A DNA stretch of 64,000 nt from Myxococcota bacterium (GTDB lineage: Bacteria; Myxococcota; B64-G9). The stretch covers positions 310,001 through 374,000 of the forward strand of contig JAKLGA010000004.1 in NCBI GenBank assembly GCA_022710975.1, read 5' to 3'. A program made the translations under genes and the position numbers. Positions 1 to 64,000 of this stretch are shown here, piece by piece (within the stretch, counting starts at the first letter, position 1; each line of letters begins with the position of its first letter). Under the pieces are notes generated by a model. That model searched no databases. It worked only from the letters and a program-made list of their open reading frames with translations, and was not told where the DNA came from.

Positions 1-495
1 ATGACCCAGGCCGGCGCCCGGCGCATCAAGCGCGCGCTGAACATCGACATCTCGAGCGTGCGCTACCTCACCGAGGCGGACCTCGAGCGGCTCGCGCACG
101 TCCAGCTCATCGCCGACTACCTGCGCGAGAAGCGCCAGGAGATCGCCGCCTTCAACGCGGAGCAGCACGCGGACCCGAGCCTGCCGCTGAACGGCCGGCA
201 GCTCACCAACGTGGGCACCTTCCGGGCCTACGTGGCCGCCTACCTCCGGCGACACCCCAAGATCCACCAGGGCCTGACGCTCATGGTGCGCCACCTCGAG
301 CCCACCCCCCAGGGGCTGCCGCTGGAGCTGTACGCGTTCACCAACGACCCGACCTGGGCGACCTACGAGAACATCCAGGCGGACATCTTCGATCACATCC
401 TGGCCGCCGCCCCGCTGTTCGACCTGCGGGTGTTCCAGGTCCCCTCCAGCGGGGACGTGCAGAAGCTGGGCGAGGCGCTGGGCCGTCGGGCCTGA
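1..495 (+). CDS. MscS-type mechanosensitive channel, C-terminal part (YbdG-like), 5' partial
   Basis: This is the last 164 residues of a small-conductance mechanosensitive channel of the YbdG/MscM branch, an inner-membrane protein that opens under osmotic downshock. The segments RRIKRALNIDISSVRYL, AYLRRHPKIHQGLTLMVRHL and the stretch around YENIQADIFDHI are typical of the cytoplasmic C-terminal domain of that branch. E. coli YbdG is about 415 residues, so the membrane part and pore helix must lie upstream of the window. The ATG at position 1 is almost certainly an internal methionine. The stop is at 493-495 and the next gene follows after 18 nt. The assignment rests on remembered family sequence and is fairly firm. 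Confidence 0.8.
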   Translation: MTQAGARRIKRALNIDISSVRYLTEADLERLAHVQLIADYLREKRQEIAAFNAEQHADPSLPLNGRQLTNVGTFRAYVAAYLRRHPKIHQGLTLMVRHLEPTPQGLPLELYAFTNDPTWATYENIQADIFDHILAAAPLFDLRVFQVPSSGDVQKLGEALGRRA

Positions 496-513
496 GCGCC
501 CGTGGAGGTGAAC

Positions 514-1125
514 GTGGTGGCGACCGCTCCCCAGACCGGCCCCGGGGCCATCAAGGGGGCGCTGATCCGCGCCTTCCTGGTGTGGTATCAGGGCCGCCAC
601 GGCCGCGAGCGGATGGCCGAGCTGATCCAGCGCGTCCCCATGCCGCACCGCGCGGCGCTGTCGCTCGAGCGCGACGGGCTGGGCGTCCTGGTCAACGGGT
701 GGTACCCGGCGCCCATGGTCCACGCGGTGCTCGACACCATGGAGCAGCTCCACGGCAGCGCGGAGATGCCCGCGCTCCTGCGCGAGGGCTGCGAGCACGC
801 CACGGCCGCGCTCCTGCGGGGCGTCTACATGCTGCTCTTCCGCATGGTGGGCACCCCGCAGATGTACTCGCGGAACATCCAGCGGGCCTGGTTGAAGCTC
901 CACTCCAGCGGGGAGCGCGAGCTGAAGCTGCTGGGGCCGGACACGGCGGAGTCCTTCATTCGCAACTGGCCCGACCACCACCGCTGGACCTGCCTGGTGG
1001 CGCACGAGACCCTGCGCTTCGCCTTCCGGACCATGGGGTACAAGCAGGCCGAGGTCGAGGTGCACGAATGCGTCTCCCGCGGGCACGCTCACTGCCGGGC
1101 GACGCTGAGCTTCCGTAAGGGCTGA
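514..1125 (+). CDS. Small unknown protein, possibly of a myxobacterial paralogous family (DUF2378/V4R-like)
   Basis: This protein of about 203 residues has no signal peptide and no membrane segment. It ends in VHECVSRGHAHCRATLSF, whose Cys/Gly/His/Cys pattern before a final beta-strand recalls V4R/haem-NO-binding-like folds and the DUF2378 paralogues of myxobacteria. That link is tentative. A GGAGG at 504-508 lies too close to the GTG at 502, so GTG 514 (5 nt spacing) or 517 (8 nt) is the better start. It sits 18 nt behind the channel gene and 40 nt ahead of a lipoprotein gene, so it may be co-transcribed. No catalytic motif is visible. Confidence 0.6.
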   Translation: MVATAPQTGPGAIKGALIRAFLVWYQGRHGRERMAELIQRVPMPHRAALSLERDGLGVLVNGWYPAPMVHAVLDTMEQLHGSAEMPALLREGCEHATAALLRGVYMLLFRMVGTPQMYSRNIQRAWLKLHSSGERELKLLGPDTAESFIRNWPDHHRWTCLVAHETLRFAFRTMGYKQAEVEVHECVSRGHAHCRATLSFRKG

Positions 1126-1165
1126 GGGTCCGCCCTCCGCCCGGCGCTCGTCCCGGGAGGTCCGC

Positions 1166-3742
1166 ATGCGCTCGCTCGCCGTACTCGCCCTCGGCCTCTC
1201 CCTCGCGGCCTGCTCGGCCGGCACCGTCGGCGGCGACGGTGGACTGGACGGCCTGGAGGTCGACGGGCTCGACGGAGACGACGGGACGGGGCCCGACGAC
1301 GGCGCGGGGGCCGACGACGGCGCGGGCGACGACGGGCTGCCCGACGCCGCGGACGGCGGCGAGGACGCCGCCGAGGACGGCGACGACGGGGCGGGCGGCG
1401 ACGACGGTGGGCCGGTGTTCGGCGCCGAGCTCTACGTGGCCACCTGGGGCGACGACCTCAACCCCGGCACCCGCGAGCTGCCCTTCGCCACCCTCGAGCG
1501 CGCGCGCGAGGAGGTGCGCGCCCGCAGGGCCCAGGGCCTGCCCGAGGGCGGGCTGGTGGTGTGGCTGCGCGGCGGGCTCTACCTCCGGGCGGCGACCCTC
1601 GAGCTCGGGGCCGAGGACTCGGGCGAGGAGGGCCGGCCGGTGGTGTGGGCCTCCGCCCCGGGCGAGAGCGCCCGGCTGGCCGGGGCGACGCTCCTCGACC
1701 CCGCGGGCTGGCAGGCCGTCGAGCCGGGCGCGGCCGCCTGGGACCGGCTGGACGCCTCCGCCCAGGGCCAGGTCGTGGCCCTGGAGCTGCCCGGGCAGGG
1801 CCTCACCGACTACGGGGCGCTGAGCCCGCGGGGTTTCTACGCCGGCGCGGGCGCGGCGCTCGAGCTCTTCGCCGACGGCGCGCCGCTGGAGCTCGCCCGC
1901 TGGCCGGATCCGGACGAGGACGATCCCCCGCCGACGCCCCAGGACCCGGTCCTCACCCTGTTCGGCCAGCCGGTCCCGGACGTCTCCGGCACCTACCAGG
2001 CCAGCGGGACCGCGGACGGGGTGAACGCCTACCAGCGCGCCGGGCTGGTGGGCGGGCTGCAGTACCACCTGTACCGGCACACCTGGGACTACCAGGGCAA
2101 CAGCTACACCGCCTGGTTCCTGGCCACCCAGTCCTCCGGCTACCCCGGCGACGCGGATCCCTGGTGGTACCTGTACAGCGCCGAGCTCGGGCGCCTGGCG
2201 CCGTCGAACGGCGCGGTGGGCGAGGTGAGCCCGATCGACCCGGCGGCGCTCAACCACGGCTTTGCCTCCATCGACCAGGCCCTCGACGACACCTCGTTCA
2301 CCTACCGCGGGGATCGCCCGGCCCGCTGGGCCACGGCCGAGGAGGTCTGGCTGCACGGCTACTGGATGTACATGTGGGCCGATCTGCACGTGCGCGCGGC
2401 CGCCATCGACCACGCCACCCGGACCGTGACCCTGAGCCAGGTGCCGGGCTACGGCATCGCCGCGGGCCAGCCCTTCTACGCCGAGAACCTGCTGGAGGAG
2501 ATCACCCGCCCGGGAGAGTGGTACCTGGATCGCGGCTCCGGTCGGCTCTACCTGTGGCCGCCCGCGCCCCTGGCCGGGGTCGAGCTCCTGGCCTCGACGC
2601 TCGACGGCCCCCTGGTGCGCGTCCGGGACGGCGCGCACGTCGTGCTCCAGGATCTCGTGCTGGAGGACACCCGGCGCGAGCTGGCGGTGATCGAGGGCGG
2701 GCACGACGTGCAGCTCCTCGGCTGCGAGCTCAGGAACGCGGGCACCCGCGCGGCGGTGGTCTCGGGCAGCCGCAACGGGCTGGAGCGCTGCCGCGTGCAC
2801 GACTGCGGCGACAGCGGGGTGGAGCTCTCGGGCGGGGAGCGCAGCTCGCTCACCCGGGCCGGGAACTACGTCCGGAACACCGACTTTCAGCGCTTCGCGC
2901 GCTGGTCCTGGACCTACCAACCGGCGGTTCGGCTGTCGGGCTGCGGCCAGGTGGTGGCCCACAACCGCATGCGCCAGGCCCCCCACAGCGCCATCCTGTA
3001 CTCGGGCAACGAGCACCTGATCGAGCTCAACGAGATCGCGGAGGTCTGCCGCTACTCCTCGGACGCCGGGGCCATCTACACCGGCCGCGACTGGGGCTAC
3101 CGCGGCAACGTCGTGCGCCACAACTTCATCCACGACCTGGAGACCTTCTTCCAGGGCTACGGCGTGCACGGCGTGTACCTGGACGACTGCGTCAGCGGCA
3201 TCGAGGTGACCGGCAACGTGCTGTACCGCATCAGCGGGCTGGGCATCGAGCACGGCGGCGGGCGCGACGATCTCATGACCAACAACGTCATCGCCCGCTG
3301 CGGCGGGGCCATGTCCGGGGACAACCGCGGCCTGCTGTGGATCACCCACGAGCCGGGCGACAGCTGGAACCTGCTGGAGCGCCTGGCCGCGGACGGCATC
3401 CAGTACCAGGCGGAGCCCTGGGCCTCGGCCTACCCGGCCCTGGCGGCCATCCCGAACGACTGGGCGGCCATCAGCGATCCGGCCCAGCGCTGGCGCGAGC
3501 CCGAGGGCAGCGTGTTCTCCAGGAACCTGGGCTTCGCCAACGGGGAGTGGATGATCGAGTCGATCTGGGCCGGGGACGCGGTCTTCGCCCGCTACGCCGA
3601 GATCGCCGACAACATCGCGGACGAGGACCCGCTGTTCGTGGACGAGGCCAGCCTGGACCTCAGGCTGCGGCCGGAGTCCCCGGCCTACTCGATCCCCGGC
3701 TTCGAGCCCATCCCCTTCGAGGACATCGGCATCCAGCCGTGA
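1166..3742 (+). CDS. Right-handed parallel beta-helix lipoprotein
   Basis: This is an 858-residue exported lipoprotein. The N-terminus MRSLAVLALGLSLAACSAG is a lipoprotein signal with lipobox LAAC. The next roughly 65 residues are almost only Asp, Gly, Ala and Glu, an acidic flexible tether. From about residue 90 the sequence LYVATWGDDLNPGTRELPF opens a right-handed beta-helix module of the DUF1565/pectate-lyase-like kind. Residues about 490-720 carry helix turns with Asn ladders such as HNRMRQAPHSAILYSGN. Such proteins often bind or cleave polysaccharide, but no catalytic residues can be named here. A GGGAGG lies 5 nt before the ATG. The C-terminus shows no extra domain. Confidence 0.8.
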   Translation: MRSLAVLALGLSLAACSAGTVGGDGGLDGLEVDGLDGDDGTGPDDGAGADDGAGDDGLPDAADGGEDAAEDGDDGAGGDDGGPVFGAELYVATWGDDLNPGTRELPFATLERAREEVRARRAQGLPEGGLVVWLRGGLYLRAATLELGAEDSGEEGRPVVWASAPGESARLAGATLLDPAGWQAVEPGAAAWDRLDASAQGQVVALELPGQGLTDYGALSPRGFYAGAGAALELFADGAPLELARWPDPDEDDPPPTPQDPVLTLFGQPVPDVSGTYQASGTADGVNAYQRAGLVGGLQYHLYRHTWDYQGNSYTAWFLATQSSGYPGDADPWWYLYSAELGRLAPSNGAVGEVSPIDPAALNHGFASIDQALDDTSFTYRGDRPARWATAEEVWLHGYWMYMWADLHVRAAAIDHATRTVTLSQVPGYGIAAGQPFYAENLLEEITRPGEWYLDRGSGRLYLWPPAPLAGVELLASTLDGPLVRVRDGAHVVLQDLVLEDTRRELAVIEGGHDVQLLGCELRNAGTRAAVVSGSRNGLERCRVHDCGDSGVELSGGERSSLTRAGNYVRNTDFQRFARWSWTYQPAVRLSGCGQVVAHNRMRQAPHSAILYSGNEHLIELNEIAEVCRYSSDAGAIYTGRDWGYRGNVVRHNFIHDLETFFQGYGVHGVYLDDCVSGIEVTGNVLYRISGLGIEHGGGRDDLMTNNVIARCGGAMSGDNRGLLWITHEPGDSWNLLERLAADGIQYQAEPWASAYPALAAIPNDWAAISDPAQRWREPEGSVFSRNLGFANGEWMIESIWAGDAVFARYAEIADNIADEDPLFVDEASLDLRLRPESPAYSIPGFEPIPFEDIGIQP

Positions 3743-3772
3743 CCCCCCCGGCCGCAGGAGGAAAGCCGGCGC

Positions 3773-3801
3773 TTGCCGTCCCTCCGTGGGCGGCCTACGA
3801 T
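3773..3801 (+). promoter_or_regulatory. Predicted housekeeping promoter for the TPR gene
   Basis: TTGCCG (3773-3778), a 17-nt spacer and TACGAT (3796-3801) give a good sigma-70-type pair 32 nt before the ATG at 3834. Confidence 0.6.
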
Positions 3802-3833
3802 GCGGATCTCATCTTTGTCGGGAGGACCGCGCG

Positions 3834-4991
3834 ATGACGAGAGAGATCTTGGCCTTGGCGGCCGCGGCGGTCGCGCTCCTGCTCTTCCCGCCCTTCGCCT
3901 GCGAGGACAAGCCGGCTCCCAAGGTCCACCTGGAGATGGAGCCGATGGAGAGGCCCGACGCCGGCACCGCTCCGAGGGCGCAGGAGGACGAGCCGAAGGA
4001 CGAGCCGACGGACCCGAAGGAGCTCCAGCGACGGGCCCTCGCCTCCTTCGAGGCGGGCGACCTCGACGCAGCCATCCGCGATCTCGACCTCGCTGTTCGC
4101 CTCAACCCAAAGGACGCGATTGTGTACCGCTACCGGTGTGGAGCGCGGCTTAACAAGGGAGAATTCGATGCCGCCATCGCGGACTGCGACCGTGCGCTGC
4201 AGCTCGAACCGAAGATCGCGATTGCACATCTCAACCGTGGGCTGGCTCATCTATCGAAAGGCGCTCTGGATCCAGCCACCGATGATCTCGTCGAGGCGAT
4301 CCGTCTCAACCCGGAGCTTGCGTTGGCGCACCGGGGTCTCTGCCAGGTCTTCGCCAAGAGGGGTGCCTACGCGGATGCGATGAAGAGCTGCGACCGGGCG
4401 CTGGAACTCAACCCCAAGGGTGCGATGGCGCACTCCCTTGCCGGCATCTTACACCAGAGGATGGGCGACGCAGCCGCAGCGCTCGTGCACTACAACCTGG
4501 CAATCCAGGCCGAGCCGAACCACGCGGGCGCGCGTAACAACCGGGGCAACATCCGCATGCAAAGGGGTGAGCTCAAGGCAGCGATCGAGGACTTCAACGC
4601 GGCGATTCGAGGTGATCGGGATTCCTCGGAGCCCTACGCCAACCTCTGCACCGCCTACTTCAGGCTCCGCGACCTCGACCGCGCCCTGGAGAACTGCGAG
4701 ATTGCGGTGGAGCTACAGCCCGACAACCCGGAATACATCTTCAAGCGGGGCGGCGTCCGCGCCGAGCAGGCGCAGTTCGCCGCGGCGATGGAGGACTTCA
4801 ACAGGGTGATCGAGCTCAAGCCGAAGCACGCGCTGGCGTACTGCAACCGGGCCATCCTGTTCTCCTTCAAGCAGGACTACCGGGCGGCATGGCAGGACGT
4901 CGGGCAGTGCCAGGCGCTGGGGGCCAAGCCGGATCCCGGACTGCTGAAGAGGCTGCGCAAGGCCACGGGCCGCGCGAGGCCCCCCAGGTGA
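3834..4991 (+). CDS. TPR-repeat lipoprotein-like protein
   Basis: This protein has 385 residues. The start MTREILALAAAAVALLLFP is a hydrophobic export signal ending at a Cys (PFAC), which may be lipidated. It is followed by a charged, Pro-rich linker and about eight tandem TPR units from residue 60 onward, with repeating patterns such as LNPKDAIVYRYRCGARLNKG and LKPKHALAYCNRAILFSFK. TPR arrays mediate protein-protein contacts, and no partner is evident. The ATG at 3834 is chosen because GGAGG lies 8 nt upstream and a promoter pair precedes it; an in-frame start 48 nt earlier lacks both. DUF2284 and ATPase genes follow closely, so it probably leads a three-gene operon. Confidence 0.75.
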   Translation: MTREILALAAAAVALLLFPPFACEDKPAPKVHLEMEPMERPDAGTAPRAQEDEPKDEPTDPKELQRRALASFEAGDLDAAIRDLDLAVRLNPKDAIVYRYRCGARLNKGEFDAAIADCDRALQLEPKIAIAHLNRGLAHLSKGALDPATDDLVEAIRLNPELALAHRGLCQVFAKRGAYADAMKSCDRALELNPKGAMAHSLAGILHQRMGDAAAALVHYNLAIQAEPNHAGARNNRGNIRMQRGELKAAIEDFNAAIRGDRDSSEPYANLCTAYFRLRDLDRALENCEIAVELQPDNPEYIFKRGGVRAEQAQFAAAMEDFNRVIELKPKHALAYCNRAILFSFKQDYRAAWQDVGQCQALGAKPDPGLLKRLRKATGRARPPR

Positions 4992-5023
4992 AGCGGTCGC
5001 CCTCGGCGACCTGGAGGTGGCAC

Positions 5024-5569
5024 GTGGGTGAGAAGCGGCGTGAGGCGGTCGAGGCGGCCATCCGGGCCACCGGGTGCGCGGGCTCCCGCTGGCTCGGCCC
5101 GGAGGGCGTGGTGCTCGGGCGCTGGGTGCGCCTGAAGTGCGAGTTCGGCTGCGGGCACTACGGGCACAAGGCGGTCTGCCCGCCCAACCTGCCGCCGCTC
5201 GAGGAGTGCCGGGCGCTGTTCGGGGAGTACGCCCGGATCGCGCTGCTGCACTTCCCGGTGGAGGTGCCGCGGCCCGAGGACCGCCACCAGGCCACCCGGG
5301 AGCTCAACACCCGGCTGCTCGCCCTGGAGCGCGAGGCGTTCCTGCTCGGGCACCCCAGGGCCTTCGTGCTGTACGTCGACCCGTGCCACGTGTGCGCGGA
5401 GTGCAGCCCGCGGCGGGTGGAGTGCAAGGACCTGCGGGCGGCGCGGCCCTCGCCCGAGGGCCTGTGCGTGGACGTGTTCTCCACCGTCCGCCGGGCGGGC
5501 CTGCCCATCGAGGTGCTGACCGACAAGGGCCAGGCCATGAACCGCTACGCCCTGCTGCTGCTCGAGTGA
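5024..5569 (+). CDS. DUF2284 cysteine-rich metal-binding protein
   Basis: This 181-residue soluble protein matches the DUF2284 family of predicted metal-binding proteins. Conserved cysteine groups are seen in KCEFGCGHYGHKAVCPPN near the N-terminus, in DPCHVCAECSPRRVEC near the middle, and in the final LPIEVLTDKGQAMNRYALLLLE. The family's biochemical role is not established; an Fe-S or zinc site is likely. The start is GTG 5024, with GGAGG 6 nt upstream; upstream in-frame sequence overlaps the TPR gene and has no better signal. It lies 32 nt after the TPR gene and 16 nt before the ATPase gene. Confidence 0.75.
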   Translation: MGEKRREAVEAAIRATGCAGSRWLGPEGVVLGRWVRLKCEFGCGHYGHKAVCPPNLPPLEECRALFGEYARIALLHFPVEVPRPEDRHQATRELNTRLLALEREAFLLGHPRAFVLYVDPCHVCAECSPRRVECKDLRAARPSPEGLCVDVFSTVRRAGLPIEVLTDKGQAMNRYALLLLE

Positions 5570-5585
5570 GAACGGGGAGGGGTGG

Positions 5586-6356
5586 ATGGCAGCCAGCCAC
5601 CGTCCGTTCTTGCGCGAGGTCTCGCTCAAGCGGGATGGCATCGAAAGCTACTCGGAGTACCCGTTCCGCATCCCCGCTGTTCGTGAGCTCATGGGTCTCG
5701 AGTTCCACCCTGATGTCACCTTCCTCGTGGGCGAGAACGGGTGCGGCAAGTCGACCCTGCTGGAGGCCATCGCGGTGGCCTGGGGTTTCAACCCGGAGGG
5801 CGGCTCGACGAACTTCCGCTTTTCCACCCGCGCGTCGCATTCAGACCTCCACCTGCGCTTGCGCCTGTCGAGATCGGTCCGGCGGCCCAGGGACGGGTTC
5901 TTCCTGCGGGCGGAGAGCTTCTTCAACGTGGCAACCGACATCGAACGCCTCGACGCGGAGCCCGGGCCTAGCCCGCGCATCATCGACTCCTACGGCGGAC
6001 TGTCTCTGCACGAGCAGTCGCACGGCGAGGCCTTCCTGACGCTGATGCTCGAACGCTTCCACGGGGACGCGCTGTACCTCCTCGACGAGCCCGAGGCTGC
6101 CCTGTCACCCTCACGCCAGCTCGCCGTCCTCCGGCGTATCCATGAGCTCGTGGGGAAGGACTCGCAGTTCATCATCGCCACCCATTCCCCCATTCTCATG
6201 GCCTTTCCGGGGGCGAGGATCTACTTGGTCGATGGGACCGGTTTCCACGACGTTCGCTACGAGGAGACCGAGCACTACGCCGTGACCAAGGAGTTCTTGG
6301 CCGATCCGGCCCGCATGCTCGAGAGGATCCTGGCAGCAGACGATCGGGAAGGCTAG
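5586..6356 (+). CDS. AAA family (RecF/OLD-like) ATPase
   Basis: This 256-residue ATPase is of the compact ABC/SMC-like AAA_21 type. Visible motifs are Walker A GENGCGKST (49-57), an ABC-signature-like EQSHGEAF (143-150), Walker B LYLLDEPEAAL (163-173) and a switch His in ATHSP (H200). It has no membrane part and no TOPRIM or nuclease domain, so it is shorter than OLD nucleases. Homologues of this size are widespread single-domain ATPases of poorly known function. The ATG follows a GGGGAGGGG run. It is the last gene of the TPR-DUF2284-ATPase run and its end faces a hairpin-rich convergent gap. Confidence 0.8.
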   Translation: MAASHRPFLREVSLKRDGIESYSEYPFRIPAVRELMGLEFHPDVTFLVGENGCGKSTLLEAIAVAWGFNPEGGSTNFRFSTRASHSDLHLRLRLSRSVRRPRDGFFLRAESFFNVATDIERLDAEPGPSPRIIDSYGGLSLHEQSHGEAFLTLMLERFHGDALYLLDEPEAALSPSRQLAVLRRIHELVGKDSQFIIATHSPILMAFPGARIYLVDGTGFHDVRYEETEHYAVTKEFLADPARMLERILAADDREG

Positions 6357-6385
6357 GCGGGGATGCCCTGGGGCGCCAGGCCCCT

Positions 6386-6634
6386 GCCCCCGCAGGACGG
6401 GGGCAGGCATCTCTTCGCCCTGGCAGGACAGGACTTTCTGCGCGCCTTCGGCGCTGAAAGTCCAGTCTGCGCGCCTTCGGCGCTTGAGAATCCAGTGGGC
6501 TCGAGATGCTAGCCCCCGCAGGACGGGGGCAGGCATCTCTTCGCCCTGGGATGCGGGCTCGAGATGCTAGCCCCCGCAGGACGGGGGCAGGCATCTCTTC
6601 GCCCTGGGATGCGGGCTCGAGATGCCAGATCCCC
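6386..6634. repeat. Palindromic (REP-like) 58-bp tandem repeat array
   Basis: A 58-bp unit is present in two exact tandem copies (6497-6554 and 6555-6612). A third copy begins at 6613 and soon diverges. A 38-bp identical partial copy lies at 6386-6423. Each full unit folds into a nested stem: GAGATGC pairs with GCATCTC, and inside it GCCCCC pairs with GGGGGC around GCAGGAC. The partial copy keeps the same design, with GATGCC (6362-6367) facing GGCATC (6406-6411). This resembles REP/BIME elements and may also act as a two-way transcription stop. Confidence 0.75.
6438..6496. repeat. 29-bp tandem pair of small hairpins
   Basis: CTGCGCGCCTTCGGCGCT occurs at 6438-6455 and again at 6467-6484, each followed by a related 11-12 bp spacer ending in TCCAGT. 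Each copy holds GCGCC-TTC-GGCGC, a 5-bp stem with a three-base loop. It sits inside the larger hairpin repeat array. Confidence 0.65.
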
Positions 6635-6701
6635 TGATGCGTCGCCAGCTTCACAAGTGAGTCAAGTGTTGTCGAAGGCACTCACCACCCGGTGATCGGA
6701 T

Positions 6702-6734
6702 CTAGTCCCGTGGCGCGAAGCGACACGGGGCTAG
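6702..6734 (-). terminator. Strong hairpin at the 3' end of the 2071-residue gene
   Basis: CTAGTCCCGTG (6702-6712) pairs with CACGGGGCTAG (6724-6734) through 11 pairs with one G-T wobble. An inner CGC-GAA-GCG stem-loop completes it. The minus-strand stop codon (6731-6733) lies in the arm. There is no clear T run after it, so it may stop transcription with Rho or protect the 3' end. Confidence 0.5.
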
Positions 6735-9700
6735 CGCTTGGGCGGGGCGGCCTCGCGGATGACCGCGCCGTGGGTCTCGTGCAGCACCAGGATGGCGAAG
6801 CGCTCCACCCGGTCGAGCTCGTCGGTGGACAGCGAGGCGTAGTCGAAGCGGCCGCGCAGATCGGTGTAGCCGTCCTTGTAGAAGGTCACCGCCCCGCCGC
6901 GCATGCGCGCGTACACCTTGACGTAGGCCTTGGGGCAGGCCGCGCCGTCGCCCTGGTGGCTGACCCTGAGCTGGCCGTAGTTCTCGCTCACCTGCACCAC
7001 CAGCGCGTGGGCGTAGTGCACCTGGCTCTTCTGCACGCCCGCAGCCACCACCTCGACCACCGCGTGGGCCGCGTGCAGCTCGGGCGGCAACTCGAGCACG
7101 AAGGTGCCGGTGGCGCTCGGGAGGGTGAGCTCGTCGCTGCGGTTCGGGCGGATGAAGCCGAAGGCGCCGGTGCCCTCCTGGACGAAGGGCTGGCGCGAGA
7201 AGCGCAGCTCGATGTCCATGCGGTAGTAGTTCACCCGGCAGCGGGTGAGGTTCTGGTGGTGCAGGGTCAGCACCTTGTTCTCCACCTGGAAGTCGAAGGC
7301 CGGCTCGCCCGCGGCCAGGCGATCCTGGCGCTCGGCCCGGCTGTCCTCGTCCACCACGCCGGTCGCCTGGCCGTCGCGCTCGTCGAGCTGCGCCAGCACG
7401 GCCTGGAAACGCTTCCGCCAGCGGTCCACCGGGTGGTCGCGGTGGGGCGCGGCCAGCGCCCGCGCCCGGGCCGGCTCCTCCTGGAGCAGCGCCACCAGGG
7501 CGGCCAGGTAGTCCCACTGCAGCCCCTCCGCCACCCTGGCGCGGTCCACGCGCCCGAAGGCCTCCAGCGCCTCCTCGACGCGCTCCTGCAGCAGCAGGTA
7601 GTAGCAGGCCTCCAGCCAGTCCTCGTCGTCGAGCGCCGGCTTGTACTGCAGCACCTCGAGGAAGCGCTGCCACTGCTCGGCCAGCCGGTCGTTGAGGATC
7701 TTGCGCCTGGCGCCCAGCTTGTGGACGCGGGCGTTGACCAGGGGGGCGTACTCCAGGTGTTGGTACCAGCGCCGGCGCACGGGCTCGATGTCCACCAGCG
7801 GCGAGCGCAGCCACAGGCCGCTCTCGCGCAGAAAGCCCTCCTGGTGCCGCAGGTACTCGCCGGCGGCGTGGGCGTCCCCGTGCTTGAGGGCGTAGGACCA
7901 CAGCACGTCGTGGTAGTGCTGGCGCTCGCGCAGCAGCTCGAGCGCCGCCAGGAAGAAGCGCTTGTCGCGCATGCGCCAGGCCATCTTGTCCAGCTCCAGG
8001 CGGGCCAGGTTGGCGCCCTCCAGGTAGCGCAGGCACTCCTCGGCGCTGGCGTTCTGCGAGACCCAGGCCCAGGCGGTCTGGTCCTCCTGGCTGGGCGCGG
8101 CCACCACGTGCAGCGTGCGCGGGGCGGCCGCGGCCAGCAGCGCGCCCTGGCGGGAGACGTGCACCGGGAAGTGCGCGAAGTCGCCGGCCGCCGGGAAGTA
8201 GAAGTCGTACTCCAGCCGCTCGGTGGTGTAGGGCTCGAGCCTCAGGCGCACGCCGCGGGTGACGGCGGCGTCGGACAGCGGCAGCGCGCCGCGCGGGAGC
8301 TGCAGCAGCACCTCCAGCGGCTGCGGGCTGGAGGTGGTGTTGGTGACCACCGCCTGGCCCTGGTAGACCGTGTGCACCAGCAGCTCTCCGGTGACGTACT
8401 TCTCCACCTGGGCCCCGTCCTCGTAGGTGTAGCGGTCGTCGGCCCGGAAGTAGTGCTGGCTGGCCAGGATGCCGGCCGACTCCGCGGCCGGCTCGGTGGG
8501 CAGGATGGCCTGGTGCAGCACCACCGCCGGGGCGCGGCAGCGGATGGTCATGGCCTCGCCCTCGAAGGTCACCTCGGGCGCCTCCGCGCGCAGCGGCAGA
8601 TCGAGCACGGCGAGCGCCAGCATCATCTCGGGGAAGCTGCCCACGGCCTCGGCCAGGTGCCGGCTGAGGAAGGGCCGCTCGCCGTCGTGCTCCACGTAGT
8701 CCAGCCAGAAGCGGTTGGGCTTGATGAGCTCGGCCGTCTGCTGCTCGATGGGCAGGCGGTCGTAGTTGTTCTCGGCCCACTCCTCGGTCTTCTCCACCGC
8801 CTGGAAGAGCGGCTGGACCTCCTGGCGCAGGGCCAGGTCCGCCTCCAGGCACTCGGCCTCGCAGGGCGCCTCGGCCTCCTCGTCGCAGCAGCGGTCCAGG
8901 GCCATCTCCGCCGCCGGGGCCGGGGCCGGGGGCGGCCTGGCGGCCATGCTCTTCATGGCCAGGCCGGTGGGCATGGCCCCGCCCACGCCCGCGCGGCTGC
9001 GCTCCGCCTCGTCCCGCTTGGCCCTGCGCTTCGCCACGGCGCGGCCCTTGGCCTGCTCCATGCCCAGCTCGTCGCCGGCGGCCAGCTTGCCGCCGGCCAG
9101 CGCGGCCTCGAACAGCTGGTCCTCCTGGCCCGGATCGCGCGGGATGAGCTCGGTGAGCCCGCGCAGGTGGCGCCGGCCGCCCGGCAGCGCGCGGGTCACC
9201 CGGCGCACCAGCAGCGCCCGCTCGGCCGCGTTGAGCTGGCCGAAGGCCCAGGGCTCCAGGTAGCCCTCCAGGTCCCGGCCCAGCAGGTAGTGGTCCAGGA
9301 AGGTCTGCTCGCGCTTGTGGGCCAGGTAGGGCGCGAGCGCGGCCTGGAAGAAGGCCGGGTCCTTGCGCCACAGGAAGAAGTGCAGCTCGTGGCAGGCGTG
9401 CTCGCTGAGCAGCCGGCGCTGCTCCTCGGGCGGCAGGCCCGGCCAGTCCAGCAGGAAGGCGAAGCGGTCCAGGTGCGGATCGCGGCTCAGCGCCTGGAAC
9501 AGGCCGAAGACGCGCGCCAGGCTGTCGAAGCGCTCGAGCTCGGCCGTGGTCACGTCCGCGACCGTGAGGGCCTCGCCGGCCTGGAGCAGGCTCACCTGCT
9601 TGCGCTCGCCGAAGTGCCCCTGGGGGTCGAGGCCGTCCTGCAGGCGGAGGTCCTGCGGCGCCGCCTGCGCCTCGGGCAGCGGCACCGCCAGCTCCAGGGC

Positions 9701-12700
9701 CTGCTCGCCGTCGGTGGCCAGCAGCCGCAGCGAGTTGTGCGCGCGCAGGGCCTCGCGCGGTACGCGCACCCAGCCCTGGGCGTCCGGCGCGAGCTCCCAG
9801 AACACGGCGGCCGGATCGGCCAGGAAGTCGAGGCAGGCCGAGGCCGCCGCGGCCGCCTGGCCCGGCTGCACGGAGGGGCGCGGGGCCGCGGCCGGGCGGG
9901 GCGGGGGCCGGCTCTCGGAGGCGTAGCCCTCGCCGCCGCCGGCCTCGGCCAGGCCGGTCGTGGTCTTGCGCACCGGCCAGGGGTTCAGGAGCAGCCAGGG
10001 CCGCTCCAGCATGCTGCCCGGGTACTTCCGGGCGTAGCGCCGCTCGAGCACGTAGCGGTACTCGTCGCCGATGTCGCGGCCGGACTGGTAGCGCGCCGGC
10101 GGGCGCTCGAGCGGCAGGCTGCGCGGGCCCGGTCCGGGGCGCGCGGCCAGCGCGCCCAGGAGGTCGTGGGCCGGCTGGAAGCGCGTGGCCACCGCCAGCA
10201 CCCGGGTGCCCGGGCCGGCGTGGACCCAGCGCACGGCCACCGCCTGGTCATCGGCGCGGACCTCGGCCGCGGCCAGCGGCGGGCGGCGGCGGAGCTCGAG
10301 CATGCGGGTGGGCGAGATGGCCCAGCCCGCGGCGGCCTGGCCCGCCACCACCTGGATCTCGACCACGGCGTCGTGCTCCTTGAGCCACAGGCGGTAGGCG
10401 CCGGCCTCGAGCCCGCGGGCCACGAGCTGCCCCTGCTCGAGCGAGAGGCTCTCCAGCCGGTCCCGCAGGTAGGTGTCCCCGCGCCGCTCGAGCAGCGCGA
10501 AGCCCTCGGCGTCCACCCGCGCGCGGCGGCCCAGGTAGGGCAGCGACACGGCCTCGCCCCGCAGCACGTGCACGTGCGCGGGCAGGCGCAGGCGCTCGCC
10601 CGGCAGGCCGAAGCGCTGGCTGGCGCCGTCCGGCAGGCTCACCTGGAGCCAGGCGATCTCCTCCAGCCCGCCCAGCTCGACCCGGCCGCGGGCGTCCGCC
10701 TGCAGCGTGAGGTGGATCTCGCGGCGGAAGTCGCGGTGCTTCACGGCCACGTTCACCAGCAGGCCGGGGCGCGGCTCGCCGGTCTTGCCCAGCACGTACA
10801 GCACGTGCCCGGCCGCGGTGCGCGCCAGGTGGGCGTCGTAGAGGCGCTGGGTGCCGTCGATGCCGTTCAGCTCGTAGCTGCGCTCGTCGCTGAGCTCGAC
10901 CTTGCCGGCGTGCGTGAGGCTCGGCACCTTGGCCTGGAAACGGAAGCGGATGCGGCGCAGCCGCTCCGGGGTGCGGAAGCGGTGGACCAGGTCGCGGCCC
11001 GGCGCGAGCTCGAGCGCCGGCACGTCCAGGGTGGCGTGCTTGCCGTTCGCGTCCTCGGACTCGATGCTCAGGCGCGGCTCCTCGAGCAGCGCCTCGCTGA
11101 TCGGCAGCCCGTGCAGCGTGAGCCGCGGCCGCACCACCACCTCGGCCTCGCGGCCCTTGAGCAGCCGCTCGCGCTCGGCGTACAACCCGGCCGAGAGCTC
11201 GTAGGCCTCGCCGCGGTGCTCGAAGGCGTGGGCCGCGCACAGGGCGCCGTGGCGCAGCAGCGCCACCACCCGGCCCGGCGCGCTCGAGTAGGGCACCACG
11301 ATGACCGGCAGCTCCCCCGGCTTCTCGGCCGGGCGCGGGCGGTACTCGCGCCCGCCCAGCCACAGGCTGGCGTCGGGGAGCGGGCGGTGCTCCTCGTCCA
11401 GCACGCTGAAGACGTGGCCGGCCGCGCTCAGGCGCTCGACCGCGCGCAGCGTGCCCTTCCGCAGCATGGCCCGGCTGGCGCGCCCGTTGCCGATCAGCTC
11501 CACCACGAACACCCCCGGCCGGGACAGCCCGGGGAACTCGAAGGTGCGCTTGACCCGCCGCAGCGGCGGCTCCTGGTAGGTGTGGGTCTGCTCCTCGCTG
11601 GCCACCAGGCCGTCGAGGTCGATGCTGGCGTCCACCTCCCGGCCGTGGGCCTGGTGGTAGGCGAAGGCGTTCACCTCGAACACCTTGACCACCAGGGTCT
11701 CGACGTTCTTGACGAACACGTCCAGGCGCACCGGCTCCGCCGCGCCGAAGGCCGCGGGGTTGGTCGGGGCGAACTCGAGATCGACCCGCTCCTTGAGCGC
11801 CTCGAGCCTGGCCGGATCGGGCAGCAGCGCCGTGTTGGCCTCGAGGTCCCCGCGGCCGGCCAGCAGGCGGGCGGTGGCCAGCAGCTCCCGCAGGTGGTCC
11901 TCGCTGACCCACTCGCCGAAACGCTCCCAGGAGTCGTCCTCGAGCAGGCAGCGGGTCAGGTAGTCGTCCACCAGGACCTGGTCCGTGCCCACCGGCGCGA
12001 GCCCGGTCAGCGCGCGGAAGTCCTGGCCGAGATCGGCCGGGTGGCCGCGGTGCTCGCGGCGCTCGAGCAGCTCGGGCGCCACGTGCTCGGCGGCGCGCGG
12101 CAGGGCCAGGTAGGTGAGCAGCAGCTCGCGCGGGTAGCGCCCGCGGCGCCGCTCCAGGGCCAGACGGTGGTACAGCACGTGGGCCTTGAGCGAGTTGAAG
12201 GCCGGGGCCAGCCTGGCCACCACGGCCCACAGCGCGGCCAGGTGGGCCTCGCGGGCGTCGAGATCGTGATCCAGGTCCACGTCCGGGCCGGGGCGCATCT
12301 GCGCGAGGTAGACGTGCACGAAGCGCGGCTCCTGCCACAGGTTCGCGCGCGTCTTGGCCAGGGCCTCGAGCTGGGCGCGGGTCAGCAGCGCGTGGATGCC
12401 GAGCGAGCCGAAGCCGCCCGAGCCGCGGTGGCCGAGATCCTGGAGCACCAGCTCCACCAGCCGGGGGTGATCGGGCCGGCGCAGCCGCTGCAGGAGCTGG
12501 CGCCGCTTCTCCGGGCTCAGCTCCACCCCGGGCAGCCAGTCGAGCGCGCGCTCCTCGAAGCCGTTGAGATCGGACAGCTCCCGCAGCTCCCGCTCCAGGA
12601 AGCGCGCCCGGCTGACCAGCTCCGGGTCCAGCTTGCCGGGGAAGGTCTGCTGGCGCTCCTCGGCCTCGCGCTGGTGGTCGAAGCGCAGGTCGAGCTCGCG

Positions 12701-12946
12701 CTTCAGGTAGTCGAAGGTCGGGCGCGGGTCCGCGCCCGCCCGGAGCAGGGCCTGGCGGTGGCAGATCTCGCGCACGCGGCCGGAGGAGCCGTGACGCTCG
12801 ATCCAGGTCGCCACCAGCGCGTCCACCTCGCCCAGGCGGCCCAGGTGCTGGAGCTGCAGGCAGTGGAAGTAGTAGTGGTCCTCGGTGCCCGGGATGAGCT
12901 GGGCCAGGGCGCGTTCGCGATCGACGCCTAGGGAGAATTCTTCCAC
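6731..12946 (-). CDS. Very large protein (2071 aa) with macroglobulin-like segments
   Basis: I cannot name this protein. The N-terminal ~320 residues look helical and TPR-like. From about residue 370 there are beta-rich segments resembling the MG2/MG3 domains of alpha-2-macroglobulins, for example VRLDVFVKNVETLVVKVFEV and later RPGVFVVELIGNGRASRAML. A Pro/Ala-rich spacer lies near residue 1015. A charged, Ala-rich linker with a Cys cluster (DRCCDEEAEAPCEAEC) lies near 1315. Further helical and beta regions follow, ending in FYKDGYTDLRGRFDY. No thioester CGEQ motif and no signal peptide are seen, which is odd for a macroglobulin relative. The start is GTG 12946, with AAGGGGG 7 nt upstream. It overlaps the upstream gene by 19 nt, implying translational coupling. 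Confidence 0.65.
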   Translation of the reverse strand: MEEFSLGVDRERALAQLIPGTEDHYYFHCLQLQHLGRLGEVDALVATWIERHGSSGRVREICHRQALLRAGADPRPTFDYLKRELDLRFDHQREAEERQQTFPGKLDPELVSRARFLERELRELSDLNGFEERALDWLPGVELSPEKRRQLLQRLRRPDHPRLVELVLQDLGHRGSGGFGSLGIHALLTRAQLEALAKTRANLWQEPRFVHVYLAQMRPGPDVDLDHDLDAREAHLAALWAVVARLAPAFNSLKAHVLYHRLALERRRGRYPRELLLTYLALPRAAEHVAPELLERREHRGHPADLGQDFRALTGLAPVGTDQVLVDDYLTRCLLEDDSWERFGEWVSEDHLRELLATARLLAGRGDLEANTALLPDPARLEALKERVDLEFAPTNPAAFGAAEPVRLDVFVKNVETLVVKVFEVNAFAYHQAHGREVDASIDLDGLVASEEQTHTYQEPPLRRVKRTFEFPGLSRPGVFVVELIGNGRASRAMLRKGTLRAVERLSAAGHVFSVLDEEHRPLPDASLWLGGREYRPRPAEKPGELPVIVVPYSSAPGRVVALLRHGALCAAHAFEHRGEAYELSAGLYAERERLLKGREAEVVVRPRLTLHGLPISEALLEEPRLSIESEDANGKHATLDVPALELAPGRDLVHRFRTPERLRRIRFRFQAKVPSLTHAGKVELSDERSYELNGIDGTQRLYDAHLARTAAGHVLYVLGKTGEPRPGLLVNVAVKHRDFRREIHLTLQADARGRVELGGLEEIAWLQVSLPDGASQRFGLPGERLRLPAHVHVLRGEAVSLPYLGRRARVDAEGFALLERRGDTYLRDRLESLSLEQGQLVARGLEAGAYRLWLKEHDAVVEIQVVAGQAAAGWAISPTRMLELRRRPPLAAAEVRADDQAVAVRWVHAGPGTRVLAVATRFQPAHDLLGALAARPGPGPRSLPLERPPARYQSGRDIGDEYRYVLERRYARKYPGSMLERPWLLLNPWPVRKTTTGLAEAGGGEGYASESRPPPRPAAAPRPSVQPGQAAAAASACLDFLADPAAVFWELAPDAQGWVRVPREALRAHNSLRLLATDGEQALELAVPLPEAQAAPQDLRLQDGLDPQGHFGERKQVSLLQAGEALTVADVTTAELERFDSLARVFGLFQALSRDPHLDRFAFLLDWPGLPPEEQRRLLSEHACHELHFFLWRKDPAFFQAALAPYLAHKREQTFLDHYLLGRDLEGYLEPWAFGQLNAAERALLVRRVTRALPGGRRHLRGLTELIPRDPGQEDQLFEAALAGGKLAAGDELGMEQAKGRAVAKRRAKRDEAERSRAGVGGAMPTGLAMKSMAARPPPAPAPAAEMALDRCCDEEAEAPCEAECLEADLALRQEVQPLFQAVEKTEEWAENNYDRLPIEQQTAELIKPNRFWLDYVEHDGERPFLSRHLAEAVGSFPEMMLALAVLDLPLRAEAPEVTFEGEAMTIRCRAPAVVLHQAILPTEPAAESAGILASQHYFRADDRYTYEDGAQVEKYVTGELLVHTVYQGQAVVTNTTSSPQPLEVLLQLPRGALPLSDAAVTRGVRLRLEPYTTERLEYDFYFPAAGDFAHFPVHVSRQGALLAAAAPRTLHVVAAPSQEDQTAWAWVSQNASAEECLRYLEGANLARLELDKMAWRMRDKRFFLAALELLRERQHYHDVLWSYALKHGDAHAAGEYLRHQEGFLRESGLWLRSPLVDIEPVRRRWYQHLEYAPLVNARVHKLGARRKILNDRLAEQWQRFLEVLQYKPALDDEDWLEACYYLLLQERVEEALEAFGRVDRARVAEGLQWDYLAALVALLQEEPARARALAAPHRDHPVDRWRKRFQAVLAQLDERDGQATGVVDEDSRAERQDRLAAGEPAFDFQVENKVLTLHHQNLTRCRVNYYRMDIELRFSRQPFVQEGTGAFGFIRPNRSDELTLPSATGTFVLELPPELHAAHAVVEVVAAGVQKSQVHYAHALVVQVSENYGQLRVSHQGDGAACPKAYVKVYARMRGGAVTFYKDGYTDLRGRFDYASLSTDELDRVERFAILVLHETHGAVIREAAPPKR

Positions 12947-15276
12947 GCTTCGACCCCCTTGCGGTTGGCGAGCCAGAGGCAGAGTGATCCGAGCACATAG
13001 CAGGCCACGGCCAGGAGCTGGGTGGCCCGGTAGCCGAGGTTCATGGCGAGCGCGACCGCGAGCGCCGAGCCCAGCACCGAGGCCGCGCCGTTCACCCCCC
13101 AGGCCCACGGCACCAGGCCCGGGCCGGCGGCCGCCACGGCCTTGAGGCCCAGCGGCATCATGCGGCCCATGAGCAGCCCGGCCGGCACCAGCAGCGCCCC
13201 TGCGATGAGCACCCGCAGCCCGAGCGGCAGGCCGACCGCCGCGCGGAAGAGCGGCCCCAGCCCGAAGCCGTACAGCGCGACCAGCGCGGTCAGCAGCCCC
13301 ACGCTCACCAGGGCCGCGCGTGGCGCGCGCCCGGGCGCGACCCGCTGGGTGAGCCGCGCGCCCAGGCCGCTCGAGGCCAGCAGCACCGTCAGCACCACCC
13401 CCAGCGCGTGGGTGGGGTGACCCAGGAACAGGATGAAGTGCTGCATCCAGGCCATCTCCAGGCCGATGAAGCCCACCCCCAGGCCCACGAAGTACCCCAG
13501 CCCCAGCAGCCGCCGGCCGCGCTGGCCGCGGAGCTCCGCCCGGCCGAGCAGCGCGAGCGGCCCGAGCAGGAAGAGCAGGCAGGCTGACAGCACCACCACC
13601 AGCAGCACCCCCAGCACGCGCACGCCCGTCTCGCCCTGGCTGGAAAGGGCCGCCCCCAGGAAGTCGCCCGGCCGGGTGGTGTAGAAGAAGAACGGCCGGT
13701 CGTCGGTGGGCGGGGCGATGTCCAGCGGGTAGGCCTCCCACAGGGCGGCCGGGTCTGGCGCGCGCGCCAGGTTCCCCAGCACGTCGCCCGGCGCGACCGG
13801 GCCGTCCGGGTCGTACAGCACCCGCAGCCCCTCGGCCCGGCAGGTCGCGCGCAGCGTCTCCAGCTCCTCGGGGCTGAAGGGCGAGGCCTTCATCAGGAAG
13901 GTCCCGGCCCGGTTGCCGGCGGCGAAGAAGAAGTGCCGCCCGCGCTCGCTCACCCCGCGCAGCCGCAGCGCCTCGACCCCCAGCGACACCAGCCGGGCGA
14001 ACTCGCGCGGCGGCTCGCGTAGCCAGCGCGTCATGCTGAGCAGCCCGTCCGGCTTCAGGTGGCCCAGGAAGTCGCCGAAGGCCTCCAGGGTGTAGAGGTT
14101 GTTCTCCGACAGCGCGAAGGCGCCGGCCGAGGTGGCCGCCCAGGTGTCCACCAGGGTGGCCTGGATCACGTCGTAGCGGGTGTCGCGGCTGCGCACGAAG
14201 CTGCGGCCCTCGGCCACCTGCACGTCCACGTCGGGCCGGAAGTACAGCCGGCCCGAGTAGTCCGCGTACCGGCCGCGCATGATGTCGTCCACGATGATGG
14301 GGTTGAGCTCCGCGCCGCTCACCCGGCCCACCCCGCGGGAGAGCGCCCCGACCACGTCCGCGCCGCCGCCCGGGCCGATGATCAGCGCGTGCCCGCCCGG
14401 CCGGAGCGCGTGCACCAGGGAGGCCAGGCGCGCCTCCACGAAGCGCGAGGCGGTGCGGGCGGCCTGCTCGAGCGGGCCGCGGAAGATGGCCGTGGCCGCG
14501 TCGGAGTCGATGTGCATCCACAGCATCGGTTCGCGGGTGTCGGACACGGTCACCCGCGAGAAGGAGTTCCAGCCGGCGAACACCACCTTGCCCTCGTCGG
14601 TGGCCTTGACCGAGGGCACCCGGAAGAGCCCGAGGCCGAGCTGCAGGGCCACCAGCCCCGCCGCGGCCAGCGCCAGGGCCCCGTGGACCAGCCGCGGCCG
14701 GAGGCGCGCCTGGAACAGCACCCCGCCCAGCGTCGCCAGCGCGCCCGCCAGCAGCACCGCGCCGGGCCCGCCCAGCAGATCGAGGGCGGGCAGGGTGAGC
14801 AGGCAGCCCGCGGCCGCGCCGACGAGATCGGCCCCGTACACCCGGCTCACCTGGGCCGGGAGTGCGCTCACCGCGCTGGACAGGCACAGGCCGCTCCAGA
14901 AGAAGGGCAGGGCGCAGGCGCCGAACAGCAGCGCCAGACGCGGGAGCGCGGCCCAGCCGAGCTCGGGTGGGATCTGGACGGAGAGCGCCACCCACAGCGC
15001 GAGCGCGGTCGCGGCGGCGAACAGCGCCGCGTGCAGCCCGAGGGCGCGGGGCAGGCGCTCGGGCGAGGGCAGCCGGCCGCGCAGGTAGAGCCCCACCCCG
15101 GCCACCCCGGTGCCGAACAGCGCCACGCTCACCACCAGGAAGGCGAAGTGGTAGAAGAGGGTGACCGAGAAGATGCGGGTGAGGGAGAGCTCGAGCATCA
15201 GGCTCGCCCCGGCCACCAGCCCGACCCCGAGCAGGGTGGGCCAGCGGACCGCGCTGGGCTCGGGCGCCTCGCTCAT
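12928..15276 (-). CDS. Membrane-embedded spermidine synthase-like protein
   Basis: This 782-residue protein has three parts: about seven transmembrane helices, a soluble SAM-binding domain, and a second set of six or seven helices. The nucleotide-binding loop HALIIGPGGGADVVGAL and the region DYSGRLYFRPDVDVQVAEGR follow the spermidine synthase fold. Members of this 'fused spermidine synthase/MFS-like' group are common in environmental bacteria, but their substrate is not known. Whether polyamine is made cannot be told. ATG 15276 has GGAGG 8 nt upstream and a promoter pair about 45 nt upstream. The next gene starts inside its last codons, so the two are probably made together. Confidence 0.8.
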   Translation of the reverse strand: MSEAPEPSAVRWPTLLGVGLVAGASLMLELSLTRIFSVTLFYHFAFLVVSVALFGTGVAGVGLYLRGRLPSPERLPRALGLHAALFAAATALALWVALSVQIPPELGWAALPRLALLFGACALPFFWSGLCLSSAVSALPAQVSRVYGADLVGAAAGCLLTLPALDLLGGPGAVLLAGALATLGGVLFQARLRPRLVHGALALAAAGLVALQLGLGLFRVPSVKATDEGKVVFAGWNSFSRVTVSDTREPMLWMHIDSDAATAIFRGPLEQAARTASRFVEARLASLVHALRPGGHALIIGPGGGADVVGALSRGVGRVSGAELNPIIVDDIMRGRYADYSGRLYFRPDVDVQVAEGRSFVRSRDTRYDVIQATLVDTWAATSAGAFALSENNLYTLEAFGDFLGHLKPDGLLSMTRWLREPPREFARLVSLGVEALRLRGVSERGRHFFFAAGNRAGTFLMKASPFSPEELETLRATCRAEGLRVLYDPDGPVAPGDVLGNLARAPDPAALWEAYPLDIAPPTDDRPFFFYTTRPGDFLGAALSSQGETGVRVLGVLLVVVLSACLLFLLGPLALLGRAELRGQRGRRLLGLGYFVGLGVGFIGLEMAWMQHFILFLGHPTHALGVVLTVLLASSGLGARLTQRVAPGRAPRAALVSVGLLTALVALYGFGLGPLFRAAVGLPLGLRVLIAGALLVPAGLLMGRMMPLGLKAVAAAGPGLVPWAWGVNGAASVLGSALAVALAMNLGYRATQLLAVACYVLGSLCLWLANRKGVEAWKNSP

Positions 15277-15321
15277 CCTCGGGTCCTCCAGGGTCTCCTC
15301 AAGGGCTCCTCCAGGCCGGGG

Positions 15322-15350
15322 ACGGTAGCACGGGAGGGGGCTGATCCCAA
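15322..15350 (-). promoter_or_regulatory. Predicted promoter for the spermidine synthase-like gene
   Basis: Read on the minus strand: TTGGGA (15350-15345), a 17-nt spacer, TACCGT (15327-15322). It lies between the upstream lipoprotein gene and the ATG at 15276. Confidence 0.5.
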
Positions 15351-15383
15351 GAGGAAGGGAGGGGAAGGGTACCGTCCGTTCGG

Positions 15384-18300
15384 TCAGCCCGGATTGTAGG
15401 AGTTCAGCGGTCCCCAGCAGTACATCGCCCCGTCCTCGAGAATGCCGCATGGAGTCGAAATGCTCTCGAAGCGCATGGCTGGATCCGGTTCAAGAAGGAC
15501 ATACGGGCAGCCCGTGCCTTGGCTCCAGCAGATGACGCTCCCATCCTGGCGCAGCGCACAGTTGCTCTCCCAGTTACAAGCTACGTCGGATTCGATCCAG
15601 TTCATGGAGATGGAGGCGAAGCCTGGCTCCACCGGAGGATGGTAGGGCATGAATCCCCAGCAGCTGATGCTCCCTTCCTGGTGAAGGGCGCAAGATCCAC
15701 CGATTCCTGAGGTCACGGAGACGAAGTCGGAGTCTCCAGGCGCCACGATCGGAGCCCCTGCAGGCCCTCCCCAGCAAGTTGCGGTACCATCCTGGCGTAG
15801 GGCGCAGTTGTGACCTGAACCTGCAGCGATGGACGTGAAATCACTGAATGCAGGAGCGCTCGACTCCCCGCTGTCGTCCGAGCCCCAGCAGTGGATGGTG
15901 CCATCCTGTCTGAGCGCGCAGCTGTGCCCGTCCCCTGCCTCGATGGCGACGAAGTCTGTGCCTGGCGGCGCTTGCGCACATCCGAAATAGTCGGTTCCCC
16001 AGCACGAGATGCTGCCGTCCAGGTGCAGGGCGCATGCGTGCGCCAGACCCGCGGCTACCGCTGCGTAGTCACTGCGCGGTGGCGCTTCCATGTGGTTAAA
16101 ACGGACTCGGTCGCCCCAGCAGGCTGCTGTTCCGTCCGTCCGCACCCCGCAGACAGAACGGTAATGATAGTTGACCATGGCGAATCGTGCACCCGTCGGC
16201 GCGGTGGCCTCTCCGCCGGCATTCGCTCCCCAGCAGGTGATGCTGCGGTCACCGCGCGAGGCACATGCCGAGAGGGTACCAACCGCGATGGAGGTGAACC
16301 CATCCCCCGTGGGCGTCTGGTTGATCCCATTTTGGTCGGAGCCCCAGCAAGTGATGCCACCGCGCGCGTTCCGGGCGCAAGTGTTGAATGCTCCTGCTGC
16401 CACCTCGACCCAGTCATTGCCCGTCGGCGGGGCGATCGTGCCAGCGCCTCCGCTGCCCCAGCAGGCCAGCGAGCCGTCTGCTGCCATGGCGCATGCGTGT
16501 TCGTAGCCTGCCGTGATCTGAGAGAAACCTGGTCCAGGAGGCGGTCCTTCACCTTGCGATCCGAGGCAGAGGATCGAACCATCCGATCTGAGCGCGCAGC
16601 TGATCCTGTCTCCGCGGCTCAAGTCGATGAACTCCTTGCCCTGGGGCTCGAGTGTTGGGCCGGCAGAAGGGCTCCAGCAGTGAATCGATCCGTCGTCCTC
16701 GAGCGCACAAGCGCTATGGATGGAGTTGCCGGACACCTTGACGAAGTTCGTGCCTGGCGGAGGGTTGTCCTCTTCGTCCGTGGGGCAGCAACAGTACAGG
16801 GAGCCGTCACTCCGTAGCCCACAGAGGTAGTTGAAATCCTCCTGTGAGGTAGGTCGGTCGGCAGCTGCGATTGACGAGAAGGTCAGACCGGCTGCCACGA
16901 ACGGTAGGCCCGATCTCGGCATCAATCCCCAGCAGCTCGCTTGCCCTTGGTCGTCGAGCGCGCATGCATGGAGATCTCCCACTGCCAGAGTTGGCCTGGG
17001 TGGGGTGGAGCAGGAGAGCACGATGGTGGTGATGGGCGCCAGCTCGATGCCGCCGCTGCCGTTCGCCAGGATGCACACCTGGTGAGGGGACAGGCCCTGG
17101 TCCGCCACCAGCACCTCATAGGTCGCCCCCTCGGGGAGGCCGGTCGGGAAGGTGAATGCTCCGTCGGCGTCCACGACGAGGTCGTCCCCGCCGTTGTTCT
17201 GCAGCACGAGCCAGTTGCCCGCCTCCAGCCCGGTCACGGTCCCGCCGACCGTGAACAGGTCCAGGGCGCAGTCCACGGCCACGTCCTCGACGTCCGCCCC
17301 GGCCAGCGCTCCCTCGCCCCGGGTGACCGTGCAGGTCTGGCTGGGCGAGGTGGGCTGGGTGAGCACCGTGACCGAGTAGTCGCTCCCGTCCGCCAGCGCG
17401 GCCGAGAAGGTGAACGGGCCGTCCTCGGTGAGGATGAGGTCGTCCCCCAGGTTGTTCTGCAGGACGACCTCGTTGCCGGGCTCCAGCCCGGTGAGGTCGC
17501 CCCCCACGCGGTACACCTCGGTCGCGCAGATGACCGCCACGTCCTCGACGTCCATGCCCGAGAGCGTCCCGGTACCGCGGATCACCGTGCACGTCTGGTT
17601 CGGCGAGGTGGGCTGGGTGAGCACCGTGACCGAGTAGTCGCTCCCGTCCGCCAGCGCGGCCGGAAAGGTGAACGGGCCGTCCTCGGTGAGGATGAGGTCG
17701 TCCCCCAGGTTGTTCTGCAGGGTGATCTCGTTGCCAAGCGCGAGCCCGCTCAGGTCGCCGCCCACGGTGTAGGCCTCGGTCGCGCAGGTGACCGCGACGT
17801 CGAGGACGTCCACACCGGCGAGCGTCCCGCCGCCGCGGGCGACCGTGCAGATCTGGTTCGGGGAGGAAGGCTGGGTCCGGACCGTGACCGAGTAGTCGCT
17901 ACCGTCCGCCAGCGCGGCGGGGAAGGTGAAGGGGCCATCGGCCGCCAGGATCAGATCGTCCCCGAGGTTGTTCTGCAGGACGACCTCGTTGCCCGGGGTC
18001 AGGCCAGCCAGGGTGCCGCCGATCGAGTAGGGGATGGTCGCGCAGGTGACGACCGCAGCATCGTAGGGAGCCCCGTCGAGGCTGCCCTGCCCGGACTCGA
18101 CCGTGCAGAGCTGGTTCGGCGAGGTGGGCTGGACGAGCACGCTCACCGAGAACGGGCCGAGGTCCGGGAGCGGCGTGGCGAACACGAACGGCCCGTCGGC
18201 CGAGAGGACCAGGTCGTCCCCCAGGTTGTTCTGCAGGACGACCTCGTTGCCCGGCGCCAGGCCGGCCAGGCTGCCCCCGACCGTGAAGAGGTCGGCGCTG

Positions 18301-19415
18301 CACACGACCTCCACGCCGGTCGCGTCCCCGCCCTGCAGGCTGCCCTGGCCGTTCGTCACCAGGCAGGTCTGGTCCGGGGCGGAGGGCTGCGTGAGCACCG
18401 TGACCGCGTAGTCGCTCCCGTCGGGCAGCAGGCCGCCGAAGGCGAACGCTCCGTCCGCCGCGAGGGTCAGGACGTCCTGCAGGTTGTTCTGCAGCACCAC
18501 CTCGTTGCCCGGCGCCAGGCCGGTGAGCGTGCCGCCCACGGCGTACCGCAGCGTGCTGCAGCGCACCTCCACGTCGGCGACGTCCGCGCCGTCGAAGGCG
18601 CCGCTGCCGTTCGCCACCTCGCAGCGCTGGTCCGGCGCGCTGGGCTGCTCGAGCACGCTGACCGCGTAGGCGCTCAGGTCCTCGAAGTCCTCCAGGAACT
18701 CGAAGGGGCGGTTCGCGCCGACCGCGAGCTCCTCCCCGCGGTTCGACCGCAGCACGACCCTGCCGCCCGGCGCCAGGCCGAAGACCATCCCGCCCAGGCC
18801 ATAGCGGCTGGTCTGGCAGGTGACCTCGAGGCCGACCACCGCGCCGCCGGCCACCACGCCCTGGCTGCGGCTCACGGCGCAGCGCTGGTCGGGGTGCGTG
18901 GGCTGGGTGAGCACGGTGACGGAGTAGGGGCTGAGATCCAGGAGCGGGGTGGGGAAGGAGAACGGCCCGTCCTGGGTGAGGGTCAGGTCGTCCGCGCCGT
19001 TGTCCTGCAGCACCAGCGCGGCGCCCGGCGCGAGCCCGGACAGGCTCCCGCCCACCGGGAAGCGATCGGTGCTGCAAGACACGTCCACGTCCAGCACGTC
19101 CCCCTGGCCGACGATCCCGCTGCCGCGCGACACCACGCAGGTCTGGCTGGGGAAGGCGGGCTGCGCGAACACGCTCACCGCGTAGCTGTCTCCGGGGTGA
19201 AACCGGCCCGGGAAGGTGAACGGACCGTCCTCGGTCAGGCCCAGCCCGGGCCCGCGCTCGAGCTGCAGGACGACCACGGCGCCCGGGGCCAGGCCCGCGA
19301 GCGTCCCGCCGAGGGTGGAGCCGCCGCCGCCCGGGTCGCAGCCCGGCGCGACCGCCGCGAGCGCGAGCAGGAGGAGGGCGAGCTGCCGGTTGCGGGCCGT
19401 GCGTCGCGCCTTCAT
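15384..19415 (-). CDS. Lipoprotein with nine ~85-aa Cys-pair repeats and an RCC1-like propeller
   Basis: This 1343-residue exported lipoprotein has a basic N-terminus, a hydrophobic stretch and lipobox APGC. Next come nine tandem repeats of about 85 residues (roughly residues 35-800). Each starts like VGGTLAGLAPGNEVVLQNN and carries two cysteines, near QTCTV and at the end of the unit (VTC), presumably forming a disulphide. Repeats 4-8 are the most alike, which suggests recent duplication. The C-terminal ~500 residues hold about a dozen RCC1-like blades with the signature CALRQDGTIHCWG. The ATG at 19424 abuts GGGAGG directly, so the second ATG (19415, 9 nt after the Shine-Dalgarno) is chosen. 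Its role is probably cell-surface binding; no enzyme motif is seen. Confidence 0.8.
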   Translation of the reverse strand: MKARRTARNRQLALLLLALAAVAPGCDPGGGGSTLGGTLAGLAPGAVVVLQLERGPGLGLTEDGPFTFPGRFHPGDSYAVSVFAQPAFPSQTCVVSRGSGIVGQGDVLDVDVSCSTDRFPVGGSLSGLAPGAALVLQDNGADDLTLTQDGPFSFPTPLLDLSPYSVTVLTQPTHPDQRCAVSRSQGVVAGGAVVGLEVTCQTSRYGLGGMVFGLAPGGRVVLRSNRGEELAVGANRPFEFLEDFEDLSAYAVSVLEQPSAPDQRCEVANGSGAFDGADVADVEVRCSTLRYAVGGTLTGLAPGNEVVLQNNLQDVLTLAADGAFAFGGLLPDGSDYAVTVLTQPSAPDQTCLVTNGQGSLQGGDATGVEVVCSADLFTVGGSLAGLAPGNEVVLQNNLGDDLVLSADGPFVFATPLPDLGPFSVSVLVQPTSPNQLCTVESGQGSLDGAPYDAAVVTCATIPYSIGGTLAGLTPGNEVVLQNNLGDDLILAADGPFTFPAALADGSDYSVTVRTQPSSPNQICTVARGGGTLAGVDVLDVAVTCATEAYTVGGDLSGLALGNEITLQNNLGDDLILTEDGPFTFPAALADGSDYSVTVLTQPTSPNQTCTVIRGTGTLSGMDVEDVAVICATEVYRVGGDLTGLEPGNEVVLQNNLGDDLILTEDGPFTFSAALADGSDYSVTVLTQPTSPSQTCTVTRGEGALAGADVEDVAVDCALDLFTVGGTVTGLEAGNWLVLQNNGGDDLVVDADGAFTFPTGLPEGATYEVLVADQGLSPHQVCILANGSGGIELAPITTIVLSCSTPPRPTLAVGDLHACALDDQGQASCWGLMPRSGLPFVAAGLTFSSIAAADRPTSQEDFNYLCGLRSDGSLYCCCPTDEEDNPPPGTNFVKVSGNSIHSACALEDDGSIHCWSPSAGPTLEPQGKEFIDLSRGDRISCALRSDGSILCLGSQGEGPPPGPGFSQITAGYEHACAMAADGSLACWGSGGAGTIAPPTGNDWVEVAAGAFNTCARNARGGITCWGSDQNGINQTPTGDGFTSIAVGTLSACASRGDRSITCWGANAGGEATAPTGARFAMVNYHYRSVCGVRTDGTAACWGDRVRFNHMEAPPRSDYAAVAAGLAHACALHLDGSISCWGTDYFGCAQAPPGTDFVAIEAGDGHSCALRQDGTIHCWGSDDSGESSAPAFSDFTSIAAGSGHNCALRQDGTATCWGGPAGAPIVAPGDSDFVSVTSGIGGSCALHQEGSISCWGFMPYHPPVEPGFASISMNWIESDVACNWESNCALRQDGSVICWSQGTGCPYVLLEPDPAMRFESISTPCGILEDGAMYCWGPLNSYNPG

Positions 19416-19457
19416 CGCTTCCATCCTCCCTGTCGGGAACGGGTGATTTCGATCCCC

Positions 19458-19486
19458 AGCCTACCCAAGGCGCGGCGGCCCCGCAA
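19458..19486 (-). promoter_or_regulatory. Predicted promoter for the RCC1-like lipoprotein gene
   Basis: On the minus strand TTGCGG (19486-19481), a 17-nt spacer and TAGGCT (19463-19458) precede the ATG at 19415 by about 42 nt. Confidence 0.5.
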
Positions 19487-19514
19487 GGACCCCGGCGGCG
19501 AGGCCCGGGCGCGC

Positions 19515-21707
19515 TCAGACCGGAGGGGTGTGGGCTGATGCCGGGGCGGAGGCGGCGTCGATCGGCGGGACGATCTCGACCGGGAGCGTGAGGGCGGGCG
19601 CCGCGGCCAGCCCCTCGCCCTGGGCGGTGTGCCGCACGAAGGTGCGCGGCTCCGAGCTCGTGGTCTGCACGGGCTCCACCTGCGCGGGCGCTGCGCTGCG
19701 GGGCTCGGAGGTCTTCGACCTCACCCCGAGCGCGCCCCGCAGCCAGCCGAGCCCGTCCTCGAGGCGGTGGCCAGCCACCCGCACCTGCTGCCGCACGCGC
19801 GCCTGCGCGCGGGTGGCGGCGGCGGCGCCCACCTCGCTGGCCACGGCCGCGACCAGGCGCGCCAGATCCAGGCGGGCGCGCCAGCTCGCGTGGTCCGCCA
19901 GGATCTGCTTCACCACCGCCCGGGGCGCGGGCGAGCCCTGCTGCAGATCGACCAGGATGCTCACGGTCGCGTCGGACACGTGGCCGGCGATGCAGTCCAC
20001 GTAGCGCACCTGGCCGCCGACGGCCTCGAGCACCCAGCTCACCTCGCGGCCTTCGGTGAAGCGCAGGGTGACCTGCAGCTTCTGGTCCCCCAGGATCTTC
20101 AGGAAGCGGTCCATCTCGAGGATGTCCTGCAGGGGGTGCGCGCTGGTGAAGGCCCGCAGCCGCGGGTTGGGCATCTCCTTGACCAGCATGTAGGTGTCCA
20201 GCTTGGACAGCTCGTCCTGGTTGTTCCCCAGGAACTCGAAGAACCCCACCAGGATGCCGAACTTGGCGGCGAAGTCGTGCAGCTTCCGCTTGCGGCCGTC
20301 GCGCTGCCAGCGGCGGTACCTCTGGGGCAGCATCAGGTCGTCGTACCACTTGCTGTTGCAGCGCACGCACAGCTCCCGCATCTTCTCCGGGCTGAGGTGG
20401 TCGTGCCGGATGACGAGGTCGTAGAGCTTCCACTTGCGGTGATCCGGCTCCAGCAGGTCGCCGCGCGCCTTGGTCTCGGCGTAGAGCTGGGAGCCGGGCA
20501 GCGGGCACATCACCGCGAAGTAGGCGTCCTCGAGCTCCAGGGAGCGGGCGTAGTCCAGCATCTCGAACACGTCCTGCTCGGTCTGGCTGGGCAGGCCCAG
20601 CAGGAAGCAGCTCATCACCGCGGCGCCGTGCTCCCGCAGGAAGCGGACGGCTTGCGCCTGCTTCTCCCCGTCCCCGTCCCCCTTGTGGATGAGCTTCAGA
20701 TCCTCCTTCTTGGGGGACTCCATGCCCACGAAGACGTAGTCGACCCCGGCCGCGCACAGCTTCTCGACCAGGTCCGGGTGGTTCGCCACGGTGGTGGTGC
20801 GCACGGTGACGAACAGGTTGACCTCGGTCTTGCAGCGCCTGCGGAACTCGATGAGCTTGTCGCACAGCTCGTGGGTGATGCGCAGGTTGCCGCCGAAGTT
20901 GGGGTCCGCGATGTGCAGCCGCAGGCGCTTGCCCCGGTGCAGCGCCACGAGCTGCTCGATCTCGGCGATCACGTTGTCCGGGCTGCGGTAGCGCTGCTTG
21001 CCCCGGGACATGCCGGGCTCGGTGCAGAACGTGCACCGCCCCCAGCACCCCCGCGAGGTGATGATCATCTCGTAGGCGGTGTTGGCGTCCGGATCCAGGT
21101 CGGCGAAGGGCAGGCCGTACTCGTGCCGGCGGAGATGCCGCTCGGGGAAGGGCAGGCTGTCCAGATCCTCGATGTGCGGCCGGTGCTCGTTGTGGACCAG
21201 CCGGCCGTCGCGGCCGTAGGACAGCCCGAGGATGTCCGTCAGGGGGCGCCCCTCGACCAGCTCGCGGAGCGTCAGCTCCCCCTCGCCCCGCACCACGAAG
21301 TCCACGTCGGGCTCGGCCGCGAACTCGGCGGCCAGCGCCGTGGCCAGGTAGCCACCGAACACCACGTCGGCCCCGTACCGCTTGGCCTCGGCGGCCACCA
21401 GCAGCGCGGTCCGGTGCGTCGAGATGTAGTTCAGCGTGACCCCCACCAGGTCGGGCCGGTGCTTCTCAAGGAAGTAGGACAGCGGCTTTTTCTCCTTGAT
21501 CAGGTCCACCATCACCACGTGCTCCACGTGGGGCCGGACGTAGGCCGCCAGGTACTCGAGCCGCAGCGGAGTGTCCGCCATCATGAACTCGGCGCCGATG
21601 GCGTCCTGCTGTGGGTTCACCAGCAGCAGGCGGCGGTAGGGACGGCGCGGGCTCGGATCAACCGTTTGGTTGAAGGGCTGACTGGTGCGCTGCACGGGCT
21701 CGTCCAT
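19515..21707 (-). CDS. Radical SAM enzyme with N-terminal B12-binding domain
   Basis: This 730-residue protein has a cobalamin-binding-like Rossmann domain (about residues 25-150, with DLVGVTLNYISTHRTALLVA and VVFGGYLATALAAEF). It is followed by a radical SAM core whose cluster ligands are C221, C225 and C228 in SRGCWGRCTFC. This is the BchE/HpnP-like architecture, which typically performs methylations or rearrangements on lipids, pigments or antibiotics. After the core, a segment near residues 540-640 (LQVTLRFTEGREVSWVLEAV) resembles an SCP2-type lipid-binding domain; that is tentative. The ~90-residue tail is low complexity, rich in Ala, Pro and Val. ATG 21707 has AGGAG about 8 nt upstream. 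It is transcribed alone and the substrate is unknown. Confidence 0.8.
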   Translation of the reverse strand: MDEPVQRTSQPFNQTVDPSPRRPYRRLLLVNPQQDAIGAEFMMADTPLRLEYLAAYVRPHVEHVVMVDLIKEKKPLSYFLEKHRPDLVGVTLNYISTHRTALLVAAEAKRYGADVVFGGYLATALAAEFAAEPDVDFVVRGEGELTLRELVEGRPLTDILGLSYGRDGRLVHNEHRPHIEDLDSLPFPERHLRRHEYGLPFADLDPDANTAYEMIITSRGCWGRCTFCTEPGMSRGKQRYRSPDNVIAEIEQLVALHRGKRLRLHIADPNFGGNLRITHELCDKLIEFRRRCKTEVNLFVTVRTTTVANHPDLVEKLCAAGVDYVFVGMESPKKEDLKLIHKGDGDGEKQAQAVRFLREHGAAVMSCFLLGLPSQTEQDVFEMLDYARSLELEDAYFAVMCPLPGSQLYAETKARGDLLEPDHRKWKLYDLVIRHDHLSPEKMRELCVRCNSKWYDDLMLPQRYRRWQRDGRKRKLHDFAAKFGILVGFFEFLGNNQDELSKLDTYMLVKEMPNPRLRAFTSAHPLQDILEMDRFLKILGDQKLQVTLRFTEGREVSWVLEAVGGQVRYVDCIAGHVSDATVSILVDLQQGSPAPRAVVKQILADHASWRARLDLARLVAAVASEVGAAAATRAQARVRQQVRVAGHRLEDGLGWLRGALGVRSKTSEPRSAAPAQVEPVQTTSSEPRTFVRHTAQGEGLAAAPALTLPVEIVPPIDAASAPASAHTPPV

Positions 21708-21758
21708 GGGACTCTCCTGGTCATCCGATCCGGGTGGGGAAGGGAATGAAGGTGGCGC

Positions 21759-21787
21759 ATCGGACCACGAAAGCCCGCCCGAGTCAA
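21759..21787 (-). promoter_or_regulatory. Predicted promoter for the radical SAM gene
   Basis: On the minus strand TTGACT (21787-21782), a 17-nt spacer and TCCGAT (21764-21759) lie 52 nt before the ATG, within the divergent gap. Confidence 0.5.
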
Positions 21788-21872
21788 ACCCAAACTCCAC
21801 CAGGTGCGGATCGCCGGACCTCCGAGGAACCTCATCTCCCGTGGTATCTTGGGTTCTCGGGGAGGTGAACCC

Positions 21873-23318
21873 ATGAGCAAGCGGGCGATCCGGGCGGGGC
21901 TCCTGCTGGTGGCGCTGGCGCTGGTCAGTGGCCTGGTGTGGCTGCTGGTCGCCTCCGGAGACCATGCGAGGACGGCCGCCGGGGGTGAGCGTTCGAGGGG
22001 GGTGGGGCTGGAGGCCGGCGAGGTCGCGGGGCAGGTGGGCGGGGTCGATCGGGAGGCCGGGAGGGGAGGAGCCTCCGAGGCTGGGGAGGCGCGAGCGGCG
22101 AGTCGGGAGGCTGAGGCTCCGCGCGGGACGGTGGATGGCGGCGCAGGCGCGTCGGCTCCGGGCGCGGGGATGGGCGGCGTGGGCGCGGGGGCCGGCGGGG
22201 CGAAGACCCCCGAGGAGCTGGCCGAGGAGGCCGAGGCCGAGCGGCTGCGGGCCATCCGCTGCACCCTCACGGGCACGGTGAAGGTCGAGGGCGCTCCCCG
22301 CTCCGGCGTGGCCCTCACCCTGGCCTCCTGGTACGCGTCGAAGTGGAACCAGAGCACCGTGAGCGGGCAGGGCGGCGCCTTCGGCTTCTCCGAAGTGCGC
22401 TACGGGCCCTGGAGCGTGGCCACGACCCAGGCCCGCCTGTTCGGCAAGGGGGTGAAGGTCGAGTGCGAGGAGGACGGGCAGGCGCTCAGCGCGGACCTCG
22501 AGCTCGCCGCGGCCGAGGTGCACGTCCTGGGCAGGGTCACCGACGTCGACGGGAACCCGCTCGACGGGACGAAGGTCGAGATCGAGCAGCAGCTCTCCCA
22601 CCAGGGCCTGAACGAGATGAGCCTCCCTCCGGTGAGCCCGGACGGCCGCTTCGAGGTCTGGCTGCCGCGGGACGCCCGAGGCTACGCCGCCACGGCCGAG
22701 GCCCCTGGCCACCTCGGGGAGGCCAAGGGCATCCCCACCGACCGCGACCTGGTGGAGGTGGTCTTCCGGCTCCGGCGCGAGTCGCTGATCCACGGCCTGG
22801 TGCTCGGCCCCGACGGCCCGCGCGCCGGGTGCGAGGTCCACGTGAAGCACGAGAACCCCGGCGGCTCGGTCACCCTCACCTCGATGGAAACGGATCCGCA
22901 GGGCCGGTTCTCGATCCCGACCGGGCCGGGCAAGGTGACCCTCGGGGTGTGGGACCGGGAGGTGGGCTGGGCCTTCGCCGAGATCCCGGCCCGCGACGAG
23001 GCCGGCGACGTGGACGAGGTGGTGCTCCGGCTCCAGCCCGGCAAGACCATCACGGGGGTCATCGTGCTCCAGGGCGGGAAGCCCGTGCCCCTGGGCCGGG
23101 TGCACTTCTACTGCCAGCCCACCCCGATCAGTGAGGTCGTGCAGGCCGACCTGCAGGGTGCCTTCACCATCCCGAACCTGCCCCCCGCGGACAAGGTCCA
23201 CCTCGAGGCCTGGGACGACGCCCGGCCCTGGAAGGACCGCGGGATCGTGCTCGAGCCCGGTCAGACCCGGGCCGAGGTGATCCTGATCCCGGCTCCGGAC
23301 GGCCAGGAAGCCCCCTGA
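21873..23318 (+). CDS. Membrane-anchored protein with carboxypeptidase-regulatory-like repeats
   Basis: This protein of 481 residues starts with a basic segment and one transmembrane helix (GLLLVALALVSGLVWLLVAS). A Gly/Ala/Arg/Glu-rich spacer of about 90 residues follows, then three or four beta-sandwich repeats of the carboxypeptidase-regulatory kind. Their cues are LHVLGRVTDVDGNPLDGTK-type openings and DGRFEVWLPRDARGY-type closings. Most of the chain would be periplasmic. Such domains are structural or ligand-binding, and no catalytic site is seen. The ATG at 21873 follows GGGGAGGTG with good spacing. The diguanylate cyclase gene begins 96 nt downstream, so the two may be co-expressed. Confidence 0.7.
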   Translation: MSKRAIRAGLLLVALALVSGLVWLLVASGDHARTAAGGERSRGVGLEAGEVAGQVGGVDREAGRGGASEAGEARAASREAEAPRGTVDGGAGASAPGAGMGGVGAGAGGAKTPEELAEEAEAERLRAIRCTLTGTVKVEGAPRSGVALTLASWYASKWNQSTVSGQGGAFGFSEVRYGPWSVATTQARLFGKGVKVECEEDGQALSADLELAAAEVHVLGRVTDVDGNPLDGTKVEIEQQLSHQGLNEMSLPPVSPDGRFEVWLPRDARGYAATAEAPGHLGEAKGIPTDRDLVEVVFRLRRESLIHGLVLGPDGPRAGCEVHVKHENPGGSVTLTSMETDPQGRFSIPTGPGKVTLGVWDREVGWAFAEIPARDEAGDVDEVVLRLQPGKTITGVIVLQGGKPVPLGRVHFYCQPTPISEVVQADLQGAFTIPNLPPADKVHLEAWDDARPWKDRGIVLEPGQTRAEVILIPAPDGQEAP

Positions 23319-23414
23319 ATCATGGGAGAAAGCCCGGGGCGTCAGCCCGGGCCGGTTCCGCGCGACCGCTCCGCACGGGGAGCCGAGGTCTGTCCGGCTC
23401 TCCCGGAGGCTCCG

Positions 23415-24632
23415 GTGAAGACCTCTCTGGCTGCGAAGCTCATCGCCTCCTTCCTCGGCGCCAGCCTGATCGGCGCGGTGACCGTCTGGTGGGTCTCGGC
23501 CAGCCAGGAGGACCGGGTGGTCCACGCCGAGCTCACCAACAACTCCCGCGTGCTGGTGTCCACCATCGACTACGGCCTGACCGCGGCCATGCTGGCCGGG
23601 GACAAGGAGGTCGCCCGGCAGCTCGTGCGCGACATGGCCAGCCTCGATCCCATCGCCCGCATCGCGGTGTACGACGCGGACGGCCAGGTCTGGTTCGACA
23701 CCGGCCGGGGGCAGCCCGTGCTGCAGACGGTGGACGCCGGAAGGCTCCGCGAGCTGGCCGCGAGCGGCGGGGAGGCGCTGGAGATCGCCCGGACCGGGCG
23801 CGGGGAGGTCCTGGAGGCCGTGTCCCCGATCCGCGGGCGGCAGGCCTGCGCCCAGTGCCACGGCCAGCAGGAGAACCTGGGCCTGGTGGCCGTGGTGCTG
23901 TCCGCGGAGCCCACCCGGGCGCGGCTCGCGGAGGACCGGCGCTCCCTGCTGTGGTCCAGCCTGGGGGCGGGGCTCGCCAGCCTGGCGGTGCTGGGGGCGC
24001 TGCTGGCCGCGCTGGTGGCGAGGCGCTTCCGCCGCCTGTCCGCCCGGCTCGAGGACACCAGCCACGATCTCGACCGGACCCGGGTCCTGGCGGTGACGGA
24101 CGGGCTGACCGGGCTCGCCAACCACCGCCACTTCCACGAGCGGCTGGCGGACGAGCTGGAGCGCGCGCGGCGGTTCGGGCACCCGCTGGCGCTGATCATG
24201 CTCGACCTGGATCACTTCAAGGCGCTGAACGATCGCTACGGGCACCTGGCCGGCAACGCGGTGCTGGCCGAGCTGGCCAGGACGCTGCTCGGGCTGGCGC
24301 GCAAGGAGGACCTGGTGGCCAGGTACGGGGGCGAGGAGTTCGCGGTCGTGCTGCTCGAGAGCAGGCTGGAGCAGGCGGCCGCCTTCGCCGAGCGGCTGCG
24401 CCTGGCCGTCGAGCAGGCGCGGCCTGGCCGCGTGTTCGACCCGGAGCTGGCCGTGACCATCTCGGCCGGGGTGGCCAGCTACCCGGACCAGGCCACGGGG
24501 GCCGAGGCGCTGATCGTGGCCGCCGACCGGGCACTGTACGCGGCCAAGGCGGCCGGCCGCAACCGGGTGCGGGTGGCGCGGAGGAAGGTGGACTGCGCGG
24601 GTCCGCTCTCGACCCTCCAGGACCCCTGCTGA
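23415..24632 (+). CDS. Diguanylate cyclase with periplasmic c-type haem sensor domain
   Basis: This 405-residue membrane sensor makes cyclic di-GMP from two GTP. An N-terminal helix (about residues 8-30), a periplasmic domain and a second helix near 180-200 precede a GGDEF domain. The active loop GGEEF is near residue 305, with the inhibitory I-site R-x-x-D just upstream in RKEDLVARYGGEEF. The sensor domain holds CAQCH at residues 145-149, a haem-c attachment motif, suggesting a redox or gas signal. The start is GTG 23415, with GGAGG 5 nt upstream; it puts the first helix at the true N-terminus, whereas an upstream in-frame ATG (23322) would add 31 Pro/Arg-rich residues. It faces a PilZ-like gene 6 nt away. 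Confidence 0.85.
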   Translation: MKTSLAAKLIASFLGASLIGAVTVWWVSASQEDRVVHAELTNNSRVLVSTIDYGLTAAMLAGDKEVARQLVRDMASLDPIARIAVYDADGQVWFDTGRGQPVLQTVDAGRLRELAASGGEALEIARTGRGEVLEAVSPIRGRQACAQCHGQQENLGLVAVVLSAEPTRARLAEDRRSLLWSSLGAGLASLAVLGALLAALVARRFRRLSARLEDTSHDLDRTRVLAVTDGLTGLANHRHFHERLADELERARRFGHPLALIMLDLDHFKALNDRYGHLAGNAVLAELARTLLGLARKEDLVARYGGEEFAVVLLESRLEQAAAFAERLRLAVEQARPGRVFDPELAVTISAGVASYPDQATGAEALIVAADRALYAAKAAGRNRVRVARRKVDCAGPLSTLQDPC

Positions 24633-24638
24633 GCGAGC

Positions 24639-25028
24639 TCAGGCCGCTTCCAGGCAGCGGCCGTCGAGCCAGCGGGCCAGCCAGCGCTCGTCCTCGAAGT
24701 CCACCTCGAGGAAGCGGCCGCGCACGAAGGTCTGGCCGTCGCGCTCGTAGCTCCCCAGCACCTCGCCCTGGACGATGAACCAGCGGTCGAGCTCGTGGAG
24801 ATCGATCATCAGATCCAGCCGGGTGCCCGGCAGCAGGAGCCCCTCGGACACGAAGCAGAACCCCCCCAGGCCGACGTTGCCCGGCACCTCGAGCACGGCG
24901 CTGGTGTTCGGCGGGGACACGAACAGCTCGGCCGGCACGCGGGGCGACTCCCGCTCGGGCCCGTCCGGGGCCTGGGACGCGGGGCGGGTCCGCAGGAACC
25001 AGCTCTTGATTCGCCTCAGTCCGCACAT
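24639..25028 (-). CDS. PilZ-like domain protein
   Basis: This 129-residue soluble protein has the short beta-barrel look of PilZ c-di-GMP receptors: RVPAELFVSP, then NVGLGGFCFVSEGLLLPGT, then a final VRGRFLEVDFEDERWLARWL. The canonical RxxxR and (D/N)xSxxG motifs are degenerate (NVGLGG). Nucleotide binding is therefore uncertain and it could be one of the divergent myxobacterial PilZ relatives. ATG 25028 has GGAGG 6 nt upstream. It ends 6 nt from the end of the haem-c diguanylate cyclase on the other strand, which supports a shared c-di-GMP role. Confidence 0.7.
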   Translation of the reverse strand: MCGLRRIKSWFLRTRPASQAPDGPERESPRVPAELFVSPPNTSAVLEVPGNVGLGGFCFVSEGLLLPGTRLDLMIDLHELDRWFIVQGEVLGSYERDGQTFVRGRFLEVDFEDERWLARWLDGRCLEAA

Positions 25029-25127
25029 GCTCCACCTCCTCGGCAGCTCGCGTTCGCTTCTGCCGACGACAGACGGATGAGGTTCCCGGTTGGTTCAAAA
25101 AAGATCGAAATCGCGGGCAGTTGTGAG

Positions 25128-25154
25128 CCAGATCACTCCCGGGGCGTGATCTGG
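25128..25154. repeat. Perfect 9-bp inverted repeat at a stop codon
   Basis: CCAGATCAC (25128-25136) and GTGATCTGG (25146-25154) are exact complements around nine bases. The hairpin spans the stop codon of the minus-strand CBM9 gene. A run of six T on the minus strand follows some 25 nt further on, so a termination role is possible. Confidence 0.5.
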
Positions 25155-26419
25155 AACACGAGCTGGCCGAAGCGGGGCAGGGCGTGGAAGTCGCCGACGA
25201 GCGGCGGGGACCAGGCGCCGGCCCGCGGGGGCTCGCCCTGATTCGCGTCCAGGCGGAAGAAGTTCGCCCGCCACACGTCCCCGGGCAGGGGCGGCGTGCG
25301 CAAGGGGTCCGGGCTGCGGCCCTGCGCGTCCTGCCAGGGCACGGCCAGCTCCACGCGCCAGCCCTGGTCCTGGTCACCGCGCGCGTCGAGCGTGCCCCGC
25401 ACCTTCACCCCGACCCGCAGCTCCGCGTTCCAGTCGTCCTGGTTCCGGCGGTGGCCGGGCAGGTAGGAGTCGAACACCACCCCGCGCGGGCTGGCCTGCA
25501 GCTCGATGTACTCCTGGCCGTCCCCGTCCGCGTCCAGGAAGGCCTCGACCGCCTCCTGGGTCCACAGGGGCTCGTCCCGCCGGGTGAACGCACCCCACAC
25601 GTCCGTGTCCGGGCAGTCGAAGGCCAGGTAGAGCGCCTGGTCGTCCCAGGCGGCCTGCACCCGGGTGCTCCAGGGCAGCGCGGCGCCGTTGCCCGGGGCC
25701 ACGAACGGGGCGCTCGGCGGGGCCAGCTTCCAGACCGGCTCGTCGAGCTCCCCGTCCGCCTGGATCGGGCCCGTCGCGCGCACCGCCACCAGCCGGGGGA
25801 GCGGAGGCGGAACCGGCACCCCGCGCACCGGGATGCGGGCGGCCAGCAGCCGGTCCTCGCCGTCCTGCGGCCCGACGATCTTCATGCGCCCGCCCTGCTC
25901 GCGCCACAGCCCCACGTGGACCAGGAGCTCGGGCTGGCGGAAGGAGGCCGGCAGGGTCACGCGGTGCTCGTCGCGCACGAGCTGGCCCGGCAGCCAGCGG
26001 TCCACGGGGTGGTTGCCGCCCACCGGGATGTGATCGGCGTTCAGGAAGCCGAGGTTGCCCGGGCCGCCCAGGTGGACGAACAGCTTCCAGCCGGCGAGCG
26101 GCGCGAGCACCTGCCAGTAGTGGGTGAGCGTCAGCGTCTGGCCCGGGGCGGCCTCGGCCGGGCTCACGTCCAGGCCCAGGTAGCGCACGCTGGCCCTGGA
26201 CTCCGCCTCGGCGGGCGGCATGCCCCGCCGGAGCTCCGGCCCCAGCCAGGCCGCGACCGGGATGCGCGGGCTGGGGGCCTTCGCCAGCAGGTTGTCCTCC
26301 AGGCGCTGCTCCGGCCCGGGCTCGGGCCGGCCCGTGTCCACCCCCTGGCAGGACCCCAGGGTGAGCGCCCACAACCCCCACAGCCACAAGGGAAACACGC
26401 GTCCGTCGCTCGCGGTCAT
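25133..26419 (-). CDS. Lipoprotein with C-terminal CBM9/DOMON-like carbohydrate-binding domain
   Basis: This 428-residue exported lipoprotein has lipobox LGSC after a Trp/Leu-rich signal. Residues about 75-200 form a beta-sandwich-like region (GQTLTLTHYWQVLAPLAGWK), similar to domains attached to glycosyltransferase-associated proteins. Residues about 215-425 match the CBM9-like family: IQADGELDEPVWKLA opens the domain, ALYLAFDCPDTDVW is the central strand pair and EAVEAFLDADGDGQEYIEL the usual turn. CBM9-like domains bind sugars, and some relatives bind haem. ATG 26419 has AGGAGG about 9 nt upstream. It is divergent from the MopE-like gene at 26542. Confidence 0.75.
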   Translation of the reverse strand: MTASDGRVFPLWLWGLWALTLGSCQGVDTGRPEPGPEQRLEDNLLAKAPSPRIPVAAWLGPELRRGMPPAEAESRASVRYLGLDVSPAEAAPGQTLTLTHYWQVLAPLAGWKLFVHLGGPGNLGFLNADHIPVGGNHPVDRWLPGQLVRDEHRVTLPASFRQPELLVHVGLWREQGGRMKIVGPQDGEDRLLAARIPVRGVPVPPPLPRLVAVRATGPIQADGELDEPVWKLAPPSAPFVAPGNGAALPWSTRVQAAWDDQALYLAFDCPDTDVWGAFTRRDEPLWTQEAVEAFLDADGDGQEYIELQASPRGVVFDSYLPGHRRNQDDWNAELRVGVKVRGTLDARGDQDQGWRVELAVPWQDAQGRSPDPLRTPPLPGDVWRANFFRLDANQGEPPRAGAWSPPLVGDFHALPRFGQLVFQITPRE

Positions 26420-26464
26420 GGAGGGCTCCTCCTCGAGGGCTGCAGGTTACCATCAGTCGCACGC

Positions 26465-26492
26465 TTCCCTGCCAGGTTTTTGGTGCTAAGAT
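26465..26492 (+). promoter_or_regulatory. Weak promoter candidate for the MopE-like gene
   Basis: TAAGAT (26487-26492) is a good -10 box; TTCCCT 16 nt upstream is a poor -35. It lies about 50 nt before ATG 26542. Confidence 0.3.
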
Positions 26493-26541
26493 CGGACCAG
26501 GCCCGCCCCAGCCCAGGCGGCGCGGGTCGAGGGAGAACGCC

Positions 26542-29500
26542 ATGGCCAGGAACTGGATGGTCGTCCCGGGGTTGCTCGCGCTCGGCCTGCTCGGGGCGGG
26601 TTGCCCGGACAACGCGGCGAACGGTCCGGGCAGCTGCGCCACGGACGCGGACTGCCAGGCCGGCTGGCGCTGCCTGCTCGGGCAGTGCCGCCAGGGCTGC
26701 GTGGTGTCCACCGAGTGCCAGGCGGGCTTCGAGTGCGTCTCGGGCTACTGCCTGCAGCCCTGCCAGGCGGACGGCGACTGCCCCCCGGACCAGATGTGCT
26801 CCGTGGGGTTCTGCCGGCCGAAGCCGCAGGACGACGGCGGGGACGGGGACGGCGGGCCGACCTGCACCGACTTCGACGGGGACGGGTACGGCGCGGGCTG
26901 CGAGGCCGGGCCGGACTGCAACGACGGGGACCGGGCCTTCCACCCCGGCGCCGAGGAGCTGTGCGGCGACGGACGCGACCAGGACTGCGACGGCGAGATC
27001 GACGAGAGCTGTCCCTGCCAGACGGGCACGGTGCGGCTGTGCTCGAGCGTGGGCGATCCGCTCGGGCTGACCCCGGAGATGCGCTGCCGGCCGGGCAGCC
27101 AGGCCTGCGTGGCCGGCCAGTGGGCCGCCGAGTGCGTGGGCGAGGTCGGCCCGGCCGACGAGGAGTGCAACCACCTGGACGACGACTGCGACGGCGAGGT
27201 GGACGAGGGCATGCTGAACGCCGTGGGCGGCTGCCTGGGCGATCCGGTGCCGCCCGAGGACTGCGGCCCGACCGGCGAGGGCAACGGGCTGGACGACAAC
27301 GGCGACGGCCAGGTGGACGAGGGCTGCTCATGCCTGATGCCGGGCTACGATCCGAACCTGCCGCGCAAGGACCAGCCCTGCTACGGCGGGCCGCCGCAGA
27401 CCCTCGGGGTGGGGCTGTGCCAGGGCGGCACCCGCGACTGCCTGGCCGGCGGGAGCTGGGGTCCGTGCGAGGGGCAGGTGCTGCCCGCCGACGAGGTGTG
27501 CGGCGATCTGGCCGACAACGACTGCGACGGCTTCGTGGACGAGAGCTGCCCGGCCTGCGCGACCCCCGTGGACGAGGTGTGCGACGGGCTGGACAACGAC
27601 TGCGACGGGGTGGTGGACGAGGGCGTGCTGAACGCCTGCGGGAGCTGCGGGGCCGCGCCGATCGCCGAGGTCTGCGACGACGGCCTGGACAACGACTGCG
27701 ACGGCGCGCTCGACGAGGGCTGCGGCGGCTGCGCCGGCAGCCAGAGCCAGCCCTGCTACCTGGGGCCCTACTGGGCGGCCGGGGTGGGCGCCTGCACCAT
27801 GGGCAGCCGCGCCTGCGACGGCGAGTTCTGGGGGGAGTGCGCCGGCTCGGTCCTGCCGGGCCTCGAGCTGTGCGGACCTGGCCTGGGCAACGGGCTGGAC
27901 GATGACTGCGACGGGCTCACGGACGAGGGCTGCGGCTGCGAGGAGGGCGCCAGCCGGCTGTGCGGCGACGCGGCCGGGGTGTGCGAGTACGGACAGGAGA
28001 CCTGCGTGAGCCGGGTGTGGGGCGACTGCCTGGGCGGGGTGCCGCCCGGGGCCGAGGCCTGCGACGGGCTGGACAACGACTGCGACGGGCTGGCGGACGA
28101 GGCGCTGCTCAACGCCTGCGGCCTGTGCGGCGAGAGCTGCTACCTGCTGCCCGTGGATCCGACCGGCCAGGGCACACCGGACGAGGGCGTGGCGGTGCTG
28201 CCCGGGGACGACCCGGGCAACCCGACCGGCCGGCCCGGCATCTCGCTGACCCAGAACTCGTTCATCCCCTCGTACCTCTGGGCGGCCAACCACGACTACG
28301 ACACGGTCTCCAAGTTCAACACCGATCTGCTGCAGGAGGAGGGCATCTACTGGGTGGGCAACAACCCCAGCCGCACGGCCGTGGACCTCGACGGCAACAT
28401 GTGGGTGGGCGGCCGGGACGATGGCCGGCTGACCAAGGTGCTATGGGACGCGGCCGGCTGCCCGGAGCGCAACGGGGTGGCGGGCGTCCAGACCTCCTAC
28501 CGCGACGGGGGCGGCGCGGTCGTCCAGGTCAATAGCCAGGCCGACCCGTTCGCCGACGAGTGCGTGATGTACTCCCAGGTGCCCAACCCCTCGCTGCCCA
28601 GCATCCGCGGGGTGGCCGCGGCGCCGGACGGGCGCATGTGGTTCGGCTACACCGGCGGCGGCGTGCAGAGCATCGATCCCCACACCTTCGAGCTCGGGCC
28701 CTACGTGCCGGCCTCCCCGGCGCCGGTCTGGGCCCCGGACGCGAACGGCGTGTTCCAGCCGACCGGCACCACCGGCAGCACGGGCGGGGTGTACGGCCTG
28801 GTGATCGACTCGCGCGGCATCCTGTACACCTCGTCCTACACCCGCAACACCCTGGCGGCGCTCGACACGGCCACGGGCCAGTGGGTGGCGCTGTACACCT
28901 ACGTGGGCTGCGCCTCCTACGGCATCGCGGTCGACGCCCGCAACCGGGTGTGGCTGGGCGGCTGGCCGAACTGCGGCGGCATCGGCATGTTCGATCCGGA
29001 GACCCGCCGCTTCTGGTCGTTCCTGGTGCCGGCCGGGGTGACCCCGCTGCCCGGCGAGACGGCCACGGTGCAGCTCGGCACGGGCGGCTCCTACCCGGGC
29101 TACACCGCGGCCGGCGGGCGCGCCGAGTTCATGGTGACCGGGGTGGGGGTCGAGCCGGCCACGGGCGACGCCTGGTGCTCCTTCTACCAGCTCGGGTACA
29201 CCGGGCGGCTGCGGCTGGCCGAGGCGGATCTGTCCCAGAGCGTGTGGACCTTCATCGGCACCACCCGGGACGCGGGGAACGCCATGCTGCCCGGGGTGGG
29301 CGTGGATCTGCGCGGCATCGGCTTCGACCGGAACGGCTTCGGCTGGACGCTCGGGCTGGGCAGCGGCAAGGTGTGGATGATCGACCCGGCCACCAACCTG
29401 CGCGCGGCCGCGCTGCCCGACGGGCTGACCATCGGCCAGGGCAGCCACTACACCTACTCGGACTTCACCGGCTCCACGGCGCTGTCCTTCACCGCGCCGC

Positions 29501-29841
29501 GCGGCTACTGGCGCTACCTGTTCGACAGCCAGCTGGCCACGGCCCAGGTGGACGCCATCCTGTGGGAGGCCTACGTCCCGGCGGGCACCACGGCCGGGGT
29601 GCGCATCCGGGCCGTGGACGCAGCCGGCCTGCCGCTCTCGGGCTGGCTGCCGCCCGAGGCCGGGGGCGCGCCCGACTACTTCCTCTACCCGGACGGGGCC
29701 GCCCAGGACCGGGTGGACCTCCACCAGAACGGCGGCCCGCTGGTCGGCCCGCGCTTCGAGGTGGAGGTGCGCCTGACCACCAACGACCGCGACGTGCGGC
29801 CCATCGTGCACCTGGTGCAGCTCGAGTGGCAGCGGCCGTGA
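26542..29841 (+). CDS. MopE-like Cys/Asp-repeat lipoprotein with propeller domain
   Basis: This 1099-residue lipoprotein has lipobox GAGC after a hydrophobic signal. Residues about 30-95 hold four small EGF-like Cys modules (CATDADCQAGWRCLLGQC style). Residues about 105-530 contain eight Asp-rich motifs of the MopE type, such as CDGLDNDCDGVVDEG, known from methanotroph copper protein MopE and many myxobacterial surface proteins and likely to bind Ca2+. From about residue 570 a beta-propeller of the SMP-30/virginiamycin-lyase-like kind follows (SRTAVDLDGNMWVGGRDDGR, GVAAAPDGRMWFGYTGG). A final beta-sandwich of about 130 residues ends it. Substrate binding at the cell surface is the likely role. 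ATG 26542 follows GAGGGAGAA. Confidence 0.8.
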   Translation: MARNWMVVPGLLALGLLGAGCPDNAANGPGSCATDADCQAGWRCLLGQCRQGCVVSTECQAGFECVSGYCLQPCQADGDCPPDQMCSVGFCRPKPQDDGGDGDGGPTCTDFDGDGYGAGCEAGPDCNDGDRAFHPGAEELCGDGRDQDCDGEIDESCPCQTGTVRLCSSVGDPLGLTPEMRCRPGSQACVAGQWAAECVGEVGPADEECNHLDDDCDGEVDEGMLNAVGGCLGDPVPPEDCGPTGEGNGLDDNGDGQVDEGCSCLMPGYDPNLPRKDQPCYGGPPQTLGVGLCQGGTRDCLAGGSWGPCEGQVLPADEVCGDLADNDCDGFVDESCPACATPVDEVCDGLDNDCDGVVDEGVLNACGSCGAAPIAEVCDDGLDNDCDGALDEGCGGCAGSQSQPCYLGPYWAAGVGACTMGSRACDGEFWGECAGSVLPGLELCGPGLGNGLDDDCDGLTDEGCGCEEGASRLCGDAAGVCEYGQETCVSRVWGDCLGGVPPGAEACDGLDNDCDGLADEALLNACGLCGESCYLLPVDPTGQGTPDEGVAVLPGDDPGNPTGRPGISLTQNSFIPSYLWAANHDYDTVSKFNTDLLQEEGIYWVGNNPSRTAVDLDGNMWVGGRDDGRLTKVLWDAAGCPERNGVAGVQTSYRDGGGAVVQVNSQADPFADECVMYSQVPNPSLPSIRGVAAAPDGRMWFGYTGGGVQSIDPHTFELGPYVPASPAPVWAPDANGVFQPTGTTGSTGGVYGLVIDSRGILYTSSYTRNTLAALDTATGQWVALYTYVGCASYGIAVDARNRVWLGGWPNCGGIGMFDPETRRFWSFLVPAGVTPLPGETATVQLGTGGSYPGYTAAGGRAEFMVTGVGVEPATGDAWCSFYQLGYTGRLRLAEADLSQSVWTFIGTTRDAGNAMLPGVGVDLRGIGFDRNGFGWTLGLGSGKVWMIDPATNLRAAALPDGLTIGQGSHYTYSDFTGSTALSFTAPRGYWRYLFDSQLATAQVDAILWEAYVPAGTTAGVRIRAVDAAGLPLSGWLPPEAGGAPDYFLYPDGAAQDRVDLHQNGGPLVGPRFEVEVRLTTNDRDVRPIVHLVQLEWQRP

Positions 29842-31070
29842 GCGCGAGCACCCTGGCGCCTCTGCTCTGGCTGGGGGTGGCCCTGGCCCTGGGACCGGGC
29901 TGCGCCGGCGAGGTCGACCTGCCCGACTCCGGGCCGGACGGCCTGCAGGAGGAGGACGGCGGAGCGGTCGAGGACGACGGCGGGGCGGGCGAGGACGATG
30001 GCGCGACGGTCGAGGACGACGGCGCGACGGTCGAGGATGACGGTGGGACGACCGAGGATGACGGTGGGACGACCGAGGACGACGGTGGGACGACCGAGGA
30101 CGACGGTGGCGAGCCCGGAGACGAGGGCGCGGTGCAGCCGACCTGCCCGGTGAGCCCCTGCAAGGTCATCGATGCCTTCCCTTACCAGGACAGCGACACC
30201 ACGCTCGGCGCGCCGCTCGACGCCTTCGACGGGTACGCCTGCGCCGCGGGCGTGGGCGAGGCCGGGCCCGAGCAGGTCTACTACTTCGAGCTCGTGGAGC
30301 CCGGCAGCCTGATCGCCATGCTCGACGACGGCGAGGAGGTGGGCGCGGACACCGACCTGCACCTCCTGTCCGCCTACGATCCCCAGGCCTGCCTGGCCCG
30401 GGGGCACAAGGGGCTGTCGCGCCACCTGCAGCCGGGCGCCTACTTCCTGGTGGTGGACTCCTGGTCGGACGCCGCGGGGGTGAGCCACGAGGGGCCCTAC
30501 ACGCTCTACGCCCACCTGCTGACCGCGGCCTCGCCCTGCGCCATGCTCGGGGAGCCGGTGGCCCGGATCGGGGAGGCGGAGCCCCTGGCCATGCCGGCCA
30601 CGGGCAAGGTGGTCAAGGAGGCCCACCTGGTCACCAGCCAGGAGTTCACCGACGGCTCCTGGCCCCAGAGCTTCACCGACGGCATCCAGGCCCACTACGC
30701 GCTGAGCGAGGCAGCCAGCGGCTACGCGATGGACCGCACCGAGCCCTGGTGCCCGTGCTGCGAGCCCTCGAACGAGTACGGCCAGGGCTCGAGCGCCCGG
30801 CCGCCGCCCGAGGCCGAGGCCTTCTACGTGTGCATGCGCTGGGCCACGGCCCCCCCGCGCGGCCAGCGCTACCTCGTGTTCGACGGCCGCACCGGCCGGG
30901 CGGTGGTGGCCGCGGCCGGGTACGAGAACGGCCCGGGCGACCTCGCCAACCTCGGCGGGGCGATCGAGGAGGTCCACGATCACCTCGGCACCGGGCACCT
31001 GAGCGTGCTGACCTACGGGGTGGCGGCGGATCAGGCGCTGCCGTACGGGCCGATCGATTGCTATCCGTGA
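29838..31070 (+). CDS. Lipoprotein with acidic repeat tether and PPC-like domain
   Basis: This protein of about 410 residues starts at GTG 29838, overlapping the previous stop codon by 3 nt. A hydrophobic signal ends at lipobox GPGC. Residues about 30-100 are seven copies of a 7-residue acidic unit (EDDGGTT and variants) encoded by 21-bp tandem repeats. The middle third resembles a pre-peptidase C-terminal (PPC) beta-sandwich: VYYFELVEPGSLIAMLDD and LQPGAYFLVVDSW. The C-terminal part has a Cys cluster (WCPCCEP) and no recognised domain. It looks like a surface partner of the MopE-like protein made from the same mRNA. GTG 29826 is an alternative start. Confidence 0.7.
   Translation: MSASTLAPLLWLGVALALGPGCAGEVDLPDSGPDGLQEEDGGAVEDDGGAGEDDGATVEDDGATVEDDGGTTEDDGGTTEDDGGTTEDDGGEPGDEGAVQPTCPVSPCKVIDAFPYQDSDTTLGAPLDAFDGYACAAGVGEAGPEQVYYFELVEPGSLIAMLDDGEEVGADTDLHLLSAYDPQACLARGHKGLSRHLQPGAYFLVVDSWSDAAGVSHEGPYTLYAHLLTAASPCAMLGEPVARIGEAEPLAMPATGKVVKEAHLVTSQEFTDGSWPQSFTDGIQAHYALSEAASGYAMDRTEPWCPCCEPSNEYGQGSSARPPPEAEAFYVCMRWATAPPRGQRYLVFDGRTGRAVVAAAGYENGPGDLANLGGAIEEVHDHLGTGHLSVLTYGVAADQALPYGPIDCYP
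29970..30116 (+). repeat. 21-bp tandem repeats coding for the acidic tether
   Basis: About seven tandem 21-bp units of the form GAGGACGACGGTGGGACGACC, with only a few third-position changes, encode the seven-residue EDDG repeat. The reading frame is kept throughout. Confidence 0.75.
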
Positions 31071-31122
31071 ACAGCCGTGCGGCGCAGCGGAGCGAGCGAG
31101 GCCCTCGAGCGACGCGGAGCAG

Positions 31123-31137
31123 CCCAGCGAAGCTGGG
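31123..31137. other. Small hairpin after the PPC-like lipoprotein gene
   Basis: CCCAGC (31123-31128) pairs with GCTGGG (31132-31137) around a GAA loop, 53 nt after the stop. No T run follows, so a termination role is only possible. Confidence 0.35.
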
Positions 31138-31140
31138 TAC

Positions 31141-31231
31141 AGCGTGCTGCGTGCGGCGTCAGACCCGCGGCCACCTCCCACCCGATGCCAGATTTGCCGG
31201 GCCATCGCCGCACGCCGCACGTCGCACGCGT
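31141..31231. repeat. Imperfect inverted repeat made of CGTGCGR heptamers
   Basis: GTGCGGCGT (31151-31159) faces ACGCCGCAC (31212-31220). About 16 of 20 bases match over the wider arms. On the minus strand the right arm reads as heptamers CGTGCGA, CGTGCGG, CGTGCGG. The 229-bp gap 31071-31299 holds no gene that I can support. Confidence 0.5.
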
Positions 31232-31249
31232 CCGAACCGTAGGAACCCC

Positions 31250-31278
31250 TTGCGGATCGGGACGGATGGGCGTACTGT
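31250..31278 (+). promoter_or_regulatory. Predicted promoter for the polyprenol-kinase-like gene
   Basis: TTGCGG (31250-31255), a 17-nt spacer and TACTGT (31273-31278) lie 21 nt before ATG 31300. Confidence 0.55.
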
Positions 31279-31299
31279 GCTCCTCGGTTTTCCGGGGGC

Positions 31300-32313
31300 A
31301 TGGAAGGTAGGTACCTGTTGAGCGCAACCGCCCTCACCGGATCCGGTCTGGAGCTCGCGCTGCACAGCCTGGCCCTCGATCTGCGCCAGTTCGTGGCCAA
31401 CCTGCAGCGCCCGCGGACGGGCGACAGCGCCTGGGTGGCCTCGGCCCGGCGGCGCTGCGTGGAGCTGGCCGAGCGCATGGGCGAGCTGCGCGAGCGGCTG
31501 GCCGTGCGCCAGAAGAACCTCCCCCAGACCATGGCCGAGCTGCGCGCGAGCCTGCAGGCCTACGCCGCGGAGCTGGGCGAACGCTGCAGCCGCGCCAGCC
31601 TGGCGGCGCTGCGCGCGGACCTGGCCCGGCGGTACGAGGATCTCCTGGCCCAGGCGCGGGCCGCGCGCCTGTGGCGGCCGGAGTACGCACAGAAGATCCG
31701 CTCGCTGCGCCTGCCCTCCTGGGCGCGGAGCCTGTTCCACGTGGGCTGCGGCCTGGGCGGCGTGGCCCTGTACCAGTTCCTGCTGTCGCGCGGCGCGGTC
31801 CTGGGGGTGCTCATCTCCCTGGTGTCGGTGTTCGGCGGCCTGGAGATCTCCCGGCGCTTCTTCCCGCGCTTCAACGACTTCATGGTGGACAAGCTGTTCG
31901 GCGCCATCTCCCGGCCGCAGGAGCGCTACAAGATCAACTCGGCCAGCTGGTACACCCTGGCGCTGCTGGTGATCGTGCTGTTCACCCCGCTGGAGGCGGC
32001 CTGCGCCGGCTGCCTGGTGCTGGGCTTCGGTGATCCGACCGCCTCGGTGGTGGGCTGCCGCTACGGCCGCACCAAGCTGGTGCACGACAAGAGCCTGCAG
32101 GGCAGCCTGGCCTTCGCGGCCATCTCGTTCCTGGCGGTGGGCGTGTACCTGCTGCTGGCCGCCCCGCAGCTCGGGCTGGGCCGCACCCTCGGCGCGGCCG
32201 GCTGCATGGCGCTGGTGGGCGCGGCGGTCGAGCTCTACTCCGAGAAGCTCCGGCTCGACGACAACTTCAGCGTGCCCGTGGCCGCCGCCTTCACCGGCAT
32301 GCTCTTCCTGTAG
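31300..32313 (+). CDS. CTP-dependent dolichol/phytol kinase-like membrane protein
   Basis: This 337-residue protein has about 130 N-terminal residues of charged, probably coiled-coil helix, followed by six or seven transmembrane helices. The key motif GFGDPTASVVGCRYGRTK and the following SLQGSLA are hallmarks of the SEC59/VTE5/CdsA-like family, which phosphorylates lipid alcohols using CTP. The soluble N-terminal extension is unusual for the family, whose bacterial members are usually about 200 residues. A lipid-alcohol or diacylglycerol substrate is likely, but which one is unknown. ATG 31300 is followed by a possible TTG at 31318. It lies downstream of its own promoter pair. Confidence 0.75.
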   Translation: MEGRYLLSATALTGSGLELALHSLALDLRQFVANLQRPRTGDSAWVASARRRCVELAERMGELRERLAVRQKNLPQTMAELRASLQAYAAELGERCSRASLAALRADLARRYEDLLAQARAARLWRPEYAQKIRSLRLPSWARSLFHVGCGLGGVALYQFLLSRGAVLGVLISLVSVFGGLEISRRFFPRFNDFMVDKLFGAISRPQERYKINSASWYTLALLVIVLFTPLEAACAGCLVLGFGDPTASVVGCRYGRTKLVHDKSLQGSLAFAAISFLAVGVYLLLAAPQLGLGRTLGAAGCMALVGAAVELYSEKLRLDDNFSVPVAAAFTGMLFL

Positions 32314-32326
32314 ACCGCCCGCGCCG

Positions 32327-32355
32327 TTGACGGCCGGCGGGTCGCCCGCTACGCT
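32327..32355 (+). promoter_or_regulatory. Predicted promoter giving a leaderless mRNA
   Basis: TTGACG (32327-32332), a 17-nt spacer and TACGCT (32350-32355) form one of the best promoter pairs in the window. The ATG at 32363 begins seven bases after the -10 box, so the transcript should start at or next to the start codon. No Shine-Dalgarno is present. Confidence 0.6.
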
Positions 32356-32362
32356 CCTGGTC

Positions 32363-32911
32363 ATGCTTAACCTGACTCGTCTCCTCGTCCTCGCACTGTG
32401 CGCCGCCGCCGCGCCCGCCCTCGACGCGGCCGATCGGACCAGGGGCGCTCCCGGCGCGAAGCTCACCTGGCAGGACTTCTGGACCATCGCCCAGGTCGGC
32501 CGCGAGGACGGGAAGGCCGACATCCTCAGGAAGTGGGGCCCGCCCGACGAGGAGTCGAGCAGCGCCGGCGGCGGCACCACCCTGCGCTACAAGGACGGGC
32601 CGTCGGTCGATCTGCGCTCCGACGGGGCCACCCAGCTCGACTTCATGGCGCTCGCCTCGAAGAAGTTCGTGGCCGCGCACCCGGGCGGGCCGCTGGCGCT
32701 CCTGGGCATGCCGTGCGCCGCGGCCGCGCAGCGGCTGGCCTTCACCGACCGGATCGAGGGCTACACCAGCTGCAAGCACTACGACCGGAGCGGCTGGCTG
32801 CTCGACGTGACCATGATGTGCACCGGCGGCGAGGTGTCGACGCTGGTCGTCGTGTGGCTGGCGGTGCCGGAGCTGAAGACGATGGAGGCGTTGCCGCCGG
32901 ATCACTGCTGA
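32363..32911 (+). CDS. Small secreted protein of unknown function
   Basis: This 182-residue protein has a classic signal peptide (MLNLTRLLVLALCAAAAPALDAA). The mature part is about 160 residues with Cys residues in MPCAAAAQRL, GYTSCKHYD and MMCTGGE, which could form disulphides, and ends in DHC. I do not recognise a family. The promoter just upstream suggests the mRNA has no leader, so translation would start on the ATG without a Shine-Dalgarno. The gene on the other strand ends 100 bp away. Confidence 0.65.
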   Translation: MLNLTRLLVLALCAAAAPALDAADRTRGAPGAKLTWQDFWTIAQVGREDGKADILRKWGPPDEESSSAGGGTTLRYKDGPSVDLRSDGATQLDFMALASKKFVAAHPGGPLALLGMPCAAAAQRLAFTDRIEGYTSCKHYDRSGWLLDVTMMCTGGEVSTLVVVWLAVPELKTMEALPPDHC

Positions 32912-32977
32912 GCCCCGCCCGCGCCGCAACGCCCCGAACTCGAGGGGGTAGGCCAGGAGGCGAATGCCCCTTCGCGG

Positions 32978-32993
32978 GTGCAGGCTCCTGCAC
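32978..32993. terminator. Inverted repeat between convergent genes
   Basis: GTGCAGG-CT-CCTGCAC forms a 7-bp stem in the 99-bp gap between the secreted-protein gene (+) and the outer-membrane-like gene (-). There is no T run, so a stop role is only possible. Confidence 0.35.
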
Positions 32994-33010
32994 GGCGGGG
33001 GGTGCGGGCT

Positions 33011-33724
33011 TCAGCGCAGGTTCACTCCCAGCCCGGTGATCGCGAATGGACCCTGCAGCGAGGGGCCGGGGTTCCCGTCCCAGCCGTCGTGGGCGAACGC
33101 CGCCGCGTAGCCGACCCCCAGCATCCAGTGCAGGTCCGGCCCGAAGCGAAAGATCATACCCGCCATCGGCCGGAGGAGGAAGATGGCGTCGGCGTCCTCC
33201 TCGTCATGCAGCCGCACCACGGGCACCTGCAGCCCCAACCCCAGCTCGACGAAGAAGCCGCCGTCCATGCCTCCGCTGCCCGGGACGTGGGTCGCCCCGT
33301 GGTCCATCAACCACAGGTCGAAACGCACCTGGCCGGTCAGCTCCACGCCCAGCGCCTCGAGCTCGGTGGGCGTCCATGGCTCGGCGTCCCAGGCGCTGTA
33401 GAGCACCCGCGCGCCCCCGCCCACCTCGAGCCAGTGGAACAGGGGTGCGTGGGCGGTGAGCCCGAAGTCCCCGCACGCCAGGAACCGGTCGCTCTCGGGT
33501 TTCGTCTGCGCGTGGCTCATGATCAGCCCGAGGTAGCCGTTCCGCGACAGCGGGAGGAAGCGCGGGCCGATGGTCAGCTCGAGGAACACCGGCGTGTCCC
33601 TGGCCGGGCCCTCGGCCTGCGCCGGGACCGGCCCCGCGACCGCCAGGACGCACGCGGCAGCCAGGACCCGCGGGAGCCACCGGGACCGGCTGCGGTCGCT
33701 GGAGGGTGGCGGGTTGGACGACAT
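33011..33724 (-). CDS. Outer-membrane beta-barrel-like protein
   Basis: This 237-residue protein has a signal peptide (RVLAAACVLAVAGPVPAQA). The rest has alternating hydrophobic strands typical of small outer-membrane barrels: VFLELTIGPRFLPLSRNGYL, FFVELGLGLQVPVVRLH and a Gly/aromatic-rich WMLGVGYAAAFAHDGW, ending in a strand ITGLGVNLR. No enzymatic motif is seen. ATG 33724 lies 2 nt after the stop codon of the upstream lipoprotein gene, so the two are translationally linked. Confidence 0.65.
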   Translation of the reverse strand: MSSNPPPSSDRSRSRWLPRVLAAACVLAVAGPVPAQAEGPARDTPVFLELTIGPRFLPLSRNGYLGLIMSHAQTKPESDRFLACGDFGLTAHAPLFHWLEVGGGARVLYSAWDAEPWTPTELEALGVELTGQVRFDLWLMDHGATHVPGSGGMDGGFFVELGLGLQVPVVRLHDEEDADAIFLLRPMAGMIFRFGPDLHWMLGVGYAAAFAHDGWDGNPGPSLQGPFAITGLGVNLR

Positions 33725-33726
33725 GC

Positions 33727-34314
33727 TCAGGCCCCGCAGAAGAGGGTGAAGTCCTCGAGGACGATGTCGTCCACGACGCAGCCGGAAAGCTGGCCTTCGA
33801 GGAGCAGGGCAGTCAGCGGCCAGGCCGGGCCACCGTCGGGATCGGGCAGGCCGAGCTCGACGACCCCGGTGCAGAAACGCAGCGTCCCGCCGGCGGTGGT
33901 GCACTCCAGCTGCAGCGCCCGGGGCACGTCGGCCCCGGCGAGGTCGCGGTAGGTGACCTGCGCGCCCAGGCGCAGGACGTCGGCCTGCGCCGGACGCTCC
34001 ACGCAGCTGGTGACCACGGCGAACTGCACCTGGCAGTCCTGCTCGCTGCACACCCGGGAGCCCGGCTCCAGCGCGCGGCGCACCACCGCGCGCGCGCCAC
34101 CGAGCTGCAGGGCATGCTCCGCCGGGTGGTACGTCCGCACCACCTGCGCGCTCCCCTCGACCAGCTCCCAGCCGCACAGCCCGTCGCAGCCCTCGAAGTC
34201 CTCGTGGACCCAGCGGTCGAGGTCGCGGACCGTGCACTCGCAGCCGGCCAGCAGGACCGCCAGGACCGCCAGGGCCGCCGGGACGCGGGACCCATGGTAG
34301 GCGCTGCACCTCAT
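33727..34314 (-). CDS. Small lipoprotein of unknown function
   Basis: This protein has 195 residues. The signal ends in lipobox LAGC (ALAVLAVLLAGCECTV). The mature part has several Cys pairs (FEGCDGLCGWEL, VCSEQDCQVQF) and a beta-sandwich feel, with ALQLGGARAVVRRALEPGS and CVVDDIVLEDFTLFCGA as likely strands of a jelly-roll domain of the carbohydrate-binding type. That fold assignment is inference. ATG 34314 is the first usable start after the heptamer repeat region; GGAGG lies close, only 2 nt away. It precedes the outer-membrane-like gene in one transcript. Confidence 0.65.
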   Translation of the reverse strand: MRCSAYHGSRVPAALAVLAVLLAGCECTVRDLDRWVHEDFEGCDGLCGWELVEGSAQVVRTYHPAEHALQLGGARAVVRRALEPGSRVCSEQDCQVQFAVVTSCVERPAQADVLRLGAQVTYRDLAGADVPRALQLECTTAGGTLRFCTGVVELGLPDPDGGPAWPLTALLLEGQLSGCVVDDIVLEDFTLFCGA

Positions 34315-34401
34315 GGCCTCCGCTTCGACAGGGCGACGCTGCGGGCTATTCAGCGGGCGCAGACCAGGGAACCCTCTCCGCAGGCTCTGCCCCCGAAGGG
34401 G

Positions 34402-34457
34402 GTTCCAAGTTCCTCGTTCCACGTTACTCGTTCCAAGTTCCAAGTTCCTTGTTCCTA
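34402..34457. repeat. Eight GTTCCNN heptamers in tandem
   Basis: Eight consecutive 7-bp units (GTTCCAA, GTTCCTC, GTTCCAC, GTTACTC, GTTCCAA, GTTCCAA, GTTCCTT, GTTCCTA) fill the gap between two minus-strand genes. Seven of eight keep GTTCC. The region is clearly less G+C-rich than its surroundings. Nothing else is seen between 34315 and 34544. Confidence 0.8.
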
Positions 34458-34544
34458 CCCCTTTAAACCTGCCCGGAGCGATCCACAGCGGTGGGCTGTG
34501 GAGGCTCAAACAGTCCTCGGCCCTTCGGAGGACACCCCTGAGGG

Positions 34545-34790
34545 CTATGGCTCGGCCTGGTCGAGGCCGAACAGGTGGAGGTAGCGGGCCACCCGCTCCT
34601 CGAGCGTCGGGGCGGCGATGGCGTCGCACAGCTCGTCCGGCCGGTAGCCGCGGCAGACCGCGGGCCGGGTCGCGTAGATGCGGCAGGTGAGATCCTCCGC
34701 CAGGTGGGGGCAGGGGACCCCCGCTGGCTTCCCCAGCGCGCTGATGTCCGGCGCCACGCAGCAGGTCGCGCACTTGCGGCAGATCCGCAC
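34545..34790 (-). CDS. YkgJ-family Cys-cluster protein
   Basis: This 81-residue protein has the Cys cluster of the YkgJ (zinc/iron-chelating) family: CRKCATCC near the start, then VPCPHL, TCRIYATRPAVCRGY and a final DELC. These residues probably hold a metal or Fe-S site. The biochemical role of the family is not known. The start is taken as GTG 34790, 4 nt after the stop codon of the hybrid histidine kinase gene, with GAGG close upstream. It is the last gene of the phosphorelay run. The length is short but normal for the compact members. Confidence 0.7.
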   Translation of the reverse strand: MRICRKCATCCVAPDISALGKPAGVPCPHLAEDLTCRIYATRPAVCRGYRPDELCDAIAAPTLEERVARYLHLFGLDQAEP

Positions 34791-34794
34791 GACC

Positions 34795-36606
34795 TCAGCC
34801 CCCGGCCCGGCGCGCGGCGAACAGCCGGCGGATCTCGGCCTCCAGCGCGGCGAGCTCGAGCGGCTTCGACAGGTAACCGTCCATGCCGGCCTCCAGGCAG
34901 CGCTCCCGGTCGCCTTCCAGCGCGTGGGCGGTGAGCGCGATGACCGGCAGGCGGTCGCCGCGCCCGGCCTCCAGGGCGCGGAGCTTCCCCACCGTCTCCA
35001 GCCCGTCCTGCTCGGGCATCTGCACGTCCAGGAGCGCGAGATCGAAGCCCCCGTGCGCGAGCGCATCGAGCGCCGCGCGGCCGTCCAGGACCGTCTCCAC
35101 CCGGTGACCCAGGCGCTGCAGCATCTGGCGGGTCACCAGGCCGCTGACCGGATCGTCCTCGGCCAGCAGCACCCGCAGCGGGTCGGGCGGCGCGGACGGC
35201 GTCGGGGCCGCGGGCCGCGCGGGGGGCGGCGCGCCCTCTGCCCTGGCCGCGGGCGCGCGCTCCAGCCAGGCGGTGAAACGGAAGGTGCTGCCCCGGCCCG
35301 GCGCGCTCTCGAGCCCGATCTCCCCGCCCATCTCCTCGACCAGCCGGCGGGCGATGGTCAGCCCCAGCCCGGTCCCGCCGAAGCGGCGGGTGGTGGAGCC
35401 GTCGGCCTGCACGAACGGTTCGAAGATGGCCTGCTGGCGCTCCGGCGGGACGCCGATGCCGGTGTCCTCGACCTCCACCTCGAGCCGCACCCGGGCCGCG
35501 TCCGCGGCGGCCTGGCGGACCCGCACAGCCACCCGGCCGCGCTCGGTGAACTTGAGGGCGTTGCCCACCAGGTTGAGCAGGATCTGCCGCAGGCGGTGGG
35601 CGTCTCCGCGCAGCCGCGCGGGCAGCTCGGGCGCCACGCTCCAGGCGAGCTCGAGCCCCTTCTGGCGGGCCATGGGGACGAGCGGCGCCAGCACCTCCTC
35701 CAGCGCGGGCCGCAGCTCGAGCTCCGCCGGGTGCAGGCTGGGCTGGCCTGCCTCCATGCGCGACAGATCCAGGATGTCCTCGATCACCCGCACCAGGCTC
35801 ACGGCCGAGGCCTTGGCCTGCGCCAGGCGCTCCTGGCCCTCCGGGTCGGCGCGCCCGTCGGCCAGGCTGAGGTCGAGCATCCCGATGATGGCGTGGAGCG
35901 GGGTGCGCACCTCGTGGCTCATGTTGGCCAGGAACTCGCCCTTGGCGCGGCTGGCCTCCTCGGCCCGGTCGCGCGCCTCGCGCAGCAGGCGGGCGGCCCG
36001 CAGGCGCTCGCGTTCGTAGTAGGCGCTCAGGCCGATGAGCAGGGCCATCGCCGCGCCCCAGGTCCAGATCTGGTCGGCCTCGAGGTACTCCCGGGGCACC
36101 GCCGTGGGGAAGGTGAACCCGCCCGCCCTGGCGATCTCGAACCCGGCCATCACCCCTGCGGTCAGCAGGCCCCAGATCCAGGCGGTCCGCCCGGCCAGGA
36201 CCAGCGCGGCCAGCGGCACCGCCACGAAGGTGATCACGTTGGCCCCGGCCAGGCCGCCGGTCAGCATGTTCGCCAGGCTGATGCTGGTCAGCAGGGTCAG
36301 CAGCCAGACCTGCACGCCGACCCGCAGCGCGGCCAGGGAGCGCGTCATCATGAAGACAGCCGGCAGGACCAGGATGCTGGCCAGCATGAAGCCGGCCACC
36401 TCGATCTCGCCGTAGCCGAAGAACCACACGCTCCAGGCCACGCCGAAGAACAGGAACAGCAGCCCCGACACCAGCACCACCCGCACCCAGCGGTGTTCCT
36501 CCTCGTCCCCGAGCGGCCCCAGCCGCCAGCGCGCCAGGCGATCGAGGGCGGCCTGCACCCGGCCTGGCCCGGGGGGCTGGGGTGGGCGCCGCGGCGCGTG
36601 TGGCAT
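34795..36606 (-). CDS. Membrane hybrid histidine kinase
   Basis: This 603-residue sensor has about six transmembrane helices in residues 40-200. A HisKA domain with H-box NMSHEVRTPL and an HATPase domain (N-box region LVGNALKFTE, G1 box DTGIGVPPE, G2 box FGGTGLGL) follow. A C-terminal receiver domain has its phospho-acceptor Asp in LLDVQMPEQDG. No periplasmic sensing domain is visible, so the signal is probably membrane-borne. It follows 12 nt after the classical histidine kinase gene, and the two may form a relay. ATG 36606 is the first start after that gene. Confidence 0.85.
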   Translation of the reverse strand: MPHAPRRPPQPPGPGRVQAALDRLARWRLGPLGDEEEHRWVRVVLVSGLLFLFFGVAWSVWFFGYGEIEVAGFMLASILVLPAVFMMTRSLAALRVGVQVWLLTLLTSISLANMLTGGLAGANVITFVAVPLAALVLAGRTAWIWGLLTAGVMAGFEIARAGGFTFPTAVPREYLEADQIWTWGAAMALLIGLSAYYERERLRAARLLREARDRAEEASRAKGEFLANMSHEVRTPLHAIIGMLDLSLADGRADPEGQERLAQAKASAVSLVRVIEDILDLSRMEAGQPSLHPAELELRPALEEVLAPLVPMARQKGLELAWSVAPELPARLRGDAHRLRQILLNLVGNALKFTERGRVAVRVRQAAADAARVRLEVEVEDTGIGVPPERQQAIFEPFVQADGSTTRRFGGTGLGLTIARRLVEEMGGEIGLESAPGRGSTFRFTAWLERAPAARAEGAPPPARPAAPTPSAPPDPLRVLLAEDDPVSGLVTRQMLQRLGHRVETVLDGRAALDALAHGGFDLALLDVQMPEQDGLETVGKLRALEAGRGDRLPVIALTAHALEGDRERCLEAGMDGYLSKPLELAALEAEIRRLFAARRAGG

Positions 36607-36618
36607 GCTCGACCCCCT

Positions 36619-38190
36619 TCAGACCACCAGGGTGAAGGTGGTGCCGCCCGGGCCGGTCTCCACGTCGACCTCTCCGCCCCGGGTCTCGGCCACCGCCCGC
36701 ACGATGGAGAGCCCCAACCCGGTGCCGCCGCGGTCGCGCTCGGTGGTGAAGAAGCGCTCGAACAGGCGCCGGCGGTTGGCCTCGCTGATGCCCGGCCCGT
36801 GGTCGCGCACGGCGAAGGCCAGCCGCGCCCCGCGCCGGGCGACGGAGAGCTCGACCGGCTGGCCGGCCCCGTGCCGCGCGGCGTTGTCCAGGAGGTTGCG
36901 CAGCGCCGACTCGAGGTGATCCGGGTTCATGCGGAGCGGGCCGGGAGCCGCCCCCGGCGCGAGCACCACCCGGCCGGAGTAGCCCTGCAGCAGCCGCGCC
37001 AGGAAGGGCTCGAGCGCGATGTCCTGGGCGGCCTCCGGGGCGGTCTGGATGCGGGCCAGCTCGAGCAGCCGGGCCACCAGGCGCTCCATGCGCTGGGCCG
37101 CGGCCAGGACGTTCCCGTGGAAGCGGGCGCGCTGCTCGGGGGGCATGTCCGGCTCGTCCCGGAGCAGCTCGGCCGCCCCGCGGATGGAGGCGATCGGGGT
37201 CTTCAGCTCGTGGCTCACGTTGGTCGCGAAGCCGGCGATGTAGTCGGCCCGCTCCGAGAGCTGGCGGGTCATGCTGGCGAGCGCGGTGCCCAGGCGGTGG
37301 AACTCGGCCGGCGCCAGGCGGCCCGGCTCGAGCGCCGGCCCGGGCTCGCCGCGGGCGATGGCCTGGGCCGCGGCGGTCAGCCGCCGGAGCGGCCGGGTGA
37401 ACAGGCCGGCCATGAGCAGGCTGAAGGCCGCGGTCAGCAGCGCGCTCAGCCCGAGCGCGAGGGCCACCGGCCGCCGCAGCAGCCAGGCCGCCTTCAGCGG
37501 ATCCAGGCTGGTGCGCGACGCCCACACCGCCCCCACCACCTGCCCGCCGGACACGATGGGCAGGGCCACGAACAGGCGCACCTCCCCGCGGGAGGAGATG
37601 CTGCCGAGCGCCGGCTTGGGCTCGTCGCTCAGCCGCGCGCGGGTCACCGAGGCGTAGCTCCCCGAGAGCGCCCGGCGGACCTCCGGCAGCCCGCCGAGCC
37701 TGGCCCCGCTCCACAGCCCGGAGGTGGCCACCGTGCAGCCCTGGGCGTCCACCACCCGGGCCGCGGTCAGGTTGAACGCCTTGGCCCGCTCCAGGATGGG
37801 CTGCAGCCGCCGGCCGGCCTGCCAGGCCGGGCCGTCCCCCTCGGGGCAGAACTCGGTCGGCGCCTCCACGGGCGGCAGGCGCGGCGCGCCGGCGTCGAGG
37901 CGGGGCTCGATCGGGTAGAAGCGCTCGTCGCTCGCGTCCAGGGGGCGGATGGAGGGCGCCTGTGCGGACGGGACGCCCTGGGCCTCCAGCCAGAACTCCC
38001 GCCAGGTCTCGGCCAGCACCACCGCCTCGCCGATCAGCTTGCTCTCGGTCTGGCGCACGAGCTGGCTCTCGAACAGCCGCAGGCCCAGGTAGGCCAGGCC
38101 CGGCACCACCAGCACCAGGGCGTTCAGGGCGAGCAGCAGCCAGGTGAGCGACAGGCCGCGGCGGGCCGGGTGCGGGGCCGGCGCGGTCAT
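36619..38190 (-). CDS. Sensor histidine kinase (CreC-like)
   Basis: This 523-residue two-helix sensor has a first membrane helix at about 15-40 and a periplasmic domain to about 245 (with VVDAQGCTVATSGLWSG and LFVALPIVSGGQVVGAVW, a CACHE-like fold). A second helix, a HAMP region, HisKA with VSHELKTPIASIRG, and HATPase with LDNAARHG, DHGPGI and GGTGLGL follow. The order and the TVATSGLWSG segment recall CreC. It autophosphorylates on the His of the H-box and should pass phosphate to the regulator encoded just upstream. ATG 38190 overlaps the stop codon of the regulator gene by 4 nt. Confidence 0.85.
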   Translation of the reverse strand: MTAPAPHPARRGLSLTWLLLALNALVLVVPGLAYLGLRLFESQLVRQTESKLIGEAVVLAETWREFWLEAQGVPSAQAPSIRPLDASDERFYPIEPRLDAGAPRLPPVEAPTEFCPEGDGPAWQAGRRLQPILERAKAFNLTAARVVDAQGCTVATSGLWSGARLGGLPEVRRALSGSYASVTRARLSDEPKPALGSISSRGEVRLFVALPIVSGGQVVGAVWASRTSLDPLKAAWLLRRPVALALGLSALLTAAFSLLMAGLFTRPLRRLTAAAQAIARGEPGPALEPGRLAPAEFHRLGTALASMTRQLSERADYIAGFATNVSHELKTPIASIRGAAELLRDEPDMPPEQRARFHGNVLAAAQRMERLVARLLELARIQTAPEAAQDIALEPFLARLLQGYSGRVVLAPGAAPGPLRMNPDHLESALRNLLDNAARHGAGQPVELSVARRGARLAFAVRDHGPGISEANRRRLFERFFTTERDRGGTGLGLSIVRAVAETRGGEVDVETGPGGTTFTLVV

Positions 38191-38897
38191 CGCTCGCCCG
38201 GCCCGGGCGCCGGCTGCCCGGGCTCGCGCAGCCGGTAGCCCACCCCGTGCACCGTCTCGATGGGGTCGGCGGCCCCGGCCTCGGCCAGCTTGCGGCGGAT
38301 GCGGCGCACGTGGGAGTCGATGGTGCGGTCGGTGATGGCGTGCCCCTGGCCGTAGGCCCGGTCCACCAGCTCGTCGCGGGTGAACACCTTGCCAGGCCGG
38401 CCGAGCAGCGCCTGCAGCAGCGCGAACTCCGTGGCGGTGAGCGCGACCTCGGTCCCGCTCCAGGTGCAGCGCCGCCGCTCGAGGTCCAGGCCGAGCGGCC
38501 CGCAGGCGAGCGCCGGGACCGGCCCGGCCGGGGCAGGCTGGGTCCGGCGCAGCACGGCCTTCACCCGGGCCACCACCTCGCGCGGGGAGAAGGGCTTGAC
38601 CACGTAGTCGTCCGCCCCCAGCTCCAGCCCCAGAACCCGGTCCAGCTCGTCGGTGCGGCTGGTGAGGAACACGATGGGCAGTCGGCCCCTGGCCCGCAGC
38701 GCCCGGCACACCTCCAGCCCGTCCGCCTCGGGCATGAGGATGTCGAGCAGGGCGAGCTCCACGGGCTGCTCGGCGCACAGGCGCAGCGCCTGGGCCCCGT
38801 CGGCCGCCTCGAGCACGCGGTGGCCGGCCCGCTCCAGGGCGTAGCGCAGCACCTCGCGGATGTGCCCGTCGTCGTCCGCCACCAGGATGGTCGCCAA
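38187..38897 (-). CDS. OmpR/CreB-family response regulator
   Basis: This protein has 236 residues: a receiver domain with LVADDDGHIREVL, the phospho-acceptor Asp in LLDILMPEADG and the Lys in YVVKPFSPRE, then a winged-helix DNA-binding domain ending DRTIDSHVRRIRRKL and TVHGVGYRL. The TTG at 38897 is taken as the start. It has GGAGG 9 nt upstream and begins directly before the first strand, while an upstream ATG at 38936 falls inside the spacer of the predicted promoter. It forms one operon with two kinases and the YkgJ-type gene. Confidence 0.85.
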   Translation of the reverse strand: MATILVADDDGHIREVLRYALERAGHRVLEAADGAQALRLCAEQPVELALLDILMPEADGLEVCRALRARGRLPIVFLTSRTDELDRVLGLELGADDYVVKPFSPREVVARVKAVLRRTQPAPAGPVPALACGPLGLDLERRRCTWSGTEVALTATEFALLQALLGRPGKVFTRDELVDRAYGQGHAITDRTIDSHVRRIRRKLAEAGAADPIETVHGVGYRLREPGQPAPGPGER

Positions 38898-38926
38898 GGC
38901 CGCTTCCCTCCAGGGGTTCTGCCGGC

Positions 38927-38955
38927 ATCCCACCATCGGCTCCGGCCCGAGTCAA
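38927..38955 (-). promoter_or_regulatory. Predicted promoter for the phosphorelay operon
   Basis: On the minus strand TTGACT (38955-38950), a 17-nt spacer and TGGGAT (38932-38927). It lies back-to-back with the acyl carrier protein promoter 28 bp away. Confidence 0.5.
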
Positions 38956-38982
38956 GCCGGCCGGGCCGCCGCGCCGCGGGGC

Positions 38983-39011
38983 TTGCAAGCGGAGGGACTT
39001 GTGTGCAGTAT
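38983..39011 (+). promoter_or_regulatory. Predicted promoter for the acyl carrier protein cassette
   Basis: TTGCAA (38983-38988), a 17-nt spacer and CAGTAT (39006-39011) precede ATG 39074 by 62 nt. The -10 match is weak, but spacing and place fit. Confidence 0.4.
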
Positions 39012-39073
39012 GCGCCCGGAAGGGCTCGGCGCCGCCCCGCCTGGGGGCCCGGCCGCAGGAAGGATGGCGAGCC

Positions 39074-39373
39074 ATGACCGACCTCGAGATCGAACTGCGG
39101 GACAAGCTGATCGCGCGACTCGACCTCAAGGACGTGGACCCCTCCCAGATCACCAGCGCTTCCCGCCTGTTCGGCGAGGACCTGGGGCTCGACTCGATCG
39201 ACGCCCTGGAGCTCGAGGTGATGATCCAGGAGCACTGGGGCATCCAGATCAAGGCCTCCGAGCGCAACCGCTCCACGTTCGGCACCCTGGGCGACCTGGC
39301 CCGCTTCATCCAGGCCAACCTGGGCCGGGACTCCGCCCGGGAGGACGGGAGCCGGGTCCCCAAGGCGGGCTGA
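39074..39373 (+). CDS. Acyl carrier protein
   Basis: This 99-residue acidic helical protein has the phosphopantetheine site GEDLGLDSIDALELE, with Ser41 the expected attachment residue. The first 80 residues fit an ordinary ACP; the last 15 (GRDSAREDGSRVPKAG) are an unusual tail. No fatty acid or polyketide synthase gene is nearby. Instead a BtrH-like acyltransferase gene follows two genes later, which suggests this ACP carries a special acyl or aminoacyl group, as BtrI does in butirosin synthesis. That link is inference. The ATG has an AGGAAGGA region upstream, and the preceding in-frame sequence contains the promoter. Confidence 0.85.
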   Translation: MTDLEIELRDKLIARLDLKDVDPSQITSASRLFGEDLGLDSIDALELEVMIQEHWGIQIKASERNRSTFGTLGDLARFIQANLGRDSAREDGSRVPKAG

Positions 39374-39385
39374 GGGGCCCGGGCG

Positions 39386-39859
39386 ATGATCATCGGCAAG
39401 CACAGCGGCGCCCGGGCGCCCTCGGGGGAGCACCGGCTGACGGTGTTCGAGCCGGACGGCAGCGGTCGGCTGCAGGCCAGCGTGCAGCCGACCGAGTACC
39501 AGGATCTCATCGAGCAGTCCTACGCACAGCAGCGCGAGGCGGCCGGGCGGTTGCTCGGCCGGCTGCGGGCCGGGGAGCTGAGCCCGATCGGCTTCTACCT
39601 GGAGCTGCAGCGGCTGACCGTGGGCGAGCTGGCCACCCGGGCTCGGGTGAGCGCCTGGAAGGTGCGCGCCCACCTCGCGCCGAGGGGCTTCCTGCGCGCC
39701 CGGGTGGAGACCCTGCAACGCTACGCGCTGGTCTTCGACGTGGACGTGGCCGACTTCTTCCAGCTCCTGGAGCTGGCCGACGGGCTGGAGGCCCGGCTGG
39801 AGCCCCACGGCGAGCGCCTGCTCCAGCGCCTGCGGATCCAGCCGGGGCAGGGCGCATGA
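39386..39859 (+). CDS. Small protein with helix-turn-helix-like C-terminal half
   Basis: This protein has 157 residues. The first 60 are mixed, with no known motif. Residues about 75-130 (LTVGELATRARVSAWKVRAH and LQRYALVFDVDVADFFQLL) have the spacing of an XRE-type helix-turn-helix. It could be a regulator of the cassette or an adaptor for the carrier protein. It starts 12 nt after the ACP gene and its stop overlaps the next start codon (ATGA), so it belongs to the cassette. I do not recognise a family. Confidence 0.65.
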   Translation: MIIGKHSGARAPSGEHRLTVFEPDGSGRLQASVQPTEYQDLIEQSYAQQREAAGRLLGRLRAGELSPIGFYLELQRLTVGELATRARVSAWKVRAHLAPRGFLRARVETLQRYALVFDVDVADFFQLLELADGLEARLEPHGERLLQRLRIQPGQGA

Positions 39860-40941
39860 GCGGGCTCATCCCGGGCTACCGCCACGAGGCGGCCTCGCAC
39901 TGCGAGACCGGCAGCCTCCGCAACGCGCTGCGCTTCGCCGGGCTCGAGCTCAGCGAGCCGATGGTGTTCGGGCTGGGCTCCGGGCCGGCCTTCTACTACC
40001 TGTTCTTCGTCAAGGGCCCGGCCACCCTGCCCATGCTGGGCATCCGCAACCCCCCCGGCGGGGTGCTGCGCAACGTCACCCGGCGGCTGGGCATCGAGCT
40101 GCACGGGCGGGAGCACAAGAGCGGCGCCGAGGCCCTGGAGCGGGCGGACGCGCTGCTCGCCAGGAACGTCCCGGTGGCCGCGCTGGTGGACATGTTCTAC
40201 ATGCAGTACCTGCCGGCCTTCATGCGGGTGCACGCCCCGTTCCACTTCATCCTGCTGGTGGGCCGGGAGGGCGAGCACTACTGGGTGTCGGACCCCTACG
40301 CCGAGCAGCTCGAGCGGCTGCACCGGGACGATCTGCGCGCCGCCTGGCAGACGCACGCCCGGCTGTCGAAGGACAACTACCTGGCCCACGTGGGCGCGCT
40401 GCCCCCGGCGCTCGATCTGCGCCGGGCCAGCCGCGAGGCCATCCTGCGCACCTGCCGCGACGTGGTCCTGCCCCGGCCGGTCCGCCGGCTGGCCTTCTTC
40501 ATCGGGCCGCAGGGCATGCGCACCTTCGCCCACGCCATGCGCCGCTGGCCCGCGCGCCACCGCGGGGTCGCGCTGCGCGAGGGCATCCTGTTCCACGTGG
40601 TGATGTTCGAGGAGCAGGGCACCGGCGGCGGGGCCTTCCGCCTGATGTACGCCGCCTTCCTGCAGGAGCTGGCCGCGCGCTTCGGCGCCCGGCGCCTGGG
40701 CGAACTGGCGGTCGAGATGGGCGCGCACGGCCGCACCTGGCGCAACACCTCGCGCAAGTTCGCCGCGCTGGGCAAGAAGATCCCCATGGCGGACGAGGAC
40801 TACGAGGGCTGGGCCCGGGACCACCGGGCCGAGCTCGAGCAGGGGCTCCGGGAGCTGGCGGACGACTTCCTGCGCCTGGCCGACTTCGAGGAGCGTTTCT
40901 TCCCCGAGCTCCGCGCCGCGGCCGCGGCCGAGCTCCGCTGA
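39856..40941 (+). CDS. BtrH/DUF4872-type acyltransferase
   Basis: This 361-residue soluble protein matches BtrH_N plus DUF4872. The N-terminal domain has a papain/C39-like layout: likely nucleophile Cys16 in ASHCETGSL, His126 or His130 in VHAPFHFILLVG, and Asp146 in YWVSDPYAE. In butirosin synthesis BtrH moves a gamma-glutamyl-AHBA group from the carrier BtrI to ribostamycin, so the family is known as an ACP-dependent acyltransferase. The C-terminal half (DUF4872) is helical and of unknown role. The ACP gene two positions upstream gives a likely partner; donor group and acceptor are unknown. The start ATG overlaps the previous stop. Confidence 0.8.
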   Translation: MSGLIPGYRHEAASHCETGSLRNALRFAGLELSEPMVFGLGSGPAFYYLFFVKGPATLPMLGIRNPPGGVLRNVTRRLGIELHGREHKSGAEALERADALLARNVPVAALVDMFYMQYLPAFMRVHAPFHFILLVGREGEHYWVSDPYAEQLERLHRDDLRAAWQTHARLSKDNYLAHVGALPPALDLRRASREAILRTCRDVVLPRPVRRLAFFIGPQGMRTFAHAMRRWPARHRGVALREGILFHVVMFEEQGTGGGAFRLMYAAFLQELAARFGARRLGELAVEMGAHGRTWRNTSRKFAALGKKIPMADEDYEGWARDHRAELEQGLRELADDFLRLADFEERFFPELRAAAAAELR

Positions 40942-40967
40942 GCCCCCGGGCGGGGCGGGTGGGACCC

Positions 40968-42797
40968 ATGGCGGATCCGGCGGAATTCTGGCGCGCCTGG
41001 GCGCCGTACTGGGGAGAGATGGAGGACCGCCACTTCGGGCGGGCCGCGGCCGAGCGCATCTCCGCTGGCCTGCAGCCCCCCGTGCTGGTGGTCGGGGCCG
41101 GGCAGGGCATCATCGTCGAGCACCTCCGGCGGAAGGGCCTGGAGACCTTCGGGCTCGACCTCGATCCCGAGATGGTGCGCGAGGCCCGCGAGCGCCGCGG
41201 GCTGGAGCTCGTGCTGGGGGACGCCCGCGCGCTGCCCTTCCCGCGCAACCGCTTCGGCGCGGTCATCCTGTCCTCGGGGGTGCTGGACTACCTGGAGGAC
41301 GAGGAGCTCGCGCGCCAGATCCTGGCCGAGGCGTTGCGGGTGCTCGTGCCCTACGGCGATCTGTGGGCCGCCTTCTACCAGCTCCCGCCCACGGTGGCCC
41401 GGGTGAACCGCCGGCTGGGCATCCTGGAGCCGCGCCGCTACCACCTGGGGCGGCTGTTCAAGCTGCTGCGCACCGTGCGGCAGGACCCGCTGGCCTGCGT
41501 CCCAGAGATCGCCCGCTGGAGCGGCCGCGGCCGGCTGTCCTGCGGCGTCTACTTCACCTGGCTCGGGCTCTTCCTGCCGCGCGAGCTCAAGGCCGACTCG
41601 CGGCTCATCGAGCGCATCCTCGAGTCCGCCCGGGCCCGCGGCGTGGACCCCGCGCGTCTGTGGGACGCGACCCCCGACAGCCTGCCCTACCGGGACGAGG
41701 CCACGGTGCAGTCCCTGTTCGCCTCCCTGGGGCTGGCCCAGACGGAGCTGGTGCGCCTGCCCGACTGCCTGGTGGTGCGCCACCACAAGACCAGCCTGGC
41801 CAGGCTCGCGCCGGCCGGCCCGGGCGGGGGCGCAGCCGCCGGGGAGTGGGCCGTGCGCACGCGCGCGCTCAGCAAGCGCTACCCCGGAGCCGCGCGGCCT
41901 GCCATCGAGGGGCTGCACCTCACTGTCCCGCGCGGCGCGGTGTTCGGCATCCTCGGCCCCAACGGGGCCGGCAAGACCACCACGCTGATGATGCTCTCGG
42001 GCCTGCTCTCCCCGGACGCGGGCGAGATCGCCTTCGCCCCGGACATCGCTCGCGGCAGCCTGCGCCGGCGCATCGGCTACGTGCCGCAGGAGCTGGCCCT
42101 GTACCCGCGCCTGACGGCCGCCGAGAACCTGCGCTTCTTCGGCCGGCTGTACGGGCTGGGCGGGCGGAGGCTCGGGGAGCGGGTGGCGGCGCTCCTGGCC
42201 ATGGTGGGCCTCGGCGCCCGCGCGGGGGATCTGGTCAAGGACTTCTCGACCGGCATGATGCGGCGGCTCAACCTGGCGGCCGGCCTGCTGCACGCGCCCG
42301 ACATCCTGCTGCTGGACGAGCCCACCGTGGGCATCGACCCCCAGTCGCGCAACCTCATCTTCGAGGCCCTGGCCGAGCTGCGGCGGCAGCGGGTCACGGT
42401 GCTGTACACCACCCATTACATGGAGGAGGCCAGCCGGCTGTGCGACCGGATCGCCATCCTGGACCGGGGCCGGCTCATCCTCGAGGGGCACCCCCGCGAG
42501 CTGCTCACCCAGCACGGGCTCCGGCGGCTGGAGCTCGGCGGCCCCCCGGCCGCGCTCGAGGCGGCCCGGGCGGCGGCCGTCGCCCTGGAGGAGGTCTTCT
42601 GGGCGGGCACGGTCGAGGGCGGTCTCAAGGTGCTGGCCCCGGCCACCGGCGACGGCCCGGCGCTGCTCGAGAGGCTGCAGGCGGCGGCCGGCGCGGCCGG
42701 GGCCGCGCTCTGCCTGCGCTCGGCCGCGGAGCCCGATCTGGAGAGCCTGTTCCTCGATCTGACCGGGCGCTCGCTCCGGGACGGGGCGGAGGGCTGA
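40968..42797 (+). CDS. Methyltransferase fused to ABC transporter ATPase
   Basis: This 609-residue protein joins two parts. Residues 1-270 form a class I SAM methyltransferase: motif I VLVVGAGQG (39-47), an acidic loop in FGLDLDPEMV and SSGVLDYLEDEEL. Residues about 290-609 are an ABC-2-type export ATPase: Walker A GPNGAGKT (about 330), signature FSTGMMRRL (about 425, replacing LSGGQ), Walker B ILLLDEPTVG (about 446) and a switch His in YTTHYMEE. A short Gly/Ala linker (PAGPGGGAAAG) joins them. Such a fusion is unusual and suggests modification linked to export. ATG 40968 is chosen; GTG 40959 is an alternative. The permease gene follows 4 nt later. Confidence 0.85.
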   Translation: MADPAEFWRAWAPYWGEMEDRHFGRAAAERISAGLQPPVLVVGAGQGIIVEHLRRKGLETFGLDLDPEMVREARERRGLELVLGDARALPFPRNRFGAVILSSGVLDYLEDEELARQILAEALRVLVPYGDLWAAFYQLPPTVARVNRRLGILEPRRYHLGRLFKLLRTVRQDPLACVPEIARWSGRGRLSCGVYFTWLGLFLPRELKADSRLIERILESARARGVDPARLWDATPDSLPYRDEATVQSLFASLGLAQTELVRLPDCLVVRHHKTSLARLAPAGPGGGAAAGEWAVRTRALSKRYPGAARPAIEGLHLTVPRGAVFGILGPNGAGKTTTLMMLSGLLSPDAGEIAFAPDIARGSLRRRIGYVPQELALYPRLTAAENLRFFGRLYGLGGRRLGERVAALLAMVGLGARAGDLVKDFSTGMMRRLNLAAGLLHAPDILLLDEPTVGIDPQSRNLIFEALAELRRQRVTVLYTTHYMEEASRLCDRIAILDRGRLILEGHPRELLTQHGLRRLELGGPPAALEAARAAAVALEEVFWAGTVEGGLKVLAPATGDGPALLERLQAAAGAAGAALCLRSAAEPDLESLFLDLTGRSLRDGAEG

Positions 42798-42801
42798 GCC
42801 C

Positions 42802-44013
42802 GTGCGCCTCCTGGCCATCGCCGGCAAGGAGCTCCGGCTCCTGCTCCGCGACCCGGGCGGGCTCGTCTTCCTGTTCGTCCTGCCGGCCGTGTTCATCGTG
42901 GTGCTCAGCTTCGCGCTGCAGGGGGCCTTCACCTCGGGCCCGGCCCAGGAGCGCTTCGACGTGCTGGTGGTGGACGAGGAGGGGCTGGAGCTGGGCGCGG
43001 CCCTGGCCGAGGGGCTGGACGCCTCGGGCCGCTTCCGCGCGCTCGCCTCCCTCGACGGCCAGCCGCTCGACCGGGCCGGGGCGCTGCGGGCGCTGCGGGC
43101 CGGGCGCCACCAGGTGGCGGTCGTCGTCCCGGCCGGGAGCACCCGGGCTGCCGGCCTGCGCGCCGACGAGAACCTCGAGGTGCTGGTCGATCCGGCCCTG
43201 TCCGGGGAGTTCGCCAGCGCGGTCACCCAGCTCGTGCAGGCGGTGGTGCTGCGCTTCGAGCTCGAGGGGCTGCAGCGGGTGGTCAACGCCTCGGAGCTGG
43301 CCGACTTCGCCTTCGAGGGGCACGTGGGCGACCGCTGCCTCCAGGTCCGCCAGGTGTACACCGGCCGGCCAGGCGCCGAGCTGCGGCCGAACTCGGTCCA
43401 GCAGACCGTGCCCGGCTGGACCATCTTCGCCCTGTTCTGGATCTCCCAGATCCTGGCCATCAACCTGATCCAGGAGCGCCTGAGCGGGGCCTACCGGCGC
43501 ATCCTGGTCTCGCCGATCTCCTTCGCCGGCTACCTGACCGGCAAGATGCTGCCCTTCTTCGCCATCAACCTGCTGCAGGCGGCGCTCATGTTCGCCATCG
43601 GGGTGTGGGGGCTGCCCTGGCTGGGCGCGCCGGCGCTCGAGCTGCGCGAGCCGTGGGCGCTCGTGGCCATGACGGGGGCCATCTCGGTGGCCGCCCTGGG
43701 CTTCGGCCTGGTCATGGCGGCGCTGTCGAGGACGGTCTTCCTGGTGGCCTCGCTGTCCGCCTCGGTGCTGATCATCATGGCCATCCTGGGCGGCATCATG
43801 GTGCCCAAGTTCGTCATGCCCGAGGCCATGCAGCGCCTGTCGCTGGTCGTGCCGCACGGCTGGGCGCTGGACGGCTACCTGGACATCCTGGTGCGGGGGG
43901 CGGATCTGCGCCACGTGGCGCCGTCCATCGCGGCCGTGCTGGCCTTCGGCCTCGCCTTCCACCTGTTCGCCTGGGCCCGCCTGTCCCGGCAGAGCCCGCG
44001 GCCGCCGCGCTGA
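42802..44013 (+). CDS. ABC-2 type transporter permease
   Basis: This 403-residue membrane protein belongs to the ABC-2 export family. The first helix (GLVFLFVLPAVFIVVLSFAL) is followed by a large extracytoplasmic domain of about 180 residues. Five more helices then fill residues 210-390, including WTIFALFWISQILAINLI and the conserved family region around YRRILVSPISFAGYLTGKM. It should pair with the fused ATPase to move a lipid or small molecule out of the cytoplasm. The GTG start at 42802 lies 4 nt after the previous stop codon. The gene ends just before an AT-rich stretch. Confidence 0.85.
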   Translation: MRLLAIAGKELRLLLRDPGGLVFLFVLPAVFIVVLSFALQGAFTSGPAQERFDVLVVDEEGLELGAALAEGLDASGRFRALASLDGQPLDRAGALRALRAGRHQVAVVVPAGSTRAAGLRADENLEVLVDPALSGEFASAVTQLVQAVVLRFELEGLQRVVNASELADFAFEGHVGDRCLQVRQVYTGRPGAELRPNSVQQTVPGWTIFALFWISQILAINLIQERLSGAYRRILVSPISFAGYLTGKMLPFFAINLLQAALMFAIGVWGLPWLGAPALELREPWALVAMTGAISVAALGFGLVMAALSRTVFLVASLSASVLIIMAILGGIMVPKFVMPEAMQRLSLVVPHGWALDGYLDILVRGADLRHVAPSIAAVLAFGLAFHLFAWARLSRQSPRPPR

Positions 44014-44046
44014 ACCTCTTACTTCGGGTGTTTTCCATCGTTTTAT

Positions 44047-44074
44047 TTGACATTTTTGTTCCTGCATTCAAAAT
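44047..44074 (+). promoter_or_regulatory. Sigma-70-like promoter for the AAA_14 gene
   Basis: A perfect TTGACA (44047-44052), a 16-nt spacer and CAAAAT (44069-44074) lie in a locally AT-rich segment. Confidence 0.6.
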
Positions 44075-44090
44075 GGAGTCGACGACTCCA
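44074..44090. promoter_or_regulatory. 17-bp perfect palindrome, operator candidate
   Basis: TGGAGTCG-A-CGACTCCA has 8-bp arms and one central base. It touches the last base of the -10 box and ends 14 nt before ATG 44105, where a repressor would block transcription. Confidence 0.5.
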
Positions 44091-44104
44091 AATTGCGAGG
44101 AATA

Positions 44105-45244
44105 ATGGAAATCACTGTTCCAAGACGGATGAAGGACCCCGGCCAGAGCTTCTTCCTCTTCGGGCCCCGTGGAACAGGCAAGTCGACATGGATGAAGGAG
44201 AATCTGAGAGGGTCCCTGTGGATCGATCTCCTTTTGCCCGAGACCTTCAGGAGCCTCAGCGCCCGCCCCGAGAGGCTGCGAGAGCTTGTCGCCGGGCGGA
44301 CCGGCCCGCTCGTGGTGGTGATCGATGAGGTGCAGCGGGTGCCGCAGCTCCTGCCCCAGGTCCACGCGCTGCTCGAGGAGGACAGGCGACTGCGCTTCGT
44401 GCTCACGGGTTCGAGCGCCCGCAAGCTCCGGCGGACCGGTGTGGACCTGCTCGGTGGCCGGGCGCTGCTGCGCTCCCTGCATCCCTTCCTGGCGTGCGAG
44501 CTGGGAGCCTCGTTCGACCTCGGCCGCGCGCTGGAGATCGGGTTGGTGCCGCTGGTCACCCAGTCGGCCGCGCCCGCGGACACGCTCGCGGCTTACGCGT
44601 CCCTCTACGTCCAGGAGGAGGTCCAGGCGGAGGGCCTGACCCGCAACGTCGGTGCCTTCCACCGCTTCCTCGAGGCGGTCAGCCTGTCGCACGCCGGCCT
44701 GCTGAATGTCAGCAGCGTGGCGCGAGATTGCGAGGTGAACCGCAAGGTGGTCGAGAGCTACCTCGAGATCCTCGAGGATCTGCTGCTGTGCTTCAGCCTG
44801 CCTGTGTTTGCGAGGCGGCCGGGCCGGGCCACCGTGGCCAGGCGGAAGTTCTTCCTCTTCGATGCCGGTCTGTTCCGCGCGCTCAGGCCGAGAGGCATGC
44901 TCGAGGCAGGCATGGATCTCGCCGGACCTGCGCTGGAAGGAATCGTGGCGCAGCACCTGCGGGCGGTGTCCGCCTACCGAAACGATGACTCGCAGCTCTC
45001 CTTCTGGCGGACGCGCGGCGGCGTCGAGGTCGATCTCGTCTGGTACGGCCCGCGCGTGTTCCAGGCCATCGAGGTCAAGAACGCCTCGCGCGTGCGGCCC
45101 GAGGATCTGCGCGGGTTGAGGGCCTTCCATGGCGAGTACCCCGAGGCCGAGCTGCTGCTGCTCTACCGGGGCACGGAGCGCCTGCGCCTGGGCGAGGTCC
45201 AGTGCCTGCCTTGCGAGGAGTACCTGCGCGAGCTCGTGCCCTGA
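44105..45244 (+). CDS. AAA_14/DUF4143 ATPase
   Basis: This 379-residue protein has an N-terminal AAA_14 ATPase domain: Walker A GPRGTGKST (20-28), Walker B VVVIDEVQ (about 76-83) and LTGSSARKL (about 101-109). The C-terminal DUF4143 part ends in a PD-(D/E)xK-like core, VEVDLVWYGPRVFQAIEVK, resembling nuclease folds. Members are widespread, often next to mobile genes or defence loci; their function is unknown. Start ATG 44105 has GAGG 4 nt before it. The gene has its own AT-rich promoter and palindrome and looks like an independent insertion behind the ABC cassette. Confidence 0.8.
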   Translation: MEITVPRRMKDPGQSFFLFGPRGTGKSTWMKENLRGSLWIDLLLPETFRSLSARPERLRELVAGRTGPLVVVIDEVQRVPQLLPQVHALLEEDRRLRFVLTGSSARKLRRTGVDLLGGRALLRSLHPFLACELGASFDLGRALEIGLVPLVTQSAAPADTLAAYASLYVQEEVQAEGLTRNVGAFHRFLEAVSLSHAGLLNVSSVARDCEVNRKVVESYLEILEDLLLCFSLPVFARRPGRATVARRKFFLFDAGLFRALRPRGMLEAGMDLAGPALEGIVAQHLRAVSAYRNDDSQLSFWRTRGGVEVDLVWYGPRVFQAIEVKNASRVRPEDLRGLRAFHGEYPEAELLLLYRGTERLRLGEVQCLPCEEYLRELVP

Positions 45245-45271
45245 GCCGGGGCGCCGGGGCCCACCCTCTCG

Positions 45272-46894
45272 CTAGGGCGCCTCGAGGCGCGCCTCGGCCG
45301 CGGCCAGGATCACCGCCGAGCTCCCCGCGGCCCCCTGGTAGTAGCGCAGGAAGCGCCCGGGCTCCCCGGCGGCCGCGGCCAGCCGGGCCTCGCCCAGGTT
45401 GTGGGCCCAGCGGTAGCCGATGGGCTGGTAGGCGAGCGCGACCGCGACCGTGAGCGGCCCGGCCGGACGGGGCAGCGCCAGGCTGTAGCGGATCACGTCC
45501 CCGCCGCCCTGGAAGTCGGCGTCCCGGGCCGCGGCCCCGTGGACGGCGATGTCCTTGCCGGCGGCGGCCTTGTCGAAGCCCTCGGGCAGCAGGCGGTTGT
45601 CCTTCAGGTAGCCTGTGGCGGTGAGCAGGCCGGTGGTCACCCGGCCGTCCGGGTCGCCCAGGATGGGCTCGTAGAGCTGCACCTGGTCGGCCGTCTCGAT
45701 GCGCTCGTGGTGCGGCTCGTGGCGGCCCGCGTCCTGGTCGTTGTCGTTGCCGGCGATGCTGCCGTCTGGCTCGAGCCGGCCCGACTCGAACAGCACCCCG
45801 CCCGCCTGGTCGCGGACCTGGAGGTGCAGCCAGGCCCGGCGCGAGGGGTAGGCGCTGGGCAGCTTGTGCCCGGCCAGGTTGCGGACCGCCACCGTGGCCT
45901 CCAGGCGCTCGCCGCTCCAGGCGCAGGTGAGCTCGAGCCGGGCCGCGGCCTGCGCCAGGTGCGCGCGGTTCCGCTCCGCGGCCAGCTCGAGCTCCTGGGG
46001 CAGGGCGCGCACGCCCAGCTCCGCCCGGTGGGTGTTCAGCAGGCCCAGCACGAAGAAGTTCCCGCCCAGGAAGGCGTGCTGTCGGGCCTCGTCCCGCGGT
46101 CGGCCCCACACGCCGGCGATGGCCGTCCCCTCCGCGAGCGCCCGCATGTGGCAGCCCTGGCAGTCCTGGGTCGACGGGTAGCGGCTGTGCAGCCACTCCT
46201 GGTAGGGCACTTGCTCGGGCAGCCGGCCCACCACCTGCCCGTCCGGGCCGAGCGCGTGGGTGATGAGGGTGTGGCAGCTCGCGCACAGGGCCGCGTCGCG
46301 CACGTGCTCGCCCTGGGTGGGGGTGAGCTCGGTGGCCGAGGCCATGAGGCGGGTGCGGCCGGCGTCCACCTCGTACGGGCCGTGCACGACCCGCGCGCCC
46401 CAGGGGGTGCCGGCGTCGTACGCGAAGCGGCCGACCAGGGTCTCGGGCTGCCCGAGCCCCTCGGCCTCGAGCTGGTGGCACAGGCTGCAGGACACGCCGT
46501 CCCAGGCCAGGGGGGCGAGCGGGGCCTGGCTCCGGCCGGCCGGCAGGAGGGCGAACACCTCGCCCTCGGCGCCTCCGGCGTGCGCCGTGGCCCGCGCCAT
46601 GGGCATGTGGCAGATGCTGCACTCGGCCTCGATGGCCCGCGCCGCCCCGGGGTGGTCCAGGCTCTCGCGCCGGACCGCGGCGTGCCAGTAGGGGTCGCGG
46701 GCCGCGTTGGCCATCATGCCCGGACGCCAGTCGGTGCCGAAGCTGACGTCCTCGCCGGCCGGGCCGGTGAGTCCGTTGTGGCAGGCCAGGCACTCGTCGG
46801 CCAGGTGGAACAGCCGCGGCGGCTCGTCCCCGGCCGCGCGGCCGAGCGGCAGCAGGAGGGCGAGCGCCAGGGCGATCTGCGTGCGCGTGCTCAT
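45272..46894 (-). CDS. Secreted pentahaem cytochrome c
   Basis: This 540-residue protein has a signal peptide ending near GRAAG. Five haem-c motifs lie in the first half: CLACH (35-39), CSICH (92-96), CSLCH (136-140), CASCH (204-208) and CQGCH (245-249). The C-terminal half is beta-rich (LELTCAWSGERLEATVAVRN, ending VALAYQPIGYRW) without haem motifs. Related proteins carry electrons in the periplasm or at the surface. It begins 2 nt after the stop codon of the cytochrome/barrel gene, so the two are translationally coupled and probably form one electron path. Confidence 0.85.
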   Translation of the reverse strand: MSTRTQIALALALLLPLGRAAGDEPPRLFHLADECLACHNGLTGPAGEDVSFGTDWRPGMMANAARDPYWHAAVRRESLDHPGAARAIEAECSICHMPMARATAHAGGAEGEVFALLPAGRSQAPLAPLAWDGVSCSLCHQLEAEGLGQPETLVGRFAYDAGTPWGARVVHGPYEVDAGRTRLMASATELTPTQGEHVRDAALCASCHTLITHALGPDGQVVGRLPEQVPYQEWLHSRYPSTQDCQGCHMRALAEGTAIAGVWGRPRDEARQHAFLGGNFFVLGLLNTHRAELGVRALPQELELAAERNRAHLAQAAARLELTCAWSGERLEATVAVRNLAGHKLPSAYPSRRAWLHLQVRDQAGGVLFESGRLEPDGSIAGNDNDQDAGRHEPHHERIETADQVQLYEPILGDPDGRVTTGLLTATGYLKDNRLLPEGFDKAAAGKDIAVHGAAARDADFQGGGDVIRYSLALPRPAGPLTVAVALAYQPIGYRWAHNLGEARLAAAAGEPGRFLRYYQGAAGSSAVILAAAEARLEAP

Positions 46895-46896
46895 GC

Positions 46897-48039
46897 TCAC
46901 CACCCCTCTCCCAGGCCGCCGTCGAACCACTCCCACAGCAGGTAGGCCCAGACCCCGATGGCCCGATCGTTGCCCGGCTCGACCGGGATGCGGGTAGCCA
47001 GCCCGAGCGCGATGTGCTGGCGGGTGCTGAGGCTGACCTGGAGCTGGGGGGCGAGGTCCCAGTGGACCGCGGAGGGCTCCTCGACGGCCAGCGAGCCGAG
47101 CACCTCCAGCATGGGCGACCAGGCCCGCCCGAAGTCCGCCTGCTCGAAGGTGTAGCCGTAGGCGGCGCGCCAGAACACGTCCACCTCCGCCTGCGTCTCG
47201 AAGGGCACCTCGGCGCCGGCCTGCAGGTGGAGGAAGCCCGCGGGCCCCAGCGACTGGCTCAGGCTGAGCGCGGGCTCGACCACGAAGGCCCCGCCGCCGA
47301 GTCCGCCGTCCGTCCGGCCGGTGGGCAGGATGAGCTCCGCGATCACGCTGGCGATGGTCCCGGACCCGGGCACCGCCACCACCACCTGCTTGATCCCCAG
47401 GGCCACGTCGCCCAGCCCGCCGGCCCAGCCGCCCGTGCCCGGCTGGGCGGGGTCGGGCGGCTCCTCGACCAGCCCGAGGGGCAGCACGACCTCGAGCTGG
47501 CTGGAGCTCCCGAGCCGCTTCTCGAACAGCACCTCGAGCTCGAACTCGCGCTCGCCCTCCACGGCCGCGCCGAAGGTGAGCACCAGCTCGTCCTCGACGA
47601 AGGCCTTCTCGGTGAACATGGGCCGGGGCTGGTTCAGGTTGCCGCTGGGCCAGTCCGGCTCCTGGCAGAAGGTGCGCAGGTGCTGCACGGCGGCCTCGAG
47701 CTGGGCCTGGCTCAGCGCCAGGCCGAACGCGGGCATGCGCCGGTCGAAGGCCCGCGCCGGGCCGCCCCGGTGGGCCACGGCGAACCAGTCCGAGTCCGGC
47801 TCGCGGGTGGCGAAGCTGCAGTCGGTGAAGTCCGGCAGCCCGAGCTCGAAGCCCACCCGCTCGCGCGGCAGGCCCCGGCCATCCTGCCCGTGGCAGGCGG
47901 CGCAGGCCGCGCTGTACACCTCCGCAGGCGAGCTCAGCCCTGCGGCGGGATCCTCGGTCGCGGCCCGGCCGGCCGGCACCGACAGCGTCGCCCCGGCCAG
48001 CGTCAGCAATCCTAGGAGCGGGAAGAGGAGTCTCGGCAT
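46897..48039 (-). CDS. Monohaem cytochrome c fused to outer-membrane barrel-like domain
   Basis: This 380-residue protein has a signal peptide ending near GRAATE. A class I cytochrome c domain has CAACH at 46-50, with a likely Met ligand in RRMPAFGLALSQ near residue 103. From about residue 145 the chain turns into long alternating strands (FELEVLFEKRLGSSSQLEVV, QVSLSTRQHIALGLATRI), like small outer-membrane barrels of the MetA-pathway type, and ends in an aromatic residue (GEGW) as barrels do. The fusion suggests electron transfer at the outer membrane. ATG 48039 is preferred over the in-frame GTG at 48051. Confidence 0.7.
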   Translation of the reverse strand: MPRLLFPLLGLLTLAGATLSVPAGRAATEDPAAGLSSPAEVYSAACAACHGQDGRGLPRERVGFELGLPDFTDCSFATREPDSDWFAVAHRGGPARAFDRRMPAFGLALSQAQLEAAVQHLRTFCQEPDWPSGNLNQPRPMFTEKAFVEDELVLTFGAAVEGEREFELEVLFEKRLGSSSQLEVVLPLGLVEEPPDPAQPGTGGWAGGLGDVALGIKQVVVAVPGSGTIASVIAELILPTGRTDGGLGGGAFVVEPALSLSQSLGPAGFLHLQAGAEVPFETQAEVDVFWRAAYGYTFEQADFGRAWSPMLEVLGSLAVEEPSAVHWDLAPQLQVSLSTRQHIALGLATRIPVEPGNDRAIGVWAYLLWEWFDGGLGEGW

Positions 48040-48152
48040 GGCGTGGCGCACCTCGCTCTGCGTGGCGGGCGTGTGTCACCCGACCCCGAACCCCTACCAC
48101 GGGGACCCGGGCGCGCCAAGGGTCCAGCCAGGCCGCCGGGAGCGCGTACGAC

Positions 48153-48181
48153 TTTACACGCGGGGCGGTCTCCGCTAACAA
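48153..48181 (+). promoter_or_regulatory. Predicted promoter giving a leaderless FHA mRNA
   Basis: TTTACA (48153-48158), a 17-nt spacer and TAACAA (48176-48181). The first ATG (48181) overlaps the -10 box; the next in-frame ATG (48190) lies where transcription should begin. Confidence 0.55.
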
Positions 48182-48189
48182 TGCCGGGC

Positions 48190-49461
48190 ATGATTCCGGC
48201 GCGCTTCCCCCCCGGAGACGCCGCCCTGTTCTCGGGGCGACCCTACGAGGAGACCCTGCTGGCGGAGGTGGACGGCCTGCTGCGGCAGGGCGCCTGCTCC
48301 CACGGCACGCTCGAGGTGGAGACCGAGGAGTCGCGGCTCACCTGCCTGATCCACCGGGGCGTGCCGCACCTGGCCGGGCTCCAGGAGGACGACGGCTTCT
48401 TCTGGGTGTCGCTGCACGACTTCCCGGTGCGCGCCCGCCAGCTGCGCGGGGCCTACTGCAGCCTGGTGCGCAGCGACCCGGCCCGGGTGCTGCTGTGCGC
48501 GGTGCACTTCCGCAACCGGCCCTTCCTGCAGGCCAGCCTGGAGCTGGTCGATCTGGAGCACGTGCTCGACGTGCTGGCGGCCGAGGGCCAGGACGCGGTC
48601 ATGGCGCTCGAGGGCAGCATCGCCCGCAGCCTGCTGTTCCTGCAGAAGGGCAAGCCGGTGCGGCTGTACATGGGCAACCCGGCCGTCGAGCCCGGTGGGC
48701 AGGACGCCCGTGAGCGCTTCCTGCGGCACGCCCGCGACCCGCGGGCCGAGGTGCGCAAGGTCGAGGTGTTCAAGAAGCTCGTGATCACCCCCGACCCGGA
48801 GGCGGGCACGCCCTTCGCCCAGCTCCTGGCGGCCGCCTCGCCCCCGCCGCCCCGCAACGTGGTGGTGCGCTTCGGGGGTCGGGAGGTGCTGCAGCGGCCG
48901 TTCATGCCGCCGGCCATGACGCTCGGCCGGGACCGCACCTGCGAGCTCATGCTCGACAGCCTGGGGGTCAGCCGGCGCCACGCCAGGCTCACCTGGGAGC
49001 GGGGCATGTTCATGCTCGAGGATCTGGGCTCGGCCAACGGCACGCTGCTCGGCGGCCGGCCCGTCACCCGCAACCCCGTCGACCGCGGCATGCCCTTCAC
49101 CGTGGGCGAGTACGAGCTGGAGCTCATCGATCCGCCCGAGCTGGCCACCTCCTCGACCGTCTACATCGGCACGGAGGCCCACGCCAGCGGCTACCTGGTG
49201 GGACCGGGCGGCGCCTCGATCGAGCTGCTGCGCGAGATCACCCTGGGCAAGGCGCGCGGGGTGGACGTGAGTCTGGGAGGCTGGGGGGTCCGGGCGGTGC
49301 ACGCCCGCATCCGGCCCATCGGGCCGGGGATCTGGCACCTGCGCTGCTTCGAGAACGGCAAGGTCCTGGTGAACAAGCAGAAGGTCAGCGAGGCCGAGCT
49401 GCGCTACGGCGACTCCCTGGTGGTGGGGAAGACGTCCTTCTTCGTGGTATCCAAGGCCTGA
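48190..49461 (+). CDS. Double FHA-domain protein
   Basis: This protein has 423 residues. The N-terminal ~210 residues are an unknown alpha/beta region (HGTLEVETEESRLTCLIHRG), possibly a DUF4388-like sensor domain. The first FHA domain has LGRDRTCELML, the Ser/Arg-His pair in GVSRRHARL and DLGSANGTLLGG. A second, more degenerate FHA-like domain follows (LGKARGVDVSLGGWGVRAVH, FENGKVLVNKQKVSEAELRYGD). FHA domains bind phosphothreonine, so the kinase encoded 127 nt downstream is a natural partner. ATG 48190 is preferred to 48181 because the latter overlaps the predicted -10 box. Confidence 0.75.
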   Translation: MIPARFPPGDAALFSGRPYEETLLAEVDGLLRQGACSHGTLEVETEESRLTCLIHRGVPHLAGLQEDDGFFWVSLHDFPVRARQLRGAYCSLVRSDPARVLLCAVHFRNRPFLQASLELVDLEHVLDVLAAEGQDAVMALEGSIARSLLFLQKGKPVRLYMGNPAVEPGGQDARERFLRHARDPRAEVRKVEVFKKLVITPDPEAGTPFAQLLAAASPPPPRNVVVRFGGREVLQRPFMPPAMTLGRDRTCELMLDSLGVSRRHARLTWERGMFMLEDLGSANGTLLGGRPVTRNPVDRGMPFTVGEYELELIDPPELATSSTVYIGTEAHASGYLVGPGGASIELLREITLGKARGVDVSLGGWGVRAVHARIRPIGPGIWHLRCFENGKVLVNKQKVSEAELRYGDSLVVGKTSFFVVSKA

Positions 49462-49491
49462 CACTTCTCCGGCGGCATCACATCCTTCTTG

Positions 49492-49506
49492 AATCCGCTG
49501 CGGATT
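49492..49506. other. 15-bp palindrome upstream of the kinase gene
   Basis: AATCCGC-T-GCGGATT is a perfect inverted repeat in the 127-bp gap before the kinase gene. It could be an operator or a short hairpin. Confidence 0.35.
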
Positions 49507-49588
49507 TAGGGGAAACTCCTCAGGCTGGGTGTGGATGGGAGAAGCCTGCGGGCCGGGGTAGCCCCCTGGGCAGGTTTGGTGTTTGCGA

Positions 49589-51121
49589 ATGCGGATCTGT
49601 CCTTCATGCGGCAAGCACGTCGAGGACGGAGTCCTTTACTGTCCTGAGGACGGCACCCGCCTGTCCTCGGTGGCCGACTTCGCCCCCAACTCCACCCCGT
49701 CCACCACCGGCCTGCGGCTGCTGAACACGGTGCTCGGCTCCTACCGGCTGCTCAAGATCCTGGGCGAGGGCGGCATGGGCCGGGTGTACCTGGCCGAGCA
49801 CACCCGCCTGGGCCGCAGGGTGGCGCTGAAGACGCTGCGCTCGGAGTACGCCAGCAACCCCAGCGCCGTGCGGCGCTTCTTCCGCGAGGCCCGCGCCGTC
49901 AACCAGATCCGGCACGAGAACATCGTCGAGATCACCGACTTCATCGAGCAGGAGGGCGGTGAGAACTACTACATCATGGAGTTGCTCGAGGGCGTGAACC
50001 TGGCCGAGGTGCTCTCGGCCGAGGGGGCCCTGCCCCAGGATCGCATCCTGCGGATCGGCCTGCAGATCGCCTCCGCCCTGGCCTCGGTCCACGAGGCGGG
50101 CATCGTCCACCGCGACCTCAAGTCGGAGAACATCTTCCTGGTCGAGCGCAGCGGCCAGAAGGACTTCGCCAAGCTGTTCGACTTCGGCGTGGCCAAGCTG
50201 TACCAGCCCACCGTCGACCCGGCCGTGTGGAAGACCCAGGCCGGGGCCATCCTGGGCACCCCCGAGTACATGTCGCCGGAGCAGGCCTCGGGCAAGGAGG
50301 TCGACTACCGCTCGGACATCTACTCCTTCGGCATCATCCTGTTCGAGATGGTCACCGGGCAGAAGCCCTTCAAGGGCAAGTCGTTCGGCGAGATGGTCAT
50401 CAAGCACCTGACCGTCCGCCCGCCCCGGCCGAGCCGCATGAAGGACCTGCCCCGCCCGGTCGACCCGGCCCTCGAGGAGCTGGTGCTGGCCTGCCTGGAG
50501 AAGGATCCGGTCAAGCGCCCGCCCTCCATGCGGGCGGTGGAGACCCGCCTGCTCATGCTGCGCGGCCAGGCCCAGGCCGACGCCCCGACCCTGGTGCCCC
50601 GCCCGGCCCGGCGGGCGAAGGCCTGGCTCGCGACCGGGCTGCTGCTCGTGCTGGTGCTGGCCGGGGTGGGCGGCTGGGCGGCGCTGCGGCCCGGCGAGGA
50701 GGCCGCCCAGCCCGCCGGCCCCGCGGCGGTCGAGGTGTCCTTCGACTCCGCGCCGCCCGGCGCCCAGGTGTTCGCCGAGGGCGCGGTGCAGCCGCTCGGC
50801 CGCACGCCCTTCCGGGCCTCCTTCGATCGGGCCGAGCGCCGGGCGCGCTTCGAGTTCGTGCTGGAGGGCTACCAGCGGGCCCGGGAGGAGGTGGGCCTGG
50901 GCTCGAGCTCCCGCCTGCTGGTGACCCTGGCCAAGCTGGAGCCGCCGCCGGAGCCCGAGGAGCCCCCGCTGGTGCCCCCGGAGGTGGAGAGGCCCGTCAA
51001 GGATCCCAAGAAGCCGCCGGTCAAGACCGGGCCCGGCAAGACCGAGAAACCCGACAAGCCCGACGACAAGGGCCCCGACAAGCCCGAGGACCTGGGGGCC
51101 ACGATCGATCCGTTCGAGTAG
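49589..51121 (+). CDS. Zinc-ribbon Ser/Thr protein kinase with membrane anchor and PEGA-like domain
   Basis: This 510-residue kinase starts with a zinc-ribbon-like CPSC...CPED motif (C4, C7, C18). The kinase domain has GEGGMGRVYLAEH (P-loop), VALKTL (catalytic Lys), HRDLKSEN, DFGVAKL and GTPEYMSPEQ. Residues about 350-370 are a single transmembrane helix (WLATGLLLVLVLAGVGGW). The outer part carries a PEGA-like beta domain (FDSAPPGAQVFAEG) and a Pro/Lys-rich tail. This layout is typical of myxobacterial signalling kinases. ATG 49589 lacks a clear Shine-Dalgarno. A TPR-like membrane protein gene follows 17 nt later and a Cys-rich surface protein gene after it, forming one operon. Confidence 0.85.
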   Translation: MRICPSCGKHVEDGVLYCPEDGTRLSSVADFAPNSTPSTTGLRLLNTVLGSYRLLKILGEGGMGRVYLAEHTRLGRRVALKTLRSEYASNPSAVRRFFREARAVNQIRHENIVEITDFIEQEGGENYYIMELLEGVNLAEVLSAEGALPQDRILRIGLQIASALASVHEAGIVHRDLKSENIFLVERSGQKDFAKLFDFGVAKLYQPTVDPAVWKTQAGAILGTPEYMSPEQASGKEVDYRSDIYSFGIILFEMVTGQKPFKGKSFGEMVIKHLTVRPPRPSRMKDLPRPVDPALEELVLACLEKDPVKRPPSMRAVETRLLMLRGQAQADAPTLVPRPARRAKAWLATGLLLVLVLAGVGGWAALRPGEEAAQPAGPAAVEVSFDSAPPGAQVFAEGAVQPLGRTPFRASFDRAERRARFEFVLEGYQRAREEVGLGSSSRLLVTLAKLEPPPEPEEPPLVPPEVERPVKDPKKPPVKTGPGKTEKPDKPDDKGPDKPEDLGATIDPFE

Positions 51122-51138
51122 GCGAGGGAGGCGAGGAC

Positions 51139-51858
51139 ATGCGCGCCGTGTTCGTCCTGACCGCGTGTTTCGTGCTGCTGGGCGGGTTCCCGGCCGCGGG
51201 TCCCTCCGCCCGGGCCGCCGAGCCGAGCGCGGCCTCGAAGAAGGAGGCCCGCAAGCACTTCGACGACGGCGAGCGCCACTTCCGGCTGGGCCGTTTCGCC
51301 GACGCCCTGGCGGCCTACTCCCGCGCCTACGAGGTCGCCCCGCTGCCCGGCTTCCTGTTCAACATCGGCCAGTGCCACCGCATGCTCGGTAACCACGAGC
51401 GGGCGGTCTTCTTCTACCAGGGCTACCTGCGGGAGAAGCCGGAGGCCAAGAACCGCGCGGCCGTCGCCAGGCTGATCCAGGACAGCCAGGCCAAGATGGC
51501 CGCCGCGGCCGAGGAGCAGCGCCGGCAGGAGGAGGAGCGGGTGCGGCTCGAGCAGGAGAAGCTGCGCCTGGAGCAGGAGCGCCTCGCGGTCGCGGAGCGC
51601 GCCCGGAAGGACGATCTGCGGCTGCGCGAGGAGGCCGAGCGCACCCGCCAGGCCGAGGAGGCCGCCCGGGTGGCGGCCGCGGCCCAGGAGCGGGCCCGCC
51701 TCGAGGCCGAGCCCGAGGTCTACGAGACCTGGTGGTTCTGGACCGTGCTGGTCGGCGGGCTGGCGGTGGCGGCCGGGGGCGTGGCCCTGGGCCTGACCAT
51801 GAGCGGCGACGAGGTGGTGCTGCCCGGCGGCAGCCTCGGCACGCTGGACAGGAGGTGA
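51139..51858 (+). CDS. TPR and coiled-coil periplasmic protein with C-terminal membrane anchor
   Basis: This protein has 239 residues: signal peptide (to about ARA), one or two TPR units (ARKHFDDGERHFRLGRFADA and FNIGQCHRMLGNHERAVFFY), a long Glu/Arg/Ala coiled coil at about 115-195, and a C-terminal transmembrane helix (WFWTVLVGGLAVAAGGVALGL). It resembles the periplasmic TPR proteins that accompany kinases in myxobacterial operons. It would link something periplasmic to the inner membrane. ATG 51139 has GGGAGGCGAGG close upstream. The next gene follows 4 nt later. Confidence 0.7.
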   Translation: MRAVFVLTACFVLLGGFPAAGPSARAAEPSAASKKEARKHFDDGERHFRLGRFADALAAYSRAYEVAPLPGFLFNIGQCHRMLGNHERAVFFYQGYLREKPEAKNRAAVARLIQDSQAKMAAAAEEQRRQEEERVRLEQEKLRLEQERLAVAERARKDDLRLREEAERTRQAEEAARVAAAAQERARLEAEPEVYETWWFWTVLVGGLAVAAGGVALGLTMSGDEVVLPGGSLGTLDRR

Positions 51859-51862
51859 GGCC

Positions 51863-54800
51863 GTGCGCCGGGGACACCTGCCATCGAACCTGGGCCTCTG
51901 CCTGACCGTCGCCGCGCTCGGCTGGGCCGGCCTGGAGCTGTCGGCCTGCGGCGAGACCATCACCCAGGACGGCCTGACCGGCATCGAGCTCACCGTGCGC
52001 TACGGGAGCGCCCTCGGGCTGGATCAGCTCCACGTCAGCGGCCGCGCCGACGGCGCGGACGCCTTCGCGCCCGGCTTCGTGCCCTCCTCCGCGCGCCCCC
52101 TGCGCGCGGGGGGCGAGACGGTCGTGCTGCTGCTGCCCGAGCGGCTGGTGGGCAAGGACGTGCTGCTGCGCGTGGACGGCCTGCAGCGGGGCGAGGTGCA
52201 GGCCAGCGGCGGCGCCGTGGTGCGGGTGGCCTCGGGCCGGATCGTCAAGCAGACCATCGAGCTGGGCGAGGCGGCGGTGTGCGGCGACAGCCAGGTGCAC
52301 CCGGACGTGGAGGGCTGCGACGACGGCGGCACGGCGGCGGGCGACGGCTGCGACGCCGGATGCTGGCCCGAGGAGGGCTTCAACTGCGAGGGCGAGCCCA
52401 GCGAGTGCTGGCGCTGCGGGGACGGCACCTGCGACCCGGGCGAGGACGTGTGCGGGTGCGCCGCGGACTGCCTGGGCGCGACCTGCGGGGACGAGCGCTG
52501 CTGCCTCCAGGGCGGCGAAAACCCCTGCACCTGCCCCGGGGACTGCGGCCAGGGCACCTGCGGGGACGAGCTGTGCTGTGTGCAGGGTGGGGAGAACACC
52601 TGCAACTGCACCCTGGACTGCGGCATGGAGCAGTGCGGCAACGGCACCTGCTGCCTGGAGACGGACGAGACCGCCCTGCGATGCCCGGTGGACTGCGCCA
52701 CGGGCTGCGGCGACGGGGCCTGCCTGGGGGACGAGAGCCGCTGCACCTGCCCGGCCGACTGCGGGCAGGGCACCTGCGGGGACGAGCTGTGCTGCGCCGG
52801 GGCGGGCGAGGACCGCTGCGCCTGCCCGCTGGACTGCGGGGCGGGGAGCTGCGGCGACACGGTGTGCTGCCCCGCGACCGGGGAGGACCCCTGCGCCTGC
52901 CCGCTGGACTGCGGCGAGAGCGCCTGCGGCGACGGGACCTGCTGCCCGGGCACGGGCGAGGATCGCTGCACCTGCCTGCTCGACTGCGGGGCGGGCACCT
53001 GCGGGGACGAGCTGTGCTGCACCGAGGCGGGCGAGGACCGCTGCGCCTGCCCGCTGGACTGTGGGGACGGCGCCTGCGGCGACACGGTCTGCTGCGCGCA
53101 GCGCGGCGAGGACGTGTGCACCTGCCCGACCGACTGCGGGGCGGGCGCCTGCCCGGACGGGCACTGCTGCGCCGGCGACGGCGAGAACGCCTGCTCCTGC
53201 CAGGCGGACTGCGGCGACACGACCTGCGGGGACGATCTGTGTTGCCCGGGCCAGGGCGAGGACGAGACGAGCTGCTCCCTGGACTGCCAGGCGGTCTGCC
53301 CCGACGGCCGCTGCACCACGGGCGAGGACATCTGCAACTGCCCGGACGACTGCTTCCAGGCCACCTGCGGCGACGGCGCGTGCTGCGCGGACGGCGGCGA
53401 GGATCGCTGCACCTGCCCGGGCGACTGCGGGGCGAGCCAGTGCGGGGACGGCGTGTGCTGCACCGCCCGGGGCGAGAACCCCTGCACCTGCGCCCTGGAC
53501 TGCGGGGCGAGCGCGTGCGGGGACACGGTCTGCTGCCCGGCCGAGGGCGAGAACGCCTGCAACTGCACCCAGGACTGCGGGGCCAGCACCTGCGGCAGCG
53601 GCCTGTGCTGCGCGTCCGGGGGAGAGAACCGGTGCACCTGCGAGGCGGACTGCGGGGAGAGCCAGTGCGGGGACGGGGTGTGCTGCGCCGCCCGGGGCGA
53701 GAACCCCTGCACCTGCGCGGGCGACTGCGGCGCGAGCACGTGCGGGGACTCGGTCTGCTGCCCGCAGACCGGGGAGGACGAGTGCACCTGCGCGGCCGAC
53801 TGCGGGGCGAGCCAGTGCGGGGACGGGACCTGCTGCCCGGGCGGGGGCGAGAACCGCTGCGAGTGCGCGGCCGACTGCGGGGCGAGCCAGTGCGGGGACG
53901 GGGTCTGCTGCGGGGCCCAGGGCGAGGACGCCTGCAGCTGCGAGCAGGACTGCGGCTCGGGCCGCTGCGGCGACGGCCTGTGCTGCCCCACCAGCACCGG
54001 GCTGGCCGCGGCCGAGAACCCGTGCAACTGCCCGGCCGACTGCGGCGCAACCACCTGCGGCGACAGCACGCTGTGCTGCGACAGCGCGGGTGAGGACCGC
54101 TGCACCTGCCCGGGCGAATGCGGGCCGGGCTCCTGCGGCGACGGCGTGTGCTGCGCAGCCACCGGAGAGACCGCCCAGAGCTGCCCGCCGGACTGCGCGC
54201 CGGTCTGCCCGGACACCATCTGCCAGCCCAGCGAGAACCGCTGCTCCTGCCCGGCCGACTGCGGCGCGGGCACCTGCGGGGACGGGACCTGCTGCCAGGC
54301 CGCGGGCGAGGACTCCTGCGGCTGTGTCCAGGACTGCGGCCAGGGGTTGTGCGGGGATGGCGTGTGCTGCGCCGCCGACGAAGAGGACGTGTGCACCTGC
54401 CCGACGGACTGCGGCGCCACCACCTGCCGCGACGACCTGTGCTGCCCCCTGCAGGGGGAGACCGCCTGCAACTGCTTCGAGGACTGCGGGCAGACGACCT
54501 GCGGGGACGGCTGCTGCGGCGGGGGCGAGGACTCCTGCACCTGCCTGGCGGACTGCCCGAGCGCCTGTCCGGACGGCTGCTGCGGTGCGGACGAGAGCTC
54601 GCGCACCTGCCCCGCGGACTGCGGGACGGTGTGCGGCGACGGGGTCTGCAATGGCGACGAGACCACCTGCACCTGCTTCCTGGACTGCGGCCAGGAGTGC
54701 GGCGACGGCTGCTGCAACGGCACCGAGGATCTGGCGAGCTGCGCGGCCGACTGCGTCACCTGCGGCGACGGCCTGCCCGAGGGCGGCGAGGGCTGCGACG

Positions 54801-56065
54801 ACGGCAACCTCGTCCCGGGCGACGGCTGCTCCGCCGGCTGCCAGGTCGAGACCGGCTACAGTTGCAGCGGCGCGCCGTCCTGCTGCCAGAAGTGCGGCAA
54901 CGGCCTGGCCGAGTGCGCCGAGCCGTGCGACGGCGCGGATCTGCGGGGCGAGACCTGCCTGAGCCGGGGGCTGCTGCCCGGCGGCGGCGCCGGGCTCGCC
55001 TGCACCGCCTGCGCGCTGTCCACCGCCGGCTGCACGGGCGGGCCGATCGACAGCCAGGCCTCGCTGCAGGCGGCCCTGGAGCTGGCCTGGTCCCAGGACG
55101 GGCACGAGCGCATCGGGCTGCCCGCGGGCCCGATCGCGCTCTCGGGCAGCTGCCTGGTGCTGGACGAGTGCGGCGGCGCGCCCTGCGTGGAGCCCGAGCC
55201 CTTCGGGGTGACGCTGGCCCCGGTGGGCGCGGAGGCGGTGCTGGACGCCAGCGCCTGCGCAGTCGCCGTCCACGTGCTGACCGGCCGAAACGTGCTCCAG
55301 GGGCTGCGCATCGAGGAGGCCCTGCAGGCCGTCCAGCTCGATGTGGCCGACGAGACCGGCCTGAACGAGCTGCGCGGCCTGATGATCCGCAACCGGACCC
55401 GGGTGCCCGGGGTGATGGTCCAGGTGTCCTCGCCCGGCGCCCGCCTGGAGGGGAACGCCCTGCTCAACCTGACCGGCCAGACTGGAGGGTCCGCCCTGCT
55501 CGCGGACGGGCAGGGCCTGGCCCTGATCGGCAACCTGGTGGTGGGCGCCTTCAACTACGCCCTGGATCTCCAGGGACTCACCCTGATCTCCTCCACCAAC
55601 TTCATCGATCACAACACGGTGCGCCTGCTGGGCGCGGCCGGCACGGCGCTGCGCATGAACGTGGTGCGCAGGCTGTGCTACCGCAACAACCTGATCGCCG
55701 GCAACGGCGGCTCGATCGGCATGGACCTCAAGGGCGTGGTGCTGGCGCTCGACTGCCCGGGCAGCGGCACGGCCAACAACGACAACGTCCAGCACCTCAC
55801 GCCGTGCACCGGCAACGCCTGCAACGTCAACTGCACCAGCGGCGCGTTCATGTGCGATCTGGCGCTGCCGCCCGGCTTCGCCGACCCGGAGCCCTGGGAG
55901 GGCTGCCTGGGCGCGGCGAGCGGGCTCGTCGACCGCGGCGTGGATCTCGGCTACGACCTGTGGGAGGGCAACCCGGCCAGCTTCGCGGGCGCGGCGCCGG
56001 ACGTGGGCGCGCGCGAGGACGGCACCACCCGCGCCTACGGCGGCGTCCCCTCGACCTGCCCCTGA
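51863..56065 (+). CDS. Very Cys-rich surface lipoprotein with 32 tandem CGD repeats
   Basis: This protein has 1400 residues. It has a lipoprotein-like start (lipobox LSAC in LELSACGE), a beta domain of about 130 residues, and a DUF4215-like unit (GCDDGGTAAGDGCDAGC). Then come 32 tandem repeats of about 22-25 residues (nt about 52415-54750) with the pattern CGDxxCCxxxGEDxCxCxxDCG. Each repeat has five or six Cys, so the array holds well over 150. A second DUF4215 unit (GCDDGNLVPGDGCSAGCQVE) and a C-terminal right-handed beta-helix region (LMIRNRTRVPGVMVQVSSPG) close the chain. Such repeats must be disulphide-linked or metal-loaded. GTG 51863 has GGAGGTGAGG directly upstream. It is the last gene of the kinase operon. 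Confidence 0.85.
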   Translation: MRRGHLPSNLGLCLTVAALGWAGLELSACGETITQDGLTGIELTVRYGSALGLDQLHVSGRADGADAFAPGFVPSSARPLRAGGETVVLLLPERLVGKDVLLRVDGLQRGEVQASGGAVVRVASGRIVKQTIELGEAAVCGDSQVHPDVEGCDDGGTAAGDGCDAGCWPEEGFNCEGEPSECWRCGDGTCDPGEDVCGCAADCLGATCGDERCCLQGGENPCTCPGDCGQGTCGDELCCVQGGENTCNCTLDCGMEQCGNGTCCLETDETALRCPVDCATGCGDGACLGDESRCTCPADCGQGTCGDELCCAGAGEDRCACPLDCGAGSCGDTVCCPATGEDPCACPLDCGESACGDGTCCPGTGEDRCTCLLDCGAGTCGDELCCTEAGEDRCACPLDCGDGACGDTVCCAQRGEDVCTCPTDCGAGACPDGHCCAGDGENACSCQADCGDTTCGDDLCCPGQGEDETSCSLDCQAVCPDGRCTTGEDICNCPDDCFQATCGDGACCADGGEDRCTCPGDCGASQCGDGVCCTARGENPCTCALDCGASACGDTVCCPAEGENACNCTQDCGASTCGSGLCCASGGENRCTCEADCGESQCGDGVCCAARGENPCTCAGDCGASTCGDSVCCPQTGEDECTCAADCGASQCGDGTCCPGGGENRCECAADCGASQCGDGVCCGAQGEDACSCEQDCGSGRCGDGLCCPTSTGLAAAENPCNCPADCGATTCGDSTLCCDSAGEDRCTCPGECGPGSCGDGVCCAATGETAQSCPPDCAPVCPDTICQPSENRCSCPADCGAGTCGDGTCCQAAGEDSCGCVQDCGQGLCGDGVCCAADEEDVCTCPTDCGATTCRDDLCCPLQGETACNCFEDCGQTTCGDGCCGGGEDSCTCLADCPSACPDGCCGADESSRTCPADCGTVCGDGVCNGDETTCTCFLDCGQECGDGCCNGTEDLASCAADCVTCGDGLPEGGEGCDDGNLVPGDGCSAGCQVETGYSCSGAPSCCQKCGNGLAECAEPCDGADLRGETCLSRGLLPGGGAGLACTACALSTAGCTGGPIDSQASLQAALELAWSQDGHERIGLPAGPIALSGSCLVLDECGGAPCVEPEPFGVTLAPVGAEAVLDASACAVAVHVLTGRNVLQGLRIEEALQAVQLDVADETGLNELRGLMIRNRTRVPGVMVQVSSPGARLEGNALLNLTGQTGGSALLADGQGLALIGNLVVGAFNYALDLQGLTLISSTNFIDHNTVRLLGAAGTALRMNVVRRLCYRNNLIAGNGGSIGMDLKGVVLALDCPGSGTANNDNVQHLTPCTGNACNVNCTSGAFMCDLALPPGFADPEPWEGCLGAASGLVDRGVDLGYDLWEGNPASFAGAAPDVGAREDGTTRAYGGVPSTCP
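52415..54750 (+). repeat. 32 tandem Cys-rich coding repeats
   Basis: Repeating units of about 66-75 bp encode CGDxxCC...GE...C.C..DCG. Some neighbouring units are nearly identical (for example around 53430-53900), pointing to recent duplication; others vary in length. Confidence 0.8.
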
Positions 56066-56406
56066 GCCTCCGCATCCCCGTCACGAACAGGCAGGGATCG
56101 GCCTGTCGGGTGCAGCCGATGCGCCCCGCGCTCCTCCTTCCCGCCGCGTGGCTCCTGGTCGGAGGACTTCTTGAAGGTGAGGACGGGCGGGGCAGCAGGG
56201 CGGGGCAGGAGGGCAGGGCACAAGGCCGCGGAGGGTGTGCTTCCTGGATTTCCGCCTTCAGGGCCTTTTCCTCACCTTGAGGAGAATCCTCCGACCCCGG
56301 GGTTCTTGTCGAAGGCAGAGGAGCGAGGGACGTCTAGCGACCGCGCAAGGCTGCACCTCCGAAACCAAACGATTCTTCTTTCTTCTATTTGGAGAGGTGT
56401 CGGCAG
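56066..56406. other. Intergenic region without a gene
   Basis: This 341-bp convergent gap shows no supported gene. It holds one long-range inverted repeat: AAGGTGAGGA at 56174-56183 and TCCTCACCTT at 56269-56278. Near 56365-56395 it becomes AT-richer. Confidence 0.5.
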
Positions 56407-56979
56407 TCAGGCGTCGGGACGGTCGCCCAGCAGGCGGCGGACGAAGTGGTAGAAGTCGCCCGGCAGCAGGAACATCAGGTCCACGAAGCCGAGGGTGAGG
56501 CGGTCGCCGCTGTGCAGCGCCCGCGGCAGGCCCGGGCACAGCGGGTCGTCGTTCACCAGCGTGCCCGCGGCCGAGTCCTGGTCGGTGAGCAGGTAGTGGC
56601 CGCCCTGGAGCTCGAGCACGGCGTGCAGGCTGGAGATGGAGGCGTCGTTCACCTGCACGTCGCAGGAGCTCGAGCAGCCCAGGCTGAGGGTCCGGGCGCC
56701 CGGCCGCGCGGGCCGCAGCGCGAACACCTGGAAGGCGCTGTCCAGCGGGTGCCCCTCCCCGGACCGGCTGGGGGTGGCCGAGAGCACCAGGCGGTCGAGG
56801 GTCGCCCCGAGGGGCCCGGCCGTGGGCACCATGGGTCCGCCCAGCTCGCGGCTGTGCACCAGGAACGGGTGCGGGCCGCGCTCGCAGAACTGGCCCTCGG
56901 TCAGGCGCAGGCAGATGTCCCGGTAGGCCCCCAGGATCCCGGCCCGCTCGATCTCACCCCGCGCGGATGCACCCAGCAT
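56407..56979 (-). CDS. FHA-domain protein
   Basis: This 190-residue soluble protein has an N-terminal ~90 residues of unknown type. A forkhead-associated domain follows: LSLGCSSSCDVQVND, the pair in ASISSLHAVLEL, and DQDSAAGTLVNDDPL. The usual phosphopeptide-binding Ser-x-x-His motif is kept as SSLH. It would recognise a threonine-phosphorylated partner. ATG 56979 follows a GGGGTGGAG segment. A promoter pair lies about 45 nt upstream. Confidence 0.75.
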   Translation of the reverse strand: MLGASARGEIERAGILGAYRDICLRLTEGQFCERGPHPFLVHSRELGGPMVPTAGPLGATLDRLVLSATPSRSGEGHPLDSAFQVFALRPARPGARTLSLGCSSSCDVQVNDASISSLHAVLELQGGHYLLTDQDSAAGTLVNDDPLCPGLPRALHSGDRLTLGFVDLMFLLPGDFYHFVRRLLGDRPDA

Positions 56980-57023
56980 GCTCCACCCCCCGCCCCGGTC
57001 CGGCCAGGGCGACGCTGGAGGGG

Positions 57024-57052
57024 GATCTAGCCCCATCCGGCCCCGGGCGCAA
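57024..57052 (-). promoter_or_regulatory. Predicted promoter for the FHA gene
   Basis: On the minus strand TTGCGC (57052-57047), a 17-nt spacer and TAGATC (57029-57024). Confidence 0.5.
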
Positions 57053-57066
57053 GCCCCTCCGCGCGC

Positions 57067-57510
57067 TCACTCGTCGCAGCCGTGGTCGGGCGGCGGGTCG
57101 GTGGTCACGCACAGCACGGTCTCCTCGCGGGGGTCCTCCACGACCTGGCGCGGCCCGGCCGCCGGATCCTTCTCCGGGTAGGCCTGGTCGATGGACTCCA
57201 GCCACTCGCGCAGGCTGGTGGTGTTCCCCAGGTCGAGATCCACGAAGTTGCCCCGCACGCCCACGCCCGAGCCCTGGGGCTCGCAGCTCAGCACCCGGCC
57301 GCGCCCCTTCAGCCAGAAGGCCGCGCCGGGCAGGCGCACCAGCAGCTCCAGCAGCGTGCCGGGCTCGTAGGGCCGCTCCGCCTCGAAGTAGAAGCCCCCC
57401 ACGCTGACGTTGCCGCGGTGCTCCCGCAGGGCCGGCTCGCCCTCCACCCCGACCAGCATGGTGGTCTGGTAGCGCGGCGAGATGCGGGTGTACAGCGGGA
57501 CCTCGGACAT
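57067..57510 (-). CDS. PilZ-like protein (divergent myxobacterial type)
   Basis: This protein has 147 residues. The core NVSVGGFYFEAERPYEPGTL, with preceding RYQTTMLVGVEG, has the layout of PilZ relatives (NxSxGG-like turn). The following VRLPGAAFWLKGRGRVLSCE and VRGNFVDLD are later strands. The Arg motif needed for c-di-GMP binding is weak, so it may not bind the nucleotide. It resembles the PilZ-like protein at 24639-25028 in design. ATG 57510 has GGGAGG 5 nt upstream. The last 30 residues are Pro/Asp-rich. Confidence 0.7.
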   Translation of the reverse strand: MSEVPLYTRISPRYQTTMLVGVEGEPALREHRGNVSVGGFYFEAERPYEPGTLLELLVRLPGAAFWLKGRGRVLSCEPQGSGVGVRGNFVDLDLGNTTSLREWLESIDQAYPEKDPAAGPRQVVEDPREETVLCVTTDPPPDHGCDE

Positions 57511-57536
57511 GCGGCCTCCCGGTCGGGCGCCCCAGG

Positions 57537-57564
57537 ATTCTATGGGAATCCCGGGCCGAAGCAA
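57537..57564 (-). promoter_or_regulatory. Predicted promoter for the PilZ-like gene
   Basis: On the minus strand TTGCTT (57564-57559), a 16-nt spacer and TAGAAT (57542-57537), with 26 nt to the ATG. Confidence 0.55.
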
Positions 57565-57640
57565 GTTCGCGAGCCGTTGAACGTCCGGGGCCCGGGCTGC
57601 GTCTGAAGGGCTGGAGCCGGGTCTGTCCTGCGGCGGGCCC

Positions 57641-57669
57641 TTGAGGCCCGCGGCCCGACATGCTATGAA
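57641..57669 (+). promoter_or_regulatory. Predicted promoter for the CsgG-like gene
   Basis: TTGAGG (57641-57646), a 17-nt spacer and TATGAA (57664-57669), 37 nt before ATG 57707. Confidence 0.55.
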
Positions 57670-57706
57670 TCGTTGGTCTCTTGGAACCACGAGGCGGGAA
57701 AGACGC

Positions 57707-58915
57707 ATGAAAATGAAGAACCTGGCAGTCGTCGGCGTCCTGGCATCGGTCCTGTGCGGCGGGCTCGCCTCGGCCGGGGAGGCCCGGAAGGTGCCGGTCA
57801 TCGCCATCTTCCTGATGGAGAGCAAGGGCTCGCCCCTGTCGGCCGACGAGGCGGCCAGCCTGACCGACTACATGTCGGCCAAGCTCGGCGAGGGCGGCAA
57901 GTTCCAGATCATCCCCCGGGACGAGATCAAGAAGCACCTGGTGGCCGCCAAGACGAACTCCTACAAGGACTGCTACGACGCCTCCTGCCAGATCCAGATC
58001 GGCAAGGAGCTGGCCGCGGAGTTCTCCATCTCCTCGGCCGTGTCCAAGGTGGGCAGCCAGTGCCTGCTGTACGCCTCGGTCTGGGATCTGGCCAAGTCCA
58101 CCCAGATCAAGTCGGCCACCGAGCGCGAGAAGTGCGACCCCGAGAAGCTGATCGAGGCGGTGGAGCACATCATCGGCAAGCTCGAGATGGCCATGACCGG
58201 CGAGGCGCCCCCGCCCGTGGCGGTGGTCCAGCCCGAGCCGGTGGTGGCGCCCAAGCCGGTGGTGGAGCCGCCGGTGGAGAAGCCGGTGGACAAGCCGGTG
58301 GCCATGGCCCGGCCGGGAGGCCAGGTGAGCAGCCGGAACCTGGCCCTGGCCACCGCCGAGTTCGACGAGGGCTCCGCCGTGACCCTGACCTGGTTCAACA
58401 CCCCCGGCAACCTGTCCGACTGGGTCACGGTCGCCCTGGCCGGCACCGCGGACAACCAGTACTGGGACTACACCAAGACCGGCGGCCAGGCCCAGGGCAC
58501 CTACACGTTCGAGGGGCTGCCCGTCGGATCGTACGAGGCGCGCCTGTACCTCGACTGGGACAACACCGGCAGCTACACCCCGACGGATCGCATCGCGTTC
58601 TCGGTGGTCAACGCCGGCATCCGCGCGCTGGCCTACCGCTCCAGGCACCTCGGGCTGGCCAAGCAGGTGTTCGGCAGCTCCGAGACCATCACCGTCCAGT
58701 ACTTCGGCACCACGGGCGACTCGCACGACTGGTTCACCGTCGTGCCCAAGGGCACCCCGGACGACGAGACTGGCCAGTGGGACCGGGTCGACGACGTGGC
58801 CGGCACGTGGGAGGTGAGCGGCCTCTCGCCCGGCGAGTACGAGGTGCGCATCTACCTGGACTACAGCAACAAGGGCTACGTGGTCACCGACCGGCTGCCC
58901 TTCCAGGTCCGCTGA
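57707..58915 (+). CDS. Secreted protein with CsgG/TolB-like N-domain and two Ig-like domains
   Basis: This 402-residue protein has a signal peptide (VVGVLASVLCGGLASAGE). Residues about 25-165 look like the CsgG/TolB-N-like fold seen in many myxobacterial periplasmic proteins: VPVIAIFLMESKG, LGEGGKFQIIPRDEIKKHL and CQIQIGKELAAEFSISSAVS. A Pro/Val-rich linker follows. Two similar beta-sandwich domains of about 95 residues come next, one with VTLTWFNTPGNLSDWVTVAL and the other with ITVQYFGTTGDSHDWFTVVP, each closing with GSYEARLYLDWDNTGSY or GEYEVRIYLDYSNKGY. No catalytic motif is seen. It probably binds something in the periplasm or at the cell surface. Confidence 0.7.
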   Translation: MKMKNLAVVGVLASVLCGGLASAGEARKVPVIAIFLMESKGSPLSADEAASLTDYMSAKLGEGGKFQIIPRDEIKKHLVAAKTNSYKDCYDASCQIQIGKELAAEFSISSAVSKVGSQCLLYASVWDLAKSTQIKSATEREKCDPEKLIEAVEHIIGKLEMAMTGEAPPPVAVVQPEPVVAPKPVVEPPVEKPVDKPVAMARPGGQVSSRNLALATAEFDEGSAVTLTWFNTPGNLSDWVTVALAGTADNQYWDYTKTGGQAQGTYTFEGLPVGSYEARLYLDWDNTGSYTPTDRIAFSVVNAGIRALAYRSRHLGLAKQVFGSSETITVQYFGTTGDSHDWFTVVPKGTPDDETGQWDRVDDVAGTWEVSGLSPGEYEVRIYLDYSNKGYVVTDRLPFQVR

Positions 58916-59035
58916 GCTGCCCTCTCCTCCCGAGCCTGTCCCGAGCCTGCATGACCGAATCGTGACCCGCCGGTGACCGTCCCGGCATGGGTCGTGCCTC
59001 AGGCTGGGGGTGTGGTCGGGTCCGCCACGCCCGGC

Positions 59036-59064
59036 TTGCTTCCGCCCGCGCGCTCGACCACAAT
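59036..59064 (+). promoter_or_regulatory. Predicted promoter for the M16 peptidase operon
   Basis: TTGCTT (59036-59041), a 17-nt spacer and CACAAT (59059-59064), 44 nt before ATG 59109. Confidence 0.5.
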
Positions 59065-59108
59065 GGGCCCGGTCGCCCGCCCCCCGGGGGCGGGCAGGAG
59101 GATACGCC

Positions 59109-60440
59109 ATGCGCTGCCTGTGGACCTTCGCTCTGGTGTGCTTCGCCGCCGCGCCGGCCTGGGCCGGCGGGGGCGCCTTTCCGCGGCCCGAGATCCGCGA
59201 GTGGAGCCTGGGCAACGGCCTGGGGGTGATCTACGTCCCCCTGCACCGGGCGCCGGTGGTCACGGTCCAGGTGTGGTACCACGCCGGCTCCAAGGACGAG
59301 CGCCGCGACCGGCGCGGGTCGGCCCACATGTTCGAGCACATCATGTTCAAGGGGACCCGGCACGTGCCGCCCGAGGAGCACGCCCGGCACGTGGATCGGG
59401 TGGGCGGGGACGTCAACGCCTTCACCAGCCAGGACGTCACCGCCTTCCACGACACCGTGCCCCGCCAGTACCTCGACTTCATGATGCAGCTCGAGGCCGA
59501 GCGCATGCAGCACCTGCTCTTCCTGCCCAAGACCATCGACACCGAGCGCGACGTGGTCAAGGAAGAGATCCGCATGCGGGAGAACAACCCCGTGGCCAAG
59601 GCCTTCAAGCGCTTCCTCGAGCTCGTGTTCACCAGGCACCCCTACGCCTGGGATCCGGGCGGCCGCATCGAGGATCTCGAGCAGACCCGGCCCGCCGATC
59701 TGGAGGCCTTCTACAAGGCCTATTACCAGCCTGGTAACGCCTACCTGGTGGTGGTGGGGGACGTCGAGGAGGAGGAGGTGCGCGCCTCGGCCGAGCGCTG
59801 GTTCGGGTCCATCCCCAGGGCCGGCGAGCCCCCGCGGCCCGCCAGGGACGCCCAGGAGCCCGAGCAGCTCGCCATGCGCAGGGAGGCCTCGGAGCCGGGC
59901 CAGGTGGGCGTGATCATCGGCGGCTTCCGCCTGCCCGCGGCCCGCTCGGCGGACATGATCCCGCTCAAGGTGCTGGCCAGCGTGCTGTCCGACGGAGAGT
60001 CCTCGAGGCTGTACAGGCGGGTGGTGCGCCAGGACAAGGTGGGCGTGTTCGCCGGCATGTTCCTCGAGGAGCTCGAGGACCCGGGCGTGCTGCTGATGTT
60101 CGGCGTGCACCTCAAGCCCGAGCAAGCGCCCGCCCTCGAGGCGGCCATCCTGGCCGAGGCCGCCAGGCTGCAGAAGGCCAAGGTGAGCCCGGCCGAGCTG
60201 GAGAAGGCCAAGAACCAGCTGGCCTCCCAGCTGGTCCGTTCGCTCGACCAGGTGGCCGGCATCGCCTTCCAGATCGGCGCCTCCAAGATCCTGCGGGGAG
60301 ACGCCAAGGCCTGGCTGGACGACTACGACCGCATCCTGGCGGTGAGCGCGGACGACGTGCAGCGGGTGGCCAAGACCTACCTCAGGAAGGAGTCGCTCAC
60401 CCTGGTGACCGTACCGCCCATGGCAGGAGGTGCGCCGTGA
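59109..60440 (+). CDS. M16-family zinc metallopeptidase (catalytic subunit)
   Basis: This 443-residue secreted protein has a signal peptide ending near APAWAGG. The inverted zinc site HMFEH (H73, E76, H77) and a further ligand Glu in RDVVKEEIRM (about 152-153) show an active M16 peptidase. The C-terminal half holds the second pitrilysin-like domain (SSRLYRRVVRQDKVGVFAGM). Bacterial members of this size act as a pair with an inactive partner, encoded next, and cut small peptides in the periplasm. ATG 59109 has GGAGG 8 nt upstream. The partner's GTG start overlaps its stop codon by 4 nt. Confidence 0.9.
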   Translation: MRCLWTFALVCFAAAPAWAGGGAFPRPEIREWSLGNGLGVIYVPLHRAPVVTVQVWYHAGSKDERRDRRGSAHMFEHIMFKGTRHVPPEEHARHVDRVGGDVNAFTSQDVTAFHDTVPRQYLDFMMQLEAERMQHLLFLPKTIDTERDVVKEEIRMRENNPVAKAFKRFLELVFTRHPYAWDPGGRIEDLEQTRPADLEAFYKAYYQPGNAYLVVVGDVEEEEVRASAERWFGSIPRAGEPPRPARDAQEPEQLAMRREASEPGQVGVIIGGFRLPAARSADMIPLKVLASVLSDGESSRLYRRVVRQDKVGVFAGMFLEELEDPGVLLMFGVHLKPEQAPALEAAILAEAARLQKAKVSPAELEKAKNQLASQLVRSLDQVAGIAFQIGASKILRGDAKAWLDDYDRILAVSADDVQRVAKTYLRKESLTLVTVPPMAGGAP

Positions 60441-62713
60441 GAACCCTCATCGGGCTGCCCGCGATCCTGGCCCTGGCCGCCGCGGCCTGCACCGAGGGCG
60501 CCGTCGCGCCGCCCGCCGACGCCGCCCTGACGCCCGCGGATGCGGGCGCGGCGCCCGAGGCCAGGCCCGCGCCCCCGGGTCTGGACGAGCCCTGGGCCAG
60601 CCAGCCCGAGCTCATCCAGGCCCCGGCCCGGGCCGAGCCCAAGGCGCTCCAGGTGCCCCCGCTCGAGCGGTTCGCGCTGCCCAACGGGCTCCAGGTCAGG
60701 GTCATGCGGGAGGCCAGCCTGCCGCTGGTGCAGCTGAGCCTCTGGTTGCCGGCCGGCACCGACCAGGAGACCCGCGAGCTGCGCTCCCTGGCCCAGTTCA
60801 CCGCCCGCATGCTCACCCAGGGGACCCAGGCGCGCAGCGCCGAGAAGATCGCCGAGACCATCGACCGCGTGGGCGGCAAGCTCGAGGCCAGCGCGGACGA
60901 GGACGGCACCCGGGTGACCTGTCAGGCGCTGAGCAAGGAGCTGGGCACCTGCCTGGAGCTGCTGCCCGACGTGGTGCTGCGGGCCACCTTCCCCGAGTCC
61001 GAGCTGGGCCGGGTGCGAGACGAGATGCTGGCCGCGCTCAAGCAGGTCCGCGACGTACCGCAGAAGCTGGCCATGGAGCACTTCGCGAACCTCCTGTGGG
61101 GCGAGGACCACGTGCGCGGCTGGCCCGAGACGGCCAAGACGATCGGGGCCATCGCCCGCAAGGATCTGCTGGCCTGGCACGCCGCGCGTTTCCAGCCCCG
61201 GGGCTCGATCCTGTTCGTGGCGGGCGACGTGGACCCGGGGGCGCTGAAGCCCCTGCTGGAGAAGGCCTTCGGCGGCTGGCCGCAGGGCAGCGTGCCGCCC
61301 CCCGAGGTCTACCCCGCGCCGAGCTTCAAGGGCCTCTCCATCCGGCTGATCGACAAACCCGACCAGGAGCAGACCCAGATCGTGGTCGGCCACCTGGGGC
61401 TGGCGGCGGCGGACCAGGACTTCCTGGCCACCACCCTGTTCAACTACACCCTGGGGGCGGGCGCCTTCTCCTCGCGCCTGATGAAGGTGGTGCGCTCCGA
61501 GGGCGGCAAGACCTACCACGCCAGCTCGCACTTCGACGCCGGGCGGGAGCGCGGGCCGTTCTGGGCGTACACCTTCACCAAGAACGCCCAGGTGGTCGCC
61601 ACCCTCGGGCTGGTGCTGGGCGAGCTGGACAAGATGCGCCGCGCGGGCCCCACCCCGGCCGAGCTGGAGGACGCCAAGAGCAACCTGGCCGGCAACCACC
61701 CCCTGCGCCTAGAGAGCCCGTTCGCCCTGGCGGACGCGCTGCTGGGCGCCGAGCTGGAGGGGCTGGACGACGCCTACGTGCGCGAGTTCCCCCTGCGGGT
61801 GAGCGCGCTCTCCCTGGACGAGGTCAAGGCCGCGGCGGCCAGGCGCCTGGATCCCGAGAACGCCGTGGTGGTGCTGGTGGGCAAGGCCGAGGAGCTCGAG
61901 CCGCTGCTCAAGGCGGCCGGCTACACCTGGGAGAAGGTCGGCTACCTGGAGCCCACCTCGGCCCGCGAGCGGGCGGCCGCCAGGGCCGATCTGGCGACGC
62001 CCCTCGACCCGGCCAAGGTGGAGGCGGGCCGGAAGCTGCTCGATGAGGCGCTGGCTGCCAAGGGCGGCCTGGACAAGCTCCGGGCCGTCAAGGACATCCA
62101 GCTCAAGGGCGCGGGCAAGCTGAGCGCGCAGGGCCAGACGTTCGACGTCCAGGTGAGCGGCTACTTCGGCGTGCCGGACAAGAAGCGCCTGGACCTCGGT
62201 CTGCCCATGGGCACCATCACCACCGTGGTCACCCCGCAGGCGGCCTGGGGTGGCATGGGCGCCATGACCAAGGACGCCCCGCCCGAGCTGGTGGCCAAGG
62301 AGCAGGCCCAGATGTGGCGGCACAAGGATCTCGTGCTGCTGCGCCACCTGGAGCCCGGCGTGGTGGTGGTGGCCCGGGACCCGGCCGAGGAGGGCGGGGT
62401 GCGCTACGACGTGGTGGAGCTGCGCAAGGCCGACGGCAGCCTGCGCACCACGCTGTGGCTCGATGCCCGGACGCGCATGCTGGCCCGCCTGGTGTACGAG
62501 CAGGACGGCGAGCAGTCCGTGGAGAGCTACTCCGACTACCGCCCCGTGGCCGGCCTGCAGATGGCCTTCGCCCAGCGGCAGTCCGGGCCCAGCGGCCAGG
62601 TCGAGCTCACGCTGAGCGAGATCAAGGTGAACGCCGGCCTGCCGGCCGGGCTGTTCGACCGGCCCAAGACCCCGGAGCCCGCTCCCGCCCCCGGGGCGCC
62701 CGGTCAGCCATGA
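60437..62713 (+). CDS. M16-family non-catalytic partner lipoprotein with extra C-terminal domain
   Basis: This 758-residue lipoprotein has lipobox AAAC. Residues about 75-500 form two M16-type domains, but the zinc motif is lost (AQFTARMLTQGTQ stands where HxxEH would be), so it should be the substrate-binding partner. The second domain keeps SSRLMKVVRSEGGKTYHASS. A C-terminal region of about 210 residues (LDKLRAVKDIQLKGAG, RYDVVELRKADGSLRTTLWL) resembles LolA/LppX-type lipoprotein-carrier beta domains; this is tentative and is not usual for M16 partners. GTG 60437 has GGAGGTGC just upstream and overlaps the previous gene. Confidence 0.85.
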   Translation: MRTLIGLPAILALAAAACTEGAVAPPADAALTPADAGAAPEARPAPPGLDEPWASQPELIQAPARAEPKALQVPPLERFALPNGLQVRVMREASLPLVQLSLWLPAGTDQETRELRSLAQFTARMLTQGTQARSAEKIAETIDRVGGKLEASADEDGTRVTCQALSKELGTCLELLPDVVLRATFPESELGRVRDEMLAALKQVRDVPQKLAMEHFANLLWGEDHVRGWPETAKTIGAIARKDLLAWHAARFQPRGSILFVAGDVDPGALKPLLEKAFGGWPQGSVPPPEVYPAPSFKGLSIRLIDKPDQEQTQIVVGHLGLAAADQDFLATTLFNYTLGAGAFSSRLMKVVRSEGGKTYHASSHFDAGRERGPFWAYTFTKNAQVVATLGLVLGELDKMRRAGPTPAELEDAKSNLAGNHPLRLESPFALADALLGAELEGLDDAYVREFPLRVSALSLDEVKAAAARRLDPENAVVVLVGKAEELEPLLKAAGYTWEKVGYLEPTSARERAAARADLATPLDPAKVEAGRKLLDEALAAKGGLDKLRAVKDIQLKGAGKLSAQGQTFDVQVSGYFGVPDKKRLDLGLPMGTITTVVTPQAAWGGMGAMTKDAPPELVAKEQAQMWRHKDLVLLRHLEPGVVVVARDPAEEGGVRYDVVELRKADGSLRTTLWLDARTRMLARLVYEQDGEQSVESYSDYRPVAGLQMAFAQRQSGPSGQVELTLSEIKVNAGLPAGLFDRPKTPEPAPAPGAPGQP

Positions 62714-64000
62714 CCCGGCGGCTCGCGATCCTGGGCGGCTCCTTCAGCCCGCCGACGGCCTACCACCGCCGGGCGGCCGAGGCGCTGGCCGCCGAGTTCG
62801 ACGAGGTGGTGGTGGTGCCCTGCGGCCCGCGGCCCGACAAGCCCGAGACCGAGGACGTACCCCCGGTGCACCGCGCCGCCATGGTGGACATGTGCTTCCG
62901 CGGGCTGCCCAGGGTGCGGGTGGAGCTGTTCGATCTCGAGGCCAGCACCTTCACCCGCACCCACCTGCTCGACGAGCGCTTCCGGCCCGAGGGCGAGGTG
63001 TGGCACGCGCTCGAGGCCGAGGCGCTGGCGGGCGCGGGCCGGGGCGAGTCCCGCGTCCAGCGCCGCTGGGAGCAGGGCGCGCGGCTCTTGCGCGAGGCCC
63101 GCTTCGTGGTGTTGCACCCGCCCGGCGCGCCGCCCGCGGAGGCCGATCGTCCCCCGCACCACCGGCTGCTGCCGGTGGCGCGTCCGGCCACGGCCGCCGA
63201 GCTGCGGGAGCGGATCGTCAGCCGTCAGCCGCTGGCTGGGCTGGTGGTGGAGGAGGTGGGGCGCTACCTGGAGCGACACGGCCTGTACCGCAGCACCCAC
63301 CCGCCGCGCACCACGCGGCTGCAGCTGGACGAGCTCCGCCCGCGGGTGGTGTTCGACGAGCACAACCCCGCGGCCCGCGACCTGGCTGCCGCGCTGCCGC
63401 CCGACGCCGGCGAGGCCGCCAACCTGGTGGTGGTGGTGGGCGGCGACGGCACCATGCTGCGGGCCATCCGGGCCGAGTGGCGCCGGCGCCTGCCGTTCTA
63501 CGGGCTGAACGCCGGCCACCTGGGCTTCCTGCTGAACGAGCGGCCGCCCGCCCAGGGCTCCGCCCTCGGCCTGACCATCGAGCACCTGCCGCTGCTGCAC
63601 GTCCTGGTCGAGCGCGCGGACGGGAGCCAGGACCAGGCCCTGGCCTTCAACGACGCCTGGGTCGAGCGAGCCAGCGGCCAGACCGCCTGGCTGGAGATCC
63701 GCGTGGGCGGCCGGGTGCGGGTGGAGCGGCTGGTGGCCGACGGCGCCCTGATCGCCAGCGCGGCCGGCTCGACCTCCTACGCCCGGGCCATGGGCGCGGC
63801 CCCCCTGCCGATGAACACCCCGGCGCTGCTGCTGGTGGGCTCCAACGTGCTCCGGCCGGAGGTCTTCCGCCCGGCCATCCTGCCGCTGGAGGCCGAGGTT
63901 GAGCTGCGCACGCTCGATCCGGACAAGCGCCCGCTGAAGGGCTTCATCGACGGCGTGCCGCAGGGAGAGGTCCGGGCGCTGCGGGCCCGGATCAGCCGCA
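62710..64000 (+). CDS. nadK: NadD-like domain fused to NAD kinase, 3' partial
   Basis: This reading frame runs 430 codons and continues past the window end. Residues 1-195 resemble nicotinate-nucleotide adenylyltransferase (NadD): RRLAILGGSFSPPTAYHRRA, VVVVPCGPRPDKPETE and a closing EEVGRYLERHGLY. The (H/T)xGH active motif is degenerate (TAYH). Residues about 210-430 are NAD kinase: VVGGDGTMLRAI (GGDGT loop), GLNAGHLGFLL, FNDAWVERASG and SAAGSTSYARAMG. The kinase makes NADP from NAD using ATP or polyphosphate. The pair would put the last NAD step and NADP formation on one chain. ATG 62710 overlaps the previous stop (ATGA), linking it to the M16 operon. Confidence 0.85.
   Translation, partial: MTRRLAILGGSFSPPTAYHRRAAEALAAEFDEVVVVPCGPRPDKPETEDVPPVHRAAMVDMCFRGLPRVRVELFDLEASTFTRTHLLDERFRPEGEVWHALEAEALAGAGRGESRVQRRWEQGARLLREARFVVLHPPGAPPAEADRPPHHRLLPVARPATAAELRERIVSRQPLAGLVVEEVGRYLERHGLYRSTHPPRTTRLQLDELRPRVVFDEHNPAARDLAAALPPDAGEAANLVVVVGGDGTMLRAIRAEWRRRLPFYGLNAGHLGFLLNERPPAQGSALGLTIEHLPLLHVLVERADGSQDQALAFNDAWVERASGQTAWLEIRVGGRVRVERLVADGALIASAAGSTSYARAMGAAPLPMNTPALLLVGSNVLRPEVFRPAILPLEAEVELRTLDPDKRPLKGFIDGVPQGEVRALRARISR

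Follow-up and report, generated by a model that had tools for sequence, protein, structure and literature searches.

A DarG-DarH-ABC-permease cassette resembling the flexirubin/dialkylresorcinol module, found apart from darA and darB in a Myxococcota genome

What might be done by a cassette that encodes an acyl carrier protein (ACP), a BtrH-type acyltransferase, a methyltransferase-ATPase fusion and an ABC permease, and from where would its acyl group come? Such a cassette lies in a 64-kb stretch of a Myxococcota genome (the window; coordinates without a locus name are positions in it). It occupies positions 39074-44013 and consists of five tightly packed genes on the + strand, arranged as follows: The ACP gene (39074..39373, 99 aa) is separated by 12 nt from the gene for a DarG-family-like protein (39386..39859, 157 aa), which overlaps the gene for a DarH/BtrH-type cysteine acyltransferase (39856..40941, 361 aa) by 4 nt (ATGA); a gap of 26 nt (ATG start at 40968) or 17 nt (GTG start at 40959) leads to a single open frame of 609 aa that joins a class I SAM-dependent methyltransferase (40968..41822) to a DrrA-like ABC-2 exporter ATPase (41850..42797), and 4 nt further on is the gene for an ABC-2 type permease (42802..44013, 403 aa). 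All five open ORFs have coding-type codon use and strong coding scores, and since none of the proteins is without a domain or family match (1e-6 to 1e-62) nothing suggests that the set arose by chance. ORFs, codon use and HMM domains confirm the five adjacent genes as described in the original prediction, and its statement that no ketosynthase, adenylation enzyme or aminotransferase is present also holds, none being recognised beside the cassette by HMM domain and ORF analysis. No Rfam match was found within the 64-kb window, and no sigma-70-like promoter was found upstream of the ACP gene by a search that says little in a GC-rich genome.

A two-component pair (36619-38936, minus strand) is divergent from the cassette; its orthologs in a relative (G007, L169:186-2481) are 60-71% identical and adjoin an unrelated gene, so the pairing with the cassette is particular to this genome and we rejected the two proteins as conserved cassette regulators. 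Directly after the cassette is a gene for an AAA_14/DUF4143 ATPase (44093-45244), probably unrelated, and the gap between them contains promoter-like and terminator-like sites.

The acyltransferase matches BtrH_N (PF14399, 6.8e-34, 117 bits against a cut-off of 29.7) and DUF4872 (PF16169, 5.3e-27, 95 bits against a cut-off of 28), and its match to the DarH_acyl family NF053550 (E 1.5e-62) has 211.6 bits, which is under the curated cut-off of 300; we therefore call it DarH-like and do not file it as an equivalog. In a phylogenetic tree it is sister to the DarH proteins of dialkylresorcinol (DAR) clusters with support 98/94, apart from the other BtrH-like proteins of the phylum, and on a very long branch (2.15). 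The original prediction placed a catalytic cysteine at position 16 with His and Asp partners; the cysteine is indeed residue 16, and Cys16, His130 and Asp146 are invariant across 34 aligned sequences. The AF2 model (pLDDT 89, pTM 0.90) finds its best fold matches in AziU3 (1.4e-11), CtaG (2.1e-10) and CcbD (6.5e-9), and the residues altered in the CtaG variants C11A, H128A and D144N have nearly the spacing of C16, H130 and D146. CcbD, a Cys-His-Glu acyltransferase that depends on a carrier protein and works by a ping-pong mechanism, moves the carrier-bound acyl group to its cysteine and then to an amine (PMC12945683), and for CtaG a transfer of 4-hydroxybenzoate from one carrier to another has been proposed (PMC6772006). 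The window protein has its domain family in common with BtrH and its fold and Cys-His-acid residues in common with CcbD and CtaG, but the acceptors of these three enzymes differ (aminoglycoside, thiooctose and carrier-bound peptide, respectively), and its identity to the solved structures matched, among which there is no solved BtrH, is 12-19%.

Might this protein be a C39-like peptidase instead, and the ABC pair the exporter of a processed peptide? The C39-like peptidase 3erv and PCAT1 peptidase domains are among the fold matches, and a relative is named a BtrH-like peptidase in PMC3949708, but the C39-like match (5e-5) is far behind those to AziU3, CtaG and CcbD, and the carrier-dependent transferase folds score orders of magnitude better and span the whole protein. 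Moreover, the gene is accompanied by an ACP gene and by no evident precursor peptide, and the ABC genes are of the DrrA/ABC-2 type with no fused peptidase. We rejected the C39-peptidase identity on the fold ranking, and the peptide-export reading as a whole seems to us exceedingly improbable. A predicted role in acyl transfer from a carrier and export is well supported, with homology and modelled fold in agreement.

No assay of a DarH protein and no paper naming DUF4872 were found in the literature searched. The plasmids searched contained nothing closer to DarH than BtrH-like relatives with identities of about 27-32%; 44 Acinetobacter plasmid records carry a BtrH/DUF4872 gene about 27% identical to the window protein (e.g., NZ_CP040051.1:77557-78366). 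Clusters in two genomes (G142 and G156, loci L053-L056) contain three different BtrH/DUF4872-like genes, whose neighbours are ABC genes and genes resembling those for methyltransferases, AMP ligases, nitrilases and radical SAM proteins.

The small protein encoded upstream scores below the NF053536 cut-off (E 2.6e-12, 47 bits against 70) and is for that reason called DarG-like. Its AF2 model has a pLDDT of 76 overall and >90 in the core, and by Foldseek resembles lambda-repressor/XRE domains (SinR, TM 0.7-0.8 on the target, probability 1.00), with a best E of only 8.5e-3. The "small HTH-like protein" originally described is borne out to this extent: it models as an XRE-like helix-turn-helix protein at the fold level, whose partner may be DNA or DarH. 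Of the 80 related loci described below, 77 have a DarG gene in front of DarH.

In the fusion protein the methyltransferase half matches Methyltransf_25 (2.4e-15) and Methyltransf_11 (8e-15) and has the SAM motif VVGAGQG, and the ATPase half matches ABC_tran (3e-30) and TIGR01188 drrA (2.7e-70), with Walker A/B and signature intact. The permease matches ABC2_membrane_3 (1.3e-32). The ATPase half is 40-51% identical to the ABC ATPases that adjoin DarH in related loci, and the permease is 24-35% identical to the permeases that follow them; the pair resembles DrrAB-type exporters. The methyltransferase half has no match in any of the 80 DarH loci and no close match in the plasmids searched; a search of 195 genomes of the phylum at 1e-12 found no ortholog outside this genome. 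The methylation originally proposed is a step predicted from the domain alone; the fused methyltransferase is not a common feature of the family, being absent from 80/80 loci.

To what known system, then, does the cassette belong? A scan with the DarH alignment, limited to one genome per species, gave at least 585 confirmed relatives, the best 80 of which were compared; all of these 80 are from Bacteroidota except one from a Desulfuromonadales MAG. In 68 of the best 80 loci DarG, DarH, ABC ATPase and permease adjoin one another, and an ACP of the cassette's type is no more than 9.5 kb away (the other loci are without one or two members of this set), which upholds the original idea that the BtrH-like gene travels with ACP and ABC genes. 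Every one of the 80 has DarB close to DarH, and 77 also have DarA there; the other three are contigs of 12.7, 6.8 and 5.4 kb. These counts mark the comparison loci as DAR clusters. Genes 2-5 of the cassette match their darG-darH-ABC-permease block in order. The flexirubin cluster of Flavobacterium johnsoniae (L123), one of these 68 loci, has the four homologous genes in the same order and orientation and a PRK09184-type ACP nearby; the cassette is unlike it in having no darA or darB, the ACP as its first gene, a methyltransferase fused to the ATPase and no adjoining ketosynthases. The dar cluster of Azoarcus sp. BH72 likewise contains an ACP, a conserved small protein, a BtrH-like protein, an ABC ATPase and an ABC permease, but also darA, darB and a ketosynthase, and no fusion is described for its ATPase (PMC3949708). 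The Desulfuromonadales MAG (L120) has DarG-DarH-ABC-permease-ACP within 4 kb, with identities to the cassette of 51% (ABC), 37% (DarH) and 35% (permease), but with a ketosynthase upstream, DarB nearby on the other strand and an unfused ATPase.

We regard it as very likely that the cassette is related to the flexirubin/DAR acyl-transfer and export module. The five-gene set is not new in kind, as the DarG-DarH-ABC-permease block is already known from DAR clusters, so that of the "minimal acyl-transfer, methylation and export system" first suggested, acyl transfer and export stand on homology and fold, and a free-standing system of a new type does not. What is new here is a module uncoupled from DarA and DarB and provided with a methyltransferase-ATPase fusion. 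A search with a 17-sequence profile found no DarA in this genome; the same profile recovers the DarA proteins of two genomes of the phylum (G172 and G182, both of which contribute rows to it) at 1e-100 or better. The nearest relative of DarB, which scores 120 bits where the cut-off is 450, is at another locus on contig C1. The genome thus has the DarG-DarH-ABC-permease order of a flexirubin/DAR cluster but not its DarA and DarB, and DarH is absent from all eight genomes of the same family that were searched. Could the cassette be the remnant of a decayed DAR cluster from which DarA and DarB have gone, and now be without function? The absence of DarA and true DarB from the genome and the long DarH branch would agree with this, but the five open frames with their strong coding scores and tight spacing, and the intact triad and ABC motifs, argue against it, and we consider decay very unlikely.

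The ACP bears on the source of the acyl group. It matches PP-binding (1.9e-6) and, at 70.3 bits against a cut-off of 70, NF006617 (E 1.1e-19), and is of the PRK09184 (aryl-polyene/flexirubin) type; it is 35-45% identical to flexirubin polyene ACPs and 28-31% identical to those DarC-type ACPs that gave a match. Its own genome contains an aryl-polyene-like cluster on another contig (C23:110-149 kb; L016, L017), where an ammonia-lyase, a double ketosynthase, two further ketosynthases, two ACPs, a dehydratase, a reductase, a LolA2_flexi-like carrier, an AMP ligase and a deacetylase-methyltransferase fusion are encoded; it is the clustering of ketosynthases with a PRK09184-type ACP, a dehydratase, a reductase, a LolA-like carrier and an ammonia-lyase that makes it aryl-polyene-like, most of its family matches being below equivalog cut-offs. 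One part of the double ketosynthase (754 aa) is a PRK09185-like ketosynthase, and the other half is about equally long. The cassette ACP is 45% identical to ACP1 of this cluster; the two group in a small ACP tree, in which the grouping is unsupported (0.07). Because of this resemblance the acyl group plausibly comes from the C23 cluster, in keeping with the original suggestion that it is made elsewhere. In Azoarcus, too, the arc polyene genes and the dar genes (ACP, BtrH-like, ABC and permease) are at separate loci (PMC3949708).

A different supply can be imagined, in which the ACP would carry the acyl group of a fatty acid or small polyketide, the C1 locus being one conceivable source, and an acylated lipid or small molecule would be exported with no link to aryl polyenes. 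The C1 locus (L023:7739-14392) has a thioesterase-like gene, an ACP, a KS II, a DarB/StlD-family-like KS III and an acyltransferase-like (malonyl-transferase-like) gene; dehydrogenase-like and two enoyl-CoA hydratase-like genes are also present there, with radical SAM-like genes around. In addition, some relatives have a polyene-like synthase without the cassette: orthologs of the C23 double ketosynthase are found in five of the eight family relatives that lack DarH, so the aryl-polyene-like pathway does not need the cassette. Against this, the cassette ACP resembles C23 ACP1 and the flexirubin ACPs far more than it does the remaining ACPs of its genome that were compared, and the C1 ACP gives no match to it, and we consider a non-polyene acyl group rather unlikely.

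On balance we think it probable that the cassette is a DarG-DarH-ABC-permease module with its own polyene-type ACP, working in acyl transfer and export as follows: The ACP would be loaded with an acyl chain, most likely aryl-polyenoyl or similar, from the C23 synthase; DarH would take the chain onto Cys16 and pass it, by a ping-pong mechanism, to an acceptor hydroxyl or amine, presumably of something other than a resorcinol made by DarA and DarB; the fused methyltransferase might cap the product or its head group, the presumed site of methylation; and the DrrA-like ATPase and ABC-2 permease would together carry the product across the inner membrane, if export is indeed their role. DarG, as an XRE-like small protein, may regulate or assist DarH. 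Given the absence of the resorcinol genes and the presence of the methyltransferase-ATPase fusion, the acyl chain is probably attached to another partner and the product exported. That the module was freed from resorcinol synthesis and, by way of its fusion protein, serves to produce and export methylated acyl conjugates of a new class is a more tentative proposal, which we put forward as possible but doubtful.

These observations also bear on the flexirubins, in which the joining of aryl-polyene acid and resorcinol has been proposed to be due to the ligase-like FlxW (PMC3992019). Because DarH has an ABC exporter beside it in nearly every one of the 80 loci, and because of its triad and its modelled CcbD/CtaG fold, it is a testable candidate for the ester-forming step and a concrete alternative to FlxW. 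The locus described here, with a DarH-like protein and no DarA, would show whether DarH takes other acceptors.
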